From NCBI RefSeq assembly GCF_900113545.1, contig NZ_FOPS01000006.1, positions 62,001 to 126,000 of the forward strand: DNA of 64,000 bases, written 5' to 3'. This document shows, in pieces, positions 1 through 64,000 of the stretch (position 1 is the first letter of the stretch; each line of letters opens with the position of its first letter). The notes below the pieces were generated by a model, which was given only the letters and a program-made list of their open reading frames with translations, ran no database searches and had not been told where the DNA came from. This stretch comes from Neisseria elongata subsp. elongata. Its GTDB lineage: Bacteria > Pseudomonadota > Gammaproteobacteria > Burkholderiales > Neisseriaceae. A program made the translations under genes and the position numbers.

Positions 1-2790
1 TGCTTCGCTGGCAGTAATAGAAGGTAAAGCTTCGGTTTCAGTATCTAAAATTGCCTGCCAAAGTTTTTGAATATTAGGACGTTGCTCGATAACTGTTTCT
101 TCTGCAATAATATCAACAGGTTCGGCTTCAAAGTTCTCGTTATTTTCAGCTTGTTCTTTTTCAGGCTGTTTGAAAAAGTGCTCTTGGACAAATTGAATAA
201 TAGAGTTCTTAAATTCTGTACTGCCCGCAATGAAATCATTAAGTTTATCTAAGTTGCTATAATTGCTATGTGTGATATTCAAACCGATTTGCAAACTACA
301 TTTGCTATCATCACGATCATTTCGACTAATATGATAGCGTTCAAATGGAGATAATCCGTGTCGGAATCGTTTCTCGGAAATGGTATAAAAAGCGGTAAAT
401 TTTCCGCCTAATCCAATAAATGTAATATCTATTTCTTCATTTGGATATTTTTGACTTTCTTTAAATTGAACAAACAATTCACCATTTTCAGGGTAAATTT
501 CAATAGGTAAAAACGACTCACGCCCGCCTACTGTGATGTCAATCATTGGCGTAACCGGTTTGGGATTGAGAGCCTCTTTAAAACGAGCCAACGAAATAAA
601 CGCAGTTTTGCTATCTGAATACTCTTGCTGTATCACTTCAGCAACTTCAACAAAACTTTCAGACGGCCTATTCCATTCAACGCCCAATAATTCGCACGCC
701 ATTTTCATCACGGCAAAATTATCGCGTTGTTTCTCGGTAGGATGATCGAATTCCGGCGAATATTCAGTATTGAACTGGCTTTGCCCACTTGGCGAAAAAT
801 CCAATATATCCAAAACATGCAGTTGAACAGAATCATCTTCAATCGTTACCAACACATTGTCAGGTTTCAAATCGCCATGTGTGAAACCTAGACTGTGTAA
901 ATGTTCAATGCTTTGAATAAATTGATGGATAAGAGTCTGTTTTTGTTTATCCGATAAATCAAGTTTGCAAATATCTTGCCAAGTATGCCCGTCAATAAAA
1001 TCACTTGCTGCAAAAAGGCAGCCTGATTTTTTGGCAATACCGAATTCTCGGATTTTCGATAAATAATCAGGCGACAAATTTGCCAGTTTTGCCATATTTT
1101 CCAACCAATTCAAAACCACTCTGGCTTTTGAATTATCGGTTTGCGGGTCTGCGTTCAGCCATGCTTTAACCAACAAACCATTGGAACGGTAAACTTCTTT
1201 CTCTCTGGTGTCTACAATAAAATCATCATCTTCACGATAAGCACGGGAATGGTTGATGTCATGTGTGAATGGCTCTAATTTTGTAAAATCAAATGAAAAA
1301 TCCACCGCCTGTTCAGGTTTGGCTTGATTAAATTTATCTAAAACATCTATCGCACTTTTAAAAGGTATATCAGACAATGCCTCACGCAAAATTTCGGCAT
1401 ACCATGTGGTTTCATCTGCTAATTTATTTTTCATTTCATCAAGACTGACTTGTGAAATGCGCTTAGCCTGAATGATATGCCATGCCAAAACAGCCAAAGA
1501 ACGTACATCATATTGGTATGGCGTGAGTTTGATGCCGTCTGAAAGTGGAAAGTGAGATTTTGCTAAATCGCCGGAGACTTCCAAAATCTCACGAATGTCG
1601 CCAACAGTTTCTTCAGATGAAAAATAAGCGGTAGCAAACCCTGATAGCGTAATTTTGTCATCTGCCGAGAGCCAAATGCTGTGATTACCCAAATCGCGAT
1701 GGGCAATACCGATTTTGTGTAACTGGGCAAATTTATCCAACAATAATTGCACCAATCCCAAACGGCGTTCTGTGCTTAGATTTTCGCCATTGTATCCGCC
1801 GACAAATTGGTCAAAACGTTTTTGCTGTGGGAACAGCTCAAATAAATCAATATGTTCCGCCGTAATTTCGCCTTTTTGCGGCGTAGATTTGTAATTCAAG
1901 CAGGTGTGATACAAGTCTTTATTTTGTAATTTAATATGGTTCAATACATCGTATTCACGGCTGACTAGGCGATAACGCCCGTCAGGTGTTTGAGCTTCGG
2001 GAAAGTTGATTTTAGTGAAATTCCAACGGCGCAATAAGGCTTGGTCTTGGTGTTTTTTATTTTCGGTTTGGGCAAGATATTCTTGATAGATATGTTTGGG
2101 ATGGGAAAAAATAGCAGCGTCTTCCGCATAATATCCGCCAATACTGATATTTTTAGGTTTGATGGTATTACTGCCAAAGATTTTTTTATCAAACAATTCA
2201 AAATCCTGATTTAAAGTTTTACTATCAGGATGTGGATGGAAGCGTGCGTTAAATTGTTTTTCATCTTTTAATTGCAGAAATTCAGTTAATGTTACAACGT
2301 GCGATTTTTCATTGTCTGGTAGTTGGCTAAAATCCGCATTGCCTGTCATTACAATCAAAAAATGGATCTGTGGACGAAAGCCTTTATTGGTAAATTGTTG
2401 TTTAAATTTATCCAATTTCTTTTCTAGCATATGTTGTTTGTTTCGCGTAATAAAAACCGGTGAACGACCCATATCTTTATTGTTTAAATACCATCTATCT
2501 TGACAATAAGTAATCGTTCCATTCCAATGTTTCAACTCAATAATCAACACATTGCAATGGGTAACAATAACTAAATCAAATTCACCTTCTTTACGTTCTT
2601 TCACATCAGCAAAACGAAAGCCCGAGTATCCTTTCCAAGGGAAAATGGATTTCAGGGATTTTAATCTGTCAAATCTCTGTCCTTTTACTTTCTTTTTATT
2701 TTCAGAAGCTTGAAAAGCCTGCTTGATTTTCTCAATGGCATCAACTTCGTGTTGAGTTAATCCGCCGCCCCAATCTTGTACTTCCATCAT
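1..2790 (-). CDS. NERD nuclease-like domain fused to a pseudokinase and a protein kinase (3' part outside window)
   Basis: The frame is open for 930 codons from ATG 2790 to the left edge, so the C-terminus is missing. An AGAAGG ribosome site precedes the start (a second ATG follows directly). Residues about 10-150 look like a NERD domain, with EFDLVIV followed by LIIELKHW, the D...ExK pattern of restriction-like nucleases. Around residues 250-470 is a kinase fold with HRDLGNHSIW near 361, but SGF stands where DFG should be, so this copy may be inactive. A second kinase follows with HGDLKPDNVL near 635 and LDILDFSPSG as the metal-binding segment. NERD plus kinase proteins often carry a helicase afterwards and resemble PglW of BREX type 2; which family this belongs to is inference. 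The gene is far more AT-rich than its neighbours, suggesting transfer. The downstream partners lie outside the window. Confidence 0.8.
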   Translation of the reverse strand, partial: MMEVQDWGGGLTQHEVDAIEKIKQAFQASENKKKVKGQRFDRLKSLKSIFPWKGYSGFRFADVKERKEGEFDLVIVTHCNVLIIELKHWNGTITYCQDRWYLNNKDMGRSPVFITRNKQHMLEKKLDKFKQQFTNKGFRPQIHFLIVMTGNADFSQLPDNEKSHVVTLTEFLQLKDEKQFNARFHPHPDSKTLNQDFELFDKKIFGSNTIKPKNISIGGYYAEDAAIFSHPKHIYQEYLAQTENKKHQDQALLRRWNFTKINFPEAQTPDGRYRLVSREYDVLNHIKLQNKDLYHTCLNYKSTPQKGEITAEHIDLFELFPQQKRFDQFVGGYNGENLSTERRLGLVQLLLDKFAQLHKIGIAHRDLGNHSIWLSADDKITLSGFATAYFSSEETVGDIREILEVSGDLAKSHFPLSDGIKLTPYQYDVRSLAVLAWHIIQAKRISQVSLDEMKNKLADETTWYAEILREALSDIPFKSAIDVLDKFNQAKPEQAVDFSFDFTKLEPFTHDINHSRAYREDDDFIVDTREKEVYRSNGLLVKAWLNADPQTDNSKARVVLNWLENMAKLANLSPDYLSKIREFGIAKKSGCLFAASDFIDGHTWQDICKLDLSDKQKQTLIHQFIQSIEHLHSLGFTHGDLKPDNVLVTIEDDSVQLHVLDILDFSPSGQSQFNTEYSPEFDHPTEKQRDNFAVMKMACELLGVEWNRPSESFVEVAEVIQQEYSDSKTAFISLARFKEALNPKPVTPMIDITVGGRESFLPIEIYPENGELFVQFKESQKYPNEEIDITFIGLGGKFTAFYTISEKRFRHGLSPFERYHISRNDRDDSKCSLQIGLNITHSNYSNLDKLNDFIAGSTEFKNSIIQFVQEHFFKQPEKEQAENNENFEAEPVDIIAEETVIEQRPNIQKLWQAILDTETEALPSITASEA

Positions 2791-2910
2791 ATTGACCTTC
2801 TGGTTATATTCATTGATTTAATTAAAATGGCTACTCTGTTATTGTAACAAATTTTTATTTTGAAATAGTATTAAAGTAAATATTGCTAATTTTTTAAATA
2901 GTTTTTACCT

Positions 2911-3075
2911 CCCATCTTCCACCGTCAGTTCTCCAATCCGTTCAAATCTCTGAGCAACAAAAACAAAGAACTGTACATCGTGCCGGGCGCGAACCACACG
3001 GATTTGTATGACAACACCCGAGGCAAGATTCCGTTTGATAAGTTTGAGCAGTTCTTTAAAGCAAATCTGCATTAA
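2911..3075 (+). pseudogene. C-terminal remnant of an alpha/beta hydrolase
   Basis: A start-less plus-strand frame encodes about 54 residues ending at TAA 3073-3075. It contains KELYIVPGANHTDLYDN, which matches the last strand and catalytic-histidine loop of alpha/beta hydrolases, followed by an amphipathic C-terminal helix. Everything upstream of about 2911 is unrelated AT-rich sequence. The hydrolase was therefore probably cut off when the neighbouring NERD/kinase segment arrived. Not expected to be functional. Confidence 0.6.
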
Positions 3076-3103
3076 GGTCGTCTGAAAGGCCACCTGAAAG
3101 CGT

Positions 3104-3148
3104 AAAAGCAGCCTGCACTTTTTTATAACGAGTGCAGGCTGCTTTTTA
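3104..3148. terminator. Bidirectional rho-independent terminator
   Basis: A 16-bp perfect inverted repeat (AAAAGCAGCCTGCACT with its complement) surrounds an 11-base loop and carries T-runs on both strands. It lies between the plus-strand hydrolase remnant and the minus-strand methyltransferase, and is flanked by two AGGTCGTCTGAA-type uptake words. Confidence 0.85.
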
Positions 3149-3208
3149 TTTTTCAGACGACCTTTTCAGATTTTGAGGTCGTCTTAAAAAGCAAACGCAG
3201 CGGCTGTT

Positions 3209-3958
3209 TCAAGCAGGTTTGCGGAAGGTAATGCAGTAAAAGCGGTTGTCCCACAGCAGCCGCGTTTTCTTTTCCTGAACGGTTTCGGGAATGCGGTTTT
3301 CGATTTGTGTCAGGTCGAAATCGGTGTCTTGGAAGTAGCTCCGCGTGAATAGGCTTTTTTTGTATTGTTGTTGGATGAAGTCGGTGGTTTCGTCTGCGAT
3401 CATGATTTTGGTACCGGGCTTGGCAACGCGCAGCATTTCGTTGATGGCTTTTTGCTTGTCGCTGAAAAAATTGATGCCGCCCACATGGAATACGACGTCG
3501 AACATATTGTCGGCAAAGGGTAAGTCTTCGGCGTTGCAGTGTACCAAGTCCAAGCCTGCCGCTTTTTTCCGCCATACGTCGCGGCAGCGTTCCAACATGC
3601 CGAGCGACAGGTCGGCGCCGGTCAAGTCCAGCGCGGCGGGGTCGATGTTGGCGGGCAGGTGGTTCAAATCGGTACCTGTGCCGATGGAGACGTAGAGCGC
3701 GGTGCAGTCCTGCCGCCATTCCAGTTCGTTCATCAGGCTGCGCCGTGTCTCGTTGATGCTGTTGCCGTATCTGAGGCGGGCGATCCAGCGTTCGCCGAAG
3801 TCGTACCAACGGGCAAGGCGGTTGTACATTTTCATGTATTTGGCGTTGTCGCCCGTTACGCTGTCGGAATTGAGGCACAACAAGATGCCGTCTTGTTCGG
3901 GCGGAAGCTGATTTTGCAGGGCGGGTTTGAGTTTTTGGATGAGCTTGACGGAAGGCAT
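3209..3958 (-). CDS. Class I SAM-dependent methyltransferase
   Basis: The 249-residue protein has the Methyltransf_11-type core. Motif I is degenerate but recognisable as VSIGTGTDLNHLP (about 90-102), followed by an acidic ADLSLGMLERC strand, NAEDLPFADNMFDVV (motif II/III region) and LRVAKPGTKIMIADE. This resembles UbiE/arsenite-type small-molecule methyltransferases, but the substrate cannot be read from the sequence. It lies downstream of the CreB-like regulator on the same strand with about 56 bases and a DUS between them, so co-transcription is possible. The roughly 40 N-terminal residues before MYNRLARWYD are not part of the fold. A start at the internal methionines near residue 42-44 is therefore an alternative. 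Confidence 0.8.
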   Translation of the reverse strand: MPSVKLIQKLKPALQNQLPPEQDGILLCLNSDSVTGDNAKYMKMYNRLARWYDFGERWIARLRYGNSINETRRSLMNELEWRQDCTALYVSIGTGTDLNHLPANIDPAALDLTGADLSLGMLERCRDVWRKKAAGLDLVHCNAEDLPFADNMFDVVFHVGGINFFSDKQKAINEMLRVAKPGTKIMIADETTDFIQQQYKKSLFTRSYFQDTDFDLTQIENRIPETVQEKKTRLLWDNRFYCITFRKPA

Positions 3959-4014
3959 GGCGTTACTCCTGTGAATGGTTGCGACAGCTTGAAAGGCCGT
4001 CTGAAAACCGTGCT

Positions 4015-4695
4015 TCAGGTTTCGTTAAAACTATACCCCAGCCCGTGATGGGTGCGGATGTGTTCGTCGGCGATGCCGGCTGTGCGCAGTTTGTGGCGCA
4101 GGGCGCGGATGTGGGTGTTGATGGTGTGGGGGTCGGAGGGGCGGTTACCGCCGAACATGGCGGTGAGCAATTCTTCGCGGCTGAACACGCGGCCGGGGCG
4201 GTGCAGCAGGGTGCGCAGCAGGCGGTATTCGCCCTGCGTGAGCGGCAGTTCGCGGCCTTGGTGGCGGATGCAGCAGGCGGGCGCGTCGTCGTGCCATACT
4301 GGTGCGGATTCGGCTTCGGAGGCGGGCCGGGTTTGTGTGCGCCGCAGTACGGCTTTGACGCGGGCGACGAGTTCGCGCGGGCTGAAGGGTTTGCCGATGT
4401 AGTCGTCTGCGCCGAGTTCGAGGCCGAGGATACGGTCGGTTTCTTCGTCTTGGGCGGTGAGCATGATGACGGGCTGGGGGTGTTGAGGGTGCAGGGTTTT
4501 GAGCAGTTCGAAGCCGTCGGTGTCGGGCAGGCCGACGTCAAGCAGGAGCAGGTCGAAGTGTTCGCGCGCGAGCAGTTGCCGTGCCTGCTCTGCGGTGGGG
4601 GCGATGCGTGCGGTGAAATGGGCGCGGGCGAGGGAGAGTTCGACCAGTTCGGCGATTTCGCGCTCGTCTTCGATGATGAGGATATGCGGGTTCAT
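4015..4695 (-). CDS. creB: CreB-like OmpR-family response regulator without an adjacent kinase
   Basis: The 226-residue protein starts at the ATG that gives MNPHILIIEDE. An upstream in-frame ATG at 4734 would add 13 residues unlike the family. The receiver domain has the acidic pair E9/D10, the phospho-acceptor D53 in LLLLDVGLPDTDG and the lysine in GKPFSPRE. The C-terminal winged helix ends in THHGLGYSF. The wording DVGLPD, GLELGADDYIGKPFSPRE and R-rich linker closely follow CreB. The CreB assignment is strengthened by the divergent CreD-like gene and the cre-tag-like site between them. No CreC-type histidine kinase gene is present on either side, so the phosphodonor must be encoded elsewhere or be a small molecule. 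Confidence 0.75.
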   Translation of the reverse strand: MNPHILIIEDEREIAELVELSLARAHFTARIAPTAEQARQLLAREHFDLLLLDVGLPDTDGFELLKTLHPQHPQPVIMLTAQDEETDRILGLELGADDYIGKPFSPRELVARVKAVLRRTQTRPASEAESAPVWHDDAPACCIRHQGRELPLTQGEYRLLRTLLHRPGRVFSREELLTAMFGGNRPSDPHTINTHIRALRHKLRTAGIADEHIRTHHGLGYSFNET

Positions 4696-4810
4696 GGGAT
4701 AGGGGATTAACAAGCCGTCAATACAAGGCGGCAAGCCGTAGCGAAAATAAAGTTCATCCGTTCATTGTACGCAAGAGTGGCAGGCTGCACATCATTTTCA
4801 GGCGGCAATC

Positions 4811-4826
4811 TTCATAAAATCTTCAC
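4811..4826 (+). promoter_or_regulatory. Candidate CreB-binding cre tag
   Basis: TTCAT-N6-TTCAC matches the published cre tag TTCAC-N6-TTCAC with one mismatch and exact spacing. It lies about 94 bases before the creD-like start and about 115 bases before creB. This is the placement expected for a CreB-controlled creD promoter. Confidence 0.55.
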
Positions 4827-4919
4827 AACTGCCCCACAGGAAATTGACGGCGTTTCGGCATACTGGACGCTGTCGGCAAACGGAAGTCCGTTGCCTAAAA
4901 CCTTTCTATGGAGCAGAAA

Positions 4920-5546
4920 ATGACGAAAAAATTATGGAGCGTAATCGGCCTGTGTATCGCCTTTGCCGTGGTATTGCTGTGGATTTACGGACTGGCCGAA
5001 CAGCGGAGCGAATATCAGTCCAGCATACTGCTGGGGGCGGAAGGCTACCACATGGTCGTCCGCAGCGTGAAATACGGCATGGTGCTGGTGGTGTTGGTGT
5101 TTTCTTCGTTCTTTTTGAGCGAAATCCTGCAGGAATGGCGTATCCATCCCGTGCAGTATCTGCTGGTAGGCGCGGCGTTGTCGATTTTCTACCTGCTGTT
5201 GCTCTCGCTGGCGGAACACATCGGCTTTACTGCCGCTTATGCCGTCGGTGCAGCGGCGTGTATCGGCCTCTTGTTTTGGTATCTGCGCTTCGTGCTGGCC
5301 ACCACGCGCGGGGTACATATGATGACGGCGTTGCTCACGGCGGCCTATGGCACGATGTTTGTGCTGGTGAAAATGCAGCAATACAACCTGCTGGCCGGCT
5401 CTTGCCTGCTGTTTGCAGCGCTGTTCGCGGTAATGTATTACACACGGGAGATCGATTGGTATGCGCTGAGTGACGAAAAATCAGACAATCACACTAATGT
5501 GATTGAAGAAAGGATGGCTGCACGTCAAAATCATGACATGCAATAA
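4920..5546 (+). CDS. creD: Shortened CreD-like inner-membrane protein
   Basis: Using the ATG at 4920, which has GGAG seven bases upstream, the protein has 208 residues (an ATG at 4908 would add four). An N-terminal membrane segment, roughly residues 7-26, is followed by about 30 residues and then by a multi-helix region. That region carries the CreD-typical IHPVQYLLVGAALSIFYLLL and SLAEHIGF segments and ends with YYTREIDWY. CreD is normally about 450 residues, with a large periplasmic domain after the first helix. That domain is missing here, giving an internally deleted but open reading frame. The last 25 residues after REIDWYAL are polar and not conserved. Membrane location is clear; the function of CreD is poorly defined (envelope integrity, beta-lactam response). 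Confidence 0.75.
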   Translation: MTKKLWSVIGLCIAFAVVLLWIYGLAEQRSEYQSSILLGAEGYHMVVRSVKYGMVLVVLVFSSFFLSEILQEWRIHPVQYLLVGAALSIFYLLLLSLAEHIGFTAAYAVGAAACIGLLFWYLRFVLATTRGVHMMTALLTAAYGTMFVLVKMQQYNLLAGSCLLFAALFAVMYYTREIDWYALSDEKSDNHTNVIEERMAARQNHDMQ

Positions 5547-5560
5547 GGCTGTATAAAGGG

Positions 5561-5594
5561 GAGGCCATCTGAAAACTGTTTTTCAGACGGCCTC
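5561..5594. terminator. DUS-pair hairpin terminator
   Basis: GAGGCCATCTGAAAA and its near-complement form a 15-bp stem with one mismatched uptake word. It lies between the convergent creD-like and MFS genes. Confidence 0.7.
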
Positions 5595-5604
5595 CCCTTC
5601 TTTC

Positions 5605-6825
5605 TTACCTAACATCCGCTTTCAACCATGCCTGACGCGAACAGGCAAATAATAGCAGGCAGCCGGCAACTGTGGAACACAGCATCAGGGAAACCATCAC
5701 ATACACCGTACCATTATGCAGCAACGTCGCCAGCCAACCCATGCCTGCACCAATCAGCGACGTAACCGCCATCAGCAAAGCATTCGCGCTGCCGCCGACT
5801 TCCCTGAAATAAGACATAAAGCAGGCCTGCGTGTTTGCCGTAACCAAACCCTGAGTGCCGACCGAAACCATCAGGCACAGCACCAGCAAAGGTAACGGCG
5901 GCAGCCCGCCGCAAGCCCACACCAACAACAAAGCCGCCGAGTTTGCAGCCAATTGAATAGCCAAACCCCACAACAAAATATCCTCCGCGTTGCTGCCGCT
6001 TTTCAACCGCCAGGCCGTAATACGGTTAAACGCCATCATCGTTACAATATTGCTGCCGAACACCAATGCATAAATAAACGGCGTCAAACCATACAGCTTC
6101 ATATAAACAAACGAAGATTCGGTTAAGAAAACAAACATCGAACCGAAACTGAACGCCTGAAAAAACATAAAGCCCAAAGCGGGTACGGTTTGCAGTACAC
6201 GACGGTAACGCCGCAGCATATCGCCGAAAAAATGCCGGTCAAGCCGCCCGTTTGCCTCCGATTTCGGCAAAAAACGCCACATCAATGCAAATACGGCCAA
6301 AGAATACAACAATAAAAAAACAAAAATCAGCCGCCATCCGCCGATACGCTGCAATCCTGACCCCAACATAGGCGCGGCCAACGGTGCAGACATCATCACG
6401 ATGCCGATTAGCGCAAACATCTGCGCCGCCTGCCTGCCTTCGTAAAAATCGCGCACCACCGCCCCGGCCATCACTGCCGCCATTCCGCCGCCGAAAGCCT
6501 GCAGCAACCGCAGCACGACCAACTGCTCCATGGTTTGAAGCAAGGCCAAGGCCAGCGAAGCGGCCGCATACAGCCCCAAGCCGCCCAAAGCCACCGTACG
6601 CCTGCCTTTCACATCCGACACCGCACCGCCCAGCAGCTGGCCGAACGCCACACCGAACATAAAACTGCTCAGGCTTTTCTCAATCAACTTCACCGGCACC
6701 TGCAAATCGTCGGACAACGATAAAATCGCCGGCAAATAAGCATCGACGGATAAAGGCATAATTGCCGTCATCGTTGCCAGTAAAAAGGCCATCTGTTTAT
6801 TACTTAAAGGAATTTTCCTATCCAT
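5605..6825 (-). CDS. Bcr/CflA-type MFS drug efflux transporter
   Basis: The 406-residue protein has 12 predicted membrane helices. The DHA1 features are visible: VDAYLPAIL in helix 1, the motif-A loop GAVSDVKGRRTVAL after helix 2, and RLLQAFGGGMAAV with AGAVVRDFYEG in helices 4-5. This places it with the Bcr/CflA group of proton-driven drug/metabolite exporters in the inner membrane. The substrate is unknown. It stands alone, convergent with the creD-like gene, with its promoter in the 320-base gap shared with the cold-shock gene. No TetR or MarR regulator is adjacent. Confidence 0.85.
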   Translation of the reverse strand: MDRKIPLSNKQMAFLLATMTAIMPLSVDAYLPAILSLSDDLQVPVKLIEKSLSSFMFGVAFGQLLGGAVSDVKGRRTVALGGLGLYAAASLALALLQTMEQLVVLRLLQAFGGGMAAVMAGAVVRDFYEGRQAAQMFALIGIVMMSAPLAAPMLGSGLQRIGGWRLIFVFLLLYSLAVFALMWRFLPKSEANGRLDRHFFGDMLRRYRRVLQTVPALGFMFFQAFSFGSMFVFLTESSFVYMKLYGLTPFIYALVFGSNIVTMMAFNRITAWRLKSGSNAEDILLWGLAIQLAANSAALLLVWACGGLPPLPLLVLCLMVSVGTQGLVTANTQACFMSYFREVGGSANALLMAVTSLIGAGMGWLATLLHNGTVYVMVSLMLCSTVAGCLLLFACSRQAWLKADVR

Positions 6826-7070
6826 TCACTGTTCCGCAAATACAGCCGCACACAGCGGCAAAACGGTGGAATTATAACACCCCTGCACCACCCCATACCC
6901 GATGACCTGCAGGCCCGTCTCACACCCTTTTCAGACGGCCTATCCGTTCACTGTTGTATTTTTCACTTTTTTCCGCAAAAAAACGCCTTTTCCCGTTTAT
7001 TGCTTGACTACATTGCTTAACAAAGGTAAAAAGACAGTTAAGCCCGACTGGGGCAAATACTCTAAAATAA

Positions 7071-7100
7071 TAAGACAACGTCTTACTGTTTACTGTAAAC
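7071..7100. promoter_or_regulatory. Two adjacent palindromes in the csp leader region
   Basis: TAAGAC-AAC-GTCTTA (7071-7085) is followed directly by GTTTAC-T-GTAAAC (7088-7100), both perfect. They lie 49-78 bases before the cold-shock start codon, downstream of a TTGACT hexamer at 7004. They could be operators or hairpins of the leader RNA. The rest of the 6826-7148 gap holds one DUS and nothing else recognised. Confidence 0.4.
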
Positions 7101-7148
7101 CCGTCCGGCTTGGTTTGATCAATTTTTTAGATATGGAAAGTAGTATTT

Positions 7149-7352
7149 ATGGCAACCGGTACTGTTAAATGGTTTAACGATGCAAAAGGCTTTGGTTTTA
7201 TCACTCCTGATGAAGGCGGCGATGATTTGTTCGCACATTTCTCTGCCATCAACATGGAAGGCTTCAAAACCCTGAAAGAAGGCCAAAAAGTTTCTTTTGA
7301 TGTTACCAGCGGCCCCAAAGGCCTTCAGGCTGCAAACATCCAGGCGGCTTAA
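7149..7352 (+). CDS. csp: CspA-family cold-shock protein
   Basis: The 67-residue single cold-shock domain carries RNP1 (KGFGFI) and RNP2 (DLFAHF), with [11 protein letters not shown] at the N-terminus. The length is standard for the family. It acts as a cytoplasmic single-stranded RNA/DNA chaperone that melts mRNA structure. The monocistronic gene has a long leader containing two palindromes, compatible with leader-based control of the kind known for cspA genes. A hairpin with a T-run follows at 7389. Confidence 0.95.
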
Positions 7353-7388
7353 GCATCCAAACTAGCCGGTTTGTCCGGTTTTAACAGC

Positions 7389-7417
7389 ATGGCGGGTTTC
7401 AGACCTGCCATTTTTTC
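7389..7417 (+). terminator. Terminator of the cold-shock gene
   Basis: ATGGCGGG and CCTGCCAT pair with one internal mismatch around a 7-base loop, followed by TTTTTC. Confidence 0.7.
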
Positions 7418-7448
7418 TATCCGTCGATTCACATAACAAGGGAAAAAT

Positions 7449-7661
7449 ATGTCCGACTATCAACAAGCCCAGCAACAACTGACCGAAATGATTGATTACC
7501 TCCGCACCCACCAATCCACAGATTGCGCGGCTGCCGAACGCGAAGACGATGACTTGGTACGGCTCAGCCTACAACAACGGATTCTGACGCCGAACGACTC
7601 AACCACCATCGAACGGATTGATCAATACTACAAAAAATTCTTTGCCGACAAACAGGCGTAG
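7449..7661 (+). CDS. Small conserved-looking hypothetical protein
   Basis: The 70-residue, acidic, glutamine-rich and mostly helical protein has no signal peptide or membrane segment. AAGGGAAAAAT provides a ribosome site before the ATG. I do not recognise a family. It follows the cold-shock gene on the same strand with a terminator between them, so it probably has its own promoter. The next 280 bases hold no gene I can support, only a DUS pair and the nqr terminator. Confidence 0.6.
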   Translation: MSDYQQAQQQLTEMIDYLRTHQSTDCAAAEREDDDLVRLSLQQRILTPNDSTTIERIDQYYKKFFADKQA

Positions 7662-7824
7662 GGCTTTTTCCAATTCCAAATATTGCCGGATACCCGACGG
7701 CTACCGCAAGGCGGTATACATCGCCAAACTGCAAAAGTGATACGGTAAGACCCATTGGCAAACGACTGTTGTAAAGGCATCATCACACTCTAAAAAAGCC
7801 ATCACAAGGCTGTCCATTGCAGTC

Positions 7825-7882
7825 AAAGGCCGTCTGAAAGTTTATGCGAGTCTCTCTAACAAACTTTCAGACGGCCTTTTTT
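7825..7882. terminator. DUS inverted pair
   Basis: AAAGGCCGTCTGAAAGTTT and its complement form a long stem with a 21-base loop followed by TTTTTT. Serves the 7449 gene and the convergent nqr operon. Confidence 0.65.
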
Positions 7883-7896
7883 ATCTATTTAAACCA

Positions 7897-7926
7897 AAAA
7901 GGAAGAAACCGAGGTTTCTTCCTTTT
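7897..7926 (-). terminator. nqr operon terminator
   Basis: A perfect 14-bp stem, AAAAGGAAGAAACC with its complement and a 2-base centre, lies just after nqrF. Confidence 0.75.
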
Positions 7927-7944
7927 GCATTTGAAGCCGAATAT

Positions 7945-9162
7945 TTAACCGCCGAAGTCATCCAAGAGGATGTTTTCATCTTCCACGCCCAAGTCTTTGA
8001 GCATTTTGATGACGGACTGGTTCATGATCGGAGGGCCGCACATATAGAATTCGCAGTCTTCGGGGGCTTCGTGGTTTTTCAGATGGTTTTCGTAAACCAC
8101 GTTGTGGATGAAGCCTGTGTAGCCGTCCCAGTTGTCTTCAGGTAGAGGGTCGGACAAGGCGACGTGCCATGTGAAGTTCGGGAATTCTGCTGCGAGTTGG
8201 TCGAAGTCTTCGACATAGAACATTTCGCGTTTGGAACGTGCGCCGTACCAGAAGGTGATTTTGCGTTTGGAGTTCAAACGTTTCAACTGGTCGAAAATAT
8301 GGGAGCGCATCGGAGCCATACCTGCACCGCCGCCGATAAATACCATTTCGGCATCGGTGTCTTTGGCGAAGAATTCGCCGAACGGGCCGGAGATGGTTAC
8401 TTTATCGCCGGGTTTGAGCGACCAGATGTAAGACGACATTTGTCCCGGAGGCGCATCAGGTACGCGCGGAGGCGGCGTGGCGATACGCACGTTCAACATG
8501 ATGATGCCTTTTTCTTCAGGATATGAAGCCATGGAGTAAGCGCGCAAAATCGGCTCGTCCACTTTGGAAACGTATTGCCACAGATTGTATTTGTCCCAGT
8601 CTTCGTGATATTCCTTAGGAATGTCGAAGTCTTTGTAGGCAACGGTGTGCGGCGGGGCTTCGATTTGGATGTAGCCGCCGGCACGGAAGGGGACTTCTTC
8701 GCCTTCGGGAATGGCAAGCTTGAGTTCTTTAATGAACGTGGCTTTGTTGTCGTTGGAGATGACGGTGCATTCCCATTTTTTCACGCCGAACACTTCTTCC
8801 GGTACTTCGATGTCCATGTCGGTTTTGACGTTGACCTGACAAGACAAACGGCAGCCTTCGCGTGCTTCGCGTTTGCTGATGTGGGACAACTCGGTCGGCA
8901 GAATGTCGCCGCCGCCGCTTTTCACGACAACGCGGCATTGTCCGCACGAACCGCCGCCACCGCAGGCGGAGGGAACGAAGATGCCTTGGCTGGCAAGCGC
9001 GCCCAGCAGTTTGCCGCCGGCGGGCATAGTCAGCTCTTTTTCATCATTGACTTTGATGGTGATGTCGCCTTCGCTCACCAGCTTGGATTTGGCAAACAGA
9101 ATCATCAGTGCCAAAGCCAAGACGATGACGGTAAACATCACGATACCTAAAATAATTTCCAT
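7945..9162 (-). CDS. nqrF: Na+-translocating NADH:quinone reductase subunit F
   Basis: The 405-residue subunit takes electrons from NADH into the Na+ pump. An N-terminal membrane anchor (about 3-24) is followed by a 2Fe-2S ferredoxin domain with ligands C67, C73, C76 and C108. The FAD/NADH domain follows, with [11 protein letters not shown] (flavin site), [13 protein letters not shown] (nucleotide loop) and CGPPIM, ending in the usual DDFGG. It is the last gene of the nqrABCDEF operon, 13 bases after nqrE, and is followed by a strong terminator. No apbE or nqrM maturation gene follows in this window. Confidence 0.97.
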
Positions 9163-9175
9163 GCCGAATCCTTTC

Positions 9176-9769
9176 TTATAACTGGATGCCGGAGAACGAC
9201 ATAAACGCCATCGCCATCAGGCCGGCGGAGATGAAGGTAATGCCCAGTCCTTTGAGGCCTTTGGGAGCGTCCGAATATTTCATTTTTTCGGTAATGCCCG
9301 CCAAAGCAACAATTGCCAACATCCAGCCCAAGCCCGCGCCGAAGCCGTACACGACGGATTCGCCGAAGTTGTATTCACGTTGCGCCATAAAAGAAACGGC
9401 ACCGAAAATCGCGCAGTTTACGGTAATCAGCGGCAGGTAGATACCCAGCGCGTTATAAAGGGCGGGGAAGAATTTGTCCAAGAACATTTCCAAAATCTGC
9501 ACCAAAGCCGCAATCACGCCGATGAAGGTGATGAATTTCAGGAAGGTCAAATCCACGCCTTCGACAATCGCGCCGTCTTTGAGCAGCGAGTAAACGAGCT
9601 GGTTGGCAGGGACGGACAGGCCGAGTACGAAGGTAACAGCAACGCCCAAGCCGAATGCGGTGGATACTTTTTTCGATACTGCCAGAAAAGTACACATGCC
9701 CAAGAAGAAGGACAGCGCCATGTTTTCAATGAAGACGGATTTCACAAAAAGGCTTAAATAATGTTCCAT
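9176..9769 (-). CDS. nqrE: Na+-NQR subunit E
   Basis: The 197-residue integral membrane subunit has six helices and belongs to the NqrDE/RnfAE family. [18 protein letters not shown] and [11 protein letters not shown] at the N-terminus are family signatures; the conserved cysteine in each (here GMCTF and VNCAIFG) lies in half-membrane helices that hold the intramembrane iron centre with NqrD. It sits 3 bases after nqrD and 13 before nqrF. Confidence 0.96.
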
Positions 9770-9772
9770 GTC

Positions 9773-10399
9773 TTATTTCTCCGCCTGTTCGGGTTTCCAT
9801 GTGCGCAAACCCCAAATCAAAAAGCCGATGATGAAGAACGCGCTCGGTGCCAGCAGGAAGAGGCCGTTGGTTTGATACCAGCCGCCATCCTGCACGGTTT
9901 GGAAAACGGTGTAGCCCAAGAGTTTGCCTGAACCGATAAGCTCACGGATGGTTGCGATGATAATCAGCATCATGCCGTAACCTGCGCCATTACCGATACC
10001 GTCCACCAAACTTTCCAGCGGCGGCTCTTTCATGGCGAAAGCTTCGGCACGACCCATCACGATACAGTTGGTAATAATCAGGCCGACGAATACGGAGAGC
10101 TGTTTGGACAATTCGTAGGCATAGGCCTGCAATAATTGGTCAACCAACGTAACCAGCGACGCGACAATCGCCATCTGCACGATAATGCGGATGCTGTTCG
10201 GAATGTAATTGCGCACCAGCGAGATGAAGAAGCTGGAAAAACCGGTTACCAAACTGACGGAAATACCCATCACGATGGCCGTCTGAAGTTTGGTGGTAAC
10301 CGCCAGCGCCGAACAAATACCCAAAACCTGCAAGGCAATCGGGTTATTGTCGATAAAGGGTGAAAACATTAAATGTTTCAAGCGTTTCATATCAGCCAT
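9773..10399 (-). CDS. nqrD: Na+-NQR subunit D
   Basis: The 208-residue integral membrane partner of NqrE carries [21 protein letters not shown] and the second conserved cysteine segment [15 protein letters not shown]. Its ATG overlaps the nqrC stop by one base (TAATG), implying coupled translation. Confidence 0.96.
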
Positions 10400-11175
10400 T
10401 ATTGTGCTCCTGCTGATTTCAATTTGTTCAGGTAGGGGATATAACCGTTTTCGCCGAACCAGTAGGCAAACGAACCTTGCACGCCTTTGGAAGTCAGCGA
10501 TGCACCGGAAAGGGCATCTACGCCGTGTTCTTTATCGGAACCTGCGCCTTTGCCGACATGTAGGGCAAGTTTGCCTTGTTCGTCAAAGAGTTTTTTGCCG
10601 ACGAATTTTTGTTGCCACAACGGATTGCCGATTTCGCCGCCCAAGCCCGGAGTTTCGCCTTGGTCGTAGTAAGTGATGCCGTTGATGGTATTGCCGTCGG
10701 GTTGGATGGCGACGAAGCCGTACATGACCGACCACAAACCGTTGCCGTGCATAGGCAGGATGATTTGGCTGACTTTGCCGTCATCGCCTTTTACCAAATA
10801 AACTTCGGTGTATTTGGCGCGGCTCTTGATACCTGCCAAATCGTCTTCAGGTTTGATTTGGATGCTTTGCGCGGGGTCTTTGGCGGCAACGCGCGCACTG
10901 AAATCTTTCGGTGCGTCTTTCACATATTCGCCGGTCGCCAAATCGACCACGCGTTGTTCGATGCGGTCGGCAAAGGTTTTGCTGATGTCGGTATTTTTAT
11001 CGAGCAAACCGGCAACGCTCAGGATGTAGCTTTGCTTATCCTGAACCTTTTGTTTTTCCTGCACTGGTTTCAAGCCGACAACTGCGCCCGCCACGATGAC
11101 CGAGCAAATCAGGCTGACCGCCAACACCACGATCAGCGTACCGCTGAAGCTGTCTTTATCGAATTTCTTAGCCAT
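10399..11175 (-). CDS. nqrC: Na+-NQR subunit C (covalent flavin subunit)
   Basis: From the ATG at 11175, which overlaps the nqrB stop, the protein has 258 residues. An upstream start would add 25 residues lying inside nqrB and is unlikely. A single N-terminal membrane helix (about 12-34) is followed by the periplasmic FMN-binding domain. The flavinylation motif reads D220-A-L-S-G-A-S226-L-T. The residue that receives FMN, usually Thr in SGAT, is Ser here (codon TCG). ApbE-type transferases accept Ser or Thr in this motif family, so the subunit may still be flavinylated. Confidence 0.95.
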
Positions 11176-12400
11176 TGCTGCGCGCCTTTCTGCGTTTGAT
11201 GTTCGCTTGTGCGACGAAATAGTCGAAAATCGGGGCAAACAGGTTGGCAAACAGAATCGCCAACATCATGCCTTCGGGGTAAGCCGGATTGACCACGCGG
11301 ATTAACACGCACATCACACCGATTAGCGCGCCGTACCACCATTTGCCGACATTAGTAAAGGAAGCAGAAACAGGGTCGGTCGCCATAAACAGCATACCGA
11401 TGGCGAAGCCGCCGACGACCAGATGCCAGTACCAAGGCATGCTGAACATCGGATTGGTGTCCGAACCGATGACGTTAAACAGCGAAGACATGGCAATCAT
11501 ACCGATCATCACACCGGCAATAATGCGCCAAGAAGCGATGCGGGCAAACACGATAAACGCGCCGCCGATTAAAAGCGCCAAAGTGGATACTTCGCCGATA
11601 GAACCGGGCAAGTTGCCGATAAACGCATCCATCCAAGTAATAGGTTGATTGGTAACGGCGTTTTTCAGACCTTCCGAACCGTGTGCCGCCCATTGCGCCA
11701 ACGCAGTTGCGCCAGAATAGCCGTCAACTGCCGTCCAAACGGTGTCGCCGGTAATATTGGCGGGATAAGCGAAGAACAAGAAGGCACGGCCTGCCAGCGC
11801 AGGGTTCATAAAGTTTTTACCCGTACCGCCGAATACCTCTTTCGCAACCACCACGCCGAAGGTAATACCCAAGGCGGCCTGCCATAGCGGCAGCGTAGGC
11901 GGAACGATTAAGGCAAACAGAATCGAAGTTACGAAGAAACCCTCGTTGATTTCGTGTTTGCGCACAGTGGCGAACAAGACTTCCCAGAAACCGCCGACGA
12001 TAAATACGGTCGCATAAATCGGCAGGAAGTAAATCGCACCGAACAGCATTTTGCCCAACGCGCCCGCTTCAGACGACATATTGATACCCAAAGCGTTGGC
12101 AAGGGCGTAATGCCAGTCGTTGGCGATGCTTTGTTGCAGCAAATCAGGCGTTAACGCACCGAATGCCTGCGCGCCAACGTTGTACATACCGTAAAACATG
12201 GCGGGGAACAAAGCCAGCCACACCAAAATCATCATGCGTTTGGAGTCCAACGCGTCGCGGACGTGTGCCGCTTTGCGCGTTACCGCGCCGGATGTGTAGA
12301 AAATCGTCGCCGCAGCTTCATAGAGGGCATACCATTTTTCATGTTTGCCGCCCGGCAGGAAGTGCGGTTCGATTTTTTCCAGAAAATGTTTCAAGCCCAT
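11168..12400 (-). CDS. nqrB: Na+-NQR subunit B
   Basis: The 410-residue, roughly ten-helix RnfD/NqrB-family subunit forms the core of the Na+ channel. The covalent FMN attachment motif is intact as S229-G-A-T232. [27 protein letters not shown] is family-typical; it is given here in two parts, [14 protein letters not shown] and [12 protein letters not shown]. The gene starts 2 bases after nqrA and overlaps nqrC by 8 bases. Confidence 0.97.
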
Positions 12401-12402
12401 AA

Positions 12403-13746
12403 TCAGCCTTCCTTCTCAATGGTTTCCAGCACCTTGCGCAACAGCGGGCCGTATTCGTATTTACCCGGGCAGACGAAGCTGCACAAAGCGAGGTCTTCTT
12501 CGTCCAATTCCAAGCAACCCAAAGCCTGCGCACTGTCGGTATCGCCGACGATTAAATCGCGCAAAAGCAAGGTAGGCAGGATGTCCAGCGGCATTACGCG
12601 CTCGTAAGTACCGATGGGAACCATGGCGCGGTCGCCGCCGTTGACGGCTGTCGTGAACTTGAAGAGTTTGTTTTTCAGGAAATGACCGAGGGTCGTACGC
12701 GTAATCGAGTATTTGTCCGGCTGCGGCGCAACCCAGCCGAACAGCTCTTTGCTGCGGCCTTCTTCGATAACGGAAATCTGATTGTGGTAGCGTCCCAAAT
12801 AATCATGCGCGCCTTGTGCAATCGCGCCGTTCAATACCGAACCGGAAATCACGCGGTTGTCTGCGTCAACCAATTCACCGGCGGTAATTTGCGATACTTT
12901 TGCGCCCAACACGGTACGCAAGAGGCGCGGTTTATTAACTTGCGGACCGCCCAAAGCAACCACGCGCTCGGTATTCAGACGACCTGTTACGAACAAACGT
13001 CCGATCGCCATCACGTCTTGATAATTGATGGTCCAAACGGTTTTATTCGCGCCGACAGGCTCGATAAAATGAATGTGCGTGCCGCTCAAACCCGCGGGAT
13101 GCGGGCCGCCGAATTCGTGTGTTTCAATGTTGGCGGCGTTTTCAGACGGCACGTCCGCACCGGCTGCCTTACAAACATGGATTTTGCGTTCGGTCAGACG
13201 GCTCAACACCAGCAAACCTCGTCTGAAATCCTCGGCGGCTTCTTTGATCACGACCACAGGGTCTGCCGCCAGCGGATTGGTATCTATCGCATTGACGAAA
13301 ATGGCGAACGGCTCGGCATCAACGGCGGGGATTTTGCTGAACGGACGGGTACGCAACGCAGTCCACAAACCGGATTGAATCAGATTGCGGCGCACTTCTT
13401 CGCCGCTTAAGTTTGCCAACGCATCGAGCGCGTAGCGTTCGAACTCGATTTCGTCATCGCCTTCAACGGCAATCACAACCGACTGAAGCACGCGCTTTTC
13501 GCCGCGGTGAATCGCGGCGATTTTGCCGGAAGCCGGCGCAGTAAACACCACGCCCGGATTTTTCTTGTCTTCAAACAGCACTTGGCCTTTTTTGACGGCA
13601 TCGCCTTCCTTGACTTTCATCGAGGGGCGCATACCGGCATATTCTTCGCCAAGCAACGCGACTTCGGTAATGGCCGGACCGTCGTAAACGGCTTGTTCCG
13701 GTCTGCCCGCAATGGGCAGGTCTAGGCCTTTTTTGATTTTAATCAT
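12403..13746 (-). CDS. nqrA: Na+-NQR subunit A
   Basis: The 447-residue peripheral subunit is the first gene of the operon. It starts [14 protein letters not shown], continues with the biotinyl/lipoyl-like fold [17 protein letters not shown] and shows [16 protein letters not shown] in the middle. NqrA carries no redox centre of its own in most models and helps form the quinone site. A partial DUS (TTTTCAGACGGC) lies in the coding sequence near 13140. The promoter must lie in the 13747-13960 interval, which contains a perfect 17-base palindrome. Confidence 0.97.
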
Positions 13747-13876
13747 AGGGATGCGTTACTTTTGGTAGGTTGGGAAAGTGGTGCGGCAAACTAGTGTGCC
13801 GCCAACGGTATTCTTCTATGAAGGTGCTCGCACGCACGGCCGCAGCTGTCGGGCCGGAAACAGGCGAAGCATAAAA

Positions 13877-13893
13877 TGTAAAGATTCTTTACA
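13877..13893. promoter_or_regulatory. Palindrome upstream of the nqr operon
   Basis: TGTAAAG-ATT-CTTTACA is a perfect inverted repeat about 130 bases before nqrA and just downstream of a minus-strand TTGACC. It has the shape of a dimeric repressor site. The rest of 13747-14173 holds a DUS pair (13993-14058) and no gene. Confidence 0.4.
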
Positions 13894-14173
13894 TAATAAA
13901 ACGGTCAATTTTACAGGAAGCAACCTGTTTTTGCCATACTGCCGCTTGGTTTTATTGTGAGTCCTTAAAGTGTTGGAAAACGGAATACAAACAGGCCGTC
14001 TGAAAACACGGCTGTCATGCATTTAAAACAAAACCCCCAGCCGGTTTTCAGACGGCCTCCCCTTCTCCCCTCCCCTCTGCGAAACCATCGGCGCTATGTT
14101 AGAATCCGCACGAAACAAAACAACATCAGGCCGTCTGAAAACTGCGGCACAACTTTATTTAAAGGATACCGCC

Positions 14174-15016
14174 ATGTGCCAACTTCTTGGCATGAACTGC
14201 AACACACCCACCGACATCGTCTTTTCCTTTGAAGGCTTCCGCAGGCGCGGCGGGCTGACCGACCACCACGTGGACGGTTTCGGCATCGGCTTTTTCGAAC
14301 AAAAAGGCGTACGCCTGTTTCACGACGACAAACCCAGCGCGCAATCCCCGGTGGCCGACCTGATTAAGGCCTATCAAATCAAATCGGAAAACGTCATCGC
14401 CCACATCCGCAAAGCCACCAGCGGCCACACCTCTTTGGCCAACACCCACCCTTTCGTGCGCGAAATGTGGGGGCATTACTGGATGTTCGCCCACAACGGC
14501 CACCTGCAAGGCTTCCACCCGCCCGTCGGCCAATATTACCGACCCGTCGGCGACACCGATTCCGAACGCGCCTTCTGCCACATACTCGAGCAACTGCGCC
14601 AACGCTTCGACCAACGCCCCGATGACGACACCCTGTTTCAAGCCGTTGTCGGACTCGTGGCCGAAATCCGCCGCCACGGCCTGTTCAACTTCATCCTTTC
14701 AGACGGCCTCGTCATGTTTGCCCACGCCAGCACCCTACTCCACTACATCGTGCGCCAAGCCCCTTTCGGCGAAGCGCGCCTGCTGGACGACGATGTCGCC
14801 ATCGACTTTTCCGCCGTTACCACCCCAAACGACCGTGTCGCCGTCATCGCCACCCTGCCGCTGACCAAAAACGAAATTTGGCACCAACTGGCCTGCGACG
14901 AACTCGTCATGTTCCGCGACGGCCTGATTGAAAAACGCGACCGTCCCGAAAACCCGCGCTACATGAGCACGGAGGAAGGTTTGGCCGCCGCCCGCGCCGC
15001 CGGTGCGGCCGTCTGA
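14174..15016 (+). CDS. Class II glutamine amidotransferase (YafJ type)
   Basis: The true start is the ATG giving MCQLLGMNCN, so that Cys2 becomes the N-terminal nucleophile after methionine removal. The frame also extends 26 codons upstream, which would bury the catalytic cysteine. The 280-residue Ntn fold shows RRGGLTDHHVDGFGIGFF, IAHIRKATSG and FAHNGHLQGF, the glutamine-binding segments of the GATase_6/YafJ family. The synthase partner, if any, is unknown. nrdR follows after 15 bases, so the two may be co-transcribed. Confidence 0.9.
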   Translation: MCQLLGMNCNTPTDIVFSFEGFRRRGGLTDHHVDGFGIGFFEQKGVRLFHDDKPSAQSPVADLIKAYQIKSENVIAHIRKATSGHTSLANTHPFVREMWGHYWMFAHNGHLQGFHPPVGQYYRPVGDTDSERAFCHILEQLRQRFDQRPDDDTLFQAVVGLVAEIRRHGLFNFILSDGLVMFAHASTLLHYIVRQAPFGEARLLDDDVAIDFSAVTTPNDRVAVIATLPLTKNEIWHQLACDELVMFRDGLIEKRDRPENPRYMSTEEGLAAARAAGAAV

Positions 15017-15031
15017 AGAAAGTATCCCTTT

Positions 15032-15514
15032 ATGAAATGCCCCTTCTGCCAGCAACCCAACACCCTGGTTACCGATTCGCGCCTGACCGACGAAGGCAGC
15101 AGCATCCGCCGCCGCCGCCGCTGCTCCTCGTGCGACAAACGCTTCATCACCACCGAAACCCTCGACGTCCGCCTACCCGACATCATCAAAAGCAACGGCA
15201 GCCGGGTTCCCTATAACGCGCACAAACTGCGCACCAGCCTCGAGCGCGCCCTGCACAAACGCCCCTTCGGCAGCGAAGACGTGGACGACTTGGTCGCCAA
15301 AATCGAAGGCCGCCTCTACCGACTGGGCGAAAAAGAAGTCCCCTCCCGCCTCATCGGCGAAATGGCCATGCAGGCATTGCTGGACACCGACCAAGTGGCC
15401 TACGTCCGCTTTGCATCCGTTTACAAAAGTTTCAACGACGTATCCGAATTCACCCGCGCCATCGCCACCCTGCCCGCTCACACCGACGCGGACAACCCTC
15501 ATGCCGACGGGTAA
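15032..15514 (+). CDS. nrdR: Transcriptional repressor NrdR
   Basis: The 160-residue protein has an N-terminal zinc ribbon (CPFC near 3-6 and CSSC near 31-34) and an ATP-cone domain beginning VPYNAHKLRTSLERAL. NrdR senses the ATP/dATP ratio and represses ribonucleotide reductase genes through NrdR boxes. The last 12 residues after the ATP-cone are variable. It is followed five bases later by the DUF2459 gene. Confidence 0.97.
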   Translation: MKCPFCQQPNTLVTDSRLTDEGSSIRRRRRCSSCDKRFITTETLDVRLPDIIKSNGSRVPYNAHKLRTSLERALHKRPFGSEDVDDLVAKIEGRLYRLGEKEVPSRLIGEMAMQALLDTDQVAYVRFASVYKSFNDVSEFTRAIATLPAHTDADNPHADG

Positions 15515-15519
15515 ACATC

Positions 15520-16191
15520 ATGAAATCCGCCTTCCGCTTCTGCCGCAGAGTCCTGGTTAACCTATTCTTCCTTCTGGTTGCCTACATAGCCGCCGTTTTC
15601 CTGCTGCCCATGATTAAAAGCGACAGGCAGGCCGACGGCGACGCCGACATCACCCTCTACCTGATTTCCAACGGCATCCACACCGACATCGTCATGCCCT
15701 CACGCAACGGCGACACCGACTGGACAGCAACCTTTCCCGCCGCCGACACCACGGGCGGCCAAAGTGCCGACTGGATTGCCGTCGGCTGGGGCGACAAAAA
15801 CTTCTACCTCAACACGCCGACTTGGGCCGACCTGACCGCATCCACCGCCCTGAAAGCCGTATCGGGCCTCAGCGAATCGGCCATCCACACCACCTACTAC
15901 GACAGCATGGAAAACTGCGGCCGCTGCGCCAAATTTACCGTCAGCCGCCGCCAATACCTCGAACTTGCCGCCTACATCCGCAACAGCCTGAAATGGCGCG
16001 ACGGCCGTACCATCCCCGTTACCGCCGACATCCATTACGGCGAAAGCGACGCCTTCTACGAGGCGAAAGGCAGTTACAACCTCTTTTACACCTGCAACAC
16101 TTGGACGAACGACGCCCTGAAAAGTGCCGGCGCGAAGGCGGCATTGTGGACGATTACCGAAGGCGGCATCTTCCGCCATTACACGCCGTAA
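15520..16191 (+). CDS. DUF2459/TIGR02117 family exported protein
   Basis: The 223-residue protein starts with an uncleaved-looking signal/anchor (about 11-31). The rest matches the DUF2459 family: ISNGIHTDIVMP, DWIAVGWGDKNFYLNTPTW and NTWTNDALKSAG, with conserved His and Cys reminiscent of papain-like/NlpC-type active sites. The biochemical role is not established. It starts 5 bases after nrdR. A strong DUS hairpin ends the unit. Confidence 0.8.
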   Translation: MKSAFRFCRRVLVNLFFLLVAYIAAVFLLPMIKSDRQADGDADITLYLISNGIHTDIVMPSRNGDTDWTATFPAADTTGGQSADWIAVGWGDKNFYLNTPTWADLTASTALKAVSGLSESAIHTTYYDSMENCGRCAKFTVSRRQYLELAAYIRNSLKWRDGRTIPVTADIHYGESDAFYEAKGSYNLFYTCNTWTNDALKSAGAKAALWTITEGGIFRHYTP

Positions 16192-16208
16192 GCCGTGCGC
16201 ACTGAAAA

Positions 16209-16260
16209 AGGCCGTCTGAAAACCGTATTTCCGACACGGAAAACGGTTTTCAGACGGCCT
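16209..16260. terminator. DUS-pair terminator
   Basis: An 18-bp perfect stem (AGGCCGTCTGAAAACCGT) lies between convergent genes. Confidence 0.8.
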
Positions 16261-16279
16261 CAACCTTAATGGCCGCCGA

Positions 16280-17689
16280 TTATTTAAACCAACGCGACAA
16301 CGCCGGAATCCGCGACAGCAAAGCCGTATCCAGCAGCCAAATCACGGCGATGGCGATGATGGCGGTCGGGAACAATACCGCCACAACCAAAAGCGGCACC
16401 GCCATGGCCCACCATACCGGCAGCTTGATTTTCTGCGCCGGGGGAACCAGCCCGCGCGCTTCGGACGGACGGCGTTTCCACCACATCACGCAGCCGCTGA
16501 CGCAGATGAAGATGACGGCCAGGCAGAATACAACGTTCGCCAACACGCTCCACCAGCCCAGCGTTCCCATGTGCAGCGCGATGCTGACCGCCATGAATTT
16601 GCCGAAGAAGTTGTAATCGTCGTAACGGATGTCGGCCAGGATTTTTCCGCTGTACCGGTCGATGTGCACCGTGCGGTCGGCGGTCGGGCTGACCATGTCG
16701 TAGCTCATCGAATCCTGCGACAGCGTCCATACGCCCGTTTCGCCTTTGGGCAGGTTGAGCTGGTAGCGGCCTTTGAAACCGATTTCGCGGGCGAAGCGGT
16801 CAACCGTTTCCAAAGTCATCGGTTCGCTCGGACTGATGCCGTTTTCGCCCTTCGTCGTGCCGGAAACGGGCATGGGCGTGAGTTCCAGAATCCACGGTGC
16901 TTCTTTGGTTTTACCGTCGTTCAACACATCGCCGTGGGTCGGCAAGGTCGATACGGGGTTCGGCTCCACCCCCCATTTTCCGGCGGGGAACTGGCTCCAA
17001 GACTGAACCATTTTGCCGCCCCAAATGCCCGCCCAGGCAATGCCCGACAGGCAGAACAGCAATAAAATCAGGGAAACCCATGTGCCGAATGCGCCGTGTA
17101 AGTCGCGCCACCACGAGCGTCCTTTACCTGCTTTCGGCACCAGCATGGGTTTCAGACGGCCTTGTTTCGCCCACCACAGATAAATCCCCGTAATCATCAT
17201 CAGGATGGTCAGCGATGCGGCGGTTTCCAACAGGTAATCGCCCGCCGTGCCGAGCATGATGTCGCCGTGGATTTCGTCCATCGTGTGATACCAACCCTTG
17301 CTGCGGGGCATAGAATTGACGACTTTCGCCGTGTAAGGATCGACGGCGACCATCGTCGCTTTGTCGTCGTTATTCACGCGGAACACGGCAACCATATCGT
17401 CGGCGCGCGGCGCGATGTATTGCACCACCGACGCGGATTTTTCATTGACGAACTGCCGCGCCGCCTCCGCCTGTGCCGACAAGGGCTGCACCTGCGCCTG
17501 CGGGGTAACGTGCAGGCGTTCGCCCTCTTTGCCGGTGATGTTGGCAAACAGCAGCATGCCCAGCCCCGTTACGGCAAGCAGGGTCAGGAAGGGGACGACC
17601 AGCAGCCCGAAATAAAAATGCCACCGCCACACGGTCAGGTAGCGGCGGTTGGCTTGTTGGCCGGTGTCGGAAGGATTTTGTGTATTCAT
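16280..17689 (-). CDS. PepSY domain membrane protein (PiuB-like, iron-linked)
   Basis: Starting at the ATG at 17689, preceded by AGGTGAATACT, the protein has 469 residues; an upstream extension lacks a ribosome site. It has four main membrane segments: one near the N-terminus (HFYFGLLVVPFLTLLAVTGLGM), two in the middle (the LTILMMITGIYLWW and VSLILLLFCLSGIAWAGIW regions) and a C-terminal group. Extracytoplasmic PepSY domains lie between them. Conserved histidines precede the helices (WRWHF, EIHGD, DLHGAFG, ALHMG). Proteins of this type are often Fur-regulated and act with TonB-dependent siderophore receptors, possibly as ferric-siderophore reductases. The receptor gene directly upstream on the same strand fits that role. 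Confidence 0.85.
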   Translation of the reverse strand: MNTQNPSDTGQQANRRYLTVWRWHFYFGLLVVPFLTLLAVTGLGMLLFANITGKEGERLHVTPQAQVQPLSAQAEAARQFVNEKSASVVQYIAPRADDMVAVFRVNNDDKATMVAVDPYTAKVVNSMPRSKGWYHTMDEIHGDIMLGTAGDYLLETAASLTILMMITGIYLWWAKQGRLKPMLVPKAGKGRSWWRDLHGAFGTWVSLILLLFCLSGIAWAGIWGGKMVQSWSQFPAGKWGVEPNPVSTLPTHGDVLNDGKTKEAPWILELTPMPVSGTTKGENGISPSEPMTLETVDRFAREIGFKGRYQLNLPKGETGVWTLSQDSMSYDMVSPTADRTVHIDRYSGKILADIRYDDYNFFGKFMAVSIALHMGTLGWWSVLANVVFCLAVIFICVSGCVMWWKRRPSEARGLVPPAQKIKLPVWWAMAVPLLVVAVLFPTAIIAIAVIWLLDTALLSRIPALSRWFK

Positions 17690-17767
17690 AGTATTCACCT
17701 TTTTATTGAGCGTATTGGCAGCGGATATTGTGCAAGCCGGCAATGAAGCGGCCGACTACATCCACTG

Positions 17768-17805
17768 AGGCCGTCTGAAAACGGTGTTCTGTTTTCAGAC
17801 GGCCT
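17768..17805. terminator. DUS-pair hairpin
   Basis: AGGCCGTCTGAAAAC and its complement surround an 8-base loop downstream of the receptor gene. It may limit read-through into the PepSY gene. Confidence 0.7.
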
Positions 17806-17820
17806 TTCCGATGGCGATAC

Positions 17821-19992
17821 TCAGTCGAACGTGTACCTCAGCGATGTCGTGATACTGCGCGGCGTGCCATAGACATGAATATCGGGCATGGTTTTGTAAT
17901 ATTTGTTGAACACGTTTTCAACATCGAGTGCGACGCGGGTGCGCTTGCCGATTTTGTATTGCGCGGTCAGGTCGAGTGTGGCGTAGGCGCGCTGTGCGAG
18001 AGCCTTGCGCGCAGCCGGTTCGGTGACTTCCTCGCGGTCGTCGATGATGAAGCTCTGCCAGTTGACATTGCCGCCGACAGTCAGGCGGTCGTTGACGTCG
18101 TAGCCGGTGAAGAATTTGAACAGATGCACGGGATACGTGGTTTTAATCTGTTTGCCTTTGCTGTTTTTGGTTTTTGAACGGGCATAAGAGGCATTGAGCA
18201 GCCAACGGTCGTTCAGACGGCCGTTAATCGAAAGTTCGCCGCCGGTGTTGGAGGTATGGTCTTCGGCCTTATAGTAGCGTTCCCCGTTGGGCAGCCTGCC
18301 CGCAGGCACACCGATTTTGTCGCGTTTGTTGCGGTATACGGAAACAGCAGCGTTCAGACGGCCTTCAAACCATGAAGCTTTCAATCCGGTTTCGTAAGTT
18401 CTGCCGCGCTGCGGGGCAAGGGGGTTGCCGTTTTGGGTCAGATAGCGCACCTGCGGGCGGAAAACCGTGGTATAGCTTGCATAAGCAGTCAGGTTCGGCG
18501 TGATGTCGTAAGTCGTGCCCAAGTAGGGGATGAAGGCTTTTTCGCTGCGCCGTCCGTCGGCAAAACGGTTGCGCTCGGTGCGGTAGGCATACTTCCAGCG
18601 CATCAGGCGCATACCGCCTATCAACGACCATTTGTCGGTGAGTTTGAAGCGTGTCGAGCCGTAAACCGACAAGTGCCTGCTTTGCTGATAACCGTCTTGC
18701 AGGTAAGGCAGTTCGGGGCGGGCGATATTACCGTCGAAGCGGCGGAGGTCGGCAACCGGCACGTCTTTGTCGCCGTAATACGGGCCGTAATCCTTGCTGT
18801 TCAGATAGCTGATGCCGGTATTGAATTCGTGGCGGCGGCCGAACAATCCGTAATCGCCGTTAAGATTCAAGTTGAATTTGTGTTCGTTGGAGCGGCTCTT
18901 GTCCAAATCGACGCTGACGTAGCTGGAATAATCGGCATTGATGTCATATGTACCCGCAATGGCCGACAGATTGTCGTTTTTGCCGTAAAGATAGGCATAA
19001 CCGCCGTCCAACTGCCAACCATTGTCGAATTCATGTCGCAGGCGGGTGAAAAGTTCGGCGCGGGTTTCCTTGCCGTAAGCCCAATTGGCCGACGAATTGT
19101 TGCGCGGGTTGGCCTCAAAGGGGATGAAACCGTCGGTTTCGTTGCCGGCAATCGTCAGATAACCGAAGCGCGAACTGCCGGTATTGCGGTTGACGTGGAT
19201 TTCGGTGCCGAGCTGCACTTGCGTTTGCGGCTGTACGTTGTAAGACAGGATGCCATAGAGCGTATGGTTGTGGCGGCCGGTACGCGGCAGGTAGTCGCCG
19301 CCGTGGTCGCTGACGAATATGGCGCGGCCGCGCAAGGTGTTGTCGGCATTCAGCGGGCTGTTGGCATCGGCAATGAAGCGGTAATGCCGCCACGAACCTG
19401 CCGCCGCTTCCAAAACGGTAAAAGGTTTGGCCTGCGGTTTTTTGCGCTCCAAGGCAATCATGCCCGACGGTTCGCCGAAGCCGCCGTTGGTCAGGCCGCT
19501 GGAACCGCGCACCACCGCCACCTGTTCATAAAGCGCGCTGTCGAGATTGTTGGTGCTGCGGCGTATCGAATTGCTTTCATAAAGGAATTTCGCCGCGCCG
19601 TCCACGCTGACGCTGTCGATGGCCGAGCCGCGCGCCGCAAATTGGCTGTCGCCCGTGGCATTGTTGCCCATTTTGCTGTGGTACACGCCGGGTACTTGTT
19701 TCAAAACGTCTTGCAGCGTATCGAGCCGTTGGTCGTCAATCTGCTTTTCGGTGATGACGGACAGCGATTGCGGCGTTTCGCGCTGGGTCAGCCTGATGCC
19801 GGTGGCAACCGAAGAAGTGGGCACGGTGTAATTGGTTGCGGTCTGTTTGCCGATGCCGCGTACTTCAACCGAAGCCACTTCCGCATCCAACGGTTTGTCC
19901 GCACTCTGTCCGGCTGCGGCGGCATAAGCGGGGAACGCCAGCATGAGTGCTGCCGTTAGCGGTAATAGTCTGTTTGTAAAAGCATGTTCCAT
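17821..19992 (-). CDS. TonB-dependent ferric siderophore receptor
   Basis: From the ATG at 19992 the protein has 723 residues. The frame stays open 41 codons upstream without a plausible signal sequence. A signal peptide ends near AYA (about residue 24). The plug domain carries TQRETPQSLSVITEKQI, VLKQVPGVYHSKMG, the RGSAIDSVSVDG loop and ERKKPQ at its end. The remainder is the 22-strand barrel, closing with NVFNKYYKTM and the terminal aromatic SLRYTFD. The plug sequence is like FhuE/FpvA-type hydroxamate or mixed-ligand siderophore receptors. The exact ligand cannot be told. It forms an iron-uptake pair with the PepSY gene downstream. Confidence 0.92.
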   Translation of the reverse strand: MEHAFTNRLLPLTAALMLAFPAYAAAAGQSADKPLDAEVASVEVRGIGKQTATNYTVPTSSVATGIRLTQRETPQSLSVITEKQIDDQRLDTLQDVLKQVPGVYHSKMGNNATGDSQFAARGSAIDSVSVDGAAKFLYESNSIRRSTNNLDSALYEQVAVVRGSSGLTNGGFGEPSGMIALERKKPQAKPFTVLEAAAGSWRHYRFIADANSPLNADNTLRGRAIFVSDHGGDYLPRTGRHNHTLYGILSYNVQPQTQVQLGTEIHVNRNTGSSRFGYLTIAGNETDGFIPFEANPRNNSSANWAYGKETRAELFTRLRHEFDNGWQLDGGYAYLYGKNDNLSAIAGTYDINADYSSYVSVDLDKSRSNEHKFNLNLNGDYGLFGRRHEFNTGISYLNSKDYGPYYGDKDVPVADLRRFDGNIARPELPYLQDGYQQSRHLSVYGSTRFKLTDKWSLIGGMRLMRWKYAYRTERNRFADGRRSEKAFIPYLGTTYDITPNLTAYASYTTVFRPQVRYLTQNGNPLAPQRGRTYETGLKASWFEGRLNAAVSVYRNKRDKIGVPAGRLPNGERYYKAEDHTSNTGGELSINGRLNDRWLLNASYARSKTKNSKGKQIKTTYPVHLFKFFTGYDVNDRLTVGGNVNWQSFIIDDREEVTEPAARKALAQRAYATLDLTAQYKIGKRTRVALDVENVFNKYYKTMPDIHVYGTPRSITTSLRYTFD

Positions 19993-20113
19993 TGATTTAT
20001 CCGATGTTTCTCGATTTGAAATAATCTTTCGGCATACCCAAATTAGCCAACAATTTGTCCGGCCTGCCGCCCCAAAAAACGCGGAATTTTCGCGACCACG
20101 CAGCCATTTAGTC

Positions 20114-20156
20114 AAGTTATACCATAACTTTATATGTTATTAAGTTGCAAAAACAA
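20114..20156 (-). promoter_or_regulatory. Candidate promoter and operator of the siderophore receptor
   Basis: On the minus strand TTGTTT (20156-20151) and TATAAA (20134-20129) are 16 bases apart. A perfect palindrome, AAGTTAT-ACC-ATAACTT (20114-20130), abuts the -10. It is not a clear Fur box, but it is the right place for an iron-responsive operator. The rest of 19993-20323 holds a DUS pair at 20273-20305. Confidence 0.4.
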
Positions 20157-20323
20157 GACAATTCAAATCAAGCTGATTTCAGTGCCGCATCCATGCGCAT
20201 CCGCCCTTCCACACAACAGTGGCCGACTGCGGAATTTGATTTTGCCGCAAAACGGAACGCCGAAAACAATCGAGGCCGTCTGAAAACCAAGCGTTCAGAC
20301 GGCCTCGGATAGTTAAAGCATCC

Positions 20324-21466
<1,143 letters not shown>

Positions 21467-21489
21467 TTACCTTTGTCTTTTTATGTTTC

Positions 21490-21520
21490 AGGCCGTCTGA
21501 AAGTGTTTTTCAGACGGCCT
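21490..21520. terminator. DUS-pair terminator after alr
   Basis: AGGCCGTCTGAAAG and its near-complement form a tight hairpin followed by a short T-run. Confidence 0.7.
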
Positions 21521-21535
21521 CTGCGGCTTTCCCGC

Positions 21536-22594
21536 CTATTGGATGTAAACGAATTTCGCACGTTTGACGTTGCACAGCAGTTCGTAGGCGATGGTGCCTG
21601 CCGCGGCGGCGACTTCGTTGATGCTGACGGTGTCGCCCCACAGTTCCACTTCGCTGCCTACGCCTTCGTGGGTATCGGCCAATTCGACGGTCAGCATGTC
21701 CATCGAAACCCTGCCGAGGATGCGGCTGCGGCGGCCGTTCACGGCCACGGGCGTGCCGGTTGCCGCGCGGCGCGGATAACCGTCGGCATAGCCGCAGGCC
21801 GCCAGTCCGACGCGGGTGGAACGTTTGGTGTAGAACGATGCGCCATAGCCTATCGGTTCGTGCGGCTGCAAAACGCGTTCGGCAAACACGCGGCTCACCA
21901 GCCTCATCACGGGCTTGATGCGCGGGTCGTTTTCCAGAAACGGGTCGATGCCGTACAAGGCCAGCCCCGCCCTGCCCCAATCACGCCGCGCCTGCGGATA
22001 AGCCAGCATGGCGGCGGAATTGGCCAGGCTCTCTTCGCCCGCCAGTCCGGCGCAACCCATGTCGAAGGCTTCAAGCTGCATTTCGGTCATGCCGCGTTCT
22101 TCTTCGTCGGCACAGGCGAAGTGGCTGATTTTCACGATGTCGGAAACCTTGCCGCTTTGCGCGAGCGCGGTGTAGGCCGAAGCGTAGTTGTGCGGGAAAA
22201 AACCGGCGCGGTGCATGCCGGAATCCATTTTCAGCCACACTTTCACCGGCGTTTTCCATTCGTGTTTCAACAGGGTTTCGAGCTGCCATTGGTCGGCCAC
22301 CACGGGCCACAGGCCGTATTCGTCCACGGCGGCGTATTCGGCGGCATCGAACACGCCTTCCAGCAGCACGATGGGCTGCGTGATGCCTTGTGTGCGCAGT
22401 TCGACGGCCTCTTCGAGAAAGGCGACGGCAAACCCGTCGGCCAAATCGGCCAGCGCGTGGGCGCAGCGTACCGCGCCGTGCCCGTATGCGTCCGCCTTTA
22501 AGACGGCCAGCATCTTGCCGCCGTGCAGCCGTTTCAGGGTTTGGTAGTTTTCCCGCAGGCGGTCGAGGCGGATGTCGGCGCGCAGTGGTCTCAT
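21536..22594 (-). CDS. alr: Alanine racemase
   Basis: The 352-residue PLP enzyme makes D-alanine for peptidoglycan. The PLP lysine is in MLAVLKADAYGHG (about residues 28-40). The second catalytic base, Tyr, is in GYGASFYTKRSTR, and the C-terminal beta domain includes GRVSMDMLTVEL. The length is family-standard. It lies upstream of dapE on the same strand; both supply cell-wall precursors, although a hairpin separates them. Confidence 0.97.
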   Translation of the reverse strand: MRPLRADIRLDRLRENYQTLKRLHGGKMLAVLKADAYGHGAVRCAHALADLADGFAVAFLEEAVELRTQGITQPIVLLEGVFDAAEYAAVDEYGLWPVVADQWQLETLLKHEWKTPVKVWLKMDSGMHRAGFFPHNYASAYTALAQSGKVSDIVKISHFACADEEERGMTEMQLEAFDMGCAGLAGEESLANSAAMLAYPQARRDWGRAGLALYGIDPFLENDPRIKPVMRLVSRVFAERVLQPHEPIGYGASFYTKRSTRVGLAACGYADGYPRRAATGTPVAVNGRRSRILGRVSMDMLTVELADTHEGVGSEVELWGDTVSINEVAAAAGTIAYELLCNVKRAKFVYIQ

Positions 22595-22634
22595 GTTTCG
22601 TCGTCCTTTGTTGTTTCGGTGTTGGTGGAAATAC

Positions 22635-22672
22635 AGGCCGTCTGAAAACGGTCGGCCCGTTTCAGACGGCCT
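22635..22672. terminator. DUS inverted pair
   Basis: AGGCCGTCTGAAA and TTTCAGACGGCCT flank 12 bases in the 240-base gap between divergent alr and the DUF350 gene. As a terminator it would face no gene end, so here it may act only as uptake signal. A further DUS follows at 22728. Confidence 0.5.
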
Positions 22673-22834
22673 GTGGATTATAGGCCTATCCGCATGCTTT
22701 TTAAACCCGCCGCCCGAGGTTTCAGCAGGCCGTCTGAAAGCCGGGCGCGCGTGAGGATAAAGTCTGCATCAAACATCATGATTGCACGATAATTTATGGC
22801 ATAATCGGCCGTCCGCCTTTTCTGGGAAGAAACC

Positions 22835-23233
22835 ATGTCCATTTCACTCGTCCAATACGGCCAATACCTGCAATATATGTTCTCATCCATACTGATGCTG
22901 CTGGTTTTCGGCACGGTTTACCTGAAAATCACGCCGGTGCGCGAACTGAAGCTGATTAAAAACGGCAACCTCGCCTGCGCCCTCTCCTTCGGCGGCGCAC
23001 TGGTCGGATTCTGCCTGCCGCTGGCATCCAGCATCGCCCACAGCGTCAGCCTGCCCGACTTCGTCCTGTGGGGCGCGGCCGCCGCCGTGTTGCAGATTTT
23101 GGTGTACTTCGCCGCCACCCGCCTGATTCCGCAGGCGTCTGACGAACTGGCGGGCAACAATGTCGCCGCCGGTACCCTGTTCGGCTCGATTTCCATAGCC
23201 ATCGGCCTGCTCAACGCCGCCTGTCTGTCTTAA
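22835..23233 (+). CDS. DUF350 membrane protein
   Basis: The 132-residue protein has four membrane helices (about 15-32, 48-68, 74-93 and 107-128). The DUF350 signature is visible as ALSFGGALVGFCLPLASSI, and the same pattern recurs in NNVAAGTLFGSISIAIGLLN, as expected for the duplicated half. It begins a five-gene run, 15 bases before the SPFH gene. DUF350 genes are known to cluster with SPFH, DUF4178, AdoMet decarboxylase and PspA-type genes in envelope-stress loci. The molecular function is unknown. Confidence 0.85.
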   Translation: MSISLVQYGQYLQYMFSSILMLLVFGTVYLKITPVRELKLIKNGNLACALSFGGALVGFCLPLASSIAHSVSLPDFVLWGAAAAVLQILVYFAATRLIPQASDELAGNNVAAGTLFGSISIAIGLLNAACLS

Positions 23234-23248
23234 CGAAAGGACTCCTCC

Positions 23249-24277
23249 ATGTTCAACTTTATCAAGAAGCAGTTCATCGACATCATCCAGTGGGAAAATC
23301 CCGACGAGGAAACCCTGGTATGGCGTTTTCCCATTGCCGACCAGGAAATCCAAAACGGCGCCAGCCTGACCGTGCGCGAGGCGCAGATGGCGATGTTTGT
23401 GGACGAAGGTAGAACCGCCGACGTATTCCCCGCCGGCCGCTACACGCTCAACACACAAACCCTGCCCATCCTGACCTACCTGAAAAACTGGGACAAACTC
23501 TTCCAATCCCCGTTCAAATCCGACGTTTATTTCTTCAACACCAAACAGCAGCTCGGCCGCAAATGGGGCACGGCGCAACCCGTTACCGTGCGCGATGCCG
23601 AATTCGGCGCGGTGCAACTGCGCTCCTTCGGCATGTACAGCTACCGCATCGCCGACCCGGAAAAATTCTTTAAAGAAGTCAGCGGCGTTGTGGAAAGCTA
23701 CACCGGCGCACAGCTCGAACAGCAGCTGCGCAACCTCGCCGTTACCCAGCTTGCCACCGCCTTCGGCACTTCCGGCATCCCCTTCCTCGACATGGCCGCC
23801 AACCAAGTCCTGCTGTCGCAGCAACTGACCGGCCTGCTCGCGCCCGAGTTTGCCAAACTCGGCCTCACGCTGGAAAACTTCACCGTTGAAAGCATCAGCC
23901 TGCCGGAGAACATCCAAAAAGCACTCGACAAAAAAATCTCCATGGGCATCGTCGGCGACATGGGCAAATTCGCCCAATACCAAACCGCCGAGTCCATCAC
24001 CATGGCGGCGCAAAACGAAGGCGGCTTGGCCGGCATCGGCGCAGGCTTGGGCGTGGGCGCAGGCATCGGGCAAACCGTGGCGGGCGCAATGGCCGGCATG
24101 ATGCAGCCCGCGGCAGCAGGTGCCGCCGCAGCCGCAACGGCAACCGCCGCCCCGGCTGCCGCAGAAGACCCTCAGGCCAAACTGCAAAAACTGAAAGGCC
24201 TGCTCGACGGCGGCCTGATTTCCGCCGACGACTACGAAAAAGCCAAAGCCGAGGTATTAAAACAACTCATCAATTAA
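23249..24277 (+). CDS. SPFH-domain protein with C-terminal SHOCT module (YdjI-like)
   Basis: The 342-residue protein opens with FNFIKKQFIDIIQW, typical of the virion-core/YdjI group of SPFH proteins. The SPFH domain spans about 25-260, including FPAGRYTL and LRSFGMYSYRIADPEKFF. A Gly/Ala-rich segment (about 265-305) leads to a SHOCT-type bihelical end, LQKLKGLLDGGLISADDYEK. It has no strong membrane helix. SPFH oligomers usually form a membrane-associated scaffold, and the SHOCT end may bind partners at the membrane. AAAGGACTCCTCC before the ATG is a strong ribosome site. The gene probably shares a transcript with the DUF350 gene. Confidence 0.87.
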   Translation: MFNFIKKQFIDIIQWENPDEETLVWRFPIADQEIQNGASLTVREAQMAMFVDEGRTADVFPAGRYTLNTQTLPILTYLKNWDKLFQSPFKSDVYFFNTKQQLGRKWGTAQPVTVRDAEFGAVQLRSFGMYSYRIADPEKFFKEVSGVVESYTGAQLEQQLRNLAVTQLATAFGTSGIPFLDMAANQVLLSQQLTGLLAPEFAKLGLTLENFTVESISLPENIQKALDKKISMGIVGDMGKFAQYQTAESITMAAQNEGGLAGIGAGLGVGAGIGQTVAGAMAGMMQPAAAGAAAAATATAAPAAAEDPQAKLQKLKGLLDGGLISADDYEKAKAEVLKQLIN

Positions 24278-24289
24278 ACGGCGGCAAAA

Positions 24290-24328
24290 GGCCGTCTGAA
24301 AAACCGTTTCCTTTTTTTCAGACGGCCT
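24290..24328. terminator. DUS-pair hairpin
   Basis: AGGCCGTCTGAAAAACC pairs imperfectly with a T-rich complement after the SPFH gene. It divides the cluster into two blocks. 24329-24533 holds two further DUS and nothing else recognised. Confidence 0.6.
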
Positions 24329-24533
24329 CACATCACAACAAACAAACCGCAATACGCAAACAGGGCCGGCCTTCCCCATCATTTCGGCGCATGAGGAAAA
24401 GCAGCAAAAGGCAGCCCGTTTGCCAACCGCCCTTCAGCGGTTAATACCGCCAAAATCCGTTTTCAGACGGCCTCACATTCAAAAGGCCGTCTGAAAAAAG
24501 CCGAAAGCCGACCGACAAAACAAGGAAGCCTCC

Positions 24534-25634
24534 GTGCCGAAACATCCGCCCACCCTGCCGCCCGAAGTCCTGACGGAAAGCAGCCGCCAAATGCTGCAAC
24601 GTCTGACGCGCGAACTAGAAGCGGGCGCAGACGCATTATGGTTTGCCTGCCCGTCGCCGTACTTGGATGCCGCAAGCGGCAGGAAAGTTTCCCGCATCAT
24701 GCTGGCCGCCGACGTATTGCTGCTGGCGGCATGGATGCTGCCGAAAACGCCCCAGCTGTTCGGGCTGCTGATTTTATTGTCCGTCGTAGCCACCGTATTC
24801 AGCCTATTTTGGTTCGACGGCAAAATGGCGGACGGCATCCCTTACTTGATTCCCGACTCCGGAAACCTCAGGACGGAAAACATGTATTCCTTCCGGCCTC
24901 AGGATTTCGTTCGCCTCGATTTGGCCAACGCCCGCCTGCAACGCTACCACCACAACAAAATCGGTGAAACGCTGCAACTCGACGGCCATTTCGGCCTATG
25001 GCTGCCCAAAGGCGGCTGCATCGTAATGCTGACCCACGCCTCGGCCGGCGAAAAAGGCTACCTCATGATGCCCTACGGCGCGGATTACACAGAAACCTCA
25101 GCCTTCTGCCGCCTGCTCTGCCTGCGGCTGGGCCTGCGCGACAACCTCGACGTCGGCAACACTCCGCCCGACAGCGGAAACGTCCGCCGCGACAAAAGCG
25201 CGAAAATCGCCGTTATCTGCATCATGGCACTGCTTGCCGCCGTCGGGCTGGCCGTCATCGCCGCCGGCATTTCCCACCGCCGGCAGGAAATAACCGCGCC
25301 CGACCGCGAAATCCGCATGACGCAGGCGCAACTGAACGCCCAGTACACCTGCTTCAAAAACCGCCGCACCGACAGAACCGTCGTCTGCCGCCACCGCCTG
25401 ATTGCCGAGGGACGCGACGGCGAACTGCGGCAAATCGACTGCCTCGGTTTGGAAGACAGCCTGTGCGGCCGTGAACAACCGGCCCGCTTCGGCCCCGCCG
25501 ACCTGCGCCTGCTGAGCCGTGCGGGCACGACTTATTTGATAGAGGCCGACTACCGCCTCCCCGAAACCGGCCGCACCGCACACTTAGACAACCGTGCCGC
25601 CCTACCCCAAACGCCGCCCGCAACGGCGGAATAA
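24534..25634 (+). CDS. Hypothetical membrane protein of the SPFH/DUF4178 cluster
   Basis: The 366-residue protein starts at GTG 24534, supported by AAGGAAG eight bases upstream. Two membrane helices at about 54-70 and 75-94 precede a soluble beta-rich stretch (about 110-200) that could be a PH-like domain. A third helix at about 224-246 is followed by a C-terminal region with four cysteines (CFKNRR, VVCRHR, DCLGLEDSLCG), probably disulphides on the outside. I do not recognise a named family. Its position between the SPFH and DUF4178 genes suggests it is part of the same membrane system. Confidence 0.7.
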   Translation: MPKHPPTLPPEVLTESSRQMLQRLTRELEAGADALWFACPSPYLDAASGRKVSRIMLAADVLLLAAWMLPKTPQLFGLLILLSVVATVFSLFWFDGKMADGIPYLIPDSGNLRTENMYSFRPQDFVRLDLANARLQRYHHNKIGETLQLDGHFGLWLPKGGCIVMLTHASAGEKGYLMMPYGADYTETSAFCRLLCLRLGLRDNLDVGNTPPDSGNVRRDKSAKIAVICIMALLAAVGLAVIAAGISHRRQEITAPDREIRMTQAQLNAQYTCFKNRRTDRTVVCRHRLIAEGRDGELRQIDCLGLEDSLCGREQPARFGPADLRLLSRAGTTYLIEADYRLPETGRTAHLDNRAALPQTPPATAE

Positions 25635-25635
25635 C

Positions 25636-25679
25636 TTTTCAGACGGCCTCCTGCCGCATACAAAGAGGCCGTCTGAAAA
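25636..25679. repeat. DUS inverted pair
   Basis: A 15-bp stem made of two uptake words lies between two same-strand genes, TTTTCAGACGGCCTC and its complement. It may attenuate read-through into the DUF4178 gene. Confidence 0.6.
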
Positions 25680-25725
25680 CCAAAACCTTATAATTGGCCA
25701 CCCGCCCGCCTAGGAAATACCGACC

Positions 25726-27405
25726 ATGAGCGAACCCTTCTTCCATACCGACTGCCCAAGCTGCGGCGCACCCGTACACGCCCATTCCCCCACCTCGGTT
25801 ACGCTGGTCTGCGGCTACTGCAACAGCATGTTGGTACGCCAAGACGGCGGCATCATCGACAAAGGCCGCGACTCCGCCCTGTTGGAAGACTTCAGCCCGC
25901 TGCAAATCGGCACGCGCGGCCGCTACGGCACGGCCGCGTTCAACATCATCGGCCGTTTGCAGATGCACTACGACGCGGGCGTGTGGAACGAATGGCACAT
26001 CCTGTTCGACGAAGGCGGCACGGGCTGGCTGTCCGAATCCGGCGACATCTATTCCCTGACCCGCCCGCAAACCGAATCCGCACTCCGACTCCCCCCCTTC
26101 GACGACATCCGCGCCGGCTTCTCCACCCTCGACTACAACGGCAAACGCTTCATGGCCGCCGACGTGCGCCGCGTCACGATGAAGCACGCCGCCGCGCAAG
26201 GCGAGCTGCCGTTTGAATTCAACCGCGACATCGAAAGCCGAACCGCAGACTGGCGTTGCGAAAACCTCTTCCTCACCACCGACTACGGCGACGACCCGCC
26301 GTCCCTCTACATCGGCAACACCGTCAAACTCGACGACCTGCAACTGGAAAACCTGCGCACCGAAGACCAAATCGCCGCCGGCGCAGGCCGTCTGAAAGGC
26401 ACGCGCCAATCCGAAAACTGCCCCAACTGCGGCTCGCCCGTACACTGGGTGGACGGATTGGCCAACAACATCCTCTGCCCGAGCTGCGGCAGCGACCTAG
26501 AAGCCGTCGACGGCACAGTCGAACTCATCGAAGCCGACGCCATGCGCGCCGCCCAGCAAAAAGCACTTACCCTGCCTATCGGCAGCAGGGGCAAACTGCG
26601 CGGCCGCAACTACATCGTCATCGGCGCGGTACACAAAGAAGAACTCGACGCCCAAACGGCCTTCGACCTGATGTACGCCTTCAAACGCCCCACCGGCGTC
26701 GTCCCCGAAGGCCATTGGCGCGAATACCTGCTCTACCATCCGACCTCCGGCAGCTTCCTCTGGCTGATCGAATCCGACAGCGGCTGGGAAATCGCCCAAA
26801 CCCTCCACGATTGGCCACGCCTCGACCGCCACGGCCAGCCCCAGGGCGGCGACAAACTTTATGACTACGGCAGCCGTGTCGGCTATGCTGCCGGCGCGTT
26901 CTACTGGCACGTCCGCCACCGCGACCTCACCTTTCACAGCGACTACAAAAGCGGCAAAGGCAAAATCGGCTCCGAACTGTCCGTAAACGAAATCGCCTGG
27001 AGCCGCAGCGAACCCGCAAGCAAACGCGAAATTGCCGAAGCCTTCGGCCTACCGACGGCCGCGATGAACACCCTGTCTGGCGACGACCGGCAAACCCCGT
27101 CGGGCATCGTCTGGATTACCCTCGCCCTCCTGTGCGTCCTCAACCTGCCCGCCTTCCTCTACGGCGACGGCGAATGGACAGCAATCACCGTCGGCATCGC
27201 GGGCTTTTATCTCTATAACTTCGGCATGGCATCGGAAGACGGCGCAGTTCCTTCGCTCTCGCGCTTCCTCACCGTCAGCCTGATAGTCGTCTCACTGGCC
27301 ACCGGCCTGAACTATATGTTTTCCAACACCGACAGCAGCGGTTACAGCGGCTATAACAGCAGCGGCGGCTATTACGGCGGCGGCTTCTCCGGAGGCCACA
27401 AATGA
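25726..27405 (+). CDS. Tandem zinc-ribbon/DUF4178 membrane protein
   Basis: The 559-residue protein has two repeats of zinc ribbon plus DUF4178. Ribbon 1 uses C10, C13, C29 and C32 and is followed by a DUF4178 unit (about 55-205). Ribbon 2 uses C232, C235, C251 and C254, with its unit at about 278-425. The start of each unit is alike: LQIGTRGRYGTAAFNIIGR and LPIGSRGKLRGRNYIVIGA. Three membrane helices follow (about 466-485, 488-507, 515-537) and then a Gly/Tyr/Ser-rich tail ending [12 protein letters not shown]4178 has no established activity. The stop overlaps the speD start by 4 bases (ATGA), so the two are translationally coupled. Confidence 0.85.
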   Translation: MSEPFFHTDCPSCGAPVHAHSPTSVTLVCGYCNSMLVRQDGGIIDKGRDSALLEDFSPLQIGTRGRYGTAAFNIIGRLQMHYDAGVWNEWHILFDEGGTGWLSESGDIYSLTRPQTESALRLPPFDDIRAGFSTLDYNGKRFMAADVRRVTMKHAAAQGELPFEFNRDIESRTADWRCENLFLTTDYGDDPPSLYIGNTVKLDDLQLENLRTEDQIAAGAGRLKGTRQSENCPNCGSPVHWVDGLANNILCPSCGSDLEAVDGTVELIEADAMRAAQQKALTLPIGSRGKLRGRNYIVIGAVHKEELDAQTAFDLMYAFKRPTGVVPEGHWREYLLYHPTSGSFLWLIESDSGWEIAQTLHDWPRLDRHGQPQGGDKLYDYGSRVGYAAGAFYWHVRHRDLTFHSDYKSGKGKIGSELSVNEIAWSRSEPASKREIAEAFGLPTAAMNTLSGDDRQTPSGIVWITLALLCVLNLPAFLYGDGEWTAITVGIAGFYLYNFGMASEDGAVPSLSRFLTVSLIVVSLATGLNYMFSNTDSSGYSGYNSSGGYYGGGFSGGHK

Positions 27406-27806
27406 CCCGCAGCCTCAGCCGCCACGGCCTGCTCGACCTTTACGGCTGCAACCCCGCCCTCCTGCGCGACGAAGGCCGTCTGAAAACCATCCTTGCCGCC
27501 GCCGCCGAAGCCGCTCAGGCCACCGTGCTCGACAGCCGATTCCACACCTTCGGCGGCGCAGGCGGCGTAACCGGCGTACTGCTGTTGGCCGAATCGCACA
27601 TCAGCATCCACACCTGGCCGGAATACGGCTTCGCCGCCGTCGATGTCTTCCTCTGCGGCCGGATGCCGTCTGAAAACGCCCGCCGCGTCCTCGAAGAAGC
27701 ACTGGGCGCAAAACGTGCAGAATGGCGGAACATCCCGCGCGGCAATGCCGCATCCGTTGCCGGAAACCCGCTTTCAGACGGCCTCACCATCGAAAAGGCC
27801 GTCTGA
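27402..27806 (+). CDS. speD: S-adenosylmethionine decarboxylase-like proenzyme (class 1B)
   Basis: The 134-residue protein is of the short bacterial SpeD type. The self-cleavage site is E64-S65 in [14 protein letters not shown], which would generate the pyruvoyl group. H70 and the catalytic Cys85 in VDVFLCG are present, so the protein looks active. Family enzymes make decarboxylated AdoMet for aminopropyl transfer in spermidine synthesis. Its partner here is the DUF4178 membrane protein, not a spermidine synthase (none is present in the window). It may therefore serve a cluster-specific role. The C-terminal 10 residues are encoded by a DUS pair, a sign that the 3' end has drifted. Confidence 0.87.
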
Positions 27807-27853
27807 AAGCGCGGCTGCGGCGAAGCTAAAACACAAGCATCCCGGCCGAAGGT

Positions 27854-27891
27854 GTAAAATTGTTGATAATTTTACCTTTCATGTTTATATT
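27854..27891 (+). promoter_or_regulatory. glnA promoter with overlapping palindrome
   Basis: TTGATA (27863-27868) and TATATT (27886-27891) are 17 bases apart, a good sigma-70 promoter 40 bases before glnA. GTAAAATT-N6-AATTTTAC (27854-27875), with perfect arms, covers the -35 and looks like an operator. Confidence 0.6.
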
Positions 27892-27930
27892 GCGTGCCGT
27901 CCCATTTTCCCGCCATTTCAGGAGCAGACC

Positions 27931-29349
27931 ATGTCCGTCAAAGACGTTATCAAACTGATAGAAGAACACGAAGCCCGTTTTGTCGATTTGCGTTTTACCG
28001 ACACCAAAGGCAAACAGCACCACTTCACCATTCCCGCCCGCATCGTATTGGACGACCCCGAAGAATGGTTTGAAAACGGCCAGGCGTTCGACGGCTCCTC
28101 CATCGGCGGCTGGAAAGGCATCCAGGCTTCCGACATGCAGCTGCGCCCCGACCCCGCAACCGCCTTCATCGACCCCTTCTTCGACGACGTTACCGTCGTG
28201 CTGACCTGCGACGTCATCGACCCCGCCAACGGACAAGGCTACGACCGCGACCCGCGCTCCATCGCCCGCCGCGCCGAAGCCTATCTGAAATCCTCAGGCA
28301 TCGGCGACACCGCCTTCTTCGGCCCCGAACCTGAATTCTTCGTTTTCGACGGCGTCGAATTTGAAACCGACATGCACAAAACCCGCTACGAAATCACCTC
28401 CGAAAGCGGCGCATGGGCCAGCGGCCTGCATCTGGACGGCCAAAACACCGGCCACCGCGCCGGCGTGAAAGGCGGCTACGCACCCGTTGCACCGGTGGAC
28501 GCAGGGCAGGATTTGCGTTCGGCCATGGTGAATATCCTGGAAGAAATCGGCATCGAAGTCGAAGTCCACCACGCCGAAGTCGGCACCGGCAGCCAAATGG
28601 AAATCGGCACCCGCTTCAACACGCTGGTGCGCCGCGCCGACCAAACGCAGGACATGAAATACGTCATCCAAAACGTTGCCCATAACTTCGGCAAAACCGC
28701 CACCTTCATGCCCAAACCCATCATGGGCGACAACGGCAGCGGCATGCACGTCCACCAATCCATCTGGAAAGACGGCCAAAACCTGTTTGCAGGCGACGGT
28801 TATGCCGGCCTGAGCGACACCGCGCTTTACTACATCGGCGGCATCATCAAACACGCCAAAGCCCTGAACGCGATTACCAATCCGTCCACCAACTCCTACA
28901 AACGCCTCGTGCCGCATTTTGAAGCACCGACCAAACTGGCCTATTCCGCCAAAAACCGCTCGGCCTCCATCCGCATCCCGTTTGTAAACAGCGTGAAAGC
29001 CCGCCGCATCGAAGCCCGCTTCCCCGACCCGACCGCCAACCCCTACCTGGCCTTTGCCGCCCTGCTGATGGCCGGTTTGGACGGCATACAACACAAAATC
29101 CATCCGGGCGACCCCGCCAGCAAAAACCTCTACGACCTGCCGCCCGAAGAAGACGCGCAAGTGCCTGCAGTCTGCGCATCGCTGGAAGAAGCACTGGCCG
29201 CCCTCAAAGCCGACCACGAATTCCTGCTGCGCGGCGGCGTATTCAGCAAAGACTGGATAGAAAGCTACATCGCCTTCAAAGAAGAAGACGTACGCCGCAT
29301 CCGCATGGCGCCGCACCCCTTGGAATTCGAAATGTATTACAGCCTGTAA
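27931..29349 (+). CDS. glnA: Glutamine synthetase, type I
   Basis: The ATG at 27931, with AGGAG ten bases before it, gives 472 residues, standard for dodecameric GSI. It condenses ammonia and glutamate to glutamine with ATP. Visible motifs are [34 protein letters not shown] and [20 protein letters not shown], and the adenylylation-tyrosine segment NLYDLPPEE near residue 397-405 is present, so GlnE-type control is possible. It is probably monocistronic: it has its own promoter with an operator-like palindrome and a classical terminator. Confidence 0.98.
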
Positions 29350-29356
29350 AACAAAC

Positions 29357-29386
29357 GGCAGCCCGAACACACGGGCTGCCTTATTT
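29357..29386 (+). terminator. glnA terminator
   Basis: The stem GGCAGCCCG/CGGGCTGCC has a 6-base loop and is followed by TTATTT. Confidence 0.85.
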
Positions 29387-29392
29387 GCAATA

Positions 29393-29424
29393 AGGCCGTC
29401 TGAAAAACGGTTTTCAGACGGCCT
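29393..29424. repeat. DUS inverted pair
   Basis: AGGCCGTCTGAAAA and TTTTCAGACGGCCT almost touch, making a second tight hairpin after glnA. Confidence 0.7.
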
Positions 29425-29431
29425 CAATAGA

Positions 29432-29537
29432 TATAGTGAATTAAATTTAAATCAGGACAAGGCGACGAGCCGCAGACAGTACAGATAGTACGGCAAGGCG
29501 AGGCAACGCTGTACTGGTTTAAATTTAATTCACTATA
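29432..29537. repeat. Correia repeat-enclosed element (short form)
   Basis: This 106-base element has terminal inverted repeats starting TATAGTGAATTAAATTTAAA and ending in the complement, flanked by TA. The body contains the familiar stretches ACAAGGCGACGAGCCGCAGA and GGCAAGGCGAGGCAACG. It lacks the central segment with the IHF site found in the long form. Such elements (CREE/NEMIS) can supply promoters at their ends, and their transcripts can be cut by RNase III. It ends only 18 bases before the NYN-LOTUS start codon and so lies in that gene's leader. Confidence 0.92.
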
Positions 29538-29555
29538 AAATAGCACGGAGTCCCC

Positions 29556-30755
29556 ATGACCACATTGGCCAACAAAAAACTCGCCGTCCTCATCGACGCC
29601 GACAACGCCCCCGCCGACATCATCGACCGCCTGCTCGAAGAAATCGCCAAATACGGCATCGCCAGCGTCAAACGCATCTACGGCGACTGGAGCCACGGCC
29701 TTTCCAAATGGAAAGCCGCCCTCCTGCCCCACGCCATCATCCCCGTCCAGCAATTCGCCTACACCAAAGGCAAAAACGCCACCGACATGGCCCTGGTCAT
29801 CGACGCGATGGATTTGCTCTACAGCGGCAACTTCGACGGCTTCTGCATCGTATCCAGCGATTCCGACTTCACCCGCCTGGCCAGCCGCCTGCGCGAAAGC
29901 GGCCTGACCGTATACGGCTTCGGCGAAAAGAAAACGCCCGAAGCCTTCCGCAAAGCCTGCGACAAATTCGTCTACACCGAAATCTTCCGTCCCGAAAAAC
30001 AACGCCAAGAAAAAGAGAAAAACAACGGCAAAAACAACCCTGCCGCCGAAGAATCCGCCGCCGCCCCCGACGTACTGCCCCTGCTCAAACGCGCCGTGCG
30101 CGAAAATGCCGACGACCTCGGCTGGGCCAACCTCGGCCCCATCGGCAGCTACATCAGCAAAATCAACCCCGATTTCGACTCCAGGCTTTACGGCTACGGC
30201 AAACTCTCCGACCTCATCAAATCCTTCGACATCTTCGAACACCGCACCGACAACAACCAACTCCAAGTCCGCCGCAGCAAACCTGCCGACAAACCCACGG
30301 AAAAACCGGCGGAAAGGCCGTCTGAAACCCCTGCCGCAGCCAATCAGACGGAAGAAACCGTTTCAGACGGCCACAACGCCGCACCGAAACGCAAAACGCG
30401 CAGCAAAAAATCAAACCAAGCCAAAAACGAAAACGCCGCACCCGCCCAAACGGCAGACACCGCACAACCGGCACCGGCCAAACCCGAACCCGCCGCCAAA
30501 AACAGCAAACTGCCCGTTACCCGCATCATCGCCACCGTACAGCAGGCCGTCGAAGCGGCCGCCGACGAACAAGGCTGGGCGCGGTTGGGTGACGTATCGA
30601 AACAACTGGCCGCACAAGGCACCGACCCGCAACAATACGGTTTTGAAACCATCCGCAACCTCATCCACGCCATCTACGCCGACTGGCTGGAAATCAAAAA
30701 AGCCGGCCGCGGCGAACGCCTGCGGATTAACAAACGCTTTACCGCCAAAAGCTGA
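29556..30755 (+). CDS. NYN-domain RNase-like protein with two LOTUS (OST-HTH) domains
   Basis: The 399-residue protein has a PIN-like NYN domain at about 1-150 with the acidic residues expected of the metal site (D14 and D16 in VLIDADNAP, TDMALVIDAMD, VSSDSDFTRL). The first LOTUS domain follows (about 170-245, LGPIGSYISKINPDFDSRLYG), then a low-complexity Lys/Ala/Pro-rich linker of about 75 residues and a second LOTUS domain (about 318-393, LGDVSKQLAAQGTDPQQYGF). LOTUS domains bind RNA, including G-quadruplex RNA. The bacterial function is mostly unknown. Two uptake words are translated inside the linker (GRPSET-like and VSDG). Starting at ATG 29556 with GGAG just after the Correia element is unusual and could tie translation to processing of the element. 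Confidence 0.87.
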   Translation: MTTLANKKLAVLIDADNAPADIIDRLLEEIAKYGIASVKRIYGDWSHGLSKWKAALLPHAIIPVQQFAYTKGKNATDMALVIDAMDLLYSGNFDGFCIVSSDSDFTRLASRLRESGLTVYGFGEKKTPEAFRKACDKFVYTEIFRPEKQRQEKEKNNGKNNPAAEESAAAPDVLPLLKRAVRENADDLGWANLGPIGSYISKINPDFDSRLYGYGKLSDLIKSFDIFEHRTDNNQLQVRRSKPADKPTEKPAERPSETPAAANQTEETVSDGHNAAPKRKTRSKKSNQAKNENAAPAQTADTAQPAPAKPEPAAKNSKLPVTRIIATVQQAVEAAADEQGWARLGDVSKQLAAQGTDPQQYGFETIRNLIHAIYADWLEIKKAGRGERLRINKRFTAKS

Positions 30756-30816
30756 ACGGAAAACCACCGCCCGTTTCAAAGCAGGGTACAATCTGCCGCC
30801 AAACCGTCCCAAGAAG

Positions 30817-30876
30817 AGGCCGTCTGAAAACCGCAAATCGTTTTAACTTCGTTGAAGCTGCGCTTTCAGACGGCCT
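30817..30876. terminator. DUS inverted pair with inner hairpin
   Basis: AGGCCGTCTGAAA and TTTCAGACGGCCT enclose a smaller CTTC-GTT-GAAG hairpin after the NYN-LOTUS gene. Confidence 0.6.
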
Positions 30877-30993
30877 TCCGACCATTCCCAAACCACCTAT
30901 TCCCGCCCATACGGCAATAGCGGCAAACCCAAAACGGCCACCCTGCATATACACCCCCAAAACCCGACATTCTGCATCGCGCTATTGGCATGA

Positions 30994-31269
30994 GGCCTGC
31001 CGACAGCAATAAAGTCGAACAGCATTCCGCCCGAAGCCGGCATTTGGACATTGCGGCTGCCGAAAAATTACCGTCAAATCCTGCCCTACTGCACGCCGGA
31101 ATGACAGAACACCATCGAATGTTCCGACGAATTGGACGCGCTGTCCCAACTCGATACCGCGGTATACACACAAACCATAAACCGCCTGATCGGCGATTTG
31201 CAGCACATCTTGGCAGAACACGCGGAACAATATGAATTGCATCTAACCTTCAGTGCATCAGACAAATAA
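30994..31269 (+). pseudogene. Degenerate hypothetical gene with in-frame stop
   Basis: In the 610-base gap before the RNA ligase, one plus frame reads as a coherent helical protein end, with DELDALSQLDTAVYTQTI and RLIGDLQHILAEHAEQYELH before TAA 31267. The same frame continues upstream through a TGA at 31102 for another 36 codons (IWTLRLPKNYRQILPYCTPE). No start codon or ribosome site is visible. It looks like the 3' end of a lost gene of unknown family. The opposite-strand frame over the same stretch looks like a shadow. Confidence 0.4.
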
Positions 31270-31365
31270 ACCTGCCCAACCTTATCCCGATGCAAGCCGA
31301 TCCACTATAATGGAGGCCGTCTGAAAAAACGATTGACAATAAAATCCAGCCGAAAGACCAAGCAC

Positions 31366-32166
31366 ATGACTCAAACCCCGCAAAAATACGCCCGCAGCCT
31401 GCACGCACCCATCAGCTTGGGCACAACTTCAGACGACCGCTTTATGCCCCGCGGCTACCTCGCGCATTTCGCTACTCTGCCGCAATTGGTATTGACCGAA
31501 AAGCTGGACGGGCAAAACAACTGCTTCGCCGCCCACGGTCTTTATGCCCGCAGCCATGCCGCCCCCACCCAACATCCATGGGACAAACCGCTGCTGCAAC
31601 GCTGGCAGCAAATCAAAGATGACTTGGGTGACCTCGAACTTTTCGGCGAAAACATGTACGGCATCCACTCTATTGCCTATTCGCAGTTGGAAAGCTATTT
31701 TTACCTGTTTGCCGTCCGACGCGGCGGACATTGGCTGTCGTGGGAAGAAGTCAAATTCTATGCCCAGCTGTTTGACTTCCCCACCGTCCCCGAACTCCCC
31801 ATCGTGCAGCCGCTTGCCGACTTCACCCAAAAATATACCGACGAAGACACCGCTTTGGAGCAATGGCTGCTCGCCAATTTAGGCGCAACATGGACAGACA
31901 GCGTGCAAACCGCAGGCAAACTCGGCGGCTACGACCCGAAAACAGGCGAAGCATGCAGCGAAGGCTTCGTCATCCGCAACGCCGCCGCCTTCGCCACCAA
32001 CAACGGCAACCTGCCCGTACAGTCCAACGAGTTTGACAACCTCTTCAAACTCGTTCGCGCCAAACACGTTAAAACCGATGTGCATTGGACAAAAACTTGG
32101 AAGCCCGCCCGTCTTATCGATTATGATAAATACCATTGGCAAAGCTGGCAGTTTCAGACGGCCTGA
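31366..32166 (+). CDS. ATP-dependent RNA ligase, Rnl2-like
   Basis: The start at ATG 31366 gives 266 residues; a TTG 33 bases upstream is possible but less likely. The nucleotidyltransferase motif I is TEKLDGQN with K46 as the adenylylation lysine. Motif III-like LELFGENMYG and YFYLFAVR, motif IV-like EGFVIRN and motif V-like NLFKLVRAKHVK follow in the right order. This fits the PF09414 RNA ligase family, which seals 3'-OH/5'-phosphate ends in RNA. The stop lies 32 bases before the HD-Pnk gene, which would prepare those ends. The two form an RNA-repair pair. An AGACGACC variant uptake word lies near codon 22. Confidence 0.88.
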   Translation: MTQTPQKYARSLHAPISLGTTSDDRFMPRGYLAHFATLPQLVLTEKLDGQNNCFAAHGLYARSHAAPTQHPWDKPLLQRWQQIKDDLGDLELFGENMYGIHSIAYSQLESYFYLFAVRRGGHWLSWEEVKFYAQLFDFPTVPELPIVQPLADFTQKYTDEDTALEQWLLANLGATWTDSVQTAGKLGGYDPKTGEACSEGFVIRNAAAFATNNGNLPVQSNEFDNLFKLVRAKHVKTDVHWTKTWKPARLIDYDKYHWQSWQFQTA

Positions 32167-32198
32167 AGTCAAACCATCCAATAATAAGAAAGACCACC

Positions 32199-33332
32199 AT
32201 GTGGACATTCCCCCACTACACACCCGGCAAACTCCCCGACTGGCAAGCCTTGGAAGACCGCTTCAGCTGGTTTGCCGACATGAAAAACGTGCCGCAGGAT
32301 CCTGAATGGCACGCGGAAGGCGATGTATTCGTCCATACCAAAATGGTGTGCGAAGCCCTGCTGCAACTGCCCGAATTCCAAGCACTCAGCGAGCAGGAGC
32401 AGCATATCTTGCTTGCCGCCGCCATGTTGCACGACGTAGAAAAACGCAGTACCACCAAGCGCGAAATCCAAGGCGGCAAAGAGCGGATTGTGTCGCCGAA
32501 CCATGCCAAAAAAGGCGAATACACCGCACGCACCCTGCTTTATACCGAACTTGCGGCGCCGTTTGCCGTGCGCGAAGCGATAGCCAAACTCGTGCGTCTG
32601 CACGGGCTGCCTTTGTGGGCAATCGACAAACCGAGTCCGGAACGCGCCGCCATCGCTGCTTCTTTGCAGGTCAATACCGCCCACCTCGCCATGCTTGCCA
32701 AAGCCGACGTTCTGGGCCGCATATGCCGCGACCAACAGGATATCCTGCTGCGCATCGATTTGTTCCGCGAGTTGTGCGAAGAAAACGGCTGCTGGGGCAA
32801 AGCACGCAATTTTGCCAGCGATTACGGCCGCTATCTCTATCTCAACGGCCGCAGCGAAATGCCCGATTACCAGCCGTTTGACGACCGAACCTTTGACGTG
32901 TACGCCATGTGCGCCATAGCGGGCAGCGGCAAAGACAGTTACATCAGGCAACACCTTGCCCATCTGCCTATGCTGTCGCTGGACGACATCCGCCGCGAGC
33001 GCAAACTCGACCCCGCCGACCCGAAACACACCGCAGAAGCCGTGCGCTTGGGTAAAGAGCAGGCAAAAGAACACCTGCGCGCCCGCACGTCATTTGTCTT
33101 CAACGCCACCAACCTCAACCGCGACCTGCGCAGCAAATGGCTGCCGATGTTCGCCGACTACGGCGCGCGGGTACACCTGATTTATTTAGAAGTGCCTTAC
33201 ACGCAATTGCTGTCGCAAAACCGTAACCGCGAACATTCCGTGCCGAATGATGTGATACACCGCATGATCAACAAACTGGAAATCCCCGATTACAGCGAAG
33301 CGCATACGGTCGATTTTGTGGTTGAAAATTGA
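32199..33332 (+). CDS. HD-Pnk RNA/DNA end-healing enzyme
   Basis: The ATG at 32199 gives 377 residues. The N-terminal HD phosphohydrolase domain (about 40-200) has H46, H78-D79 in AAAMLHDVEK and a later Asp in AKADVLGR. The C-terminal P-loop kinase domain (about 233-377) begins MCAIAGSGKDSYI and includes SLDDIRRE and FNATNLNRDLR, as in polynucleotide kinases. The order HD then kinase matches the HD-Pnk family studied in Runella. There the HD part removes 2',3'-cyclic or 3' phosphates and the kinase phosphorylates 5'-OH ends. With the ligase upstream it could repair RNAs cut by tRNA-targeting ribonucleases. That role is inference. Confidence 0.88.
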   Translation: MWTFPHYTPGKLPDWQALEDRFSWFADMKNVPQDPEWHAEGDVFVHTKMVCEALLQLPEFQALSEQEQHILLAAAMLHDVEKRSTTKREIQGGKERIVSPNHAKKGEYTARTLLYTELAAPFAVREAIAKLVRLHGLPLWAIDKPSPERAAIAASLQVNTAHLAMLAKADVLGRICRDQQDILLRIDLFRELCEENGCWGKARNFASDYGRYLYLNGRSEMPDYQPFDDRTFDVYAMCAIAGSGKDSYIRQHLAHLPMLSLDDIRRERKLDPADPKHTAEAVRLGKEQAKEHLRARTSFVFNATNLNRDLRSKWLPMFADYGARVHLIYLEVPYTQLLSQNRNREHSVPNDVIHRMINKLEIPDYSEAHTVDFVVEN

Positions 33333-33389
33333 ATATGGAGGCCGTCTGAAAAACACCTCCGCCCATCCTGATAACCGAAAACAAATAAT

Positions 33390-33911
33390 ATGCACATCAC
33401 ACGCAAACACCTTTTCAAATTCTTACGCCAAGCCCTTGCAATGGCGGCAACCTTCATCATCGTCAGCCTTGTCTTGGACTGGTGGCGCGCGCCAAATGTG
33501 CCGCCCGGGGCGGCCGCTTTGCCGCTGCAAACCATACAGGGGCGGCAACCCACGCTGGCCGAAGCCGGCGGAAACCGTACCGCCGTGCTGTATTTCTGGG
33601 GCTCTTGGTGCGGTATCTGCCGCCATACTTCGCCTGCGGTAGACAAACTGTCGCGCCAAGGCATTCCGGTAATCGGCGTGGCTTTGCGCTCCGGCAGCGA
33701 TGAAGAAGTGGGTGCATATCTGAAAACGCACGGCTGGCAGTTTGATACAGTAAACGATGCCGACGGCGCATGGTCGGGGCAATGGCAGGTTCGGGTAACG
33801 CCGACCATCGTTTTGGTGAAAAACGGCCGCGTGCGCCACAGCACGACGGGACTGTCCGGCTATTGGGGTTTGCGCGCGCGTATCGGATTATTGGATTTGC
33901 TCGATTCTTGA
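33390..33911 (+). CDS. Membrane-anchored thioredoxin-like disulfide oxidoreductase (ScsD/TlpA type)
   Basis: The 173-residue protein has one N-terminal membrane anchor (about 13-30) and a periplasmic thioredoxin fold with WCGIC as the redox motif (in YFWGSWCGICRHTSP) and the cis-proline in VTPTIV. The CGIC spacing is like ScsD and other 'protein disulfide oxidoreductases'. The substrate is unknown. It follows HD-Pnk after a DUS and precedes a convergent mucosa-type DUS hairpin. Confidence 0.87.
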   Translation: MHITRKHLFKFLRQALAMAATFIIVSLVLDWWRAPNVPPGAAALPLQTIQGRQPTLAEAGGNRTAVLYFWGSWCGICRHTSPAVDKLSRQGIPVIGVALRSGSDEEVGAYLKTHGWQFDTVNDADGAWSGQWQVRVTPTIVLVKNGRVRHSTTGLSGYWGLRARIGLLDLLDS

Positions 33912-33929
33912 GCATCAGGCAATTAAAAG

Positions 33930-33960
33930 AGGTCGTCTGAAACCCGATTTCAGACGACCT
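33930..33960. terminator. Mucosa-type DUS hairpin
   Basis: AGGTCGTCTGAAA and TTTCAGACGACCT form a tight stem followed by TTTT. This is the AG-muc dialect, unlike most of the window. 33961-34090 also carries ordinary AG-DUS copies. Confidence 0.8.
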
Positions 33961-34090
33961 CTTTTGGTTTTCCGTATCCTTTTTGCCCATCATCCCCTGC
34001 AAAAACACGAAGCCGACGGCAACGTACGAACAACCGGCGCAGCAGCAAAACATCAGGCCGTCCGAACATTTTTCAGACGGCCTCTTATCC

Positions 34091-35473
34091 CTACTTCGGC
34101 GTATAACGTCCCGCCATCGCTTTATACACCATGTTTTCGTATTTCAGCGTTTCGTACCGCTGGTTCAACAGGTTTTGGGCGGAGCCGTATTCTGTACTCA
34201 ACGCTTCCAGCCAGTATTTCAGCTCGTTTTTGCCGTGTTGGTAGCGCACTTGGTAGTAGCGGCTGTTTTTCTTGTCCAAGGCGTAACGCTGCTCTTGGTT
34301 GTTAAGCGCGGCTTGGGCGTTTTGGTAGGCGAGGTAGTTGGTGTTGACTTCGTTCAGCGCGGTGGTCAGGGCTTTTTCAAAGTCGAGTTTGGCGCTGTCG
34401 AAATTGGCTTGGGCGGTTTTGTCTTTCCACTTCATGGTCTGCCAGTTGAGGAACGGCAGGTTGATGGTGGCGGAGCCGCCCAAGAGCGGGATATTGAACG
34501 CGCTTTTGGCTTTTTCAGACGACGTACTCAAGCTCGCGCCCAAGGTAATCGAGGGATACCAACTGCGTTTTTGCGCTTCGACGGATTGGAGCGAGGATTG
34601 CAGGCGGTATTCAGCGGCGCGCAGGTCGGGGCGGTTCGCCAACACGGTAATCGGTACGTCGAGGTTCACGCCTTTGACGGACGGCAGTCGGTATTGTGCT
34701 GGGTCGGCGGCGATGGCTTCGTTGGGCTTGAGGTTGAGCAGGTTGCGTAGAACCTGTTTTTGCGTGTCGAGGCTGTTTTTCAGGGAAATCAGGTTGTTTT
34801 GCGCGCTCAAGAGCGATTGTTTCGCCTGCGTCGGCTGGCTGGAGTCGGCTCTGCCGTAGCGGAACTTGGCTTCGGCAATGCGGTTGATTTCCTGATATTG
34901 CTTGAGGGATTTTTGCGCCAATTCAATGGCTTCGTTGAGATAGGCGATGTTAAAATAGGCGTCGGCGACATTATTGATCAAAGTCAGGCGCGTATTCGCC
35001 ATATCCTGCTGCGTAGCTTGGTATTCCCATACTTGCGCGTCGGCGGTGGCACTGAGTTTGCGCCACAAATCCAATTCGTAGCTCAAGCCGAGCTGGCTGC
35101 TGAAGGTGTTGCCGTGGCTGCCGGTTTTCAGGTTTTTGGATGTGGACGCACTCAACGAGCCGCTGAACGACGGCACCAAATCCGCCCCCAAAATATTCGC
35201 CTGATACAGGGCTTTATTGACGCTGATGGCCGCCTGTTTCAAATCGATATTGTTTTCCAAAGCCTGTGCCATCAGGGCGTTGAGCTGCCGGCTTTGATAG
35301 ATTTCCCACCAATTGCCGTTCACGTCGTAGCGTTCGGCGGTTTCCGCCGCGCTCATGACCTGCCCCGTCGATTCGAGCGTGAGGTTTTTGTCGGTGCTGT
35401 GGACCGCGCACGCGCTTAAGGCAAGGGCGAGCGACAGGGATAATGCCGTCTGAAAAAAAGGTTTTTTCTGCAT
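34091..35473 (-). CDS. Outer-membrane efflux lipoprotein (NodT/TolC-like)
   Basis: The 460-residue protein has a lipoprotein signal ending LALSAC (Cys near residue 22). Two TolC-type repeats follow, with long helices (LNALMAQALENNIDLKQAA, TQAKQSLLSAQNNLISL) and strand segments (SLSASTSKNL, TLGASLSTS). RPDLRAAEYRLQS is typical of the NodT family. It would form the outer-membrane channel of a tripartite pump. It is the last gene of the macA-macB-cdd1 run, 75 bases after the HHH protein. Being encoded together with MacAB makes it the likely partner of that pump. Confidence 0.9.
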   Translation of the reverse strand: MQKKPFFQTALSLSLALALSACAVHSTDKNLTLESTGQVMSAAETAERYDVNGNWWEIYQSRQLNALMAQALENNIDLKQAAISVNKALYQANILGADLVPSFSGSLSASTSKNLKTGSHGNTFSSQLGLSYELDLWRKLSATADAQVWEYQATQQDMANTRLTLINNVADAYFNIAYLNEAIELAQKSLKQYQEINRIAEAKFRYGRADSSQPTQAKQSLLSAQNNLISLKNSLDTQKQVLRNLLNLKPNEAIAADPAQYRLPSVKGVNLDVPITVLANRPDLRAAEYRLQSSLQSVEAQKRSWYPSITLGASLSTSSEKAKSAFNIPLLGGSATINLPFLNWQTMKWKDKTAQANFDSAKLDFEKALTTALNEVNTNYLAYQNAQAALNNQEQRYALDKKNSRYYQVRYQHGKNELKYWLEALSTEYGSAQNLLNQRYETLKYENMVYKAMAGRYTPK

Positions 35474-35495
35474 ATCGTATCTTTCGGTTTAAGGT

Positions 35496-35507
35496 TTCAG
35501 ACGACCT
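35496..35507. repeat. Mucosa-type DUS
   Basis: An exact TTCAGACGACCT lies between the outer-membrane factor and the HHH gene, with a one-base variant on the opposite strand 11 bases on. Confidence 0.85.
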
Positions 35508-35548
35508 GAAAGGTAGCGAGGTCGTCTAAACAATCTCATCGGCTGCGT

Positions 35549-35839
35549 TTATTTATCGGCTAAAAACGCTTTTCGCTGTTCCGTAAAATGCCACCACGGC
35601 TTCGGTTCGTTCCCCTGCATAAAATCAACCAGCGACAGGAAAATATCGATCATGCAGGGATCGTGTCGGGTTGCGGTCAGGCTGCACAGGCGGTCGTACA
35701 TTTCGTAAGCGTCCTGCCCCGCCAAATCCTGCGGCTGCGTGATGCCGAGCAAAGCCAAATCCTCCGCCACGGCTTTGCCGACATTGGGCAGGTCAGTCAA
35801 TGTATTCAGCTTGCTTCGTTGTACTTTGTCGGGACTCAT
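35549..35839 (-). CDS. Cdd1-family helix-hairpin-helix protein
   Basis: The 96-residue protein belongs to the 'pathogenicity locus' Cdd1 family. LTDLPNVGKAVAEDLALLGI is a helix-hairpin-helix segment and DPCMIDIFLSLVDFMQG the conserved second half. HHH proteins usually bind DNA without sequence specificity; the role of Cdd1 is unknown. It is embedded in the efflux operon, 217 bases after macB, with a DUS, a REP hairpin and another hairpin in that gap. Confidence 0.85.
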   Translation of the reverse strand: MSPDKVQRSKLNTLTDLPNVGKAVAEDLALLGITQPQDLAGQDAYEMYDRLCSLTATRHDPCMIDIFLSLVDFMQGNEPKPWWHFTEQRKAFLADK

Positions 35840-35859
35840 GTTTTAGCCTTTGGTTTTGG

Positions 35860-36006
35860 AGGTCGTCTGAAAACCTGAAAGCGGATGTATCAACTTGTTT
35901 TCGCGGGCAAAGCCCACGCTACTTTTGCTGCCGTCATTCCCGCCTGCACAGTAATGACGGCAAAGACATTTCTTATTTGAATTTATGTCGGATACAAGTA
36001 TCCGAC
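35860..36006. repeat. Repeat cluster between macB and cdd1
   Basis: The interval contains the mucosa-type DUS AGGTCGTCTGAA (35860-35871). It also holds a perfect 9-bp hairpin with arms GCCGTCATT and AATGACGGC (35930-35961), and the REP palindrome GTCGGATACAAGTATCCGAC (35987-36006). That REP also flanks the transposase gene near 55.4 kb. Confidence 0.75.
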
Positions 36007-36056
36007 CGGCTTTGTTTCAGACGGCCTCTTCCCACTTAAAAAGGCCGTCTGAAACT

Positions 36057-37994
36057 TTAATCCTTAGACAAGGCGTCAATCGGGTTGAGTTTGGAGGCTT
36101 TGTTGGCGGGCATAAAACCGAACGCCACGCCGATAGCCGTCGAGCAGACAACCGCGCCGATGACGGAACCGATGGAAATTTCCATCGGAAACTCGGTTAC
36201 GAAATGGTTGAACACAAGGCTGATGGCCGTGGACAGCCCTACTCCAACCAAGCCGCCGATGATACAGATTAAGACCGCTTCAATCAGGAATTGTTGCAGG
36301 ATGTTGTTGCGCCGCGCACCGATCGCCATGCGCACGCCGATTTCTTTGGTGCGCTCGGTTACGGACACCAGCATGATGTTCATCACGCCGATACCGCCGA
36401 CCACCAATGAAATCAAGGCGATGGAAGAAATCAGCAGCTTCATCGTGCCGGTGGTGGTTTCAACCATTTGCTTGATGCTGTCGCTGTTGTTCATGAAAAA
36501 GTCTTCCGTGCCGTGCCGCGTTTTGAGTAGCTCGGTCAGTCCTTTTTCGGCGACTTGGGTGTTTGCATCGTCTTTGATTTTGACGGTAATCGAGTTGGTG
36601 TGGCTCTCGCCGGTAATTTGGTGCATCACGGTCGTATAGGGCGACCAGAGCATCAATACATCAACGTTGCCGAAAGAATTTTCCTCTTTTTTCATCACGC
36701 CGATGACGGTCAGCGGGCGTTTTCTGAAGAGAATTGTTTTACCCAAAGGATCGGTGTCTTCGCCGAAAAGTTTGTTTTTGGTGTTTTGGTCGATCACGAC
36801 GACTTGCGCGTCTTCTTTGACATCGCTCTCGTCAAACAGACGGCCTGATTCCAGCTTTAGCCCGCGCACGTCGAAATATTGTTCGCCCACGCCGTACAGC
36901 GAGGCGGTCAGGTCCGTGTTGCGGTAGGTCAGCGTACCGCCGGAGGTGGTTTGCGGCGTAGCGGAAGCGACATAGCTTTGTTTGGCGATAACTTTTGCGT
37001 CGTCAATGGTGAGGGTTTTAATCCTGCCGCTGCGCCTGTCGCCGAAACCGCGTCCGGGGAAGATGCTGATGGTGTTCGTCCCCATCGCGCTGATGTCTGC
37101 GAGGATTTTCTTCTCAGAGCCGTTGCCCAAAGCGACGACGGACACGACCGACGCAATGCCGATGATGATGCCGAGCATGGTCAGGAGCGAACGCATTTTG
37201 TGCGCCATAATCGCCTGCACCGACATTTTGAAGGCTTCGACGAATTGGTCGTAATAAAACAGCCACGAAGATTTTTCTTTGATGCGTTCTATTTTGCTTT
37301 CAGGGATTTCGGGATTTTTTGAAGTGTCGGAGATGATTTCGCCGTCGCGGATTTCGATGATGCGGTTGGCGATGGCGGCGATACCGGGATCGTGCGTCAC
37401 CATAATCACGGTATGCCCTTCTTTATGCAGCTTTTGGATGATTTCGATTACGTTTTTGCCGCTGGCGGTATCGAGCGCGCCGGTCGGTTCGTCGGCGAAG
37501 ATGATTTCGCCGCCGTTCATCAGGGCGCGGGCGATGGAGACGCGTTGCTGCTGACCGCCGGAAAGTTCGCTGGGTTTGTTGCCTTCCTTGCCTTCCAAAC
37601 CCAAATCCTGCAACAGTTTTTCCGCACGATTAGAACGCTCTTTGCCGCCCATACCCATATACACGGCAGGCAGGGCAACGTTGTCCCGCGCCGTCAGCGA
37701 GCCTAACAAGTTGTAGCGTTGGAAAATAAAGCCGAAGCGTTCGCGCCGCAATGCCGCCAGTTCGTCCGGCTCCATTTTGGCGGTTTCGATGCCGTCGATT
37801 TGATACGAACCTGAAGTCGCGCTATCCAAACAGCCGAGGATGTTCATCAGCGTGGATTTGCCCGAACCGGACTGCCCGATGATGGCGACGAAATCGCCCT
37901 TCTCTATCGACAGGCTGACATCTTTCAAAACATGAACACGGTTCGCGCCGCTGCCGAAGTAGCGGTTGATGTTTTTACATTCGATTAAGCTCAT
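36057..37994 (-). CDS. macB: MacB efflux ABC transporter (fused ATPase-permease)
   Basis: The 645-residue protein has an N-terminal ATPase domain (about 1-230) with Walker A GQSGSGKST, the LSGGQQQRVSIARAL signature and Walker B IIFADEPTGALD. A membrane helix near 270-295 (SLLTMLGIIIGIASVVSVVAL) is followed by a large periplasmic domain and three C-terminal helices with the conserved ERTKEIGVRMAIGARR. MacB works with MacA and an outer-membrane channel to export macrolides and other periplasmic substrates by mechanotransmission. All three parts are encoded together here. It starts 96 bases after macA across a mixed DUS hairpin. Confidence 0.97.
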   Translation of the reverse strand: MSLIECKNINRYFGSGANRVHVLKDVSLSIEKGDFVAIIGQSGSGKSTLMNILGCLDSATSGSYQIDGIETAKMEPDELAALRRERFGFIFQRYNLLGSLTARDNVALPAVYMGMGGKERSNRAEKLLQDLGLEGKEGNKPSELSGGQQQRVSIARALMNGGEIIFADEPTGALDTASGKNVIEIIQKLHKEGHTVIMVTHDPGIAAIANRIIEIRDGEIISDTSKNPEIPESKIERIKEKSSWLFYYDQFVEAFKMSVQAIMAHKMRSLLTMLGIIIGIASVVSVVALGNGSEKKILADISAMGTNTISIFPGRGFGDRRSGRIKTLTIDDAKVIAKQSYVASATPQTTSGGTLTYRNTDLTASLYGVGEQYFDVRGLKLESGRLFDESDVKEDAQVVVIDQNTKNKLFGEDTDPLGKTILFRKRPLTVIGVMKKEENSFGNVDVLMLWSPYTTVMHQITGESHTNSITVKIKDDANTQVAEKGLTELLKTRHGTEDFFMNNSDSIKQMVETTTGTMKLLISSIALISLVVGGIGVMNIMLVSVTERTKEIGVRMAIGARRNNILQQFLIEAVLICIIGGLVGVGLSTAISLVFNHFVTEFPMEISIGSVIGAVVCSTAIGVAFGFMPANKASKLNPIDALSKD

Positions 37995-38032
37995 AAGTGT
38001 TTCCGACCGATAATGATGTAGGGAGTGGAAAG

Positions 38033-38081
38033 GCCGTCTGAAAGGGGAGTTTTGCTCAGAAACAAAACTTTCAGACGACCT
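38033..38081. repeat. Mixed-dialect DUS hairpin between macA and macB
   Basis: AGGCCGTCTGAAAG (AG dialect) on one arm faces CTTTCAGACGACCT (mucosa dialect) on the other, so the stem contains a mismatch exactly at the dialect base. Confidence 0.75.
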
Positions 38082-38090
38082 GTTGCCTAT

Positions 38091-39269
38091 TTATCTCGGC
38101 GGCCCCTGCATGGCGCGTTGCGCCGCTTCAGCCTGCTCCGCCGCGCTCATTTCCGACATCACCACCTTGTCGCCTTCTTTCAAACCGCTTTTGACTTCGG
38201 TATTCATACTGTCTTTCAAACCGACCGTAATCTCGCGTTCCGAAGCTTTACCGTCCGCGCCCAAAACGCTGACAAACGATTTGCCATCGTGTTTTTTAAT
38301 CGTCAGCGTCGGCACGAGCAAAACGTTTTTCACGCTGTTGATTTCAATCGTATTCTGCGTCGTCATACCGATAGAAAGTTTGCCGTCGGGATTAGGCACC
38401 AAAGCGCGGGCGTAGTAGTAAATCGCATTGGAGGTCGTGTCCGTGCTGGTGGTATAGCTGCCCAGCGACATCGTAGTCAAACCCGGATCGACGCTATCGA
38501 GCTTCGCCTTAATCGGCGTATCCGGTTCGGACAAAATCGTAAACGAAATATCCTGCCCCGCCTTCACCTTCGTAATATCGCCTTCGGCAATCTGCATTTT
38601 GTTCAACATCGTATCCAGATTCGCCAACTGGATAATCGTCGGCGTGGACTGCACCGCGTTCACGGTCTGCCCCTCTTCCACCGGAATCGCCACCACCGTA
38701 CCGTCCATCGTCGCAACAATGCGGGTATAGCCCAATTCCGACTCGGCAGTATTGATGGAGATTTTGGTTTGCTTGATGGCAGCCTTCAGCTCGGCAACAT
38801 TCGCCTTAGCCGCAGCCAACGCATCCTGCGCACTTTCCAAATCCTCTTTGGACGTCGCGTTTTCCTTCCATAAAGCCGCTTCACGCTTGTATTTCTTCTC
38901 CGCACTGTTCAGCGCAATTCCGGCAGAAACCAATTTCGCCTGATACGTTTCCAGCTTGGATTTTTCCGTATTCAGCGTGTTCACCTGAGTGGTCGAATTG
39001 ATTTCCGCAATCAAATCGCCCTTTTTAACCTGCTGCCCGAGCTTGACGTACAGCTTCTTAATCTGCCCCGAAGCCTGCGCGCCCACCGACACCAAGTTCG
39101 ACGGCGAAATCTCGCCCGTAGCCGATACCGTCTGGCTAATGTCGCCGCGTTTGACCGTTTCCGTGATGTAAGAAGTTTGAGGTTCGGGTTGGAAATAAGA
39201 CCATACGCTATAGGCTGCAACCAATGCGACTGCCGGAATCGCAATCCATTTCACAGTTTTTTTCATCAT
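38091..39269 (-). CDS. macA: MacA periplasmic adaptor
   Basis: The 392-residue protein starts at the first of two adjacent ATGs (MMKKTVKW); an upstream TTG is less likely. A single N-terminal anchor (about 8-22) is followed by the lipoyl half-motifs (SVGAQASGQIKKLYVKLGQQ and TIVATMDGTVVAIPVEEGQ-like), a coiled-coil hairpin in the middle (about 95-160) and beta-barrel and membrane-proximal domains. It links MacB to the outer-membrane channel. It is the first gene of the four-gene efflux operon. The 420-base gap to pilV upstream carries the promoter region. Confidence 0.95.
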   Translation of the reverse strand: MMKKTVKWIAIPAVALVAAYSVWSYFQPEPQTSYITETVKRGDISQTVSATGEISPSNLVSVGAQASGQIKKLYVKLGQQVKKGDLIAEINSTTQVNTLNTEKSKLETYQAKLVSAGIALNSAEKKYKREAALWKENATSKEDLESAQDALAAAKANVAELKAAIKQTKISINTAESELGYTRIVATMDGTVVAIPVEEGQTVNAVQSTPTIIQLANLDTMLNKMQIAEGDITKVKAGQDISFTILSEPDTPIKAKLDSVDPGLTTMSLGSYTTSTDTTSNAIYYYARALVPNPDGKLSIGMTTQNTIEINSVKNVLLVPTLTIKKHDGKSFVSVLGADGKASEREITVGLKDSMNTEVKSGLKEGDKVVMSEMSAAEQAEAAQRAMQGPPR

Positions 39270-39505
39270 TGACAACTGCTTTCTTCCAAATTCGGTTTAG
39301 ATTCAAGAAAAACGGCAGAAAGTGTACTTTAAAGCCGGGAGGCAGCCAAGCAGCCAAACCACGCAAGAACCCTATTACCTCATTGTCTCAAAAGTATTTT
39401 TACTTTTTTTGATTTACACGAAGCCGAATAACTTTACATATAACACAATGATACCGCTTACATAGCGCATCCATATGCCGGCCGATAGATACGATGCTTA
39501 AGGCA

Positions 39506-39531
39506 TTTCCGTTGTTTCACTGCAACGGAAA
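39506..39531. promoter_or_regulatory. Inverted repeat between macA and pilV
   Basis: TTTCCGTTG and CAACGGAAA, perfect 9-bp arms with an 8-base centre, lie in the divergent intergenic region and may be an operator serving either gene. Otherwise 39276-39697 shows only the pilV promoter elements. Confidence 0.4.
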
Positions 39532-39618
39532 CGGATTTTCCAATACGCCGATTATCACTCAAAAAAACCGCCTGTCATCTACTTACCCGCTCCAGCCCTA
39601 AACTAAACGGAAGTTCGC

Positions 39619-39643
39619 TATAATTACGCAGTTGCACTGCAAC
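39619..39643 (+). promoter_or_regulatory. Candidate pilV promoter
   Basis: A perfect -10 TATAAT (39619-39624) is followed by the palindrome GTTGCA-C-TGCAAC (39631-39643) at the expected start of transcription. No good -35 is present, so an activator may be needed. Confidence 0.45.
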
Positions 39644-39697
39644 AGGTCAGCCTAATACATCACATTAAACGGCGGCTTTCACATTACAGGTTGAAAC

Positions 39698-40084
39698 ATG
39701 ATGAACAAACATTCTCTACATGGCTTTACTTTGATTGAGGCAATGATTGCCGTTGCCATTGTGGCTATTCTTGCTGCAATCGCTTTTCCCTCTTATGACA
39801 GGTTCGTCCGCAGCTCCCGTTTGGAAAATGCCCGTGCCGATTTGTTGAACAATGCACAGCGATTAGAGCGCTATTATGCTCAAAATCGTAAATTTACCGA
39901 CTTTGACAATTTGAAAAACGACAACCGTTTTTTCACCATTGAGGGCTCTTACGAAGCCAACCATTTTACTTTGACAGCCAAACCCAACAGTACCAGCAAC
40001 AGCAATGAAAGCCGGTTCCTGCAGTTAGATGACAGCGGCACCGTCGTCATCTGCGAAGCTGCTGATAAATGCGTAATGTATTGA
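39698..40084 (+). CDS. pilV: Minor type IV pilin, PilV-like
   Basis: The 128-residue prepilin has a short leader ending in G9 and the mature start FTLIEAMIAVAIVAILAAIA, with Glu5 and the hydrophobic alpha-1 helix. The rest follows the Neisseria PilV layout: LLNNAQRLERYYAQNRKF, FTLTAKPN and two cysteines near the C-terminus (VICEAADKCVMY) forming the D-region loop. PilV is a minor pilin tied to adhesion/signalling and competence modulation in pathogenic Neisseria. The naming rests on layout and length. It lies 77 bases before comP on the same strand. Confidence 0.75.
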   Translation: MMNKHSLHGFTLIEAMIAVAIVAILAAIAFPSYDRFVRSSRLENARADLLNNAQRLERYYAQNRKFTDFDNLKNDNRFFTIEGSYEANHFTLTAKPNSTSNSNESRFLQLDDSGTVVICEAADKCVMY

Positions 40085-40161
40085 TAAAATTATCCTTTAC
40101 AAATCATACTAAATACAGAATACTGCCGATTCGCTTTTACTCATTTTAAAGGGGGAATAAA

Positions 40162-40629
40162 ATGAATCGGCAGTATTCCATTTCCGGCTTCAGTTTGTAT
40201 GAAATATTGTTTGCCGTTGCGGTGACGGCTGTTTTGGCTGCCATTGCCCTGCCTGCCTATCAGCGTTATGTCAAAGACGCCCGATTAAAACAGGCGGCTT
40301 CGGCCTTGCAGAACAATGCACATGCACTCGAACGCTTTTATGCCCAGCATAAAAGTTTTAAAAAGAATTCGACTACTTGGGCTGATTTGGCTGTCAAACA
40401 AAATGACTATTTCTGCTTCAGGATGCAGGGAAATGCACGCGGTGCCCTTCCGGACAACTTTACCGTCAAAGCTGTCGCCTTAAACAAAGACAGCGAACCG
40501 AGGGTATTGAAAATCAATCAGGATATGATACTGACACTCTGCGAAACCAGCACTTCTTCCTGTTCGGAAAGCAATACTTATTTCAGCAACGCCAACGGCA
40601 CCGACAGCAATTGCATCATTTATGAATGA
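40162..40629 (+). CDS. comP: ComP-like DNA-uptake minor pilin
   Basis: The 155-residue prepilin is cleaved after G9 (SISG/FSLYE). It matches ComP along the whole C-terminal part: NAHALERFYAQHKSF, YFCFRMQGNARGALPDNF, TVKAVALNKDSEPRVLKI, and the four cysteines in YFC, TLCETSTSSC and SNCIIYE. These form the two disulphides of the DUS-binding DD region. ComP is the pilus component that recognises the DNA uptake sequence during transformation. A strong ribosome site, GGGGGAATAAA, precedes the ATG. It probably shares a transcript with the pilV-like gene and is ended by a DUS hairpin. Confidence 0.87.
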   Translation: MNRQYSISGFSLYEILFAVAVTAVLAAIALPAYQRYVKDARLKQAASALQNNAHALERFYAQHKSFKKNSTTWADLAVKQNDYFCFRMQGNARGALPDNFTVKAVALNKDSEPRVLKINQDMILTLCETSTSSCSESNTYFSNANGTDSNCIIYE

Positions 40630-40649
40630 AAAACGTACGGAAAATATTA

Positions 40650-40687
40650 AAGAGGCCGTCTGAAACTTTATTTTCAGACGGCCTCTT
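40650..40687. terminator. DUS-pair terminator after comP
   Basis: A 16-bp stem, AAGAGGCCGTCTGAAA and its complement, surrounds a 6-base loop and serves the convergent acpS too. Confidence 0.8.
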
Positions 40688-40704
40688 GTTTATGCAGGTA
40701 TATC

Positions 40705-41082
40705 TCAGTTTTCCGCTATGGCAAACGCCAAAACATGATTATCCTCATCGCTTAGGCTCAAATGCACGCGGCGGATGCCTTGCTCGTCCAACCAGTTTTG
40801 CAGCGGTGCGGCGTAGAAATATTCGGGCTTGCCCAACACATCGTGGCCGATGCCGATATGTTGTAGTGAGACCGCTCCCCGAATGCCGGTGCCGACCGCT
40901 TTGGCAAAAGCCTCTTTGGCGGCAAACCGTTTGGCCAAAAAAACCGACGGCCGCACGGCAGCGGAAAACTCCGTTAATTCCACCGGATGCAGGATACGTT
41001 CGGCAAACGCACGGCCGTATTTCTGATGCAGCTTTTCAATACGCTTCACATCGGTCAAATCGGTACCTATTCCGTAAATCAT
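40705..41082 (-). CDS. acpS: Holo-[acyl-carrier-protein] synthase
   Basis: The 125-residue protein starts at the ATG giving MIYGIGTDLTDVKRI, with AAGGA five bases before it. The Mg-binding Asp is in GTDLTDV and the Glu in FAAKEAFAKAVGTGI, both as in AcpS. It moves 4'-phosphopantetheine from CoA to ACP in fatty acid synthesis. The C-terminus (LSLSDEDNHVLAFAIAE) is standard. Confidence 0.96.
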   Translation of the reverse strand: MIYGIGTDLTDVKRIEKLHQKYGRAFAERILHPVELTEFSAAVRPSVFLAKRFAAKEAFAKAVGTGIRGAVSLQHIGIGHDVLGKPEYFYAAPLQNWLDEQGIRRVHLSLSDEDNHVLAFAIAEN

Positions 41083-41131
41083 CTTCATCCTTTTCTGTCG
41101 TTTGCCTAGCATCCGTTATGGGCACTTCACA

Positions 41132-41163
41132 CCGTCTGAAACCAATTTAACCGTTTCAGACGG
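41132..41163. repeat. DUS-like inverted pair
   Basis: CCGTCTGAAAC and GTTTCAGACGG form an 11-bp stem between acpS and the DUF3298 gene; one arm has the complete uptake word. Confidence 0.65.
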
Positions 41164-41172
41164 CCTTCATCT

Positions 41173-41961
41173 TCAGTCTTTGGCTGTTTTATGAAATCTC
41201 TGTGACTGGCGCAGCCATTCCGGCTTGACGATGCCCTGCAGTTTATTGGCCGGCAGGGTAAAGTAGGCCGTATCCACATAGCCGCCGAGGGAATAGGGAT
41301 TAAAGGCGAAATAGAGGCCGTTTTTATCCAAAGCCCAGTTAAAATCCGTTTTTTGATAATCTTGATCGAAACCGGAAGGCAGCATTTCCAAGGCTTCTTG
41401 GCGGTTTTGAGCTTTGCCTGCCGCCACATATTCATTAGCCACTCCTTCTTTTACCAAGGCAATGAATGTGGCTTTCTTGCCGGGCAGAAGGATGTCGTCC
41501 GTTGTCAGTTTTTCTACTTTGCCCCGACGCGGAACCGTGCTGAAATATTCGCCGCCATTGCCATGCGCGCCGCCGCCGTAAATCCACATATTGGTGCGTA
41601 TGGTTAAGTAGTCGGGCGAATAGCCGAACAAGGTGTTGCCCGCAATGTATTCCAAACGCAGGTATTTACCCTCGTCGTCCTTGGTTTCATCTACTGTTTC
41701 TTTCAATTTTTTCCGCACATGGCTTGGCGAGAAATCTGCCAGCTCTAATTCGTCAAGACCGTCATACAACAAGCCGTCGGAGAATGCCGTCAGGGCCTGT
41801 TCGGCAAACATCAGGCGGGTTATCTCGATTTTTCCGCATTCCTGTTTTTCAGACGGCCTTGGGCAGTATTCCGCTTTAACGGTTTCGCTTTTGGTTTTCG
41901 GCGTTTGCGCCAAAGCCGGAACGGCAGCGGCCAAAAGCAGGGAAATTAGAATTTTCTGCAT
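41173..41961 (-). CDS. Exported DUF3298-type protein
   Basis: The start at ATG 41961, with GAGGAAAAA before it, gives 262 residues and a signal peptide cleaved near ALA-QT (about residue 18). The mature part resembles RsiV/DUF3298 domain proteins: FGYSPDYLTIRTNMWIYGGG with AHGNGGEYFSTV, DDILLPGK and the C-terminal LYFAFNPYSLGGYVDTAYFT. It is periplasmic, of unknown activity. It lies between acpS and trpS on the same strand, separated by DUS hairpins. Confidence 0.78.
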   Translation of the reverse strand: MQKILISLLLAAAVPALAQTPKTKSETVKAEYCPRPSEKQECGKIEITRLMFAEQALTAFSDGLLYDGLDELELADFSPSHVRKKLKETVDETKDDEGKYLRLEYIAGNTLFGYSPDYLTIRTNMWIYGGGAHGNGGEYFSTVPRRGKVEKLTTDDILLPGKKATFIALVKEGVANEYVAAGKAQNRQEALEMLPSGFDQDYQKTDFNWALDKNGLYFAFNPYSLGGYVDTAYFTLPANKLQGIVKPEWLRQSQRFHKTAKD

Positions 41962-42031
41962 TTTTTCCTCACAATTAACAGCAGTTTCACTTTTCAGACG
42001 GCCTGCCTTTGAAATACGGCAGGCCATTCGT

Positions 42032-43042
42032 TTACTTCAACGGACGGATGCCGACGGCGTCGCGTACTTTGTCCAGCAGTTCGCGCGCTTCTTTCCGCGC
42101 TTTGGCTGCGCCTGCCTGCAGGATGTCTTCGATTTGCGAAGGGTTGGCGGTCAGCTCGTTGTAGCGTTCGCGCGGTTCTGCCAGTTCGGCGTTGATTTTG
42201 GCGGCCAAGAGTTTTTTGGCTTCGCCCCATGCCAAGCCTTCGGCAAGCATTTGTGTGAACGCTGCGGTTTCAGTCGGCGTGGAGAAGGCTTTGTAGATTT
42301 CAAACAAGGGGCTTTCGTCAGGCTGTTTCGGCTCGCCCGGCTCTTTCATGTTGGTGATGATTTTGTTGACCGATTTTTGGGTTTTCTTGTCGTTTTCCCA
42401 AAGCGGAATGGTGTTGCCGTAGGATTTGGACATTTTGCGTCCGTCCAAACCGACCAAGAGTTCGACGTTTTCGTCGATTTTCACTTCGGGCAGGGTGAAG
42501 ACTTCTTTGAAGCGGTGGTTGAAGCGTCCGGCGATGTCGCGCGCCATTTCGACGTGTTGGATTTGGTCGCGGCCGACGGGCACTTCGTTGGCGTTGAACA
42601 TGAGGATGTCGGCGGTCATCAGGATGGGGTAGCTGTACAGACCCATTTCTACGCCGTGGTCGGAGTCTTCCTGATTGTTTTCAGCGTTTGCCTGCACGGC
42701 GGCTTTGTAGGCATGGGCGCGGTTCATCAGGCCTTTGGCGGTGATGCAGGTCAGAATCCAGTTCAATTCCATCACTTCGGGAATGTCGCTTTGGCGGTAG
42801 AAGGTGGTGCGCTCGGGGTCGAGTCCGCAGGCCAGCCAAGTGGCGGCAACGGCTTGGGTGGATTGGTGAATCATCTCCGGCTCGTGGCATTTGATGATGC
42901 CGTGGTAGTCGGCGAGGAAGAGGAAGGATTCGGTATCGGGGTTTTGCGCCGCGCGGACGGCAGGGCGGATGGCGCCGACGTAGTTGCCCAGATGCGGGAT
43001 GCCGGTGGTGGTTACGCCGGTGAGGACGCGTTTCTTGCTCAT
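42032..43042 (-). CDS. trpS: Tryptophan-tRNA ligase
   Basis: The ATG at 43042 gives 336 residues beginning [25 protein letters not shown]. The class I signature HIGH appears as PHLG and KMSKS as [10 protein letters not shown]. Length and order are standard. The frame remains open upstream through DUS-derived sequence but lacks a ribosome site there. A hairpin of two uptake words lies at 43079-43120 in its leader, which is unusual for a housekeeping gene. Confidence 0.97.
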
Positions 43043-43319
43043 TGTGTAATCCTTCTTGCTGTGCCGCGCGGTGTGCCTTTTTTCAGACGGCCTCCCTATA
43101 TATTTTGGCCGTCTGAAAAACGCTTCAGACGCACGGCTGTTCGGTAAAGCGGGGATTGTAGCAGATTCGGCCGCCTGCCCGCGCGGCATCTGTCGGTGGT
43201 TTCCTGCCGCGATTGGTATATAATCCGCCGCTTTATACAGTTTTCAGACGGCCTCCCCTGCAAAAATGCAGCCGCTGTGCGGTGTTATGTTTTTCAGACG
43301 GCCTTTCGGATGGTAAAAG

Positions 43320-44702
43320 ATGGCTCGATCAAACCAAACCCAAATGACTCCCGAAGAATGGCGTGCCAGCACTTCGTTGTCGGGTGTGTACGCATTGCGG
43401 ATGCTGGGGATGTTTCTGGTGCTGCCCGTGCTGGCATTGTATGCCGACGGCCTGCCCGGCGCGGACAACAACAAAACCCTGGTCGGCCTGGCCGTGGGCA
43501 TGTACGGCCTGACGCAGGCTTTGATGCAGCTTCCGCTGGGCATCGCTTCCGACCGTTTCGGCCGGAAGAAAACCATTTATTTCGGCCTGCTGCTGTTTGC
43601 CGCCGGCAGTTTTCTTGCCGCTTCGGCCGATTCGCTGGAAATGCTCGTCATCGGCCGCGCATTGCAGGGCGCAGGGGCGGTGAGTGCCGCGGTAACCGCG
43701 CTGCTGGCCGACCTGACGCGTGAGGAAGTCCGCACCCGTTCGATGGCGATGATAGGCTTGAGCATAGGCATTACCTTCTCCGCCAGCCTGATTCTTTCTC
43801 CGATGCTGACCAGCGTCATCGGTGTGAAAGGCCTGTTTATCATGACGGGCCTGCTGACCTTGTCCAGCATGGCCGTGGTGGCGTTTTGGACACCCGACCC
43901 CGCCGTGTCCAAACTGCACGAAGACGCGCAGGCGCAGCCGTCCCGTTTCGGTGAAGTGTTTGCCGACCGCCGCCTGATGAGCCTCAATTTCGGCATCTTC
44001 GCCCTGCATTGCGGCATGATGGCTCTGTTTACCACCCTGCCCTTCATCATGGTCGATTTGGGCTTGGACAAAACCGTACATTGGAAAATTTATTTCCCCG
44101 CCACCCTGCTCGGCCTGATACTGATGGTTCCCGCGATTATCGTCGGCGAAACGCGCAACCGTCTCAAACAGGTTTTCATCTCCGGCATCGTGCTGATCCT
44201 CGCCGCCCTTACCGGCCTAATGCTGTCATTGCACTCCCTGTGGCTGATTGCCGCCTGCCTGATTGTGTACTTTATCGGTTTCAACATCTTGGAAGCCAGC
44301 CAGCCGTCCATGGTTTCCAAAATCGCCCCCGCCGATTTGAAAGGCACGGCCATGGGCGTGTACAACACCCTGCAATCGGTAGGCCTGCTCTGCGGCGGAC
44401 TGATAGGCGGCACGCTCTACCAAAATTACGGCATGTACGCCGTCCTCTCGTTTACACTCGTATTGACCGCCGCCTGGCTGGTCAGCGCCATTCTCAGCCC
44501 CGCACCGAAACCGGTTAAAAACATTGCCTTTAAAATCGGCACATCTTGGCACGGAAGGCAGGAAGCCCTACACTTCGCACTCGGCAAGGTAGCCGGCGTG
44601 GAGCACATCAGCTTCAGCAGCGACGGCGAAACCGTCTACATCAAAGCCCTGCAAAAAGGTTTCGACGAAGCCGCAGCCAAAAACATCATCTCAGGAGTAT
44701 AA
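43320..44702 (+). CDS. YajR-like MFS transporter with C-terminal YAM domain
   Basis: The 460-residue protein has 12 membrane helices (about 20-395) with motif A in ASDRFGRKKTIYFGLLL and GRALQGAGAVSAAVTALLAD in helices 4-5. After helix 12 comes a soluble domain of about 65 residues (FKIGTSWHGRQEALHFALGK and HISFSSDGETVYIKALQ) that fits the ferredoxin-like YAM domain of YajR. YajR is a proton-driven exporter of unknown natural substrate. It is separated by only 3 bases from ssb and the two are probably co-transcribed. Confidence 0.87.
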   Translation: MARSNQTQMTPEEWRASTSLSGVYALRMLGMFLVLPVLALYADGLPGADNNKTLVGLAVGMYGLTQALMQLPLGIASDRFGRKKTIYFGLLLFAAGSFLAASADSLEMLVIGRALQGAGAVSAAVTALLADLTREEVRTRSMAMIGLSIGITFSASLILSPMLTSVIGVKGLFIMTGLLTLSSMAVVAFWTPDPAVSKLHEDAQAQPSRFGEVFADRRLMSLNFGIFALHCGMMALFTTLPFIMVDLGLDKTVHWKIYFPATLLGLILMVPAIIVGETRNRLKQVFISGIVLILAALTGLMLSLHSLWLIAACLIVYFIGFNILEASQPSMVSKIAPADLKGTAMGVYNTLQSVGLLCGGLIGGTLYQNYGMYAVLSFTLVLTAAWLVSAILSPAPKPVKNIAFKIGTSWHGRQEALHFALGKVAGVEHISFSSDGETVYIKALQKGFDEAAAKNIISGV

Positions 44703-44705
44703 AAA

Positions 44706-45227
44706 ATGTCCCTAAACAAAGTCATCCTTATCGGCAACCTCGGCCGCGACCCCGAAGTGCGCTACATGCCCAACGGCGAGGCCGTCTGCAACTTTTCCAT
44801 CGCCACCAGCGAAACATGGAACGACCGCCAAACCGGACAGCGCCAGGAACGCACCGAATGGCACAACATCACCCTCTACCGCCGCTTGGCCGAAGTAGCG
44901 GGACAATACCTGAGAAAAGGCAGCCAGGTTTACATCGAAGGCCGCATCCAAAGCCGCAAATACACTGGTAAAGACGGCATCGAGCGCACAGCCTACGACA
45001 TCATCGGCAGCGAAATGAAAATGCTCGGCGGACGGCAAAGCAGCGGCAGCAGTGCGCCTTACGACGAAGGCTACCAGCCTGTACCGCAACAACAATATCA
45101 GCAACAGCCCTACCAAGCACAACAGCAGCCCGCCTACAACAGCGAGCCGCCCGCCGCGCCGCGCCGCCAAACTCCGGCCGCACCCGCCCAGCCTGTAGAT
45201 GACATCGATGACGACATCCCGTTCTGA
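44706..45227 (+). CDS. ssb: Single-stranded DNA-binding protein
   Basis: The 173-residue protein has an N-terminal OB fold ([20 protein letters not shown], then [19 protein letters not shown]), a Gln/Pro/Tyr-rich linker and the acidic tip DDIDDDIPF that recruits repair and replication proteins. It covers single strands in replication, recombination and transformation. A strong terminator follows. Confidence 0.97.
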
Positions 45228-45271
45228 GTTACATATAAGAAAAATATGTAAAATATAATTCAAAAGCACCA

Positions 45272-45306
45272 ATAGAAGCCCTTTAAAACAAGGCTTCTAT
45301 TTTTTT
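45272..45306 (+). terminator. ssb terminator
   Basis: ATAGAAGCC and GGCTTCTAT surround an 11-base loop and are followed by seven T. Confidence 0.85.
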
Positions 45307-45376
45307 ACATTAATCTTTACAGATTGCATTGAATTCGTTAGTATTTATATATATTAATTTTGTAAATTTAAGCATA

Positions 45377-45496
45377 ATGTATAAATTGGAGACAGTCCTT
45401 TTCCAAAATGGAGAACGTTTTCCCCTTTTGGTTAACAAGGAAACAGGGATACCTGATTTCTATTCGACGTTATGGGTTACAGTAGAACTGCGGTAA
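45377..45496 (+). pseudogene. N-terminal stub of a site-specific integrase
   Basis: Thirty-nine codons from ATG 45377 read MYKLETVLFQNGERFPLL and continue with ETGIPDFYSTLWVTVELR, then TAA. This is like the extreme N-terminus of XerC/D-type phage or element integrases, which normally run on for several hundred residues. The sequence changes at about 45490 into the hemagglutinin fragment on the other strand, so the integrase was truncated. It marks the left edge of the 45-53 kb island. Confidence 0.55.
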
Positions 45497-45851
45497 CGCC
45501 TAATGACCAGCCTCCTTGTCCGAATGATACGGCAGCACCTGCGTTCCAGCCGCTGCTTTTGTTGTTGCTGCGTTCGCTGCTGCTTTGTTCGGCGGATTGG
45601 AGTGTGATGTCGTTATCGGCAATCAGGCCGGTTCCTGCTTTACCTGAAACATCCGATCCTGTGATGTTGATATTGGATTGTTTGCCTGCACCTCCGGCAA
45701 TAAGGGTAGTTTTACCGCCTGCTTGAATTTGGCTGGCTTGGGCTTGATTTACTTGAACTTGGGTGGTTTGTCGGTTTTGCTGTTCGCCGTAGGTTATGGA
45801 AATGCTGACTTCTGCTGCTGCAACCGCTGCTTCTAAATACCGCTTGGGCAA
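45477..45851 (-). pseudogene. Hemagglutinin/TpsA fragment (second copy)
   Basis: This 124-codon open stretch carries typical filamentous-hemagglutinin repeat text: VQVNQAQASQIQAGGKTTLI, NINITGSDVSGKAGTGLIAD, NDITLQSAEQSSSERS. It has no signal, secretion domain or toxin domain and is cut off at both ends. It lies after the SUKH immunity gene, where orphan cdiA/tpsA cassettes are usually stored. Expression is unlikely except after recombination. Confidence 0.7.
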
Positions 45852-46221
45852 GGATATACGCGGTTTTTTGTCATGTGCTTAATTCTTCTTGCTTGGTTTT
45901 TTCGGTGAGTTGATTTTCTTTTTTTACACAGGCAATAGGCACTTGGCGGTGCATGGGATTGATACCACAACCAAGTGATAGCACCAGCTGCTTCGCTTTC
46001 GTTATATGGCTCACTGGGATAGAGCTTGGGTGAGAGGATGTTTAGGGGGGAGTGGGCATAGTTTAGAGTTACGATTAGTTAAAGTAAAAAGGAAAGGTAA
46101 GTGGTTTTAAGGCAGCCTGAAACGGAGTTCAGCGAAACCAAAACCGCGTGTGCATGAATGCACATCCTACCATTTCACTTTTTTGGTTGGTTACACAGGC
46201 TATGCTGGTTAGTAGTGCCAG
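45852..46221 (-). other. Gene-poor remnant between orphan cassette and immunity gene
   Basis: No intact gene is seen. One minus frame between about 46020 and 45870 reads LYPSEPYNESEAAGAITWLW and continues briefly with Cys/Lys-rich text, perhaps the end of another lost cassette. I cannot assign it. Confidence 0.3.
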
Positions 46222-46701
46222 TTAATCTACATCTTGATAAAGTTTATCTATAAAACTATCAAAATCAGGTGCGATGGGAACTGTAATCATCTTGGTATTA
46301 CCTAGTTCATCTTCGTAAAATTCATCATGATACATAAGTACGATGGATGGATTACTTGAATTTTTACGGTAATCGAAACAAATATAATCGCCATTTGCAC
46401 TTATTCCAAATGCAACAACTTGGTTTCCATAGCCATATTCATCATCAATGCATGAATAGGTATAGATATTTTCATGACAGGAGGCATCTTTTTTATATCC
46501 TAAAAATAAAATATTTCTGTCATCTGTATTCTTATTATTATCAATAAAAATAAAACAATCTTCTTCGGGATATAAATAATCATGTTCACTTATCAAATAT
46601 ATATACAATCTAGGGAATGTTACACCTAAATTTTCTGCAAATTTTTCAATGATTGAAGCAGAAACTTTTCCTTCATCTCTCCAGATATTTAATTTTTTCA
46701 T
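46222..46701 (-). CDS. SMI1/KNR4 (SUKH)-family immunity protein
   Basis: The 159-residue acidic protein (many Asp/Glu/Tyr) has the SUKH layout: VSASIIEKFAENLGVTFP at the N-terminus, a central beta-sheet with YLYPEEDCFIFID and GYGNQVVAFGISANGDYICF, and DFDSFIDKLYQ at the end. SUKH proteins neutralise toxins of contact-dependent and other polymorphic systems. It starts 15 bases after the WHH toxin end on the same strand, the position of a cognate immunity gene. Its low GC fits horizontal transfer. Confidence 0.85.
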   Translation of the reverse strand: MKKLNIWRDEGKVSASIIEKFAENLGVTFPRLYIYLISEHDYLYPEEDCFIFIDNNKNTDDRNILFLGYKKDASCHENIYTYSCIDDEYGYGNQVVAFGISANGDYICFDYRKNSSNPSIVLMYHDEFYEDELGNTKMITVPIAPDFDSFIDKLYQDVD

Positions 46702-46716
46702 TATTCATTTCCTTGA

Positions 46717-47994
46717 TTAACGTCCTTTTTTTAATGTATTTTGACCAGTATGTCTAACTGCATCATGTATTTCCAATGGTACTAGCTGCATGTTATTTGG
46801 TGCACTTTGTGCATTATGATGCCAAATATATCCATTAATAGTCCGTTTTCCAGCCATAATATCTTCTAACTGTGTGCTAGTAAAATTTGATTTAGGAATT
46901 ACCCCCTTTTCTATTGCATCTCGCAAGCTTCTTGTAGCCGCTCTCATTTGTCTGGTAGTTGATAAAGAAGTATCTAATCGTGTGGTAAATTTCGCTACAT
47001 TATCAAAAATAGGCAAACCACGGCTATCATAAGCGATATTAGCTACCAAACTTTTCCCTGAAACAGGGTCTTTATAATCTACACGAACTGATTTTCCACT
47101 TAAATTGGAGGTAACAGTTGAAGTATAATCAGATTTATTTTGATTGTTTACACTCTGTTGTGGTTTCCGAGGGACTGTTGTAGATGTAATATTTTCTGCC
47201 CCATATCTTTTTTCCAGTTCAGCTCGAATTTGTCTCGAATCATAAGGCAGATCAACTCCACTGCGGGCTTGATCTATTGCGGCCTTCATTTTTTCTGTAT
47301 TTTTAGCGGCTTTGGCTGCCTGATAAGCTTTTTCGGCTTGATGGACTTTTCTGGCAGCATCTCCATAAAGTGGGATTATTCCTACAGTAGCAAAGAAATA
47401 ATCGCCTTTGGTTTCTGCTTCTGCAAAACCTTTTATATCTCCGATAACTGGAATAAAGTCAATCAAAAAGTTAATAGCCTGGAGTTGTTCTGTTTGTAAT
47501 TGCGAATAAGCGGCAGGATCTTCTTTCATTAAAGCCTGATCTTTTTTCCAAGCAGAATATGATATACCCACTGAATTATTCTCTACCGCATTCTGCCCAA
47601 CCGCCCCTCCGGTTTGCGCGTCTACCGGCGTGCCTCCTATGGCCGCTCCTGTTAGCGATGCAATCACCCCGCTCTTTGATTTGATTTCTTCTTTGATATG
47701 CTCCGGCAACAGGTTGGCATTGAACTCGCCTGTTTGCGGATCGATTGCGGTTTTACCGTCGTTATACCGTTGGGCAAGATGTTCCGCTGCCTTTTCAGCT
47801 GCAACTGCTGCCGAGCCGCCGGCAGCAAAATTACCACCGTTGACGCGGGCGATAGTTGCACCTAAAAGGAAATGTCCGATTGCCTGAGCGGTTTCATTTT
47901 TGTTTTCACCGTGTCCAAATGTCCTGCCTATTGCTTCGGAGGCATAGGGCGCAGCGGCATTGACTGCGCTTTGCAACCCGCTGGATCGGCGGCG
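46717..47994 (-). pseudogene. CdiA/TpsA C-terminal segment with VENN pretoxin and WHH nuclease toxin
   Basis: The frame is open for over 419 codons but has no ATG start. Upstream it stops at 47995-47997 and then meets the IS element. It contains the hemagglutinin end SAVNAAAPYASEAIGRTFGH, the pretoxin with VENN about 131 residues in, and the C-terminal toxin. The toxin shows the WHH pattern NGYIWHHNAQSAPNNMQLVP followed by EIHDAVRHTGQ, a HNH/Endo VII-type nuclease. The toxin module itself is intact and is paired with the SUKH gene. It is separated from any secretion signal by the IS and frameshifts, so it is an orphan CT module now. Confidence 0.8.
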
Positions 47995-48007
47995 TTAAAC
48001 AAAGGCT

Positions 48008-49025
48008 GAGACCTTTGCAAAATCCCCCCCAAATCCCCTAAATTCCCACCAAGACATTTAGGGGATTTCTCATGAGCACCTTCTTCCAACAAACCGCACA
48101 AGCCATGATTGCCAAACACATCGACCGCTTCCCACTATTGAAGTTGGATCAGGTGATTGATTGGCAACCGATCGAACAATACCTGAATCGTTAAAGAACC
48201 CGTTACCTTCGCGACCACCGCGGCCGTCCCGCCTATCCCCTGTTATCCATGTTCAAAGCCGTCCTGCTCGGCCAATGGCACAGCCTCTCCGATCCCGAAC
48301 TCGAACACAGCCTCATCACCCGCATCGATTTCAACCTGTTTTGCCGTTTCGACGAACTGAGCATCCCCGATTACAGCACCTTATGCCGCTATCGCAACTG
48401 GCTGGCGCAAGACGACACCCTGTCCGAATTGCTGGAACTGATTAACCGACAACTGGCCGAAAAAAACCTAAAAGTAGAGAAAGCATCCGCCGCCGTCATT
48501 GATGCCACCATTATTCAGACCGCCGGCAGCAAACAGCGTCAGGCCATAGAAGTTGATGAGGAAGGACAAGTCAGTGGACAAACCACACCGAGTAAAGACA
48601 GCGATGCCCGCTGGACAAAGAAAAACGGCCTCTACAAACTCGGTTACAAACAACATACCCGTACCGATGGGGAAGGCTATATCGAGAAACTGCACATCAC
48701 TCCCGCCAATACCCATGAGTGCAACCACCTGTCGCCTTTGCTGGAAGGCATTGCCGAAGGTACAACCGTCTATGCCAATAAAGGCTACGACAGTGCGGAA
48801 AACCGGCAACATCTGAAAGAGCATCAGTTGTTAGACGGCATTATGCGCAAAGCCCACCGCAACCATCCGCTGACGGAAGCGCAAACCAAACGCAACCGAT
48901 ATTTGTCGAAGACCCGTTATGTGATCGAACAAAGCTTCGGTACGCTGCACCGTAAATTCCGCTACGCCCGGGCAGCCTACTTCGGACTGATTAAAGTGAG
49001 TGCGCAAAGCCATCTGAAGGCGATG
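48008..49025 (+). mobile_element. IS5-family (IS1106-like) element, right end lost
   Basis: The left terminal repeat GAGACCTTTGCAAAATCCCC starts at 48008. The matching right end is absent. At about 49025 the sequence passes directly back into the hemagglutinin gene. The element sits in that gene between the GLLGGQ segment and the SAVNAAAPYAS segment. Its right end was therefore deleted after insertion. Confidence 0.85.
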
Positions 49026-49043
49026 TGTTTGACCACCAAGTAG
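48072..49043 (+). pseudogene. IS5-family transposase with nonsense codon and truncated end
   Basis: From ATG 48072 the product begins MSTFFQQTAQAMIAKHIDRF and is broken by TAA at codon 41 (48192-48194). The frame resumes as RTRYLRDHRGRPAYPLLSMF, with DDE residues likely in AAVIDATIIQTAG, NKGYDSAEN and RYVIEQSFGTLHRKFRYARA. The last three codons come from the disrupted hemagglutinin gene. The transposase is not expected to be active. Confidence 0.87.
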
Positions 49044-52000
49044 ACCGGTCGCGAGGGTGGTGCCGGCATTAAGGGCACGGCTATGTTTACCTCCTACCCC
49101 CCAATTTTGGGCTTCGGCATCAGCTTTGCGATAGGCTTCTGAGTAGTTGATGAGAATATTTTGCCGTCCAGTTTCATCCAATTTGGTGTAGGCTTCATAG
49201 CTACCGTCATTTTGGGCTTTCAGACGGTCTTCAAACTCCGCTTCGGCTTTGGCTTTATTTTCTGCAGCAGTTTTTTGGCGATTACTGCTGAAAGTGTGCG
49301 TAGCGGATACTATATCGGAAGTTGCTTTAGCCACAATCTGTTGTTTTTCAGTAATTTTGGCTAAATCGGGTAGAGCCGCAACAGCACGGTGTGCGTTGCT
49401 GCTGTCACTGTTGATACCCAGTTCTTGCGTGGTGGTCTCTTTGCCGCCGATGTTCAGACGGCCTTCGCTCAGGGTAGCATAAGTGGTGCTGTTGTCGCCG
49501 CCTTTTTCATATTGCGGCAAGCCGGGGTTGAAGTCGGTACCATTTTTGCCTGCAGAGCGTGCAAATGCTTTACCTAAGTTTGTTTGACGGAAATCGGCGT
49601 TGTAGGGGTTCTTAGAGGGGTTGTCGCTACCGTAACTGCCGCTCAAACTGACATTGGATGCGCTATAACTGCTTTGGTTTTGAATATTTTCAAAAGTAAG
49701 ACGTTTGGCAGTTAATTCATTTTGCTCCTTCGGCGCGGTAGAGGTAATGGCTCCGCCTTTTAGATGTACGCTGCCGGCCTCGATGTGGTAGCCGCCTTCT
49801 CCTGCAAAAAGTCCGGATTGGATAGCCGCACTGTCACTGCTGCCCGAAGCTTTGCTTTGGTTGAAGTTGCCCGAAGCCTCCCAGGCAGTGCCTAAGGAAA
49901 CTTGTACACGTACGCCGGCGCCGGTTTGTTTGTTGTCCTGTTCGGTATGGTCTTGAACACTTTCGATGTTCAGGCGGCCTTTTACATCGGCATCAATGCG
50001 GCGGGCAGTGGCTGTAGCCCCTTTGAGAGTGGCTTGCCAATTCGATTTTATTAGCTTGGAGGGTCGTGTGATCGTGTGTTTGGGCAAGATAATGGTTTTT
50101 ACCTTTGCTGCCACCCACTTCGCCGTAAACATAAACACCGGTTTGCGCGCCTACGGAGACGCCTACACCCACTGATGCACCAAGGCTGCTATTTTTTCCA
50201 TCGGCGGATTGGGAAGATTGGCCAGATTCGAGTATCAAATCTTTGGCTGAATCTAAGCGGAGGGTTTCAGCAGCTTGGGCTTGGGTGTTTTGAAGGTGGA
50301 TGTTACCTTCGGTAGAACGGATATTGAGGTTACCACCGGCATTCAAAACATTGGCTTGGCTTTGGTTTTGGCTTTGGTCTTGGCTGCTGTTGGCAGTTTT
50401 AAAGCCGAAACCTACTTCTGCTTTGGCTAATGCGCCGCCGCTGGTAGCGGTATTGTAGGCAGAATAAGCTTGTGCACCTGCAGCCAGTGTTTGCAGCGCC
50501 TGCGTGCGGTCGTCTGCTTTACTCTTCACCGCGCCTTCGGCAGCGTTTATCAGGTCGATCAGTGGAGAAGATACTTTGGCAAAGGTACCAATTTTAACGT
50601 CGCGCTCGGATTGGTGGCTGTTGTTGCGATTGTGGTCGGCCAGAACTTCAACGCTTTTTGCTGTAATATTGATGTCTTTGGCGGCCACCACATTAGCTAC
50701 CTGCTGGGTATAGTTGCCACCAGCCTGCATATTGACGTTGCCGCCCAAGCTCCCAACTTGGGATTTAATCTGTTCAACTTGATCACTGTTACTATCTTTT
50801 CGGTTTTTCATCCACCCAGCAAAGTGTTCGGTATCGGAAATTACCGCAGTGCCGATGCCGCTGGTGATTTGACGTTCTGCTTGGATTTGATTGTTTTGGC
50901 TGGAACGGATATTGATATTGCGGCCGGCAGACAAGGTAGTATCATCTTGCGCGGCAACGCTGCTACCGAAGATGTTGATATCAGCTTTTTTCGCTTGCAA
51001 TACGGCCATACCACCAGCGGACAATTGTGTGCCGATAGCTTTATCGAGATTGCCCTGTGCATTGCCACGGTCATTAAACGTCCCTGCCGGAATCAATTCT
51101 CGGTTATCTATACTGAAGCCGCTGCGCTTACGGGAACCGTGTTGATCGGCGGTGTTGCGAGCAACATCCAACGTTATACTTTCTGTTGCCGAAAGCAGGA
51201 TATCGCGTTCGGCAGCCAGTTTTGTCCCTTCACTTCTGATACTACCGCCGTCGGCAACAATGTTTAGGTTGCCTTGCGCAGAAACGGCCGTTACCACTGC
51301 TTGCGTATCTTCTTGATGACGATTTTCCGTAGTCTTTTGGCGACCACCGTTGATGACGATAGGAGTAAAGGCTGCTGTGGATGCCTTTGCTCCGGCATCG
51401 GCGCGTTGCAAGGTCTCTTACCCACTATGCTATTGCTGTAGCCACTGCCTTGCATATTGCGTTTGTAATTAGCTTTGGCAGCATCAATGGGATTCAGGGT
51501 TATGCCCATGGATAGACCTGATTGTTTTTGTTCGATATGGTTGTTGTTATTTGTTTCCGTGTATCCTGTATTTAAAGCAACATCACGTCCCTGTAGGTGC
51601 ATATCGCCACCTGATGCCAGTATCGCAGCTTTGGTGTTTAGGGTTCGTTCGGCAACAACTACGGTATTACCTTGTTTACTACCGACTTGGGAGGTTGTCA
51701 GGGTGGTGACAGTTTGGTCTTGGTTGGATCTTGCGGAAGCTTTAGTGTATCCGACACTTAAGACACCGTCGCGGAAGCCTCCACTCAGACCCGACTTTTT
51801 ATATTCGTGTGTTTCAGCATCAAAATGGCGATTGGAAGCTGCTTCTATCTGGATATCCCTACCCGCTTTTAAGACATTGTCATTATCAGAAATAAGGTTG
51901 CTGCCGCGTACATTGATATCCTGCCCGGCTGCAACGATAATTTTGCCACCGCCGATGTTGCTGCCGACTGCTTCATCATGACTGAAGCGGTAGCGGTCGT

Positions 52001-52209
52001 GTGTTTTGGTACTGGAAAGGATGCCTTTGCTTTTCCCGCTTACAGCGGCGTCCAATTCGGTTATTTGGCGTCCTTCGCTGATATTGACATCACGTCCCGC
52101 GGTAAGGACGGTTTTGCCCTCTTCGGTCTCCAGTTCACCTTGACGGATTTTTAAGTCGTTGCCGGCTCTAAGTATTGCGCCGTTTTGCGTGCGGATACTG
52201 CTGCCAACT
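49023..52209 (-). pseudogene. Filamentous hemagglutinin/TpsA-type gene, frameshifted
   Basis: Three overlapping minus frames (about 52209-51420, 51411-50040 and 50040-49023) together read as the repeat part of one FhaB/CdiA-like surface protein. Examples are SSIRTQNGAILRAGNDLKIR, AAGQDINVRGSNLISDNDN, LSAGRNINIRSSQNNQIQAE and GGYHIEAGSVHLKGGAITST. Frame changes are needed near 51415 and near 50035. The end GKHSRALNAGTTLATGLLGG runs into the IS. Signal peptide, secretion domain and start are missing; upstream the text joins a Hint domain at about 52205. It is a remnant of a two-partner-secretion or contact-inhibition exoprotein. Confidence 0.85.
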
Positions 52210-52670
52210 CTCAACAGTGGCAAAGCCGTTATCAACCGTACGCAGCGCATGATCATCATACAAAGAAAGATAGAGTGCCGGTACCCCCTCATTATAGGTA
52301 CGTTCGGGAATCAGTTTGCCGTTTTCATCTTCAACAGCATCCACCAAGTGGTCTACCCAAATCGGATGGTCTTCGGTACAGAACAAATAGCCATATCCCA
52401 CTGATGGATAATCCGTTTCTTCTCCGCCGATTTAAAAGTGGAAACCACGCGCTTGTACACATTTTCGGCATCGGGATTGTTTTCATCTCGTGATAGCACC
52501 CTATCGCCAACCTTAATTTTATTGATGGGAACCAAGCCTTTATAGGTATGCACCAATGTTCCCGCCATAAAGCAGGCATGTTGCGCCATATCTTTTTCAG
52601 ACGGCCTGGTATCGGATATTTTCTGATGCAGGTCATAGAGCAATTTGTCTGTTTCTTTCGAAATCAGCAT
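52168..52670 (-). pseudogene. Hint-domain (intein-like) protein, frameshifted
   Basis: From ATG 52670 (AGGAGAATCGAT before it) the product reads MLISKETDKLLYDLHQKI and then the Hint start HACFMAGTLVHTYKGLVPIN with the nucleophilic Cys and VGDRVLSRDEN. Near 52400 the frame shifts. The continuing Hint part, YLFCTEDHPIWVDHLVD, lies in the next frame up to about 52205, where hemagglutinin text begins. Hint domains cleave toxins in polymorphic systems. Here it is broken and fused by recombination to an unrelated exoprotein piece. Confidence 0.75.
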
Positions 52671-52706
52671 ATCGATTCTCCTTTCTATTATTTTCTTGCA
52701 AAACAT

Positions 52707-53003
52707 TTCCTAAATTACCTTTTATTTTTAGCTATTTTATTTATTTTACAGCGCATTACCTTCATTTTAGTAGTCCGGTATAGCAGCTAAAATCTAAGTC
52801 AGCGCTAAATAAGTTGAAGGAAGCATGTACAGTATAAACGGGATTTGGCGGAGTTTCAGTTACCCGCCTAATGCAATTACCGATGAAAATCCAATGCAAT
52901 CATAGCTAAAAACAAACAGAAAACGAACTACCCCGAACGAATTGTAAAGACAAATTAACAAAGCAATACTGAATACAATTTATTGATTTTAAGAGATAAA
53001 AAA
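52707..53003. other. AT-rich gap between island and tRNA genes
   Basis: No gene, repeat or RNA is recognised in this stretch, apart from the promoter that must serve the Hint gene. Confidence 0.5.
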
Positions 53004-53035
53004 TAAACCCTTACTATTTTTTTAGTAAGGGTTTA
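53004..53035 (-). terminator. Terminator of the tRNA pair
   Basis: A perfect 12-bp stem TAAACCCTTACT/AGTAAGGGTTTA is followed on the minus strand by TTTTTT, directly after tRNA-Glu. Confidence 0.85.
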
Positions 53036-53043
53036 CTGGAATC

Positions 53044-53118
53044 TGGCACGCCCACGGGGAATCGAACCCCGGTTACCGCCGTGAAAGGGCGATGTCCTAA
53101 CCGCTAGACGATGGGCGC
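53044..53118 (-). tRNA. tRNA-Glu(TTC)
   Basis: The minus strand folds as a cloverleaf: acceptor GCGCCCA pairs with TGGGCGT (one G-U), the anticodon loop is CTTTCAC with TTC, the T loop is TTCGAAT, and CCA is encoded. It lies 19 bases after tRNA-Arg. Confidence 0.95.
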
Positions 53119-53137
53119 GGATAAAATAAATTTTCTT

Positions 53138-53214
53138 TGGCGCACCCGGAGCGATTCGAACGCCCGACCCTCTGGTTCGTAGCCAGATACTCTATCCAAC
53201 TGAGCTACGGGTGC
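53138..53214 (-). tRNA. tRNA-Arg(ACG)
   Basis: The minus strand folds with acceptor GCACCCG/CGGGTGC, anticodon loop CTACGAA (ACG), T loop TTCGAAT and encoded GCCA. First of the tRNA pair. Confidence 0.95.
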
Positions 53215-53327
53215 GAGAAAGATGCGGATTATAGGGATGCAAAACCAAGCTGTCAATATTTTCTGCTGAATATTTTTCTAAAAAAGGTTAAAATCCGCCG
53301 TTTTGCTTGAATATAAAAAGAATTTAA

Positions 53328-54719
53328 ATGATGGATACCACGCGTTGGCCTCAACTTGCAGCCGCTTTTTCGGCTTTCAGACGGCCTGTCGTCATCATCG
53401 ATTTGGAAGCCACGGGCGGTAATCCCTATACGGACCGCATTACTGAAATTGCCTTCCTCCGCTTCGACGGCAACGGGGTTTCAAGCTACCGCCAACTGGT
53501 GAATCCCCAACGGAACATCCCCGAATTCGTCAGCAACCTGACCGGCATCGACGATGAAATGGTGGCCGATGCGCCGCCGTTTGCCGACTTGTCGGACGAT
53601 TTGCTGCCCCGGCTGCGCGGCACGCTCCTATTGGCGCACAACAGCAAATTCGACTATACCTTCCTGCGCCACGAATTTTCCCGCTGCCGGCTTTCTTACG
53701 CCGCGCCCACACTCTGCACCGTCCAGCTTTCGCGGCGGCTCTATCCGCAGTTTTTCAAACACAATTTGGACAGCATCATCGAACGCCATCAGATTGCCGT
53801 CAGCTCGCGCCACCGTGCCATGAACGACGTATTGGCACTAGCAGACTATTTGGAGCTGACGGCGGCCAGCCATGGCATCCTGCCTTTTGTCGAACAAGGC
53901 AGTGCGCTGACCCTCCCCAAGCTGCCGCCTGTCGGGCTGCATCCCGAACTGGCCGGGCAGCTGGATGCCCTGTCCGACGGCGATGGTGCCCTGCTGTGGC
54001 TGGATTCAGACGGCCTGCCGCTGTATGCGGACGCACACGCCAAAACCTTTCGCGAAGCAGTGGAACTGCTGCACCGAAATCCTGCCCTGCAACGGGCAGC
54101 ATCGCTGCGCTTCCTGCCGGCCGTCGGCCCGCTGCATGCCTTGATGCTCAAAGCCAAACTGTCGGCCGAACACGGATTCAGGCCGTCTGAAAACGATGTA
54201 CGCCCGACAGATTACTTTACCGTCCGCTTCCATCCAAACGAAAAAGGCAAACTTCAAGCGCAAATCCGCCCGCTTTCAGACGGCCTCTATTCCGACCGCC
54301 CCAACGGACTGTTTCTGCACAAAAAAGCAGCCAAGCGCGCACTGGATGCCTGGGCGCGCGAACAGCAATTCTGCCCGGCCGAACTGAATATCCTGCCGCC
54401 GGGCTATGACAGAAACGCCCCTTGTCCCGTTGCCGCCATCGGCCGCTGCCAAGGGCAATGCGGCAACATCGGGGAAGCTGCCCGGCAACGGCAGCGCATC
54501 GAAACGGCTGCCCGCCTGCTGCCCGTGGCCGACTGGGGCAAGGCGCACCAAATCGAAATTTGCGAAACGGATACGTTAAACGGCCGGCGGCTTTCCTTCC
54601 ATTGTGCCGGCGGTGCACTGCAAATGCCCGACGGCTCTTGGTATTTCGACCGAAAACTGCCTGCCGTGTTCAAAGAAAAATTCAGGGCGCACAGGAACGA
54701 CATCGCCGTTTCCTTCTGA
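53328..54719 (+). CDS. DEDDh 3'-5' exonuclease with UvrC/Cho-like C-terminal part
   Basis: The 463-residue protein has an N-terminal DnaQ-type exonuclease (about 20-190): VVIIDLEATGG (D, E), AHNSKFDYTFL, and SSRHRAMNDVLAL (H, D). This is a complete DEDDh set. The region from about 200 on resembles the part of Cho/UvrC after the GIY-YIG domain, including APCPVAAIGRCQGQC. A GIY-YIG domain itself seems missing or degenerate. It could act in repair or proofreading. Several uptake words lie within the coding sequence and are translated (RPSEN, LDSDGLP, LSDGL). ATGATG at the start leaves a one-codon ambiguity. Confidence 0.82.
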   Translation: MMDTTRWPQLAAAFSAFRRPVVIIDLEATGGNPYTDRITEIAFLRFDGNGVSSYRQLVNPQRNIPEFVSNLTGIDDEMVADAPPFADLSDDLLPRLRGTLLLAHNSKFDYTFLRHEFSRCRLSYAAPTLCTVQLSRRLYPQFFKHNLDSIIERHQIAVSSRHRAMNDVLALADYLELTAASHGILPFVEQGSALTLPKLPPVGLHPELAGQLDALSDGDGALLWLDSDGLPLYADAHAKTFREAVELLHRNPALQRAASLRFLPAVGPLHALMLKAKLSAEHGFRPSENDVRPTDYFTVRFHPNEKGKLQAQIRPLSDGLYSDRPNGLFLHKKAAKRALDAWAREQQFCPAELNILPPGYDRNAPCPVAAIGRCQGQCGNIGEAARQRQRIETAARLLPVADWGKAHQIEICETDTLNGRRLSFHCAGGALQMPDGSWYFDRKLPAVFKEKFRAHRNDIAVSF

Positions 54720-54726
54720 AAACGAC

Positions 54727-54802
54727 AGGCCGTCTGAAAGGGTGGTTTCAATCAAGTTACAACCGGTGGCAGTTGTACTGAAACCACTTTTTCAGACGGC
54801 CT
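54727..54802. terminator. Long DUS inverted repeat
   Basis: Two uptake words extend into a 24-base near-perfect inverted repeat (GGTGGTTTCA against TGAAACCAC) after the exonuclease gene. Confidence 0.7.
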
Positions 54803-54862
54803 TTATGCCATAGATTTTCAGACGACGTTTGAGGCCGTCTGAAAGTTTGAAGTTTTCCGTAG

Positions 54863-54882
54863 GTCGGATTCTCGAATCCGAC
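54863..54882. repeat. REP hairpin (right-hand flank of RAYT)
   Basis: GTCGGATTCTCGAATCCGAC is a perfect palindromic hairpin just after the RAYT gene end. It is identical to the copy at 55408. Confidence 0.85.
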
Positions 54883-54888
54883 ATTACT

Positions 54889-55380
54889 TTAATCGTATTC
54901 AATAGAAAAGTCCGGATTGCCGCCACCCCAATTATGCGGATAAATACCCTGTTTGACATAACGGTGAAACGTAGAAAACCGCCAATCGGAAATTTGTCCT
55001 ACATGTCCATGTTTGACCGGATTGAAATGCAAATAATCAAAATGGCAGGCAAAATCGGCCTCATCACGGATAGTATGTTCCCAAAAGCGTTTTTGCCAAA
55101 GCCTGAGATTGCCGCCGATTAAATATTGGCTGTGCCGCTTGATTTGCCGCCAGCGTTCCGAATAAGCAGAATCATTGTCCGGCAGCCGCCATATGGTATG
55201 CAGATGGTCGGGCATCAACACCCATGCCAAAATTTCAAACGGATACCGTTCGCGCACCACCATTACCGCCTGCCGCAAAGCCAAACGCACCGCATCATCG
55301 GTCAAAATCTTCTGCCGTTTATTGGTTACAACCGTAAAAAAGTAAGTGCCGCCATTGCGGTAAAAACGACGGTATTTCAT
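54889..55380 (-). CDS. REP-associated tyrosine transposase (RAYT)
   Basis: The 163-residue Y1/HUH protein starts at the ATG giving MKYRRFYRNGGTYFFTVVTN; an upstream extension would read through a REP. The HUH motif is H59-L-H61 in LMPDHLHTIW and the catalytic tyrosine is Y116 in HFDYLHFNPVKHG. RAYTs cut and join single-stranded REP sequences and are thought to spread them, but are themselves usually immobile. REPs flank it on both sides, forming a classic REP-RAYT unit. Confidence 0.93.
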   Translation of the reverse strand: MKYRRFYRNGGTYFFTVVTNKRQKILTDDAVRLALRQAVMVVRERYPFEILAWVLMPDHLHTIWRLPDNDSAYSERWRQIKRHSQYLIGGNLRLWQKRFWEHTIRDEADFACHFDYLHFNPVKHGHVGQISDWRFSTFHRYVKQGIYPHNWGGGNPDFSIEYD

Positions 55381-55407
55381 AGTGTTATGCTCGGAATGAT
55401 TTTGTAG

Positions 55408-55427
55408 GTCGGATTCTCGAATCCGAC
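55408..55427. repeat. REP hairpin upstream of RAYT
   Basis: An identical copy of GTCGGATTCTCGAATCCGAC lies 28 bases before the RAYT start. Confidence 0.85.
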
Positions 55428-55478
55428 ATTTTGGGCATTGCTGCAATGGATTGCAACGACGGGAATGTTAAAGGTTTT

Positions 55479-55498
55479 GTCGGATACAAGTATCCGAC
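55479..55498. repeat. REP hairpin, variant arm
   Basis: GTCGGATACAAGTATCCGAC, a variant with TACAAGTA at its centre, pairs with the 55408 copy as a REPIN-like doublet. The same variant occurs at 35987. Confidence 0.82.
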
Positions 55499-55507
55499 CT
55501 ACGCTTG

Positions 55508-55990
55508 CTAGGATTGTTTAGGGAGCAATTTAATACCGGCTACTTCCAATCTTTCCTCCGGTCGCCCTACCATAAAATCCCAACCATCTGGCATTTTACT
55601 CTTCAATCCTGCTCCCGATTTAGCATCTAAGTATCCAGCCTCTTCCAGAGTAATACGTGCTACTTTCCAATTTTTCTGAAGTGCTGTAGCTAATTCTTCA
55701 TCAGAATAATCTTTTTGTTTAATCAATTTATCTAACTCATCAATCATATAAGAGCAGGGAACTACATGCTCGAGACGACATCGATCTGTAGTAGCTGCTG
55801 CTTTTTCTGACTCCCCCAAAAACACAAAAGAATCTTCTTTGTGCAACATATGTTCAAAAATTCTTGAATTGTACCCAAGACGAATTTGATTGGTTTCATT
55901 TTGGAATTCAATTAAGTTTCTGAAATGTTTAATTAATAACAAACAAGTTTGAAAGACAACTTCTTGAGTCCGTTTTTCTAGATTTTCCAT
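55508..55990 (-). CDS. Hypothetical AT-rich protein
   Basis: The 160-residue mostly helical soluble protein is not in any family I recognise. One short segment, CRLEHVVPCSYMIDEL (about 84-99), has a faint HNH-like look (E-H-V-V-P), but no second metal-binding half is visible. Its base composition is clearly more AT-rich than uvrB next to it, pointing to recent acquisition. It ends 10 bases from a REP. The start has AGAAAGGATT before it. Confidence 0.6.
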   Translation of the reverse strand: MENLEKRTQEVVFQTCLLLIKHFRNLIEFQNETNQIRLGYNSRIFEHMLHKEDSFVFLGESEKAAATTDRCRLEHVVPCSYMIDELDKLIKQKDYSDEELATALQKNWKVARITLEEAGYLDAKSGAGLKSKMPDGWDFMVGRPEERLEVAGIKLLPKQS

Positions 55991-56027
55991 TACATAATCC
56001 TTTCTAAAATTTCAAATATTAAAATCA

Positions 56028-58055
56028 TCACTCCGCCCCAAACAACAACCCTTCCTTAATCCCCCGAATCCTATCCCTCAACACCGCCGCTTCTTCAAAC
56101 TGCAAATCCCTAGCCGCCTGCTGCATGGCTTTTTCCAGTTTGGCGATTTCTTTAATTGCGTCTTCTTCATTGTGGATTTCGCCGACTTTAACCTTGTTTT
56201 TGCCTTTCAGACGGCCTTTGCCGCTGTCTTCTTCGTGGTACACGCCGTCGATGATGTCTTTGACCTGTTTTTTAATCTGTTGCGGCACGATGCCGTGTTC
56301 TTCGTTAAATTTAATCTGTTTTTCGCGGCGGCGTTCGGTTTCGTCGATGGCGGCTTTCATGGAGTCGGTGATTTTGTCGGCGTACAGGATGGCGACGCCG
56401 TTCACGTTGCGCGCGGCGCGGCCTATGGTTTGAATCAGGCTGCGGTGAGAGCGCAGGAAACCTTCTTTGTCGGCGTCGAGGATGGCGACGAGGGAGACTT
56501 CGGGGATGTCCAAGCCTTCGCGCAAGAGGTTGATGCCGACGAGTACGTCAAACAGTCCGAGCCGCAAATCTCTAATGATTTCAACGCGCTCGACGGTGTC
56601 GATGTCGCTGTGCAGATAGCGCACTTTGATGCCGAGTTCGCTGTAATAGTCGGTGAGTTGCTCCGCCATGCGTTTGGTGAGGGTGGTAACGAGCACGCGT
56701 TCGCCTTTTTGAATGCGGTCGTTGATTTCGCTCATTAAGTCATCAACTTGGGTGGCGACGGGGCGGATGATGATTTGGGGGTCGACCAGCCCTGTGGGGC
56801 GGACGACTTGTTCGACCACTTGTCCGGCGTGTTCTTCTTCGTATTTGGCGGGGGTGGCGGAAACGAAGACGGTTTGCGGCATGACTTTTTCAAATTCGTG
56901 GAATTTGAGCGGGCGGTTGTCGCGGGCGGAAGGCAGGCGGAAGCCGTAATCCACGAGGTTTTGTTTGCGCGAGGCGTCGCCTTTGTACATGCCGCCGATT
57001 TGGGTAACGGTAACGTGGCTTTCGTCGATGAACATGATGGCGTTGTCGGGCAGGTAGTCCATCAGCGTGGGCGGCGGTTCGCCTTCTTTTTTGCCGGAGA
57101 AGTGGCGGGAGTAGTTTTCGATGCCTTTGCAGAAGCCCATTTCGTAGAGCATTTCGAGGTCGAAACGGGTGCGCTGTTCGATGCGTTGTTGCTCGACGGG
57201 GCGTTGTTCGCGGGCGAAAAATTCGATGCGTTCGCGCAATTCTTCTTTGATGGACTCGCAGGCGCGCAAGACGGTATCGCGCGGGGTAACGTAGTGGCTG
57301 GACGGGAAGACGGTGTAGCGGCCGACGCGCTGGTGCAGGCTGCCTGAAAGCGGGTCGAACATATCGAGACGGTCGATTTCGTCGTCAAACAGGCTGATGC
57401 GCAGGGCATTTTCGGAGCTTTCGGCGGGGTACACGTCAATCACGTCACCGCGCACGCGGAAGCTGCCGCGTTTGAAGTCCAAATCGCCGCGTTCGTACTG
57501 CATGGAAACGAGCGTGGCGATGATGTCGCGCTGCTCAATGGTGTCGCCTTCTTTGACGGACAACACCATTTGTTGATACTCGGTCGGGTCGCCGATACCG
57601 TAAATGGCGGACACGGTGGCGACGATAATCACATCGTCGCGCGTCATCAGGTTTTTGGTGGCGGAAAGGCGCATCTGCTCGATGTGTTCGTTGATCGCGC
57701 TGTCTTTTTCGATGAACAAATCGCGGCTGGGCACATAGGCTTCGGGCTGGTAATAGTCGTAGTAGGAGACGAAATATTCCACCGCGTTTTCGGGGAAAAA
57801 CTCGCGCATTTCGGCGTAGAGCTGGGCGGCAAGGGTTTTGTTGTGCGCCATGATGATGGCGGGGCGGCCGCTTTGCGCAATGACGTTTGCCATGGTGTAG
57901 GTTTTGCCCGAACCGGTTACGCCGAGCAGGGTTTGATAGGCCAGGCCGTCTGAAAGCCCTTCGAGCAGGCCGGCAATGGCGGTAGGCTGGTCGCCGGCGG
58001 GCGGGAAGGGTTGGTGGAGTTTGAAGGGGGAATTTGGGTATTGGATGACTTCCAT
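56028..58055 (-). CDS. uvrB: Excinuclease ABC subunit B
   Basis: The 675-residue helicase-like subunit verifies damage in nucleotide excision repair. Walker A is [16 protein letters not shown], the beta-hairpin region has [16 protein letters not shown] is in FIDESHVTV, and motif VI is in [13 protein letters not shown]. The C-terminal UVR domain ([20 protein letters not shown]) contacts UvrC. Length is standard. A DUS lies within the coding sequence near codon 40 (EGLSDGLAY). Confidence 0.98.
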
Positions 58056-58148
58056 ATTGCCGCCTGTACTGTTTTCTAGTTCGGGGAAAAGGGAAATTAT
58101 AGCAAGCGGCTCGCGTATTGGCGTTTTGTCTTTATGGGGCGGAATGAA

Positions 58149-58173
58149 AAATCCGCCGGGTTTCGGCGGATTT
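58149..58173 (-). terminator. purD terminator
   Basis: AAATCCGCCG/CGGCGGATTT is a 10-bp stem with a 5-base loop and a T-run on the minus strand, downstream of purD and before uvrB. Confidence 0.75.
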
Positions 58174-58190
58174 GGTCAGTTGATGGGATG

Positions 58191-58232
58191 AGGCCGTCTG
58201 AAAACGTTGCGCGGCGGGTTTTCAGACGGCCT
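58191..58232. terminator. DUS-pair hairpin after purD
   Basis: AGGCCGTCTGAAAAC and its complement lie directly after the purD stop. Confidence 0.75.
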
Positions 58233-58237
58233 TAAGG

Positions 58238-59506
58238 TTAGGATTTGATGGCTTTGTCGGCAATATCTTTGCGGTATTGCATGTCTTCGAAATGGATTTC
58301 TGCCACGGCCTCATATGCTTTGGCTTTGGCCTGTTTCACGTCGTCGCCCAAACCGACCACGCACAACACGCGCCCGCCGTTGGTTACCGTGTGGCCGTCT
58401 GAAACCGCCGTTCCGGCGTGGAAAACCTTGCCGATTTTATTGGCGGCTTCCACGCCTTCGATGGCGTCGCCTTTGCGCGGGCTGTCGGGATAGCCGGCCG
58501 CAGCCAGCACCACACCGACGGCGGTTTGCGGGTTCCATTCCGCTTGTACCTTATCCAAACGGCGGTCTAAAGCGGCTTGCACCAAATCGGCCAAATCGCT
58601 GTCCAAACGGCTCATGATGGGCTGGGTTTCGGGGTCGCCGAAGCGGCAGTTGAACTCAATGGTGCGGGGCGCGCCGTTTTCGTCAATCATCAAACCCGCA
58701 TACAGGAAGCCGGTAAATTCGCAGCCGTCCGCCGCCATGCCGCGCACGGTGGGCAGGATGATTTCGTCCATTGTGCGGCGGTAGACTTCGGGTGTAACCA
58801 CCGGGGCGGGGCTGTACGCGCCCATGCCGCCGGTGTTCGGGCCTTGGTCGTTGTCGAGCAGGCGTTTGTGGTCTTGGCTGGTGGCCATGGGCAGGACGTT
58901 TTCGCCGTCCACCATCACGATAAAGCTGGCTTCCTCACCCTGCAAAAAGTCTTCGATGACCACCCGCGCACCGGCGTTGCCCATCTTGTTGCCCAACAGC
59001 ATGTCGTCGATGGCGGCGTGCGCTTCTGCCAAAGTCATGGCGACAATCACGCCTTTGCCCGCCGCCAGGCCGTCGGCCTTGATGACGATGGGCGCGCCTT
59101 TCGTGTCCACATAATCATGCGCCTGCTGCGCGTTGTCGAACGTTTGGTAGCCGGCGGTGGGAATGCCGTGCCGTTTCATAAACGCTTTGGCAAAATCTTT
59201 CGAACTTTCCAACTGTGCGGCGGCACGGGTCGGGCCAAAAACAGGCAGTCCGGCGGCGCGGAAATCGTCCACAATGCCTGCCGCCAGCGGGGCTTCGGGG
59301 CCGATAATGGTGAAGGCGACGTTTTCTTTCCGGCAAAAGTCGATTAGGTCGGTATGCGCCGTCAGCGGCAGGTTTTGCAGCTTGGGTTCGGGCGCGGTGC
59401 CTGCATTGCCGGGGGCGACGAAGACAGTGGCGACTTTGGGCGACTGTGCCAGTTTCCAGGCCAGTGCGTGTTCACGGCCGCCGCTGCCGATAACGAGCAG
59501 TTTCAT
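58238..59506 (-). CDS. purD: Phosphoribosylamine-glycine ligase
   Basis: The 422-residue ATP-grasp enzyme carries out the second step of purine synthesis. MKLLVIGSGGREHALAWKL starts the N domain, the ATP-grasp core has IKADGLAAGKGVIVA, and metal ligands are in TIEFNCRFGDPETQ. It is standard in length and monocistronic between hairpins. Confidence 0.98.
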   Translation of the reverse strand: MKLLVIGSGGREHALAWKLAQSPKVATVFVAPGNAGTAPEPKLQNLPLTAHTDLIDFCRKENVAFTIIGPEAPLAAGIVDDFRAAGLPVFGPTRAAAQLESSKDFAKAFMKRHGIPTAGYQTFDNAQQAHDYVDTKGAPIVIKADGLAAGKGVIVAMTLAEAHAAIDDMLLGNKMGNAGARVVIEDFLQGEEASFIVMVDGENVLPMATSQDHKRLLDNDQGPNTGGMGAYSPAPVVTPEVYRRTMDEIILPTVRGMAADGCEFTGFLYAGLMIDENGAPRTIEFNCRFGDPETQPIMSRLDSDLADLVQAALDRRLDKVQAEWNPQTAVGVVLAAAGYPDSPRKGDAIEGVEAANKIGKVFHAGTAVSDGHTVTNGGRVLCVVGLGDDVKQAKAKAYEAVAEIHFEDMQYRKDIADKAIKS

Positions 59507-59573
59507 GGGGATTCCTTAAATTGATTCGGGTTTTTCGGAAAGGGACGCCGGATGTGCCGGAGCCTGTCGTATG

Positions 59574-59615
59574 GAGGCCGTCTGAAAAAGTGTCGTTGGG
59601 TTTTCAGACGGCCTC
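59574..59615. repeat. DUS inverted pair
   Basis: GAGGCCGTCTGAAAA and TTTTCAGACGGCCTC occur in the 293-base gap upstream of purD and after hsdM. The remainder of 59507-59799 has a CAAACC-TTAT-GGTTTG palindrome and no supportable gene. Confidence 0.7.
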
Positions 59616-59799
59616 GGATTCATTTGCCTCAAAATCAAACCTTATGGTTTGCTTAAGGCCGTACTTGGAGCGACCATCAGCATCAATAACCGAAGTGTCG
59701 GCCAAACATTAAAGACGGAATCTTAACATTTTTGACCGTATCGACCAATCGGCCAAAAGCGGGAAGGCCTCAATATTTCCCTTTAGGCCCTATCGGCAT

Positions 59800-61296
59800 T
59801 TACTTTTCCAACTGCTCAGCAACGCTTCGAAAACTCATCAAAGCCGCTTCGATATTTTCAATGATTTCATCGGCTAAAATATCGGGGGCGGGCAGATTGT
59901 CCAAGTCGGTTAAAGAATGGTCTTTCAGCCAGAAAATATCCAAGCTGGTTTTTTCTCGCTGATTGATTTCATCGATACTAAATTTACGCCAGCGTCCGTC
60001 GGGATTGTTTTCGGCATGATAGGTTTCCGCGCGCTTTGAACGGTCCTCAGGGCAATAGCAGGTAATAAAATCCTGCAAATCAGCCAACTGCATCGGTTTT
60101 TTCTTCAGCGTGTGGTGTACATTGGTGCGGTAGTCATACACCCAAACTTCTTGGGTAACGGCTTTTTCCTGTGCGGGGCGGTTATCAAAGAACAACACAT
60201 TTGCTTTCACGCCATTGGCGTAGAAAATACCTGTTGGCAAACGTAAAATCGTATGCAAATCAGTCATCTGCAATAGTTTCTTACGCACGGTTTCGCCTGC
60301 GCCGCCTTCAAACAGCACATTATCGGGCACGACCACCGCCGCACGCCCGTTGTTTTTGAGCATGGTGTAAATATGCTGCAAGAAGTTGACTTGTTTGTTG
60401 GAAGTGGTTGCCCAAAAGTCTTGGCGGTTATAGACAAAATCTTCGGTTTCGGCTTCGCCCTCGGCATTGGTAATGGTCATGCTGCTTTTTTTGCCGAACG
60501 GCGGATTGGCTAAAACCAAGTCCACTTTGCGTGCGCTGGGTGCAACCAAGGAGTCATCGGAACTAATCGGGCTATCCCCGTCCATTTCGCCGATGCCGTG
60601 AAAAAACAGGTTCATCAAACACAAACGTCGGGTATTGGCGACGATTTCATTGCCGAAAAACGTCCCTTTTTTTAACCGCTCTTTTTGGTCGGTGTTTAGA
60701 TTGGCGTGTTTTTCCAAATAACTGTATGCCGCCAATAAAAAGCCGCCGGTGCCTGCTGCCGGGTCGGCAATCAGGGTATCTGCCTGCGGGCGGACGCATT
60801 CGACAATTGCTTGAATCAAAGCGCGCGGCGTAAAGTATTGCCCCGCGCCTGATTTGGTATCTTCGGCATTTTTTTCCAAAATGCCTTCGTAAATATCGCC
60901 TTTCACATCCACGCCCAAGCGCGTCCATTTGGTTTCATCAATCATCGCCACCAAACGGGATAATTTGGCCGGGTCTTGGATTTTGTTTTGCGCCTTGGCA
61001 AAGATTTGCCCAAGCAAGCCTTTACGCATACTTAAATCACGCAGCAGCGCAAGATAATGACTTTCCAATTCCGCGCCCGTGCGGTCGGTCAGACTTTTCC
61101 AGTTGTATTCTTCCGGAATGCCGACATCACGATTGTAGGGCGGCTGGCTGTATTCAAACGCCATCTTTAAGAAAATCAGATAGGTAATCTGCTCCAAATA
61201 GTCGCCGTAGCCCACGCCGTCATCGCGCAGCATATGGCAGAAACTCCAAACCTTTTGGACGATGGCATTTGAAGTGTGATTTTGCGTTGTAGTCAT
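59800..61296 (-). CDS. hsdM: Type I restriction-modification methyltransferase subunit
   Basis: The 498-residue N6-adenine methyltransferase has an N-terminal HsdM domain (VWSFCHMLRDDGVGYGDYLE), the AdoMet motif IADPAAGTGGFLLAA and the catalytic NPPF in LVLANPPFGKKS. It methylates the site chosen by HsdS. Its ATG overlaps the truncated hsdS frame by 4 bases (ATGA), so the two are coupled. It is the last gene of the locus hsdR-hsdS-hsdM. Confidence 0.95.
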   Translation of the reverse strand: MTTTQNHTSNAIVQKVWSFCHMLRDDGVGYGDYLEQITYLIFLKMAFEYSQPPYNRDVGIPEEYNWKSLTDRTGAELESHYLALLRDLSMRKGLLGQIFAKAQNKIQDPAKLSRLVAMIDETKWTRLGVDVKGDIYEGILEKNAEDTKSGAGQYFTPRALIQAIVECVRPQADTLIADPAAGTGGFLLAAYSYLEKHANLNTDQKERLKKGTFFGNEIVANTRRLCLMNLFFHGIGEMDGDSPISSDDSLVAPSARKVDLVLANPPFGKKSSMTITNAEGEAETEDFVYNRQDFWATTSNKQVNFLQHIYTMLKNNGRAAVVVPDNVLFEGGAGETVRKKLLQMTDLHTILRLPTGIFYANGVKANVLFFDNRPAQEKAVTQEVWVYDYRTNVHHTLKKKPMQLADLQDFITCYCPEDRSKRAETYHAENNPDGRWRKFSIDEINQREKTSLDIFWLKDHSLTDLDNLPAPDILADEIIENIEAALMSFRSVAEQLEK

Positions 61297-62447
61297 ATTC
61301 GTTTTGCTCTAAACACATGATTTTGGGTGATACAGTTTGGTATTTGATTCTCCCAAATCCAACCTCGCCCCAATTTATCCCTATCTCCACCTTCATTAAA
61401 TAACACATCTCCCAATCTCAAACTATATTTATCAAAATTTTCTGCCTCAATCTGCATTTCTTTAATTTCTTTTAAGTCCAAATAACCACGTTGTACATTT
61501 CCCACACGCAAATAATTAACTGTAATTGGATTTTCTAATTTTCGGCTAGCACTTACAGACATTCCCGAACCAATATCTGCAATATTTTCTAATTTCACTA
61601 CCCCCCCACCCATTCGGCAAATCTGCAAAATTTTCTTCAAATTTGACCGCTTGTGTCGGCGCTTTGGGTTTGCTCGGTTTTTTCCCTTCTTTTCCATTTT
61701 GTTCCCATTGGCTGACGGCTGTTTGCCAGTCGGCAAGCTGTTGGGCGTGGTGTTGTTCTCGGGTCGTCTGAATTTGGGCGAGCAGTTCGTTTTCAGACGG
61801 CAAGGTGTCTGCGTGCTTGCTACGCCATTTTTTGGTGAGCTCGCCGTTAAAGGCGTTTTTAAGCAGGGATTGGCGGTATTGTTGGATTTGCTGCGCTGCG
61901 GTTTTTAGACGACCTATGCCTTCGTCGATTTCGTCAAACAGGCTTTCGATTTTATTGACGATGGCTTGTTGGGTTTCTTTGCTGGTTGGGTAAAAAAAAG
62001 GAACGCCTTTTAACACTGTTTGGCTGATATTTTGTTGTGTTCCACCTTTACCCATAGAAATTAATTGACTTCTAATGGATAATAAATAATAAAAAAGAAA
62101 TTTATTCAAAATATATTCAGGAATTTTTTTTGTAAAACAGATTGCCTGATTAGTCGCTAGCGGTATGGTGTTAATACCCAACTTCCCTATACTTCCATAA
62201 ATTGCAATTAATACAGCACCTTGGGGAACTATTTTGGCAGAACTTTCCTGTAAACCAAGTTCTGTGATTTTTTTTCTGCATAACTAACCAAACCATCATT
62301 TAAATCACTAATGTTCAGCCAATGAATCGAACCATTCTCATAATAGGCCGGAACGCCTGATTTAGGTGTACCACCTGAACTCCATTCAAATTCAGCACCA
62401 AGAGTAGTTTTCTTCCACTCTTTCGGTAATTGCTGTTCTATGGTCAT
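61293..62447 (-). pseudogene. hsdS: Type I specificity subunit, broken at A8 and G7 tracts
   Basis: The start is ATG 62447, two bases after the hsdR stop. The first target-recognition domain begins LPKEWKKTTLGAEFEWSSGG and goes out of frame at a run of eight A (plus 62268-62275). It resumes one frame over as LGINTIPLATNQAICFTKK through the central helix ETQQAIVNKIESLFDEIDEG. At a run of seven G (plus 61600-61606) the frame is lost again after DLPNGW. The second domain continues as VVKLENIADIGSGMSVSASR and stops at NHVFRAKRI in hsdM's start, so its second half is missing. One more A and one fewer G would restore a frame up to that truncation. The homologous gonococcal NgoAV hsdS also has a G7 tract that switches specificity. 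Confidence 0.87.
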
Positions 62448-62449
62448 TG

Positions 62450-64000
62450 TTATGCTGTCCATTGTCGGTTAATCTCGTTTAATAGGGTGTTAAAGTCTTG
62501 GTCGTTGGCGACAACTCCGCTCAATACATCATAGGCTTGCCCTAAGCCGCCGTGTTGGTTGAACGGGGTAAGTTCAAAGTCGTTCCCTTCGATGGCAAAG
62601 GAAGTGATGATGTGGTCGCGAATCATGGTCAGCCATTGCATTTGCTCTTCGGTCAGCGGTTTGTCGGCGCGGGCGTTGTGTTCAAACGTCCATGTTTGGA
62701 AGTTTTTACGCACGGTTTTGCTAAACGGGGTGATTTTGTCATCAATGCCAATCACTCGGCGAACAAGGCTGACTAAGGCGGTGAGTTCGCTTTCTACCTG
62801 TTCGCTGACGTTATCCAAACGCGCGTATGCCTGCCAGATATGAGTAAATGCCAATTTCGGTTTGGCTTTTTTGATGGCGGTTGCCAGCTCTTTAATCATC
62901 GCCAGGCTTAAGGCTTGGCGTTGATAAGGCTGGTTATAGAAAATCTGCAAGGCGGTGATTTCGTCTTTGTTGCTGCGTATCCATTCGGCAAAATCTTGGG
63001 TCAGGGTTTCATCATTTTCTGCCCAGCCTGCGTGGATGACTTCATCAATCTCGGCGTCAATTTTCTGCTCGTTTTGTTTGCGGATGTCGTCCAACGTGGT
63101 GATGAGTTCCATGGAAAGCGGACGTGCGGCGGCTTTGACGCGCTGTTTTTGTATCTGTAAAACGGTTTTTTCAGACGGCATCTCATCAATGGAAATGCCT
63201 TCTTGCTCGCAGGCTGCCCGATGGATTTCATCGGCATTGATGGCGTGAAACAGGTCTTTGACCAATTGCGGTAATGGGACGCCGCCTGTGATTTCGGTAA
63301 TCTGCTGCTGTTGTTCGTTATCCAGCTGTTTGTTTAAACGGGCAAGGCGTGCCGCCAGTGAGCTGATGCTGTCGCTATCAAATGCGCCGCCGAAGACGAC
63401 GGCTTTGCCCAATTCGGAAAAGCTGACCGAACGTTTGGTGTCTAATTGTTGACTTGCCGTTTTGAGCCATTTGGTAACACCGATGGCATCGACAATCACA
63501 TAATGGGTTTTGGCTGATGATGCGGAAGGGCTGACTTTTTGCAGGCCTTCTTTATCAAGCGTGCGTGTGCCGCGTCCTTTCATTTGCTCGAAATAATTGC
63601 GGCTTTTGACATCGCGCATAAACAGCAGGCATTCAAGCGGGCGGACATCGGTTCCCGTGGCAATCATATCGACGGTAACGGCGATGCGCGGGTTATAGCT
63701 GTTGCGGAAATTCGCCAAGACGGTTTTGGGTTCTTCGCCTTGTTCGATGACTTCGCCGTTCTCTCCCACAATATCGTCTTTGGCTTTGTAAGTGATTTTT
63801 TTGCAAAATTCGTTGCCTTGCCCGAACTCTTCGCGAACCATTTTGATGATGTCGTCGGCGTGGCTGTCGTTTTTGGCAAAAATCAAGGTTTTGGGTACTT
63901 CTTGACGATTTGGGAACATCACCGGTAAATGGTCGCGGAAAGTACGGATAATGGTGCGGATTTGGCTTGGATTGACAACATCCCTGTCGAGTTGCTTGGC
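62450..64000 (-). CDS. hsdR: Type I restriction endonuclease subunit R (5' part outside window)
   Basis: The frame is open from the right edge to TAA 62450; 516 codons are visible, and the N-terminal nuclease and first helicase parts lie outside. Visible are helicase motif segments TLIFAKNDSHADDIIKMV, the motif V region AVTVDMIATGTDVRPLECLL and motif VI QMKGRGTRTL, then the helical C-terminal domain. This matches the DEAD/H-box HsdR of type I systems, which translocates DNA and cuts it. The stop is 2 bases before hsdS. A DUS-related word (TTCAGACGGC) lies near 63170. Confidence 0.93.
   Translation of the reverse strand, partial: AKQLDRDVVNPSQIRTIIRTFRDHLPVMFPNRQEVPKTLIFAKNDSHADDIIKMVREEFGQGNEFCKKITYKAKDDIVGENGEVIEQGEEPKTVLANFRNSYNPRIAVTVDMIATGTDVRPLECLLFMRDVKSRNYFEQMKGRGTRTLDKEGLQKVSPSASSAKTHYVIVDAIGVTKWLKTASQQLDTKRSVSFSELGKAVVFGGAFDSDSISSLAARLARLNKQLDNEQQQQITEITGGVPLPQLVKDLFHAINADEIHRAACEQEGISIDEMPSEKTVLQIQKQRVKAAARPLSMELITTLDDIRKQNEQKIDAEIDEVIHAGWAENDETLTQDFAEWIRSNKDEITALQIFYNQPYQRQALSLAMIKELATAIKKAKPKLAFTHIWQAYARLDNVSEQVESELTALVSLVRRVIGIDDKITPFSKTVRKNFQTWTFEHNARADKPLTEEQMQWLTMIRDHIITSFAIEGNDFELTPFNQHGGLGQAYDVLSGVVANDQDFNTLLNEINRQWTA

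What the first reader, a model, noticed from the sequence alone, without database searches (positions are those of the whole stretch)
22835..27806. DUF350 - SPFH/SHOCT - membrane protein - zinc-ribbon DUF4178 - AdoMet decarboxylase cluster
Five same-strand genes combine four membrane or membrane-linked proteins with a SpeD enzyme translationally coupled to the DUF4178 protein. Related associations have been noted in envelope-stress gene neighbourhoods, but no activity is known. Here the spermidine synthase partner is absent and an unrecognised three-helix protein is added. It may be a polyamine-linked membrane-protection or defence system.
Basis: partly seen in the sequence, partly recalled or inferred. 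Interest (0 to 1): 0.75.

Follow-up and report, generated by a model that had tools for sequence, protein, structure and literature searches.

The report
Membrane aminopropyl-transfer gene set in Neisseria
Five neighbouring genes in a Neisseria genome include four of a known but unexplained six-gene set that probably uses a polyamine-type reaction to modify something at the cell membrane; the supposedly missing synthase is present elsewhere in the same genome.

Summary
The genes are real and correctly placed. DUF350, SPFH/SHOCT, DUF4178 and SpeD are one arm of a divergon, [SpeD<DUF4178<SPFH<DUF350][SpeE fusion>FAD amine oxidase]; all six lie together in 59 of the 80 named loci examined. "Spermidine synthase absent" holds only locally: this genome has a membrane-aminopropyltransferase fusion on contig C10 and a twin-arginine oxidase on C5. 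In 36 same-genus genomes the six genes are all found (15) or all missing (21), at up to three places; on a two-marker tree the set changed state at least five times. The three-helix protein is a lineage-specific insertion. SpeD keeps AdoMet-decarboxylase residues; the fusion keeps an aminopropyltransferase core. Best reading: SpeD feeds decarboxylated AdoMet to a membrane aminopropyltransferase whose acceptor is probably not putrescine; the exported oxidase acts on the product; DUF350, SPFH and DUF4178 form the scaffold. No activity was tested. The kind is in print (Li et al. 2019, recalled; PMC11237479, passages). New here are the dispersed Neisseria form and the all-or-none retention. Nothing found supports phage defence.

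The parts
22835..23233 (+). DUF350 (YjfL-like) small multi-TM protein, 132 aa
   Evidence: PF03994 E 4.8e-36; hydrophobic segments
23249..24277 (+). SPFH/Band_7_1 protein with C-terminal SHOCT, 342 aa
   Evidence: PF13421 E 3.7e-74, SHOCT 6e-06, under its cut-off; most of it lies in a 92-99% identical DNA tract shared with genome G013
24289..24328 (.). Inverted pair of DNA uptake sequences, hairpin-forming, possible end of the DUF350-SPFH unit (inferred)
   Evidence: read in sequence, positions; terminator scan not above shuffles
24534..25634 (+). Unrecognised protein with three hydrophobic segments, 366 aa, GTG start; lineage-specific insertion, not a member of the conserved set
   Evidence: no Pfam, no PDB; matches in 5 of 60 genomes; 0 of 80 loci; dN 0.026, dS 0.052 against G013
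25638..25677 (.). Inverted pair of DNA uptake sequences between the middle gene and DUF4178
25726..27405 (+). DUF4178 protein, 559 aa: two Cys4 zinc-ribbon-like motifs, two DUF4178 stretches, C-terminal hydrophobic segments
   Evidence: PF13785 5.2e-17, two stretches; 8 Cys invariant in 40 of 40 sequences; AF2 model pLDDT 80.9
27402..27806 (+). SpeD, class 1b-size AdoMet decarboxylase proenzyme, 134 aa, start overlapping the DUF4178 stop
   Evidence: PF02675 2.1e-36, TIGR03330; Ser/His/Cys/Pro of the T. maritima enzyme conserved
27773..27807 (.). Inverted pair of DNA uptake sequences at the end of speD

Best explanation
The cluster holds four of six genes of a conserved membrane aminopropyl-transfer system. 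SpeD self-cleaves and decarboxylates AdoMet. The decarboxylated AdoMet is used by a membrane-anchored aminopropyltransferase, encoded on another contig here, to add an aminopropyl group to an acceptor that is probably not free putrescine and is probably membrane-associated (lipid head group, lipoprotein or exported amine). A twin-arginine-exported FAD amine oxidase, encoded on a third contig, then oxidises the product in the periplasm. DUF350, the SPFH/SHOCT protein and the DUF4178 zinc-ribbon membrane protein hold the complex at the inner membrane. Shown by computation: family membership, conserved catalytic residues, predicted fold of the transferase domain, export-type motif, gene order, all-or-none co-retention. 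Inferred: that the enzymes act in one pathway, the acceptor, the oxidase substrate, the scaffold role.
For: All six genes are found in the same 15 of 36 same-genus genomes and in none of the other 21, apart from one oxidase scrap, with at least five state changes on a two-marker tree, even where the genes sit at two or three separate places. All six lie together in 59 of 80 named loci around the SpeE fusion, 58 of them in one order. SpeD aligns with T. maritima AdoMetDC and keeps the processing/catalytic Ser, His, Cys and a Pro (criteria from PMC10407285 section 7). The model of the relative L101's fusion has seven long N-terminal helices and an aminopropyltransferase domain; best PDB match is T. 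thermophilus aminopropyltransferase 1uir, E 3.4e-17, TM-score by target 0.74. GGGDG, LQFSSRDE.RYH and D-PDP motifs are invariant in 8 of 8; GGGDG, LQF, DE.RYH and D-PDP also in 33 of 33. Oxidase: PF01593 E 6.8e-09 for the Snodgrassella copy; Arg-Arg invariant in 23 of 23; this genome's copy is 66% identical to the G008 query and starts with RRQFL in an open frame.
Against: No activity was tested. The active site looks able to take a polyamine, so spermidine or another triamine cannot be excluded by sequence. Only SpeA was checked as a putrescine source, not ornithine decarboxylases. In the wider phylum sample the link is looser: SpeD in 33 of 44 and DUF4178 in 26 of 44 genomes with the fusion; for the 28 with matches covering most of the profile (two of them in two pieces), 26 and 24. 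Nine of 80 named loci show only the fusion, some on short contigs. The oxidase is read in two frames in G014, and the DUF4178 match runs past a stop in G009, G014 and G025 and ends near residue 505 in six other genomes, so the C-terminal tail is not conserved. The TAT_signal model matches two relatives under its cut-off. The non-putrescine claim leans on Li et al. 2019, which is not held and is recalled.
Confidence: 0.62

Rival explanations
1. Ordinary spermidine synthesis: SpeD and a membrane-anchored spermidine synthase make spermidine from putrescine, and the other genes handle its export and oxidation.
For: Canonical SpeD residues and an aminopropyltransferase fold closest to triamine/agmatine and spermidine synthases.
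Against: Biosynthetic SpeA is over its cut-off in only 3 of 15 set-bearing genomes but in 14 of 21 same-genus genomes without the set; this genome has no match over the cut-off. Ornithine decarboxylases were not searched. Recalled from Li et al. 2019: such fusions did not restore spermidine in an E. coli speE mutant.
Confidence: 0.17
2. A PSP-like envelope-stress system in which polyamine chemistry is only a signal and the SPFH/DUF350/DUF4178 complex does the membrane protection.
For: PMC11237479 sections 19-20 (passages) propose this for related operons; SPFH, DUF350 and DUF4178 are as strictly co-retained as the enzymes.
Against: No PspA or CesT/Tir domain among the five window proteins; PspA was not searched in the genome. 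Strict retention of three enzymes suggests a chemical product, not only sensing (inference).
Confidence: 0.13
3. SpeD has become an arginine or ornithine decarboxylase, supplying the agmatine or putrescine that SpeA-less genomes lack.
For: 12 of 15 set-bearing genomes have no SpeA match over the cut-off; such SpeD variants exist (PMC10407285, abstract, section 7 and passages).
Against: The conserved Pro and catalytic residues match bona fide AdoMetDC, and an aminopropyltransferase fusion accompanies SpeD in 15 of 15 same-genus genomes. The four ODC marker positions could not be checked, the figure not being held.
Confidence: 0.04
4. An anti-phage defence system.
Against: No PADLOC model matches the five window proteins or the oxidase at E <= 0.01; one gene order in 58 of 80 named loci. 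No phage test was possible.
Confidence: 0.02

Closest known systems
AdoMetDC / MFS-spermidine-synthase-like fusion / DUF350 clusters (Li, Kurihara, Kim, Liang, Michael 2019, Biochem J 476:2579; reference seen in the list of PMC11237479, content recalled)
   Same: Class 1b SpeD, a membrane-SpdSyn fusion and DUF350 in one genome.
   Different: Here the fusion and oxidase are on other contigs; SPFH, DUF4178 and the oxidase are co-retained with them in all 15 same-genus carriers searched.
CesT/Tir-PspA operon group with 7TM-spermidine synthase, DUF350 and DUF4178 (PMC11237479 section 19, passages)
   Same: 7TM-SpeE fusion, DUF350, DUF4178.
   Different: No PspA or CesT/Tir domain among the five window proteins; Band_7/SHOCT and SpeD stand there.
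Variant operon with Band_7 + 2TM + SHOCT, AdoMet decarboxylase and polyamine oxidase (same section, passages)
   Same: Band_7/SHOCT, SpeD, FAD amine oxidase, DUF350.
   Different: That variant is described with an ATP-grasp ligase, DUF1190 and DUF2491, none among the five window proteins and not searched elsewhere; DUF4178 and the 7TM-SpeE fusion take part here. No TM segment was seen in this SPFH protein.

Membership tests
Class 1b AdoMet decarboxylase (SpeD) | Sequence family match over curated cut-off | tested here: met
   PF02675 125 bits (cut-off 25), TIGR03330 123.7 bits (cut-off 75.65)
Class 1b AdoMet decarboxylase (SpeD) | Pyruvoyl Ser, His and Cys of T. maritima S63/H68/C83 and the conserved Pro | tested here: met
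   alignment with 1tlu/1vr7; invariant in 9 of 9; criteria from PMC10407285 section 7, its Figure 8 not seen
Class 1b AdoMet decarboxylase (SpeD) | Self-cleavage and AdoMet decarboxylation | not testable with these tools
   needs protein
SpeD / membrane-SpdSyn fusion / DUF350 system | Membrane domain fused to SpdSyn-like domain in the same genome as SpeD | tested here: met
   C10:369168-370673, hydrophobic N-terminal segments; seven long helices in the model of the relative L101
SpeD / membrane-SpdSyn fusion / DUF350 system | DUF350 present | tested here: met
   window 22835-23233, PF03994 E 4.8e-36
SpeD / membrane-SpdSyn fusion / DUF350 system | All genes clustered (usual; as I recall the paper, presence in one genome is what defines it) | tested here: not met
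   in this genome the set is on three contigs (C12, C10, C5); clustered in G014 and G025 and in 59 of 80 named loci
SpeD / membrane-SpdSyn fusion / DUF350 system | Fusion does not make spermidine | not testable with these tools
   recalled from Li et al. 2019; not held
PSP system | PspA present with the partners | not tested
   no PspA domain in the five window proteins; no genome-wide PspA search was made
SpeD-derived ADC (SpeDA) | Loss of the conserved Pro | tested here: not met
   Pro73 kept, 9 of 9
Anti-phage defence | Match to known or candidate defence proteins | tested here: not met
   no match for 6 of 7 proteins; the SpeE fusion matches mad2 (E 7.7e-19) over residues 279-429, its methyltransferase-like fold

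The most novel reading that the evidence does not exclude
A write-and-erase membrane modification: the inner-leaflet enzyme aminopropylates a lipid head group or lipoprotein with decarboxylated AdoMet, changing surface charge, and the periplasmic twin-arginine FAD oxidase removes or oxidises the added amine, all organised by an SPFH/DUF4178/DUF350 microdomain. This would be a new kind of lipid or protein modification that some Neisseria lineages gained or lost as one unit.
Probability: 0.2. Interest if true: 0.82.

Novelty: new member of a known kind. Interest (0 to 1): 0.45.

Why it matters
Decarboxylated AdoMet is generally thought to serve polyamine synthesis only (recalled). A six-gene set kept or lost as a unit through a genus, even when its genes lie at different places, makes the open question of a second use testable: which molecule carries the extra aminopropyl group? 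The sister pair G014 and G032 (without) and the G003/G004/G007/G019 clade without the set, nested among carriers, are natural comparisons for lipid and amine profiling.

Tried and rejected
Rejected: missing synthase (found on C10). Rejected: three-helix protein as a system member; it also matches at 31-32% identity in G016 and G017, which lack the set, and just after SPFH in G010. Not supported: defence and neofunctionalised SpeD. A second, weaker PF01564 match is present in all 36 same-genus genomes, with or without SpeD, so it is not the partner.

Led nowhere: the fold search with the DUF4178 model gave no match at E <= 0.001; weak class IV adenylate cyclase and fatty-acid-binding barrels were not used. 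The profile search of DUF4178 against PDB gave mainly zinc-ribbon proteins, best E 0.0042. Paper searches on lipid aminopropylation, on spermidine-synthase-like/band 7 operons and on AdoMetDC/MFS fusions returned no paper; DUF4178 occurs in one held paper. Neisseria with spermidine synthase and AdoMet decarboxylase gave one paper, on archaeal IF5A by its title, not opened. Neisseria with polyamine biosynthesis terms gave 21 papers, 10 listed, none opened, so a paper on Neisseria polyamines may have been missed. PMC11107197 and PMC7857480 (passages) only cite Li et al. in what I saw.
Full report
What is there. The window is contig C12:62001-126000 of a 2.36 Mb genome in 23 contigs. It carries 69 copies of the DNA uptake sequence AGGCCGTCTGAA (that this is a Neisseria signal is recalled). 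One same-genus genome, G031, has a contig of 58,125 bases that equals in length the record of locus L101, 'Neisseria sp. HMSC077D05', whose SpeE fusion is 83% identical to that of the window's genome. I therefore read the window as Neisseria; the species is not determined.

The missing partner is not missing. PF01564 finds a strong match (E 2.1e-34) on contig C10, and tblastn with a relative's protein covers residues 18-522 of 523 at 82% identity. An FAD oxidase in one open frame, with the start RRQFL, lies at C5:14647-16233. So this genome has all six genes, on three contigs.

All-or-none retention. I searched 60 genomes, 36 of them same-genus including the window's own, for each of the six genes. 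DUF4178, SpeD, the strong SpeE-fusion class at E <= 1e-32, the oxidase, Band_7_1 and DUF350 are each present in the same 15 same-genus genomes and not found in the other 21. The one exception is a 53-residue oxidase scrap with a stop in G003. Some copies are imperfect: in G014 the oxidase is read in two frames; the DUF4178 match runs past one stop in G009, G014 and G025 and ends near residue 505 in six others, so the C-terminal tail varies. A few genomes are incomplete drafts (for example G018, 68%). Gene order within the genus varies: all six together in G014 and G025; SpeE apart in G008, G009, G011, G026 and G034; oxidase apart in G005 and G030; SpeE-DUF350-SPFH at one place and DUF4178-SpeD-oxidase at another in G027 and G029; both SpeE and oxidase apart in G000 and G013. 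G010 and G031 are too fragmented to say. On a tree from LysA and a universal SpeE-like protein (36 taxa; G018 has only the second marker) the set changes state at least five times (1000 label shuffles: mean 11.8, minimum 7), so presence follows the tree but was gained or lost repeatedly. Several branches have low support and natural transformation may blur this tree.

The usual form. Within the held flanks (up to 10 kb a side, less on short contigs) all six genes occur in 59 of 80; singly SPFH 69, DUF350 68, oxidase 67, DUF4178 64, SpeD 62; the fusion alone in 9. In 58 of the 59 the order is the divergon [SpeD<DUF4178<SPFH<DUF350][SpeE>oxidase], in Massilia, Duganella, Burkholderia, Achromobacter, Cupriavidus, Zoogloea and Snodgrassella among others. 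The window's order is the left arm plus one inserted gene. The 80 were chosen by similarity to the fusion, so they are not a random sample. In 398 phylum genomes the fusion is found in 44 at E <= 1e-40. Of these, 33 have SpeD and 26 have DUF4178; of 20 listed genomes without the fusion, 2 and 0. Among the 28 matches covering most of the profile, 26 and 24; among the 16 partial ones, 7 and 2 (my sorting). Full linkage is thus a feature of the close form, not of every relative of the fusion.

The inserted protein. It is 94% identical in G013 and 31-32% in G010, G016 and G017, with no hit in the 80 loci. Between the window and G013, DNA identity is 92-99% per 200-base bin over about 23400-25800, against 49-85% in the other bins. 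SPFH and the inserted gene therefore probably moved between species together by recombination. dN/dS is about 0.5 on 35 nucleotide differences, so constraint is only weakly shown.

Enzymes. SpeD keeps the T. maritima Ser, His and Cys and the Pro (9 of 9). PMC10407285 section 7 (read) gives the three as processing and catalytic residues and a Pro as distinguishing AdoMetDC from ADC; Figure 8 is not held, so I matched the one Pro that is invariant. The fusion model of L101 (pLDDT 87.3) has seven long helices and then an aminopropyltransferase domain (1uir, E 3.4e-17). Biosynthetic SpeA is over its cut-off in 17 of 36 same-genus genomes: 3 of 15 with the set, 14 of 21 without, and not in this one. 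That argues weakly against an ordinary putrescine-to-spermidine route; ornithine decarboxylases were not searched. The oxidase profile's PDB matches are mostly amine and amino-acid oxidases by short N-terminal FAD-site stretches, with a putrescine oxidase over profile positions 57-356.

Literature. PMC11237479 (passages) describes operons joining a 7TM-spermidine-synthase fusion, DUF350 and DUF4178 with PspA-CesT/Tir, and a variant with Band_7-2TM-SHOCT, AdoMet decarboxylase and polyamine oxidase. It suggests polyamine monitoring or aminopropylation of other substrates. It cites Li et al. [quoted passage not shown] From recall, its abstract reports thousands of class 1b AdoMetDC homologues in genomes with an MFS-SpdSyn-like fusion, with DUF350 clustered, no spermidine, and no complementation of an E. 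coli SpdSyn mutant. The kind is therefore known. The searches listed no paper whose title names this set in Neisseria; most listed papers were not opened.

Verdict. Known in kind, informative in form: a functionally open system, dispersed in this genome but co-retained. The best mechanism is membrane-linked aminopropyl transfer to an unknown acceptor, with an exported oxidase acting on the product.

Noticed in passing
window 23400-25800: Tract of 92-99% DNA identity to genome G013 in a 49-85% background, covering most of SPFH and the inserted gene: probable interspecies recombination; DNA uptake sequences lie inside it.
   Followed up: partly
L070:9066-9572 (G013): Partial tandem copy (169 residues, 96%) of the inserted three-helix gene beside the full copy.
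   Followed up: no
L068, L077, L078, L081 (G008, G034, G011, G026): A second, diverged DUF4178 gene (44-47% over its main piece) downstream of SpeD; in G034 it is in pieces.
   Followed up: no
L066:6509-7243 (G014): A NERD-domain protein (PF08378 E 7.6e-30) sits between SPFH and DUF4178, where the window has its inserted gene.
   Followed up: no
G003:C2:182184-182342: 53-residue oxidase remnant with a stop in a genome lacking the set, suggesting loss rather than never-had.
   Followed up: partly
36 same-genus genomes: Biosynthetic arginine decarboxylase and the six-gene set tend to exclude each other: SpeA in 3 of 15 carriers against 14 of 21 non-carriers; not corrected for kinship.
   Followed up: partly
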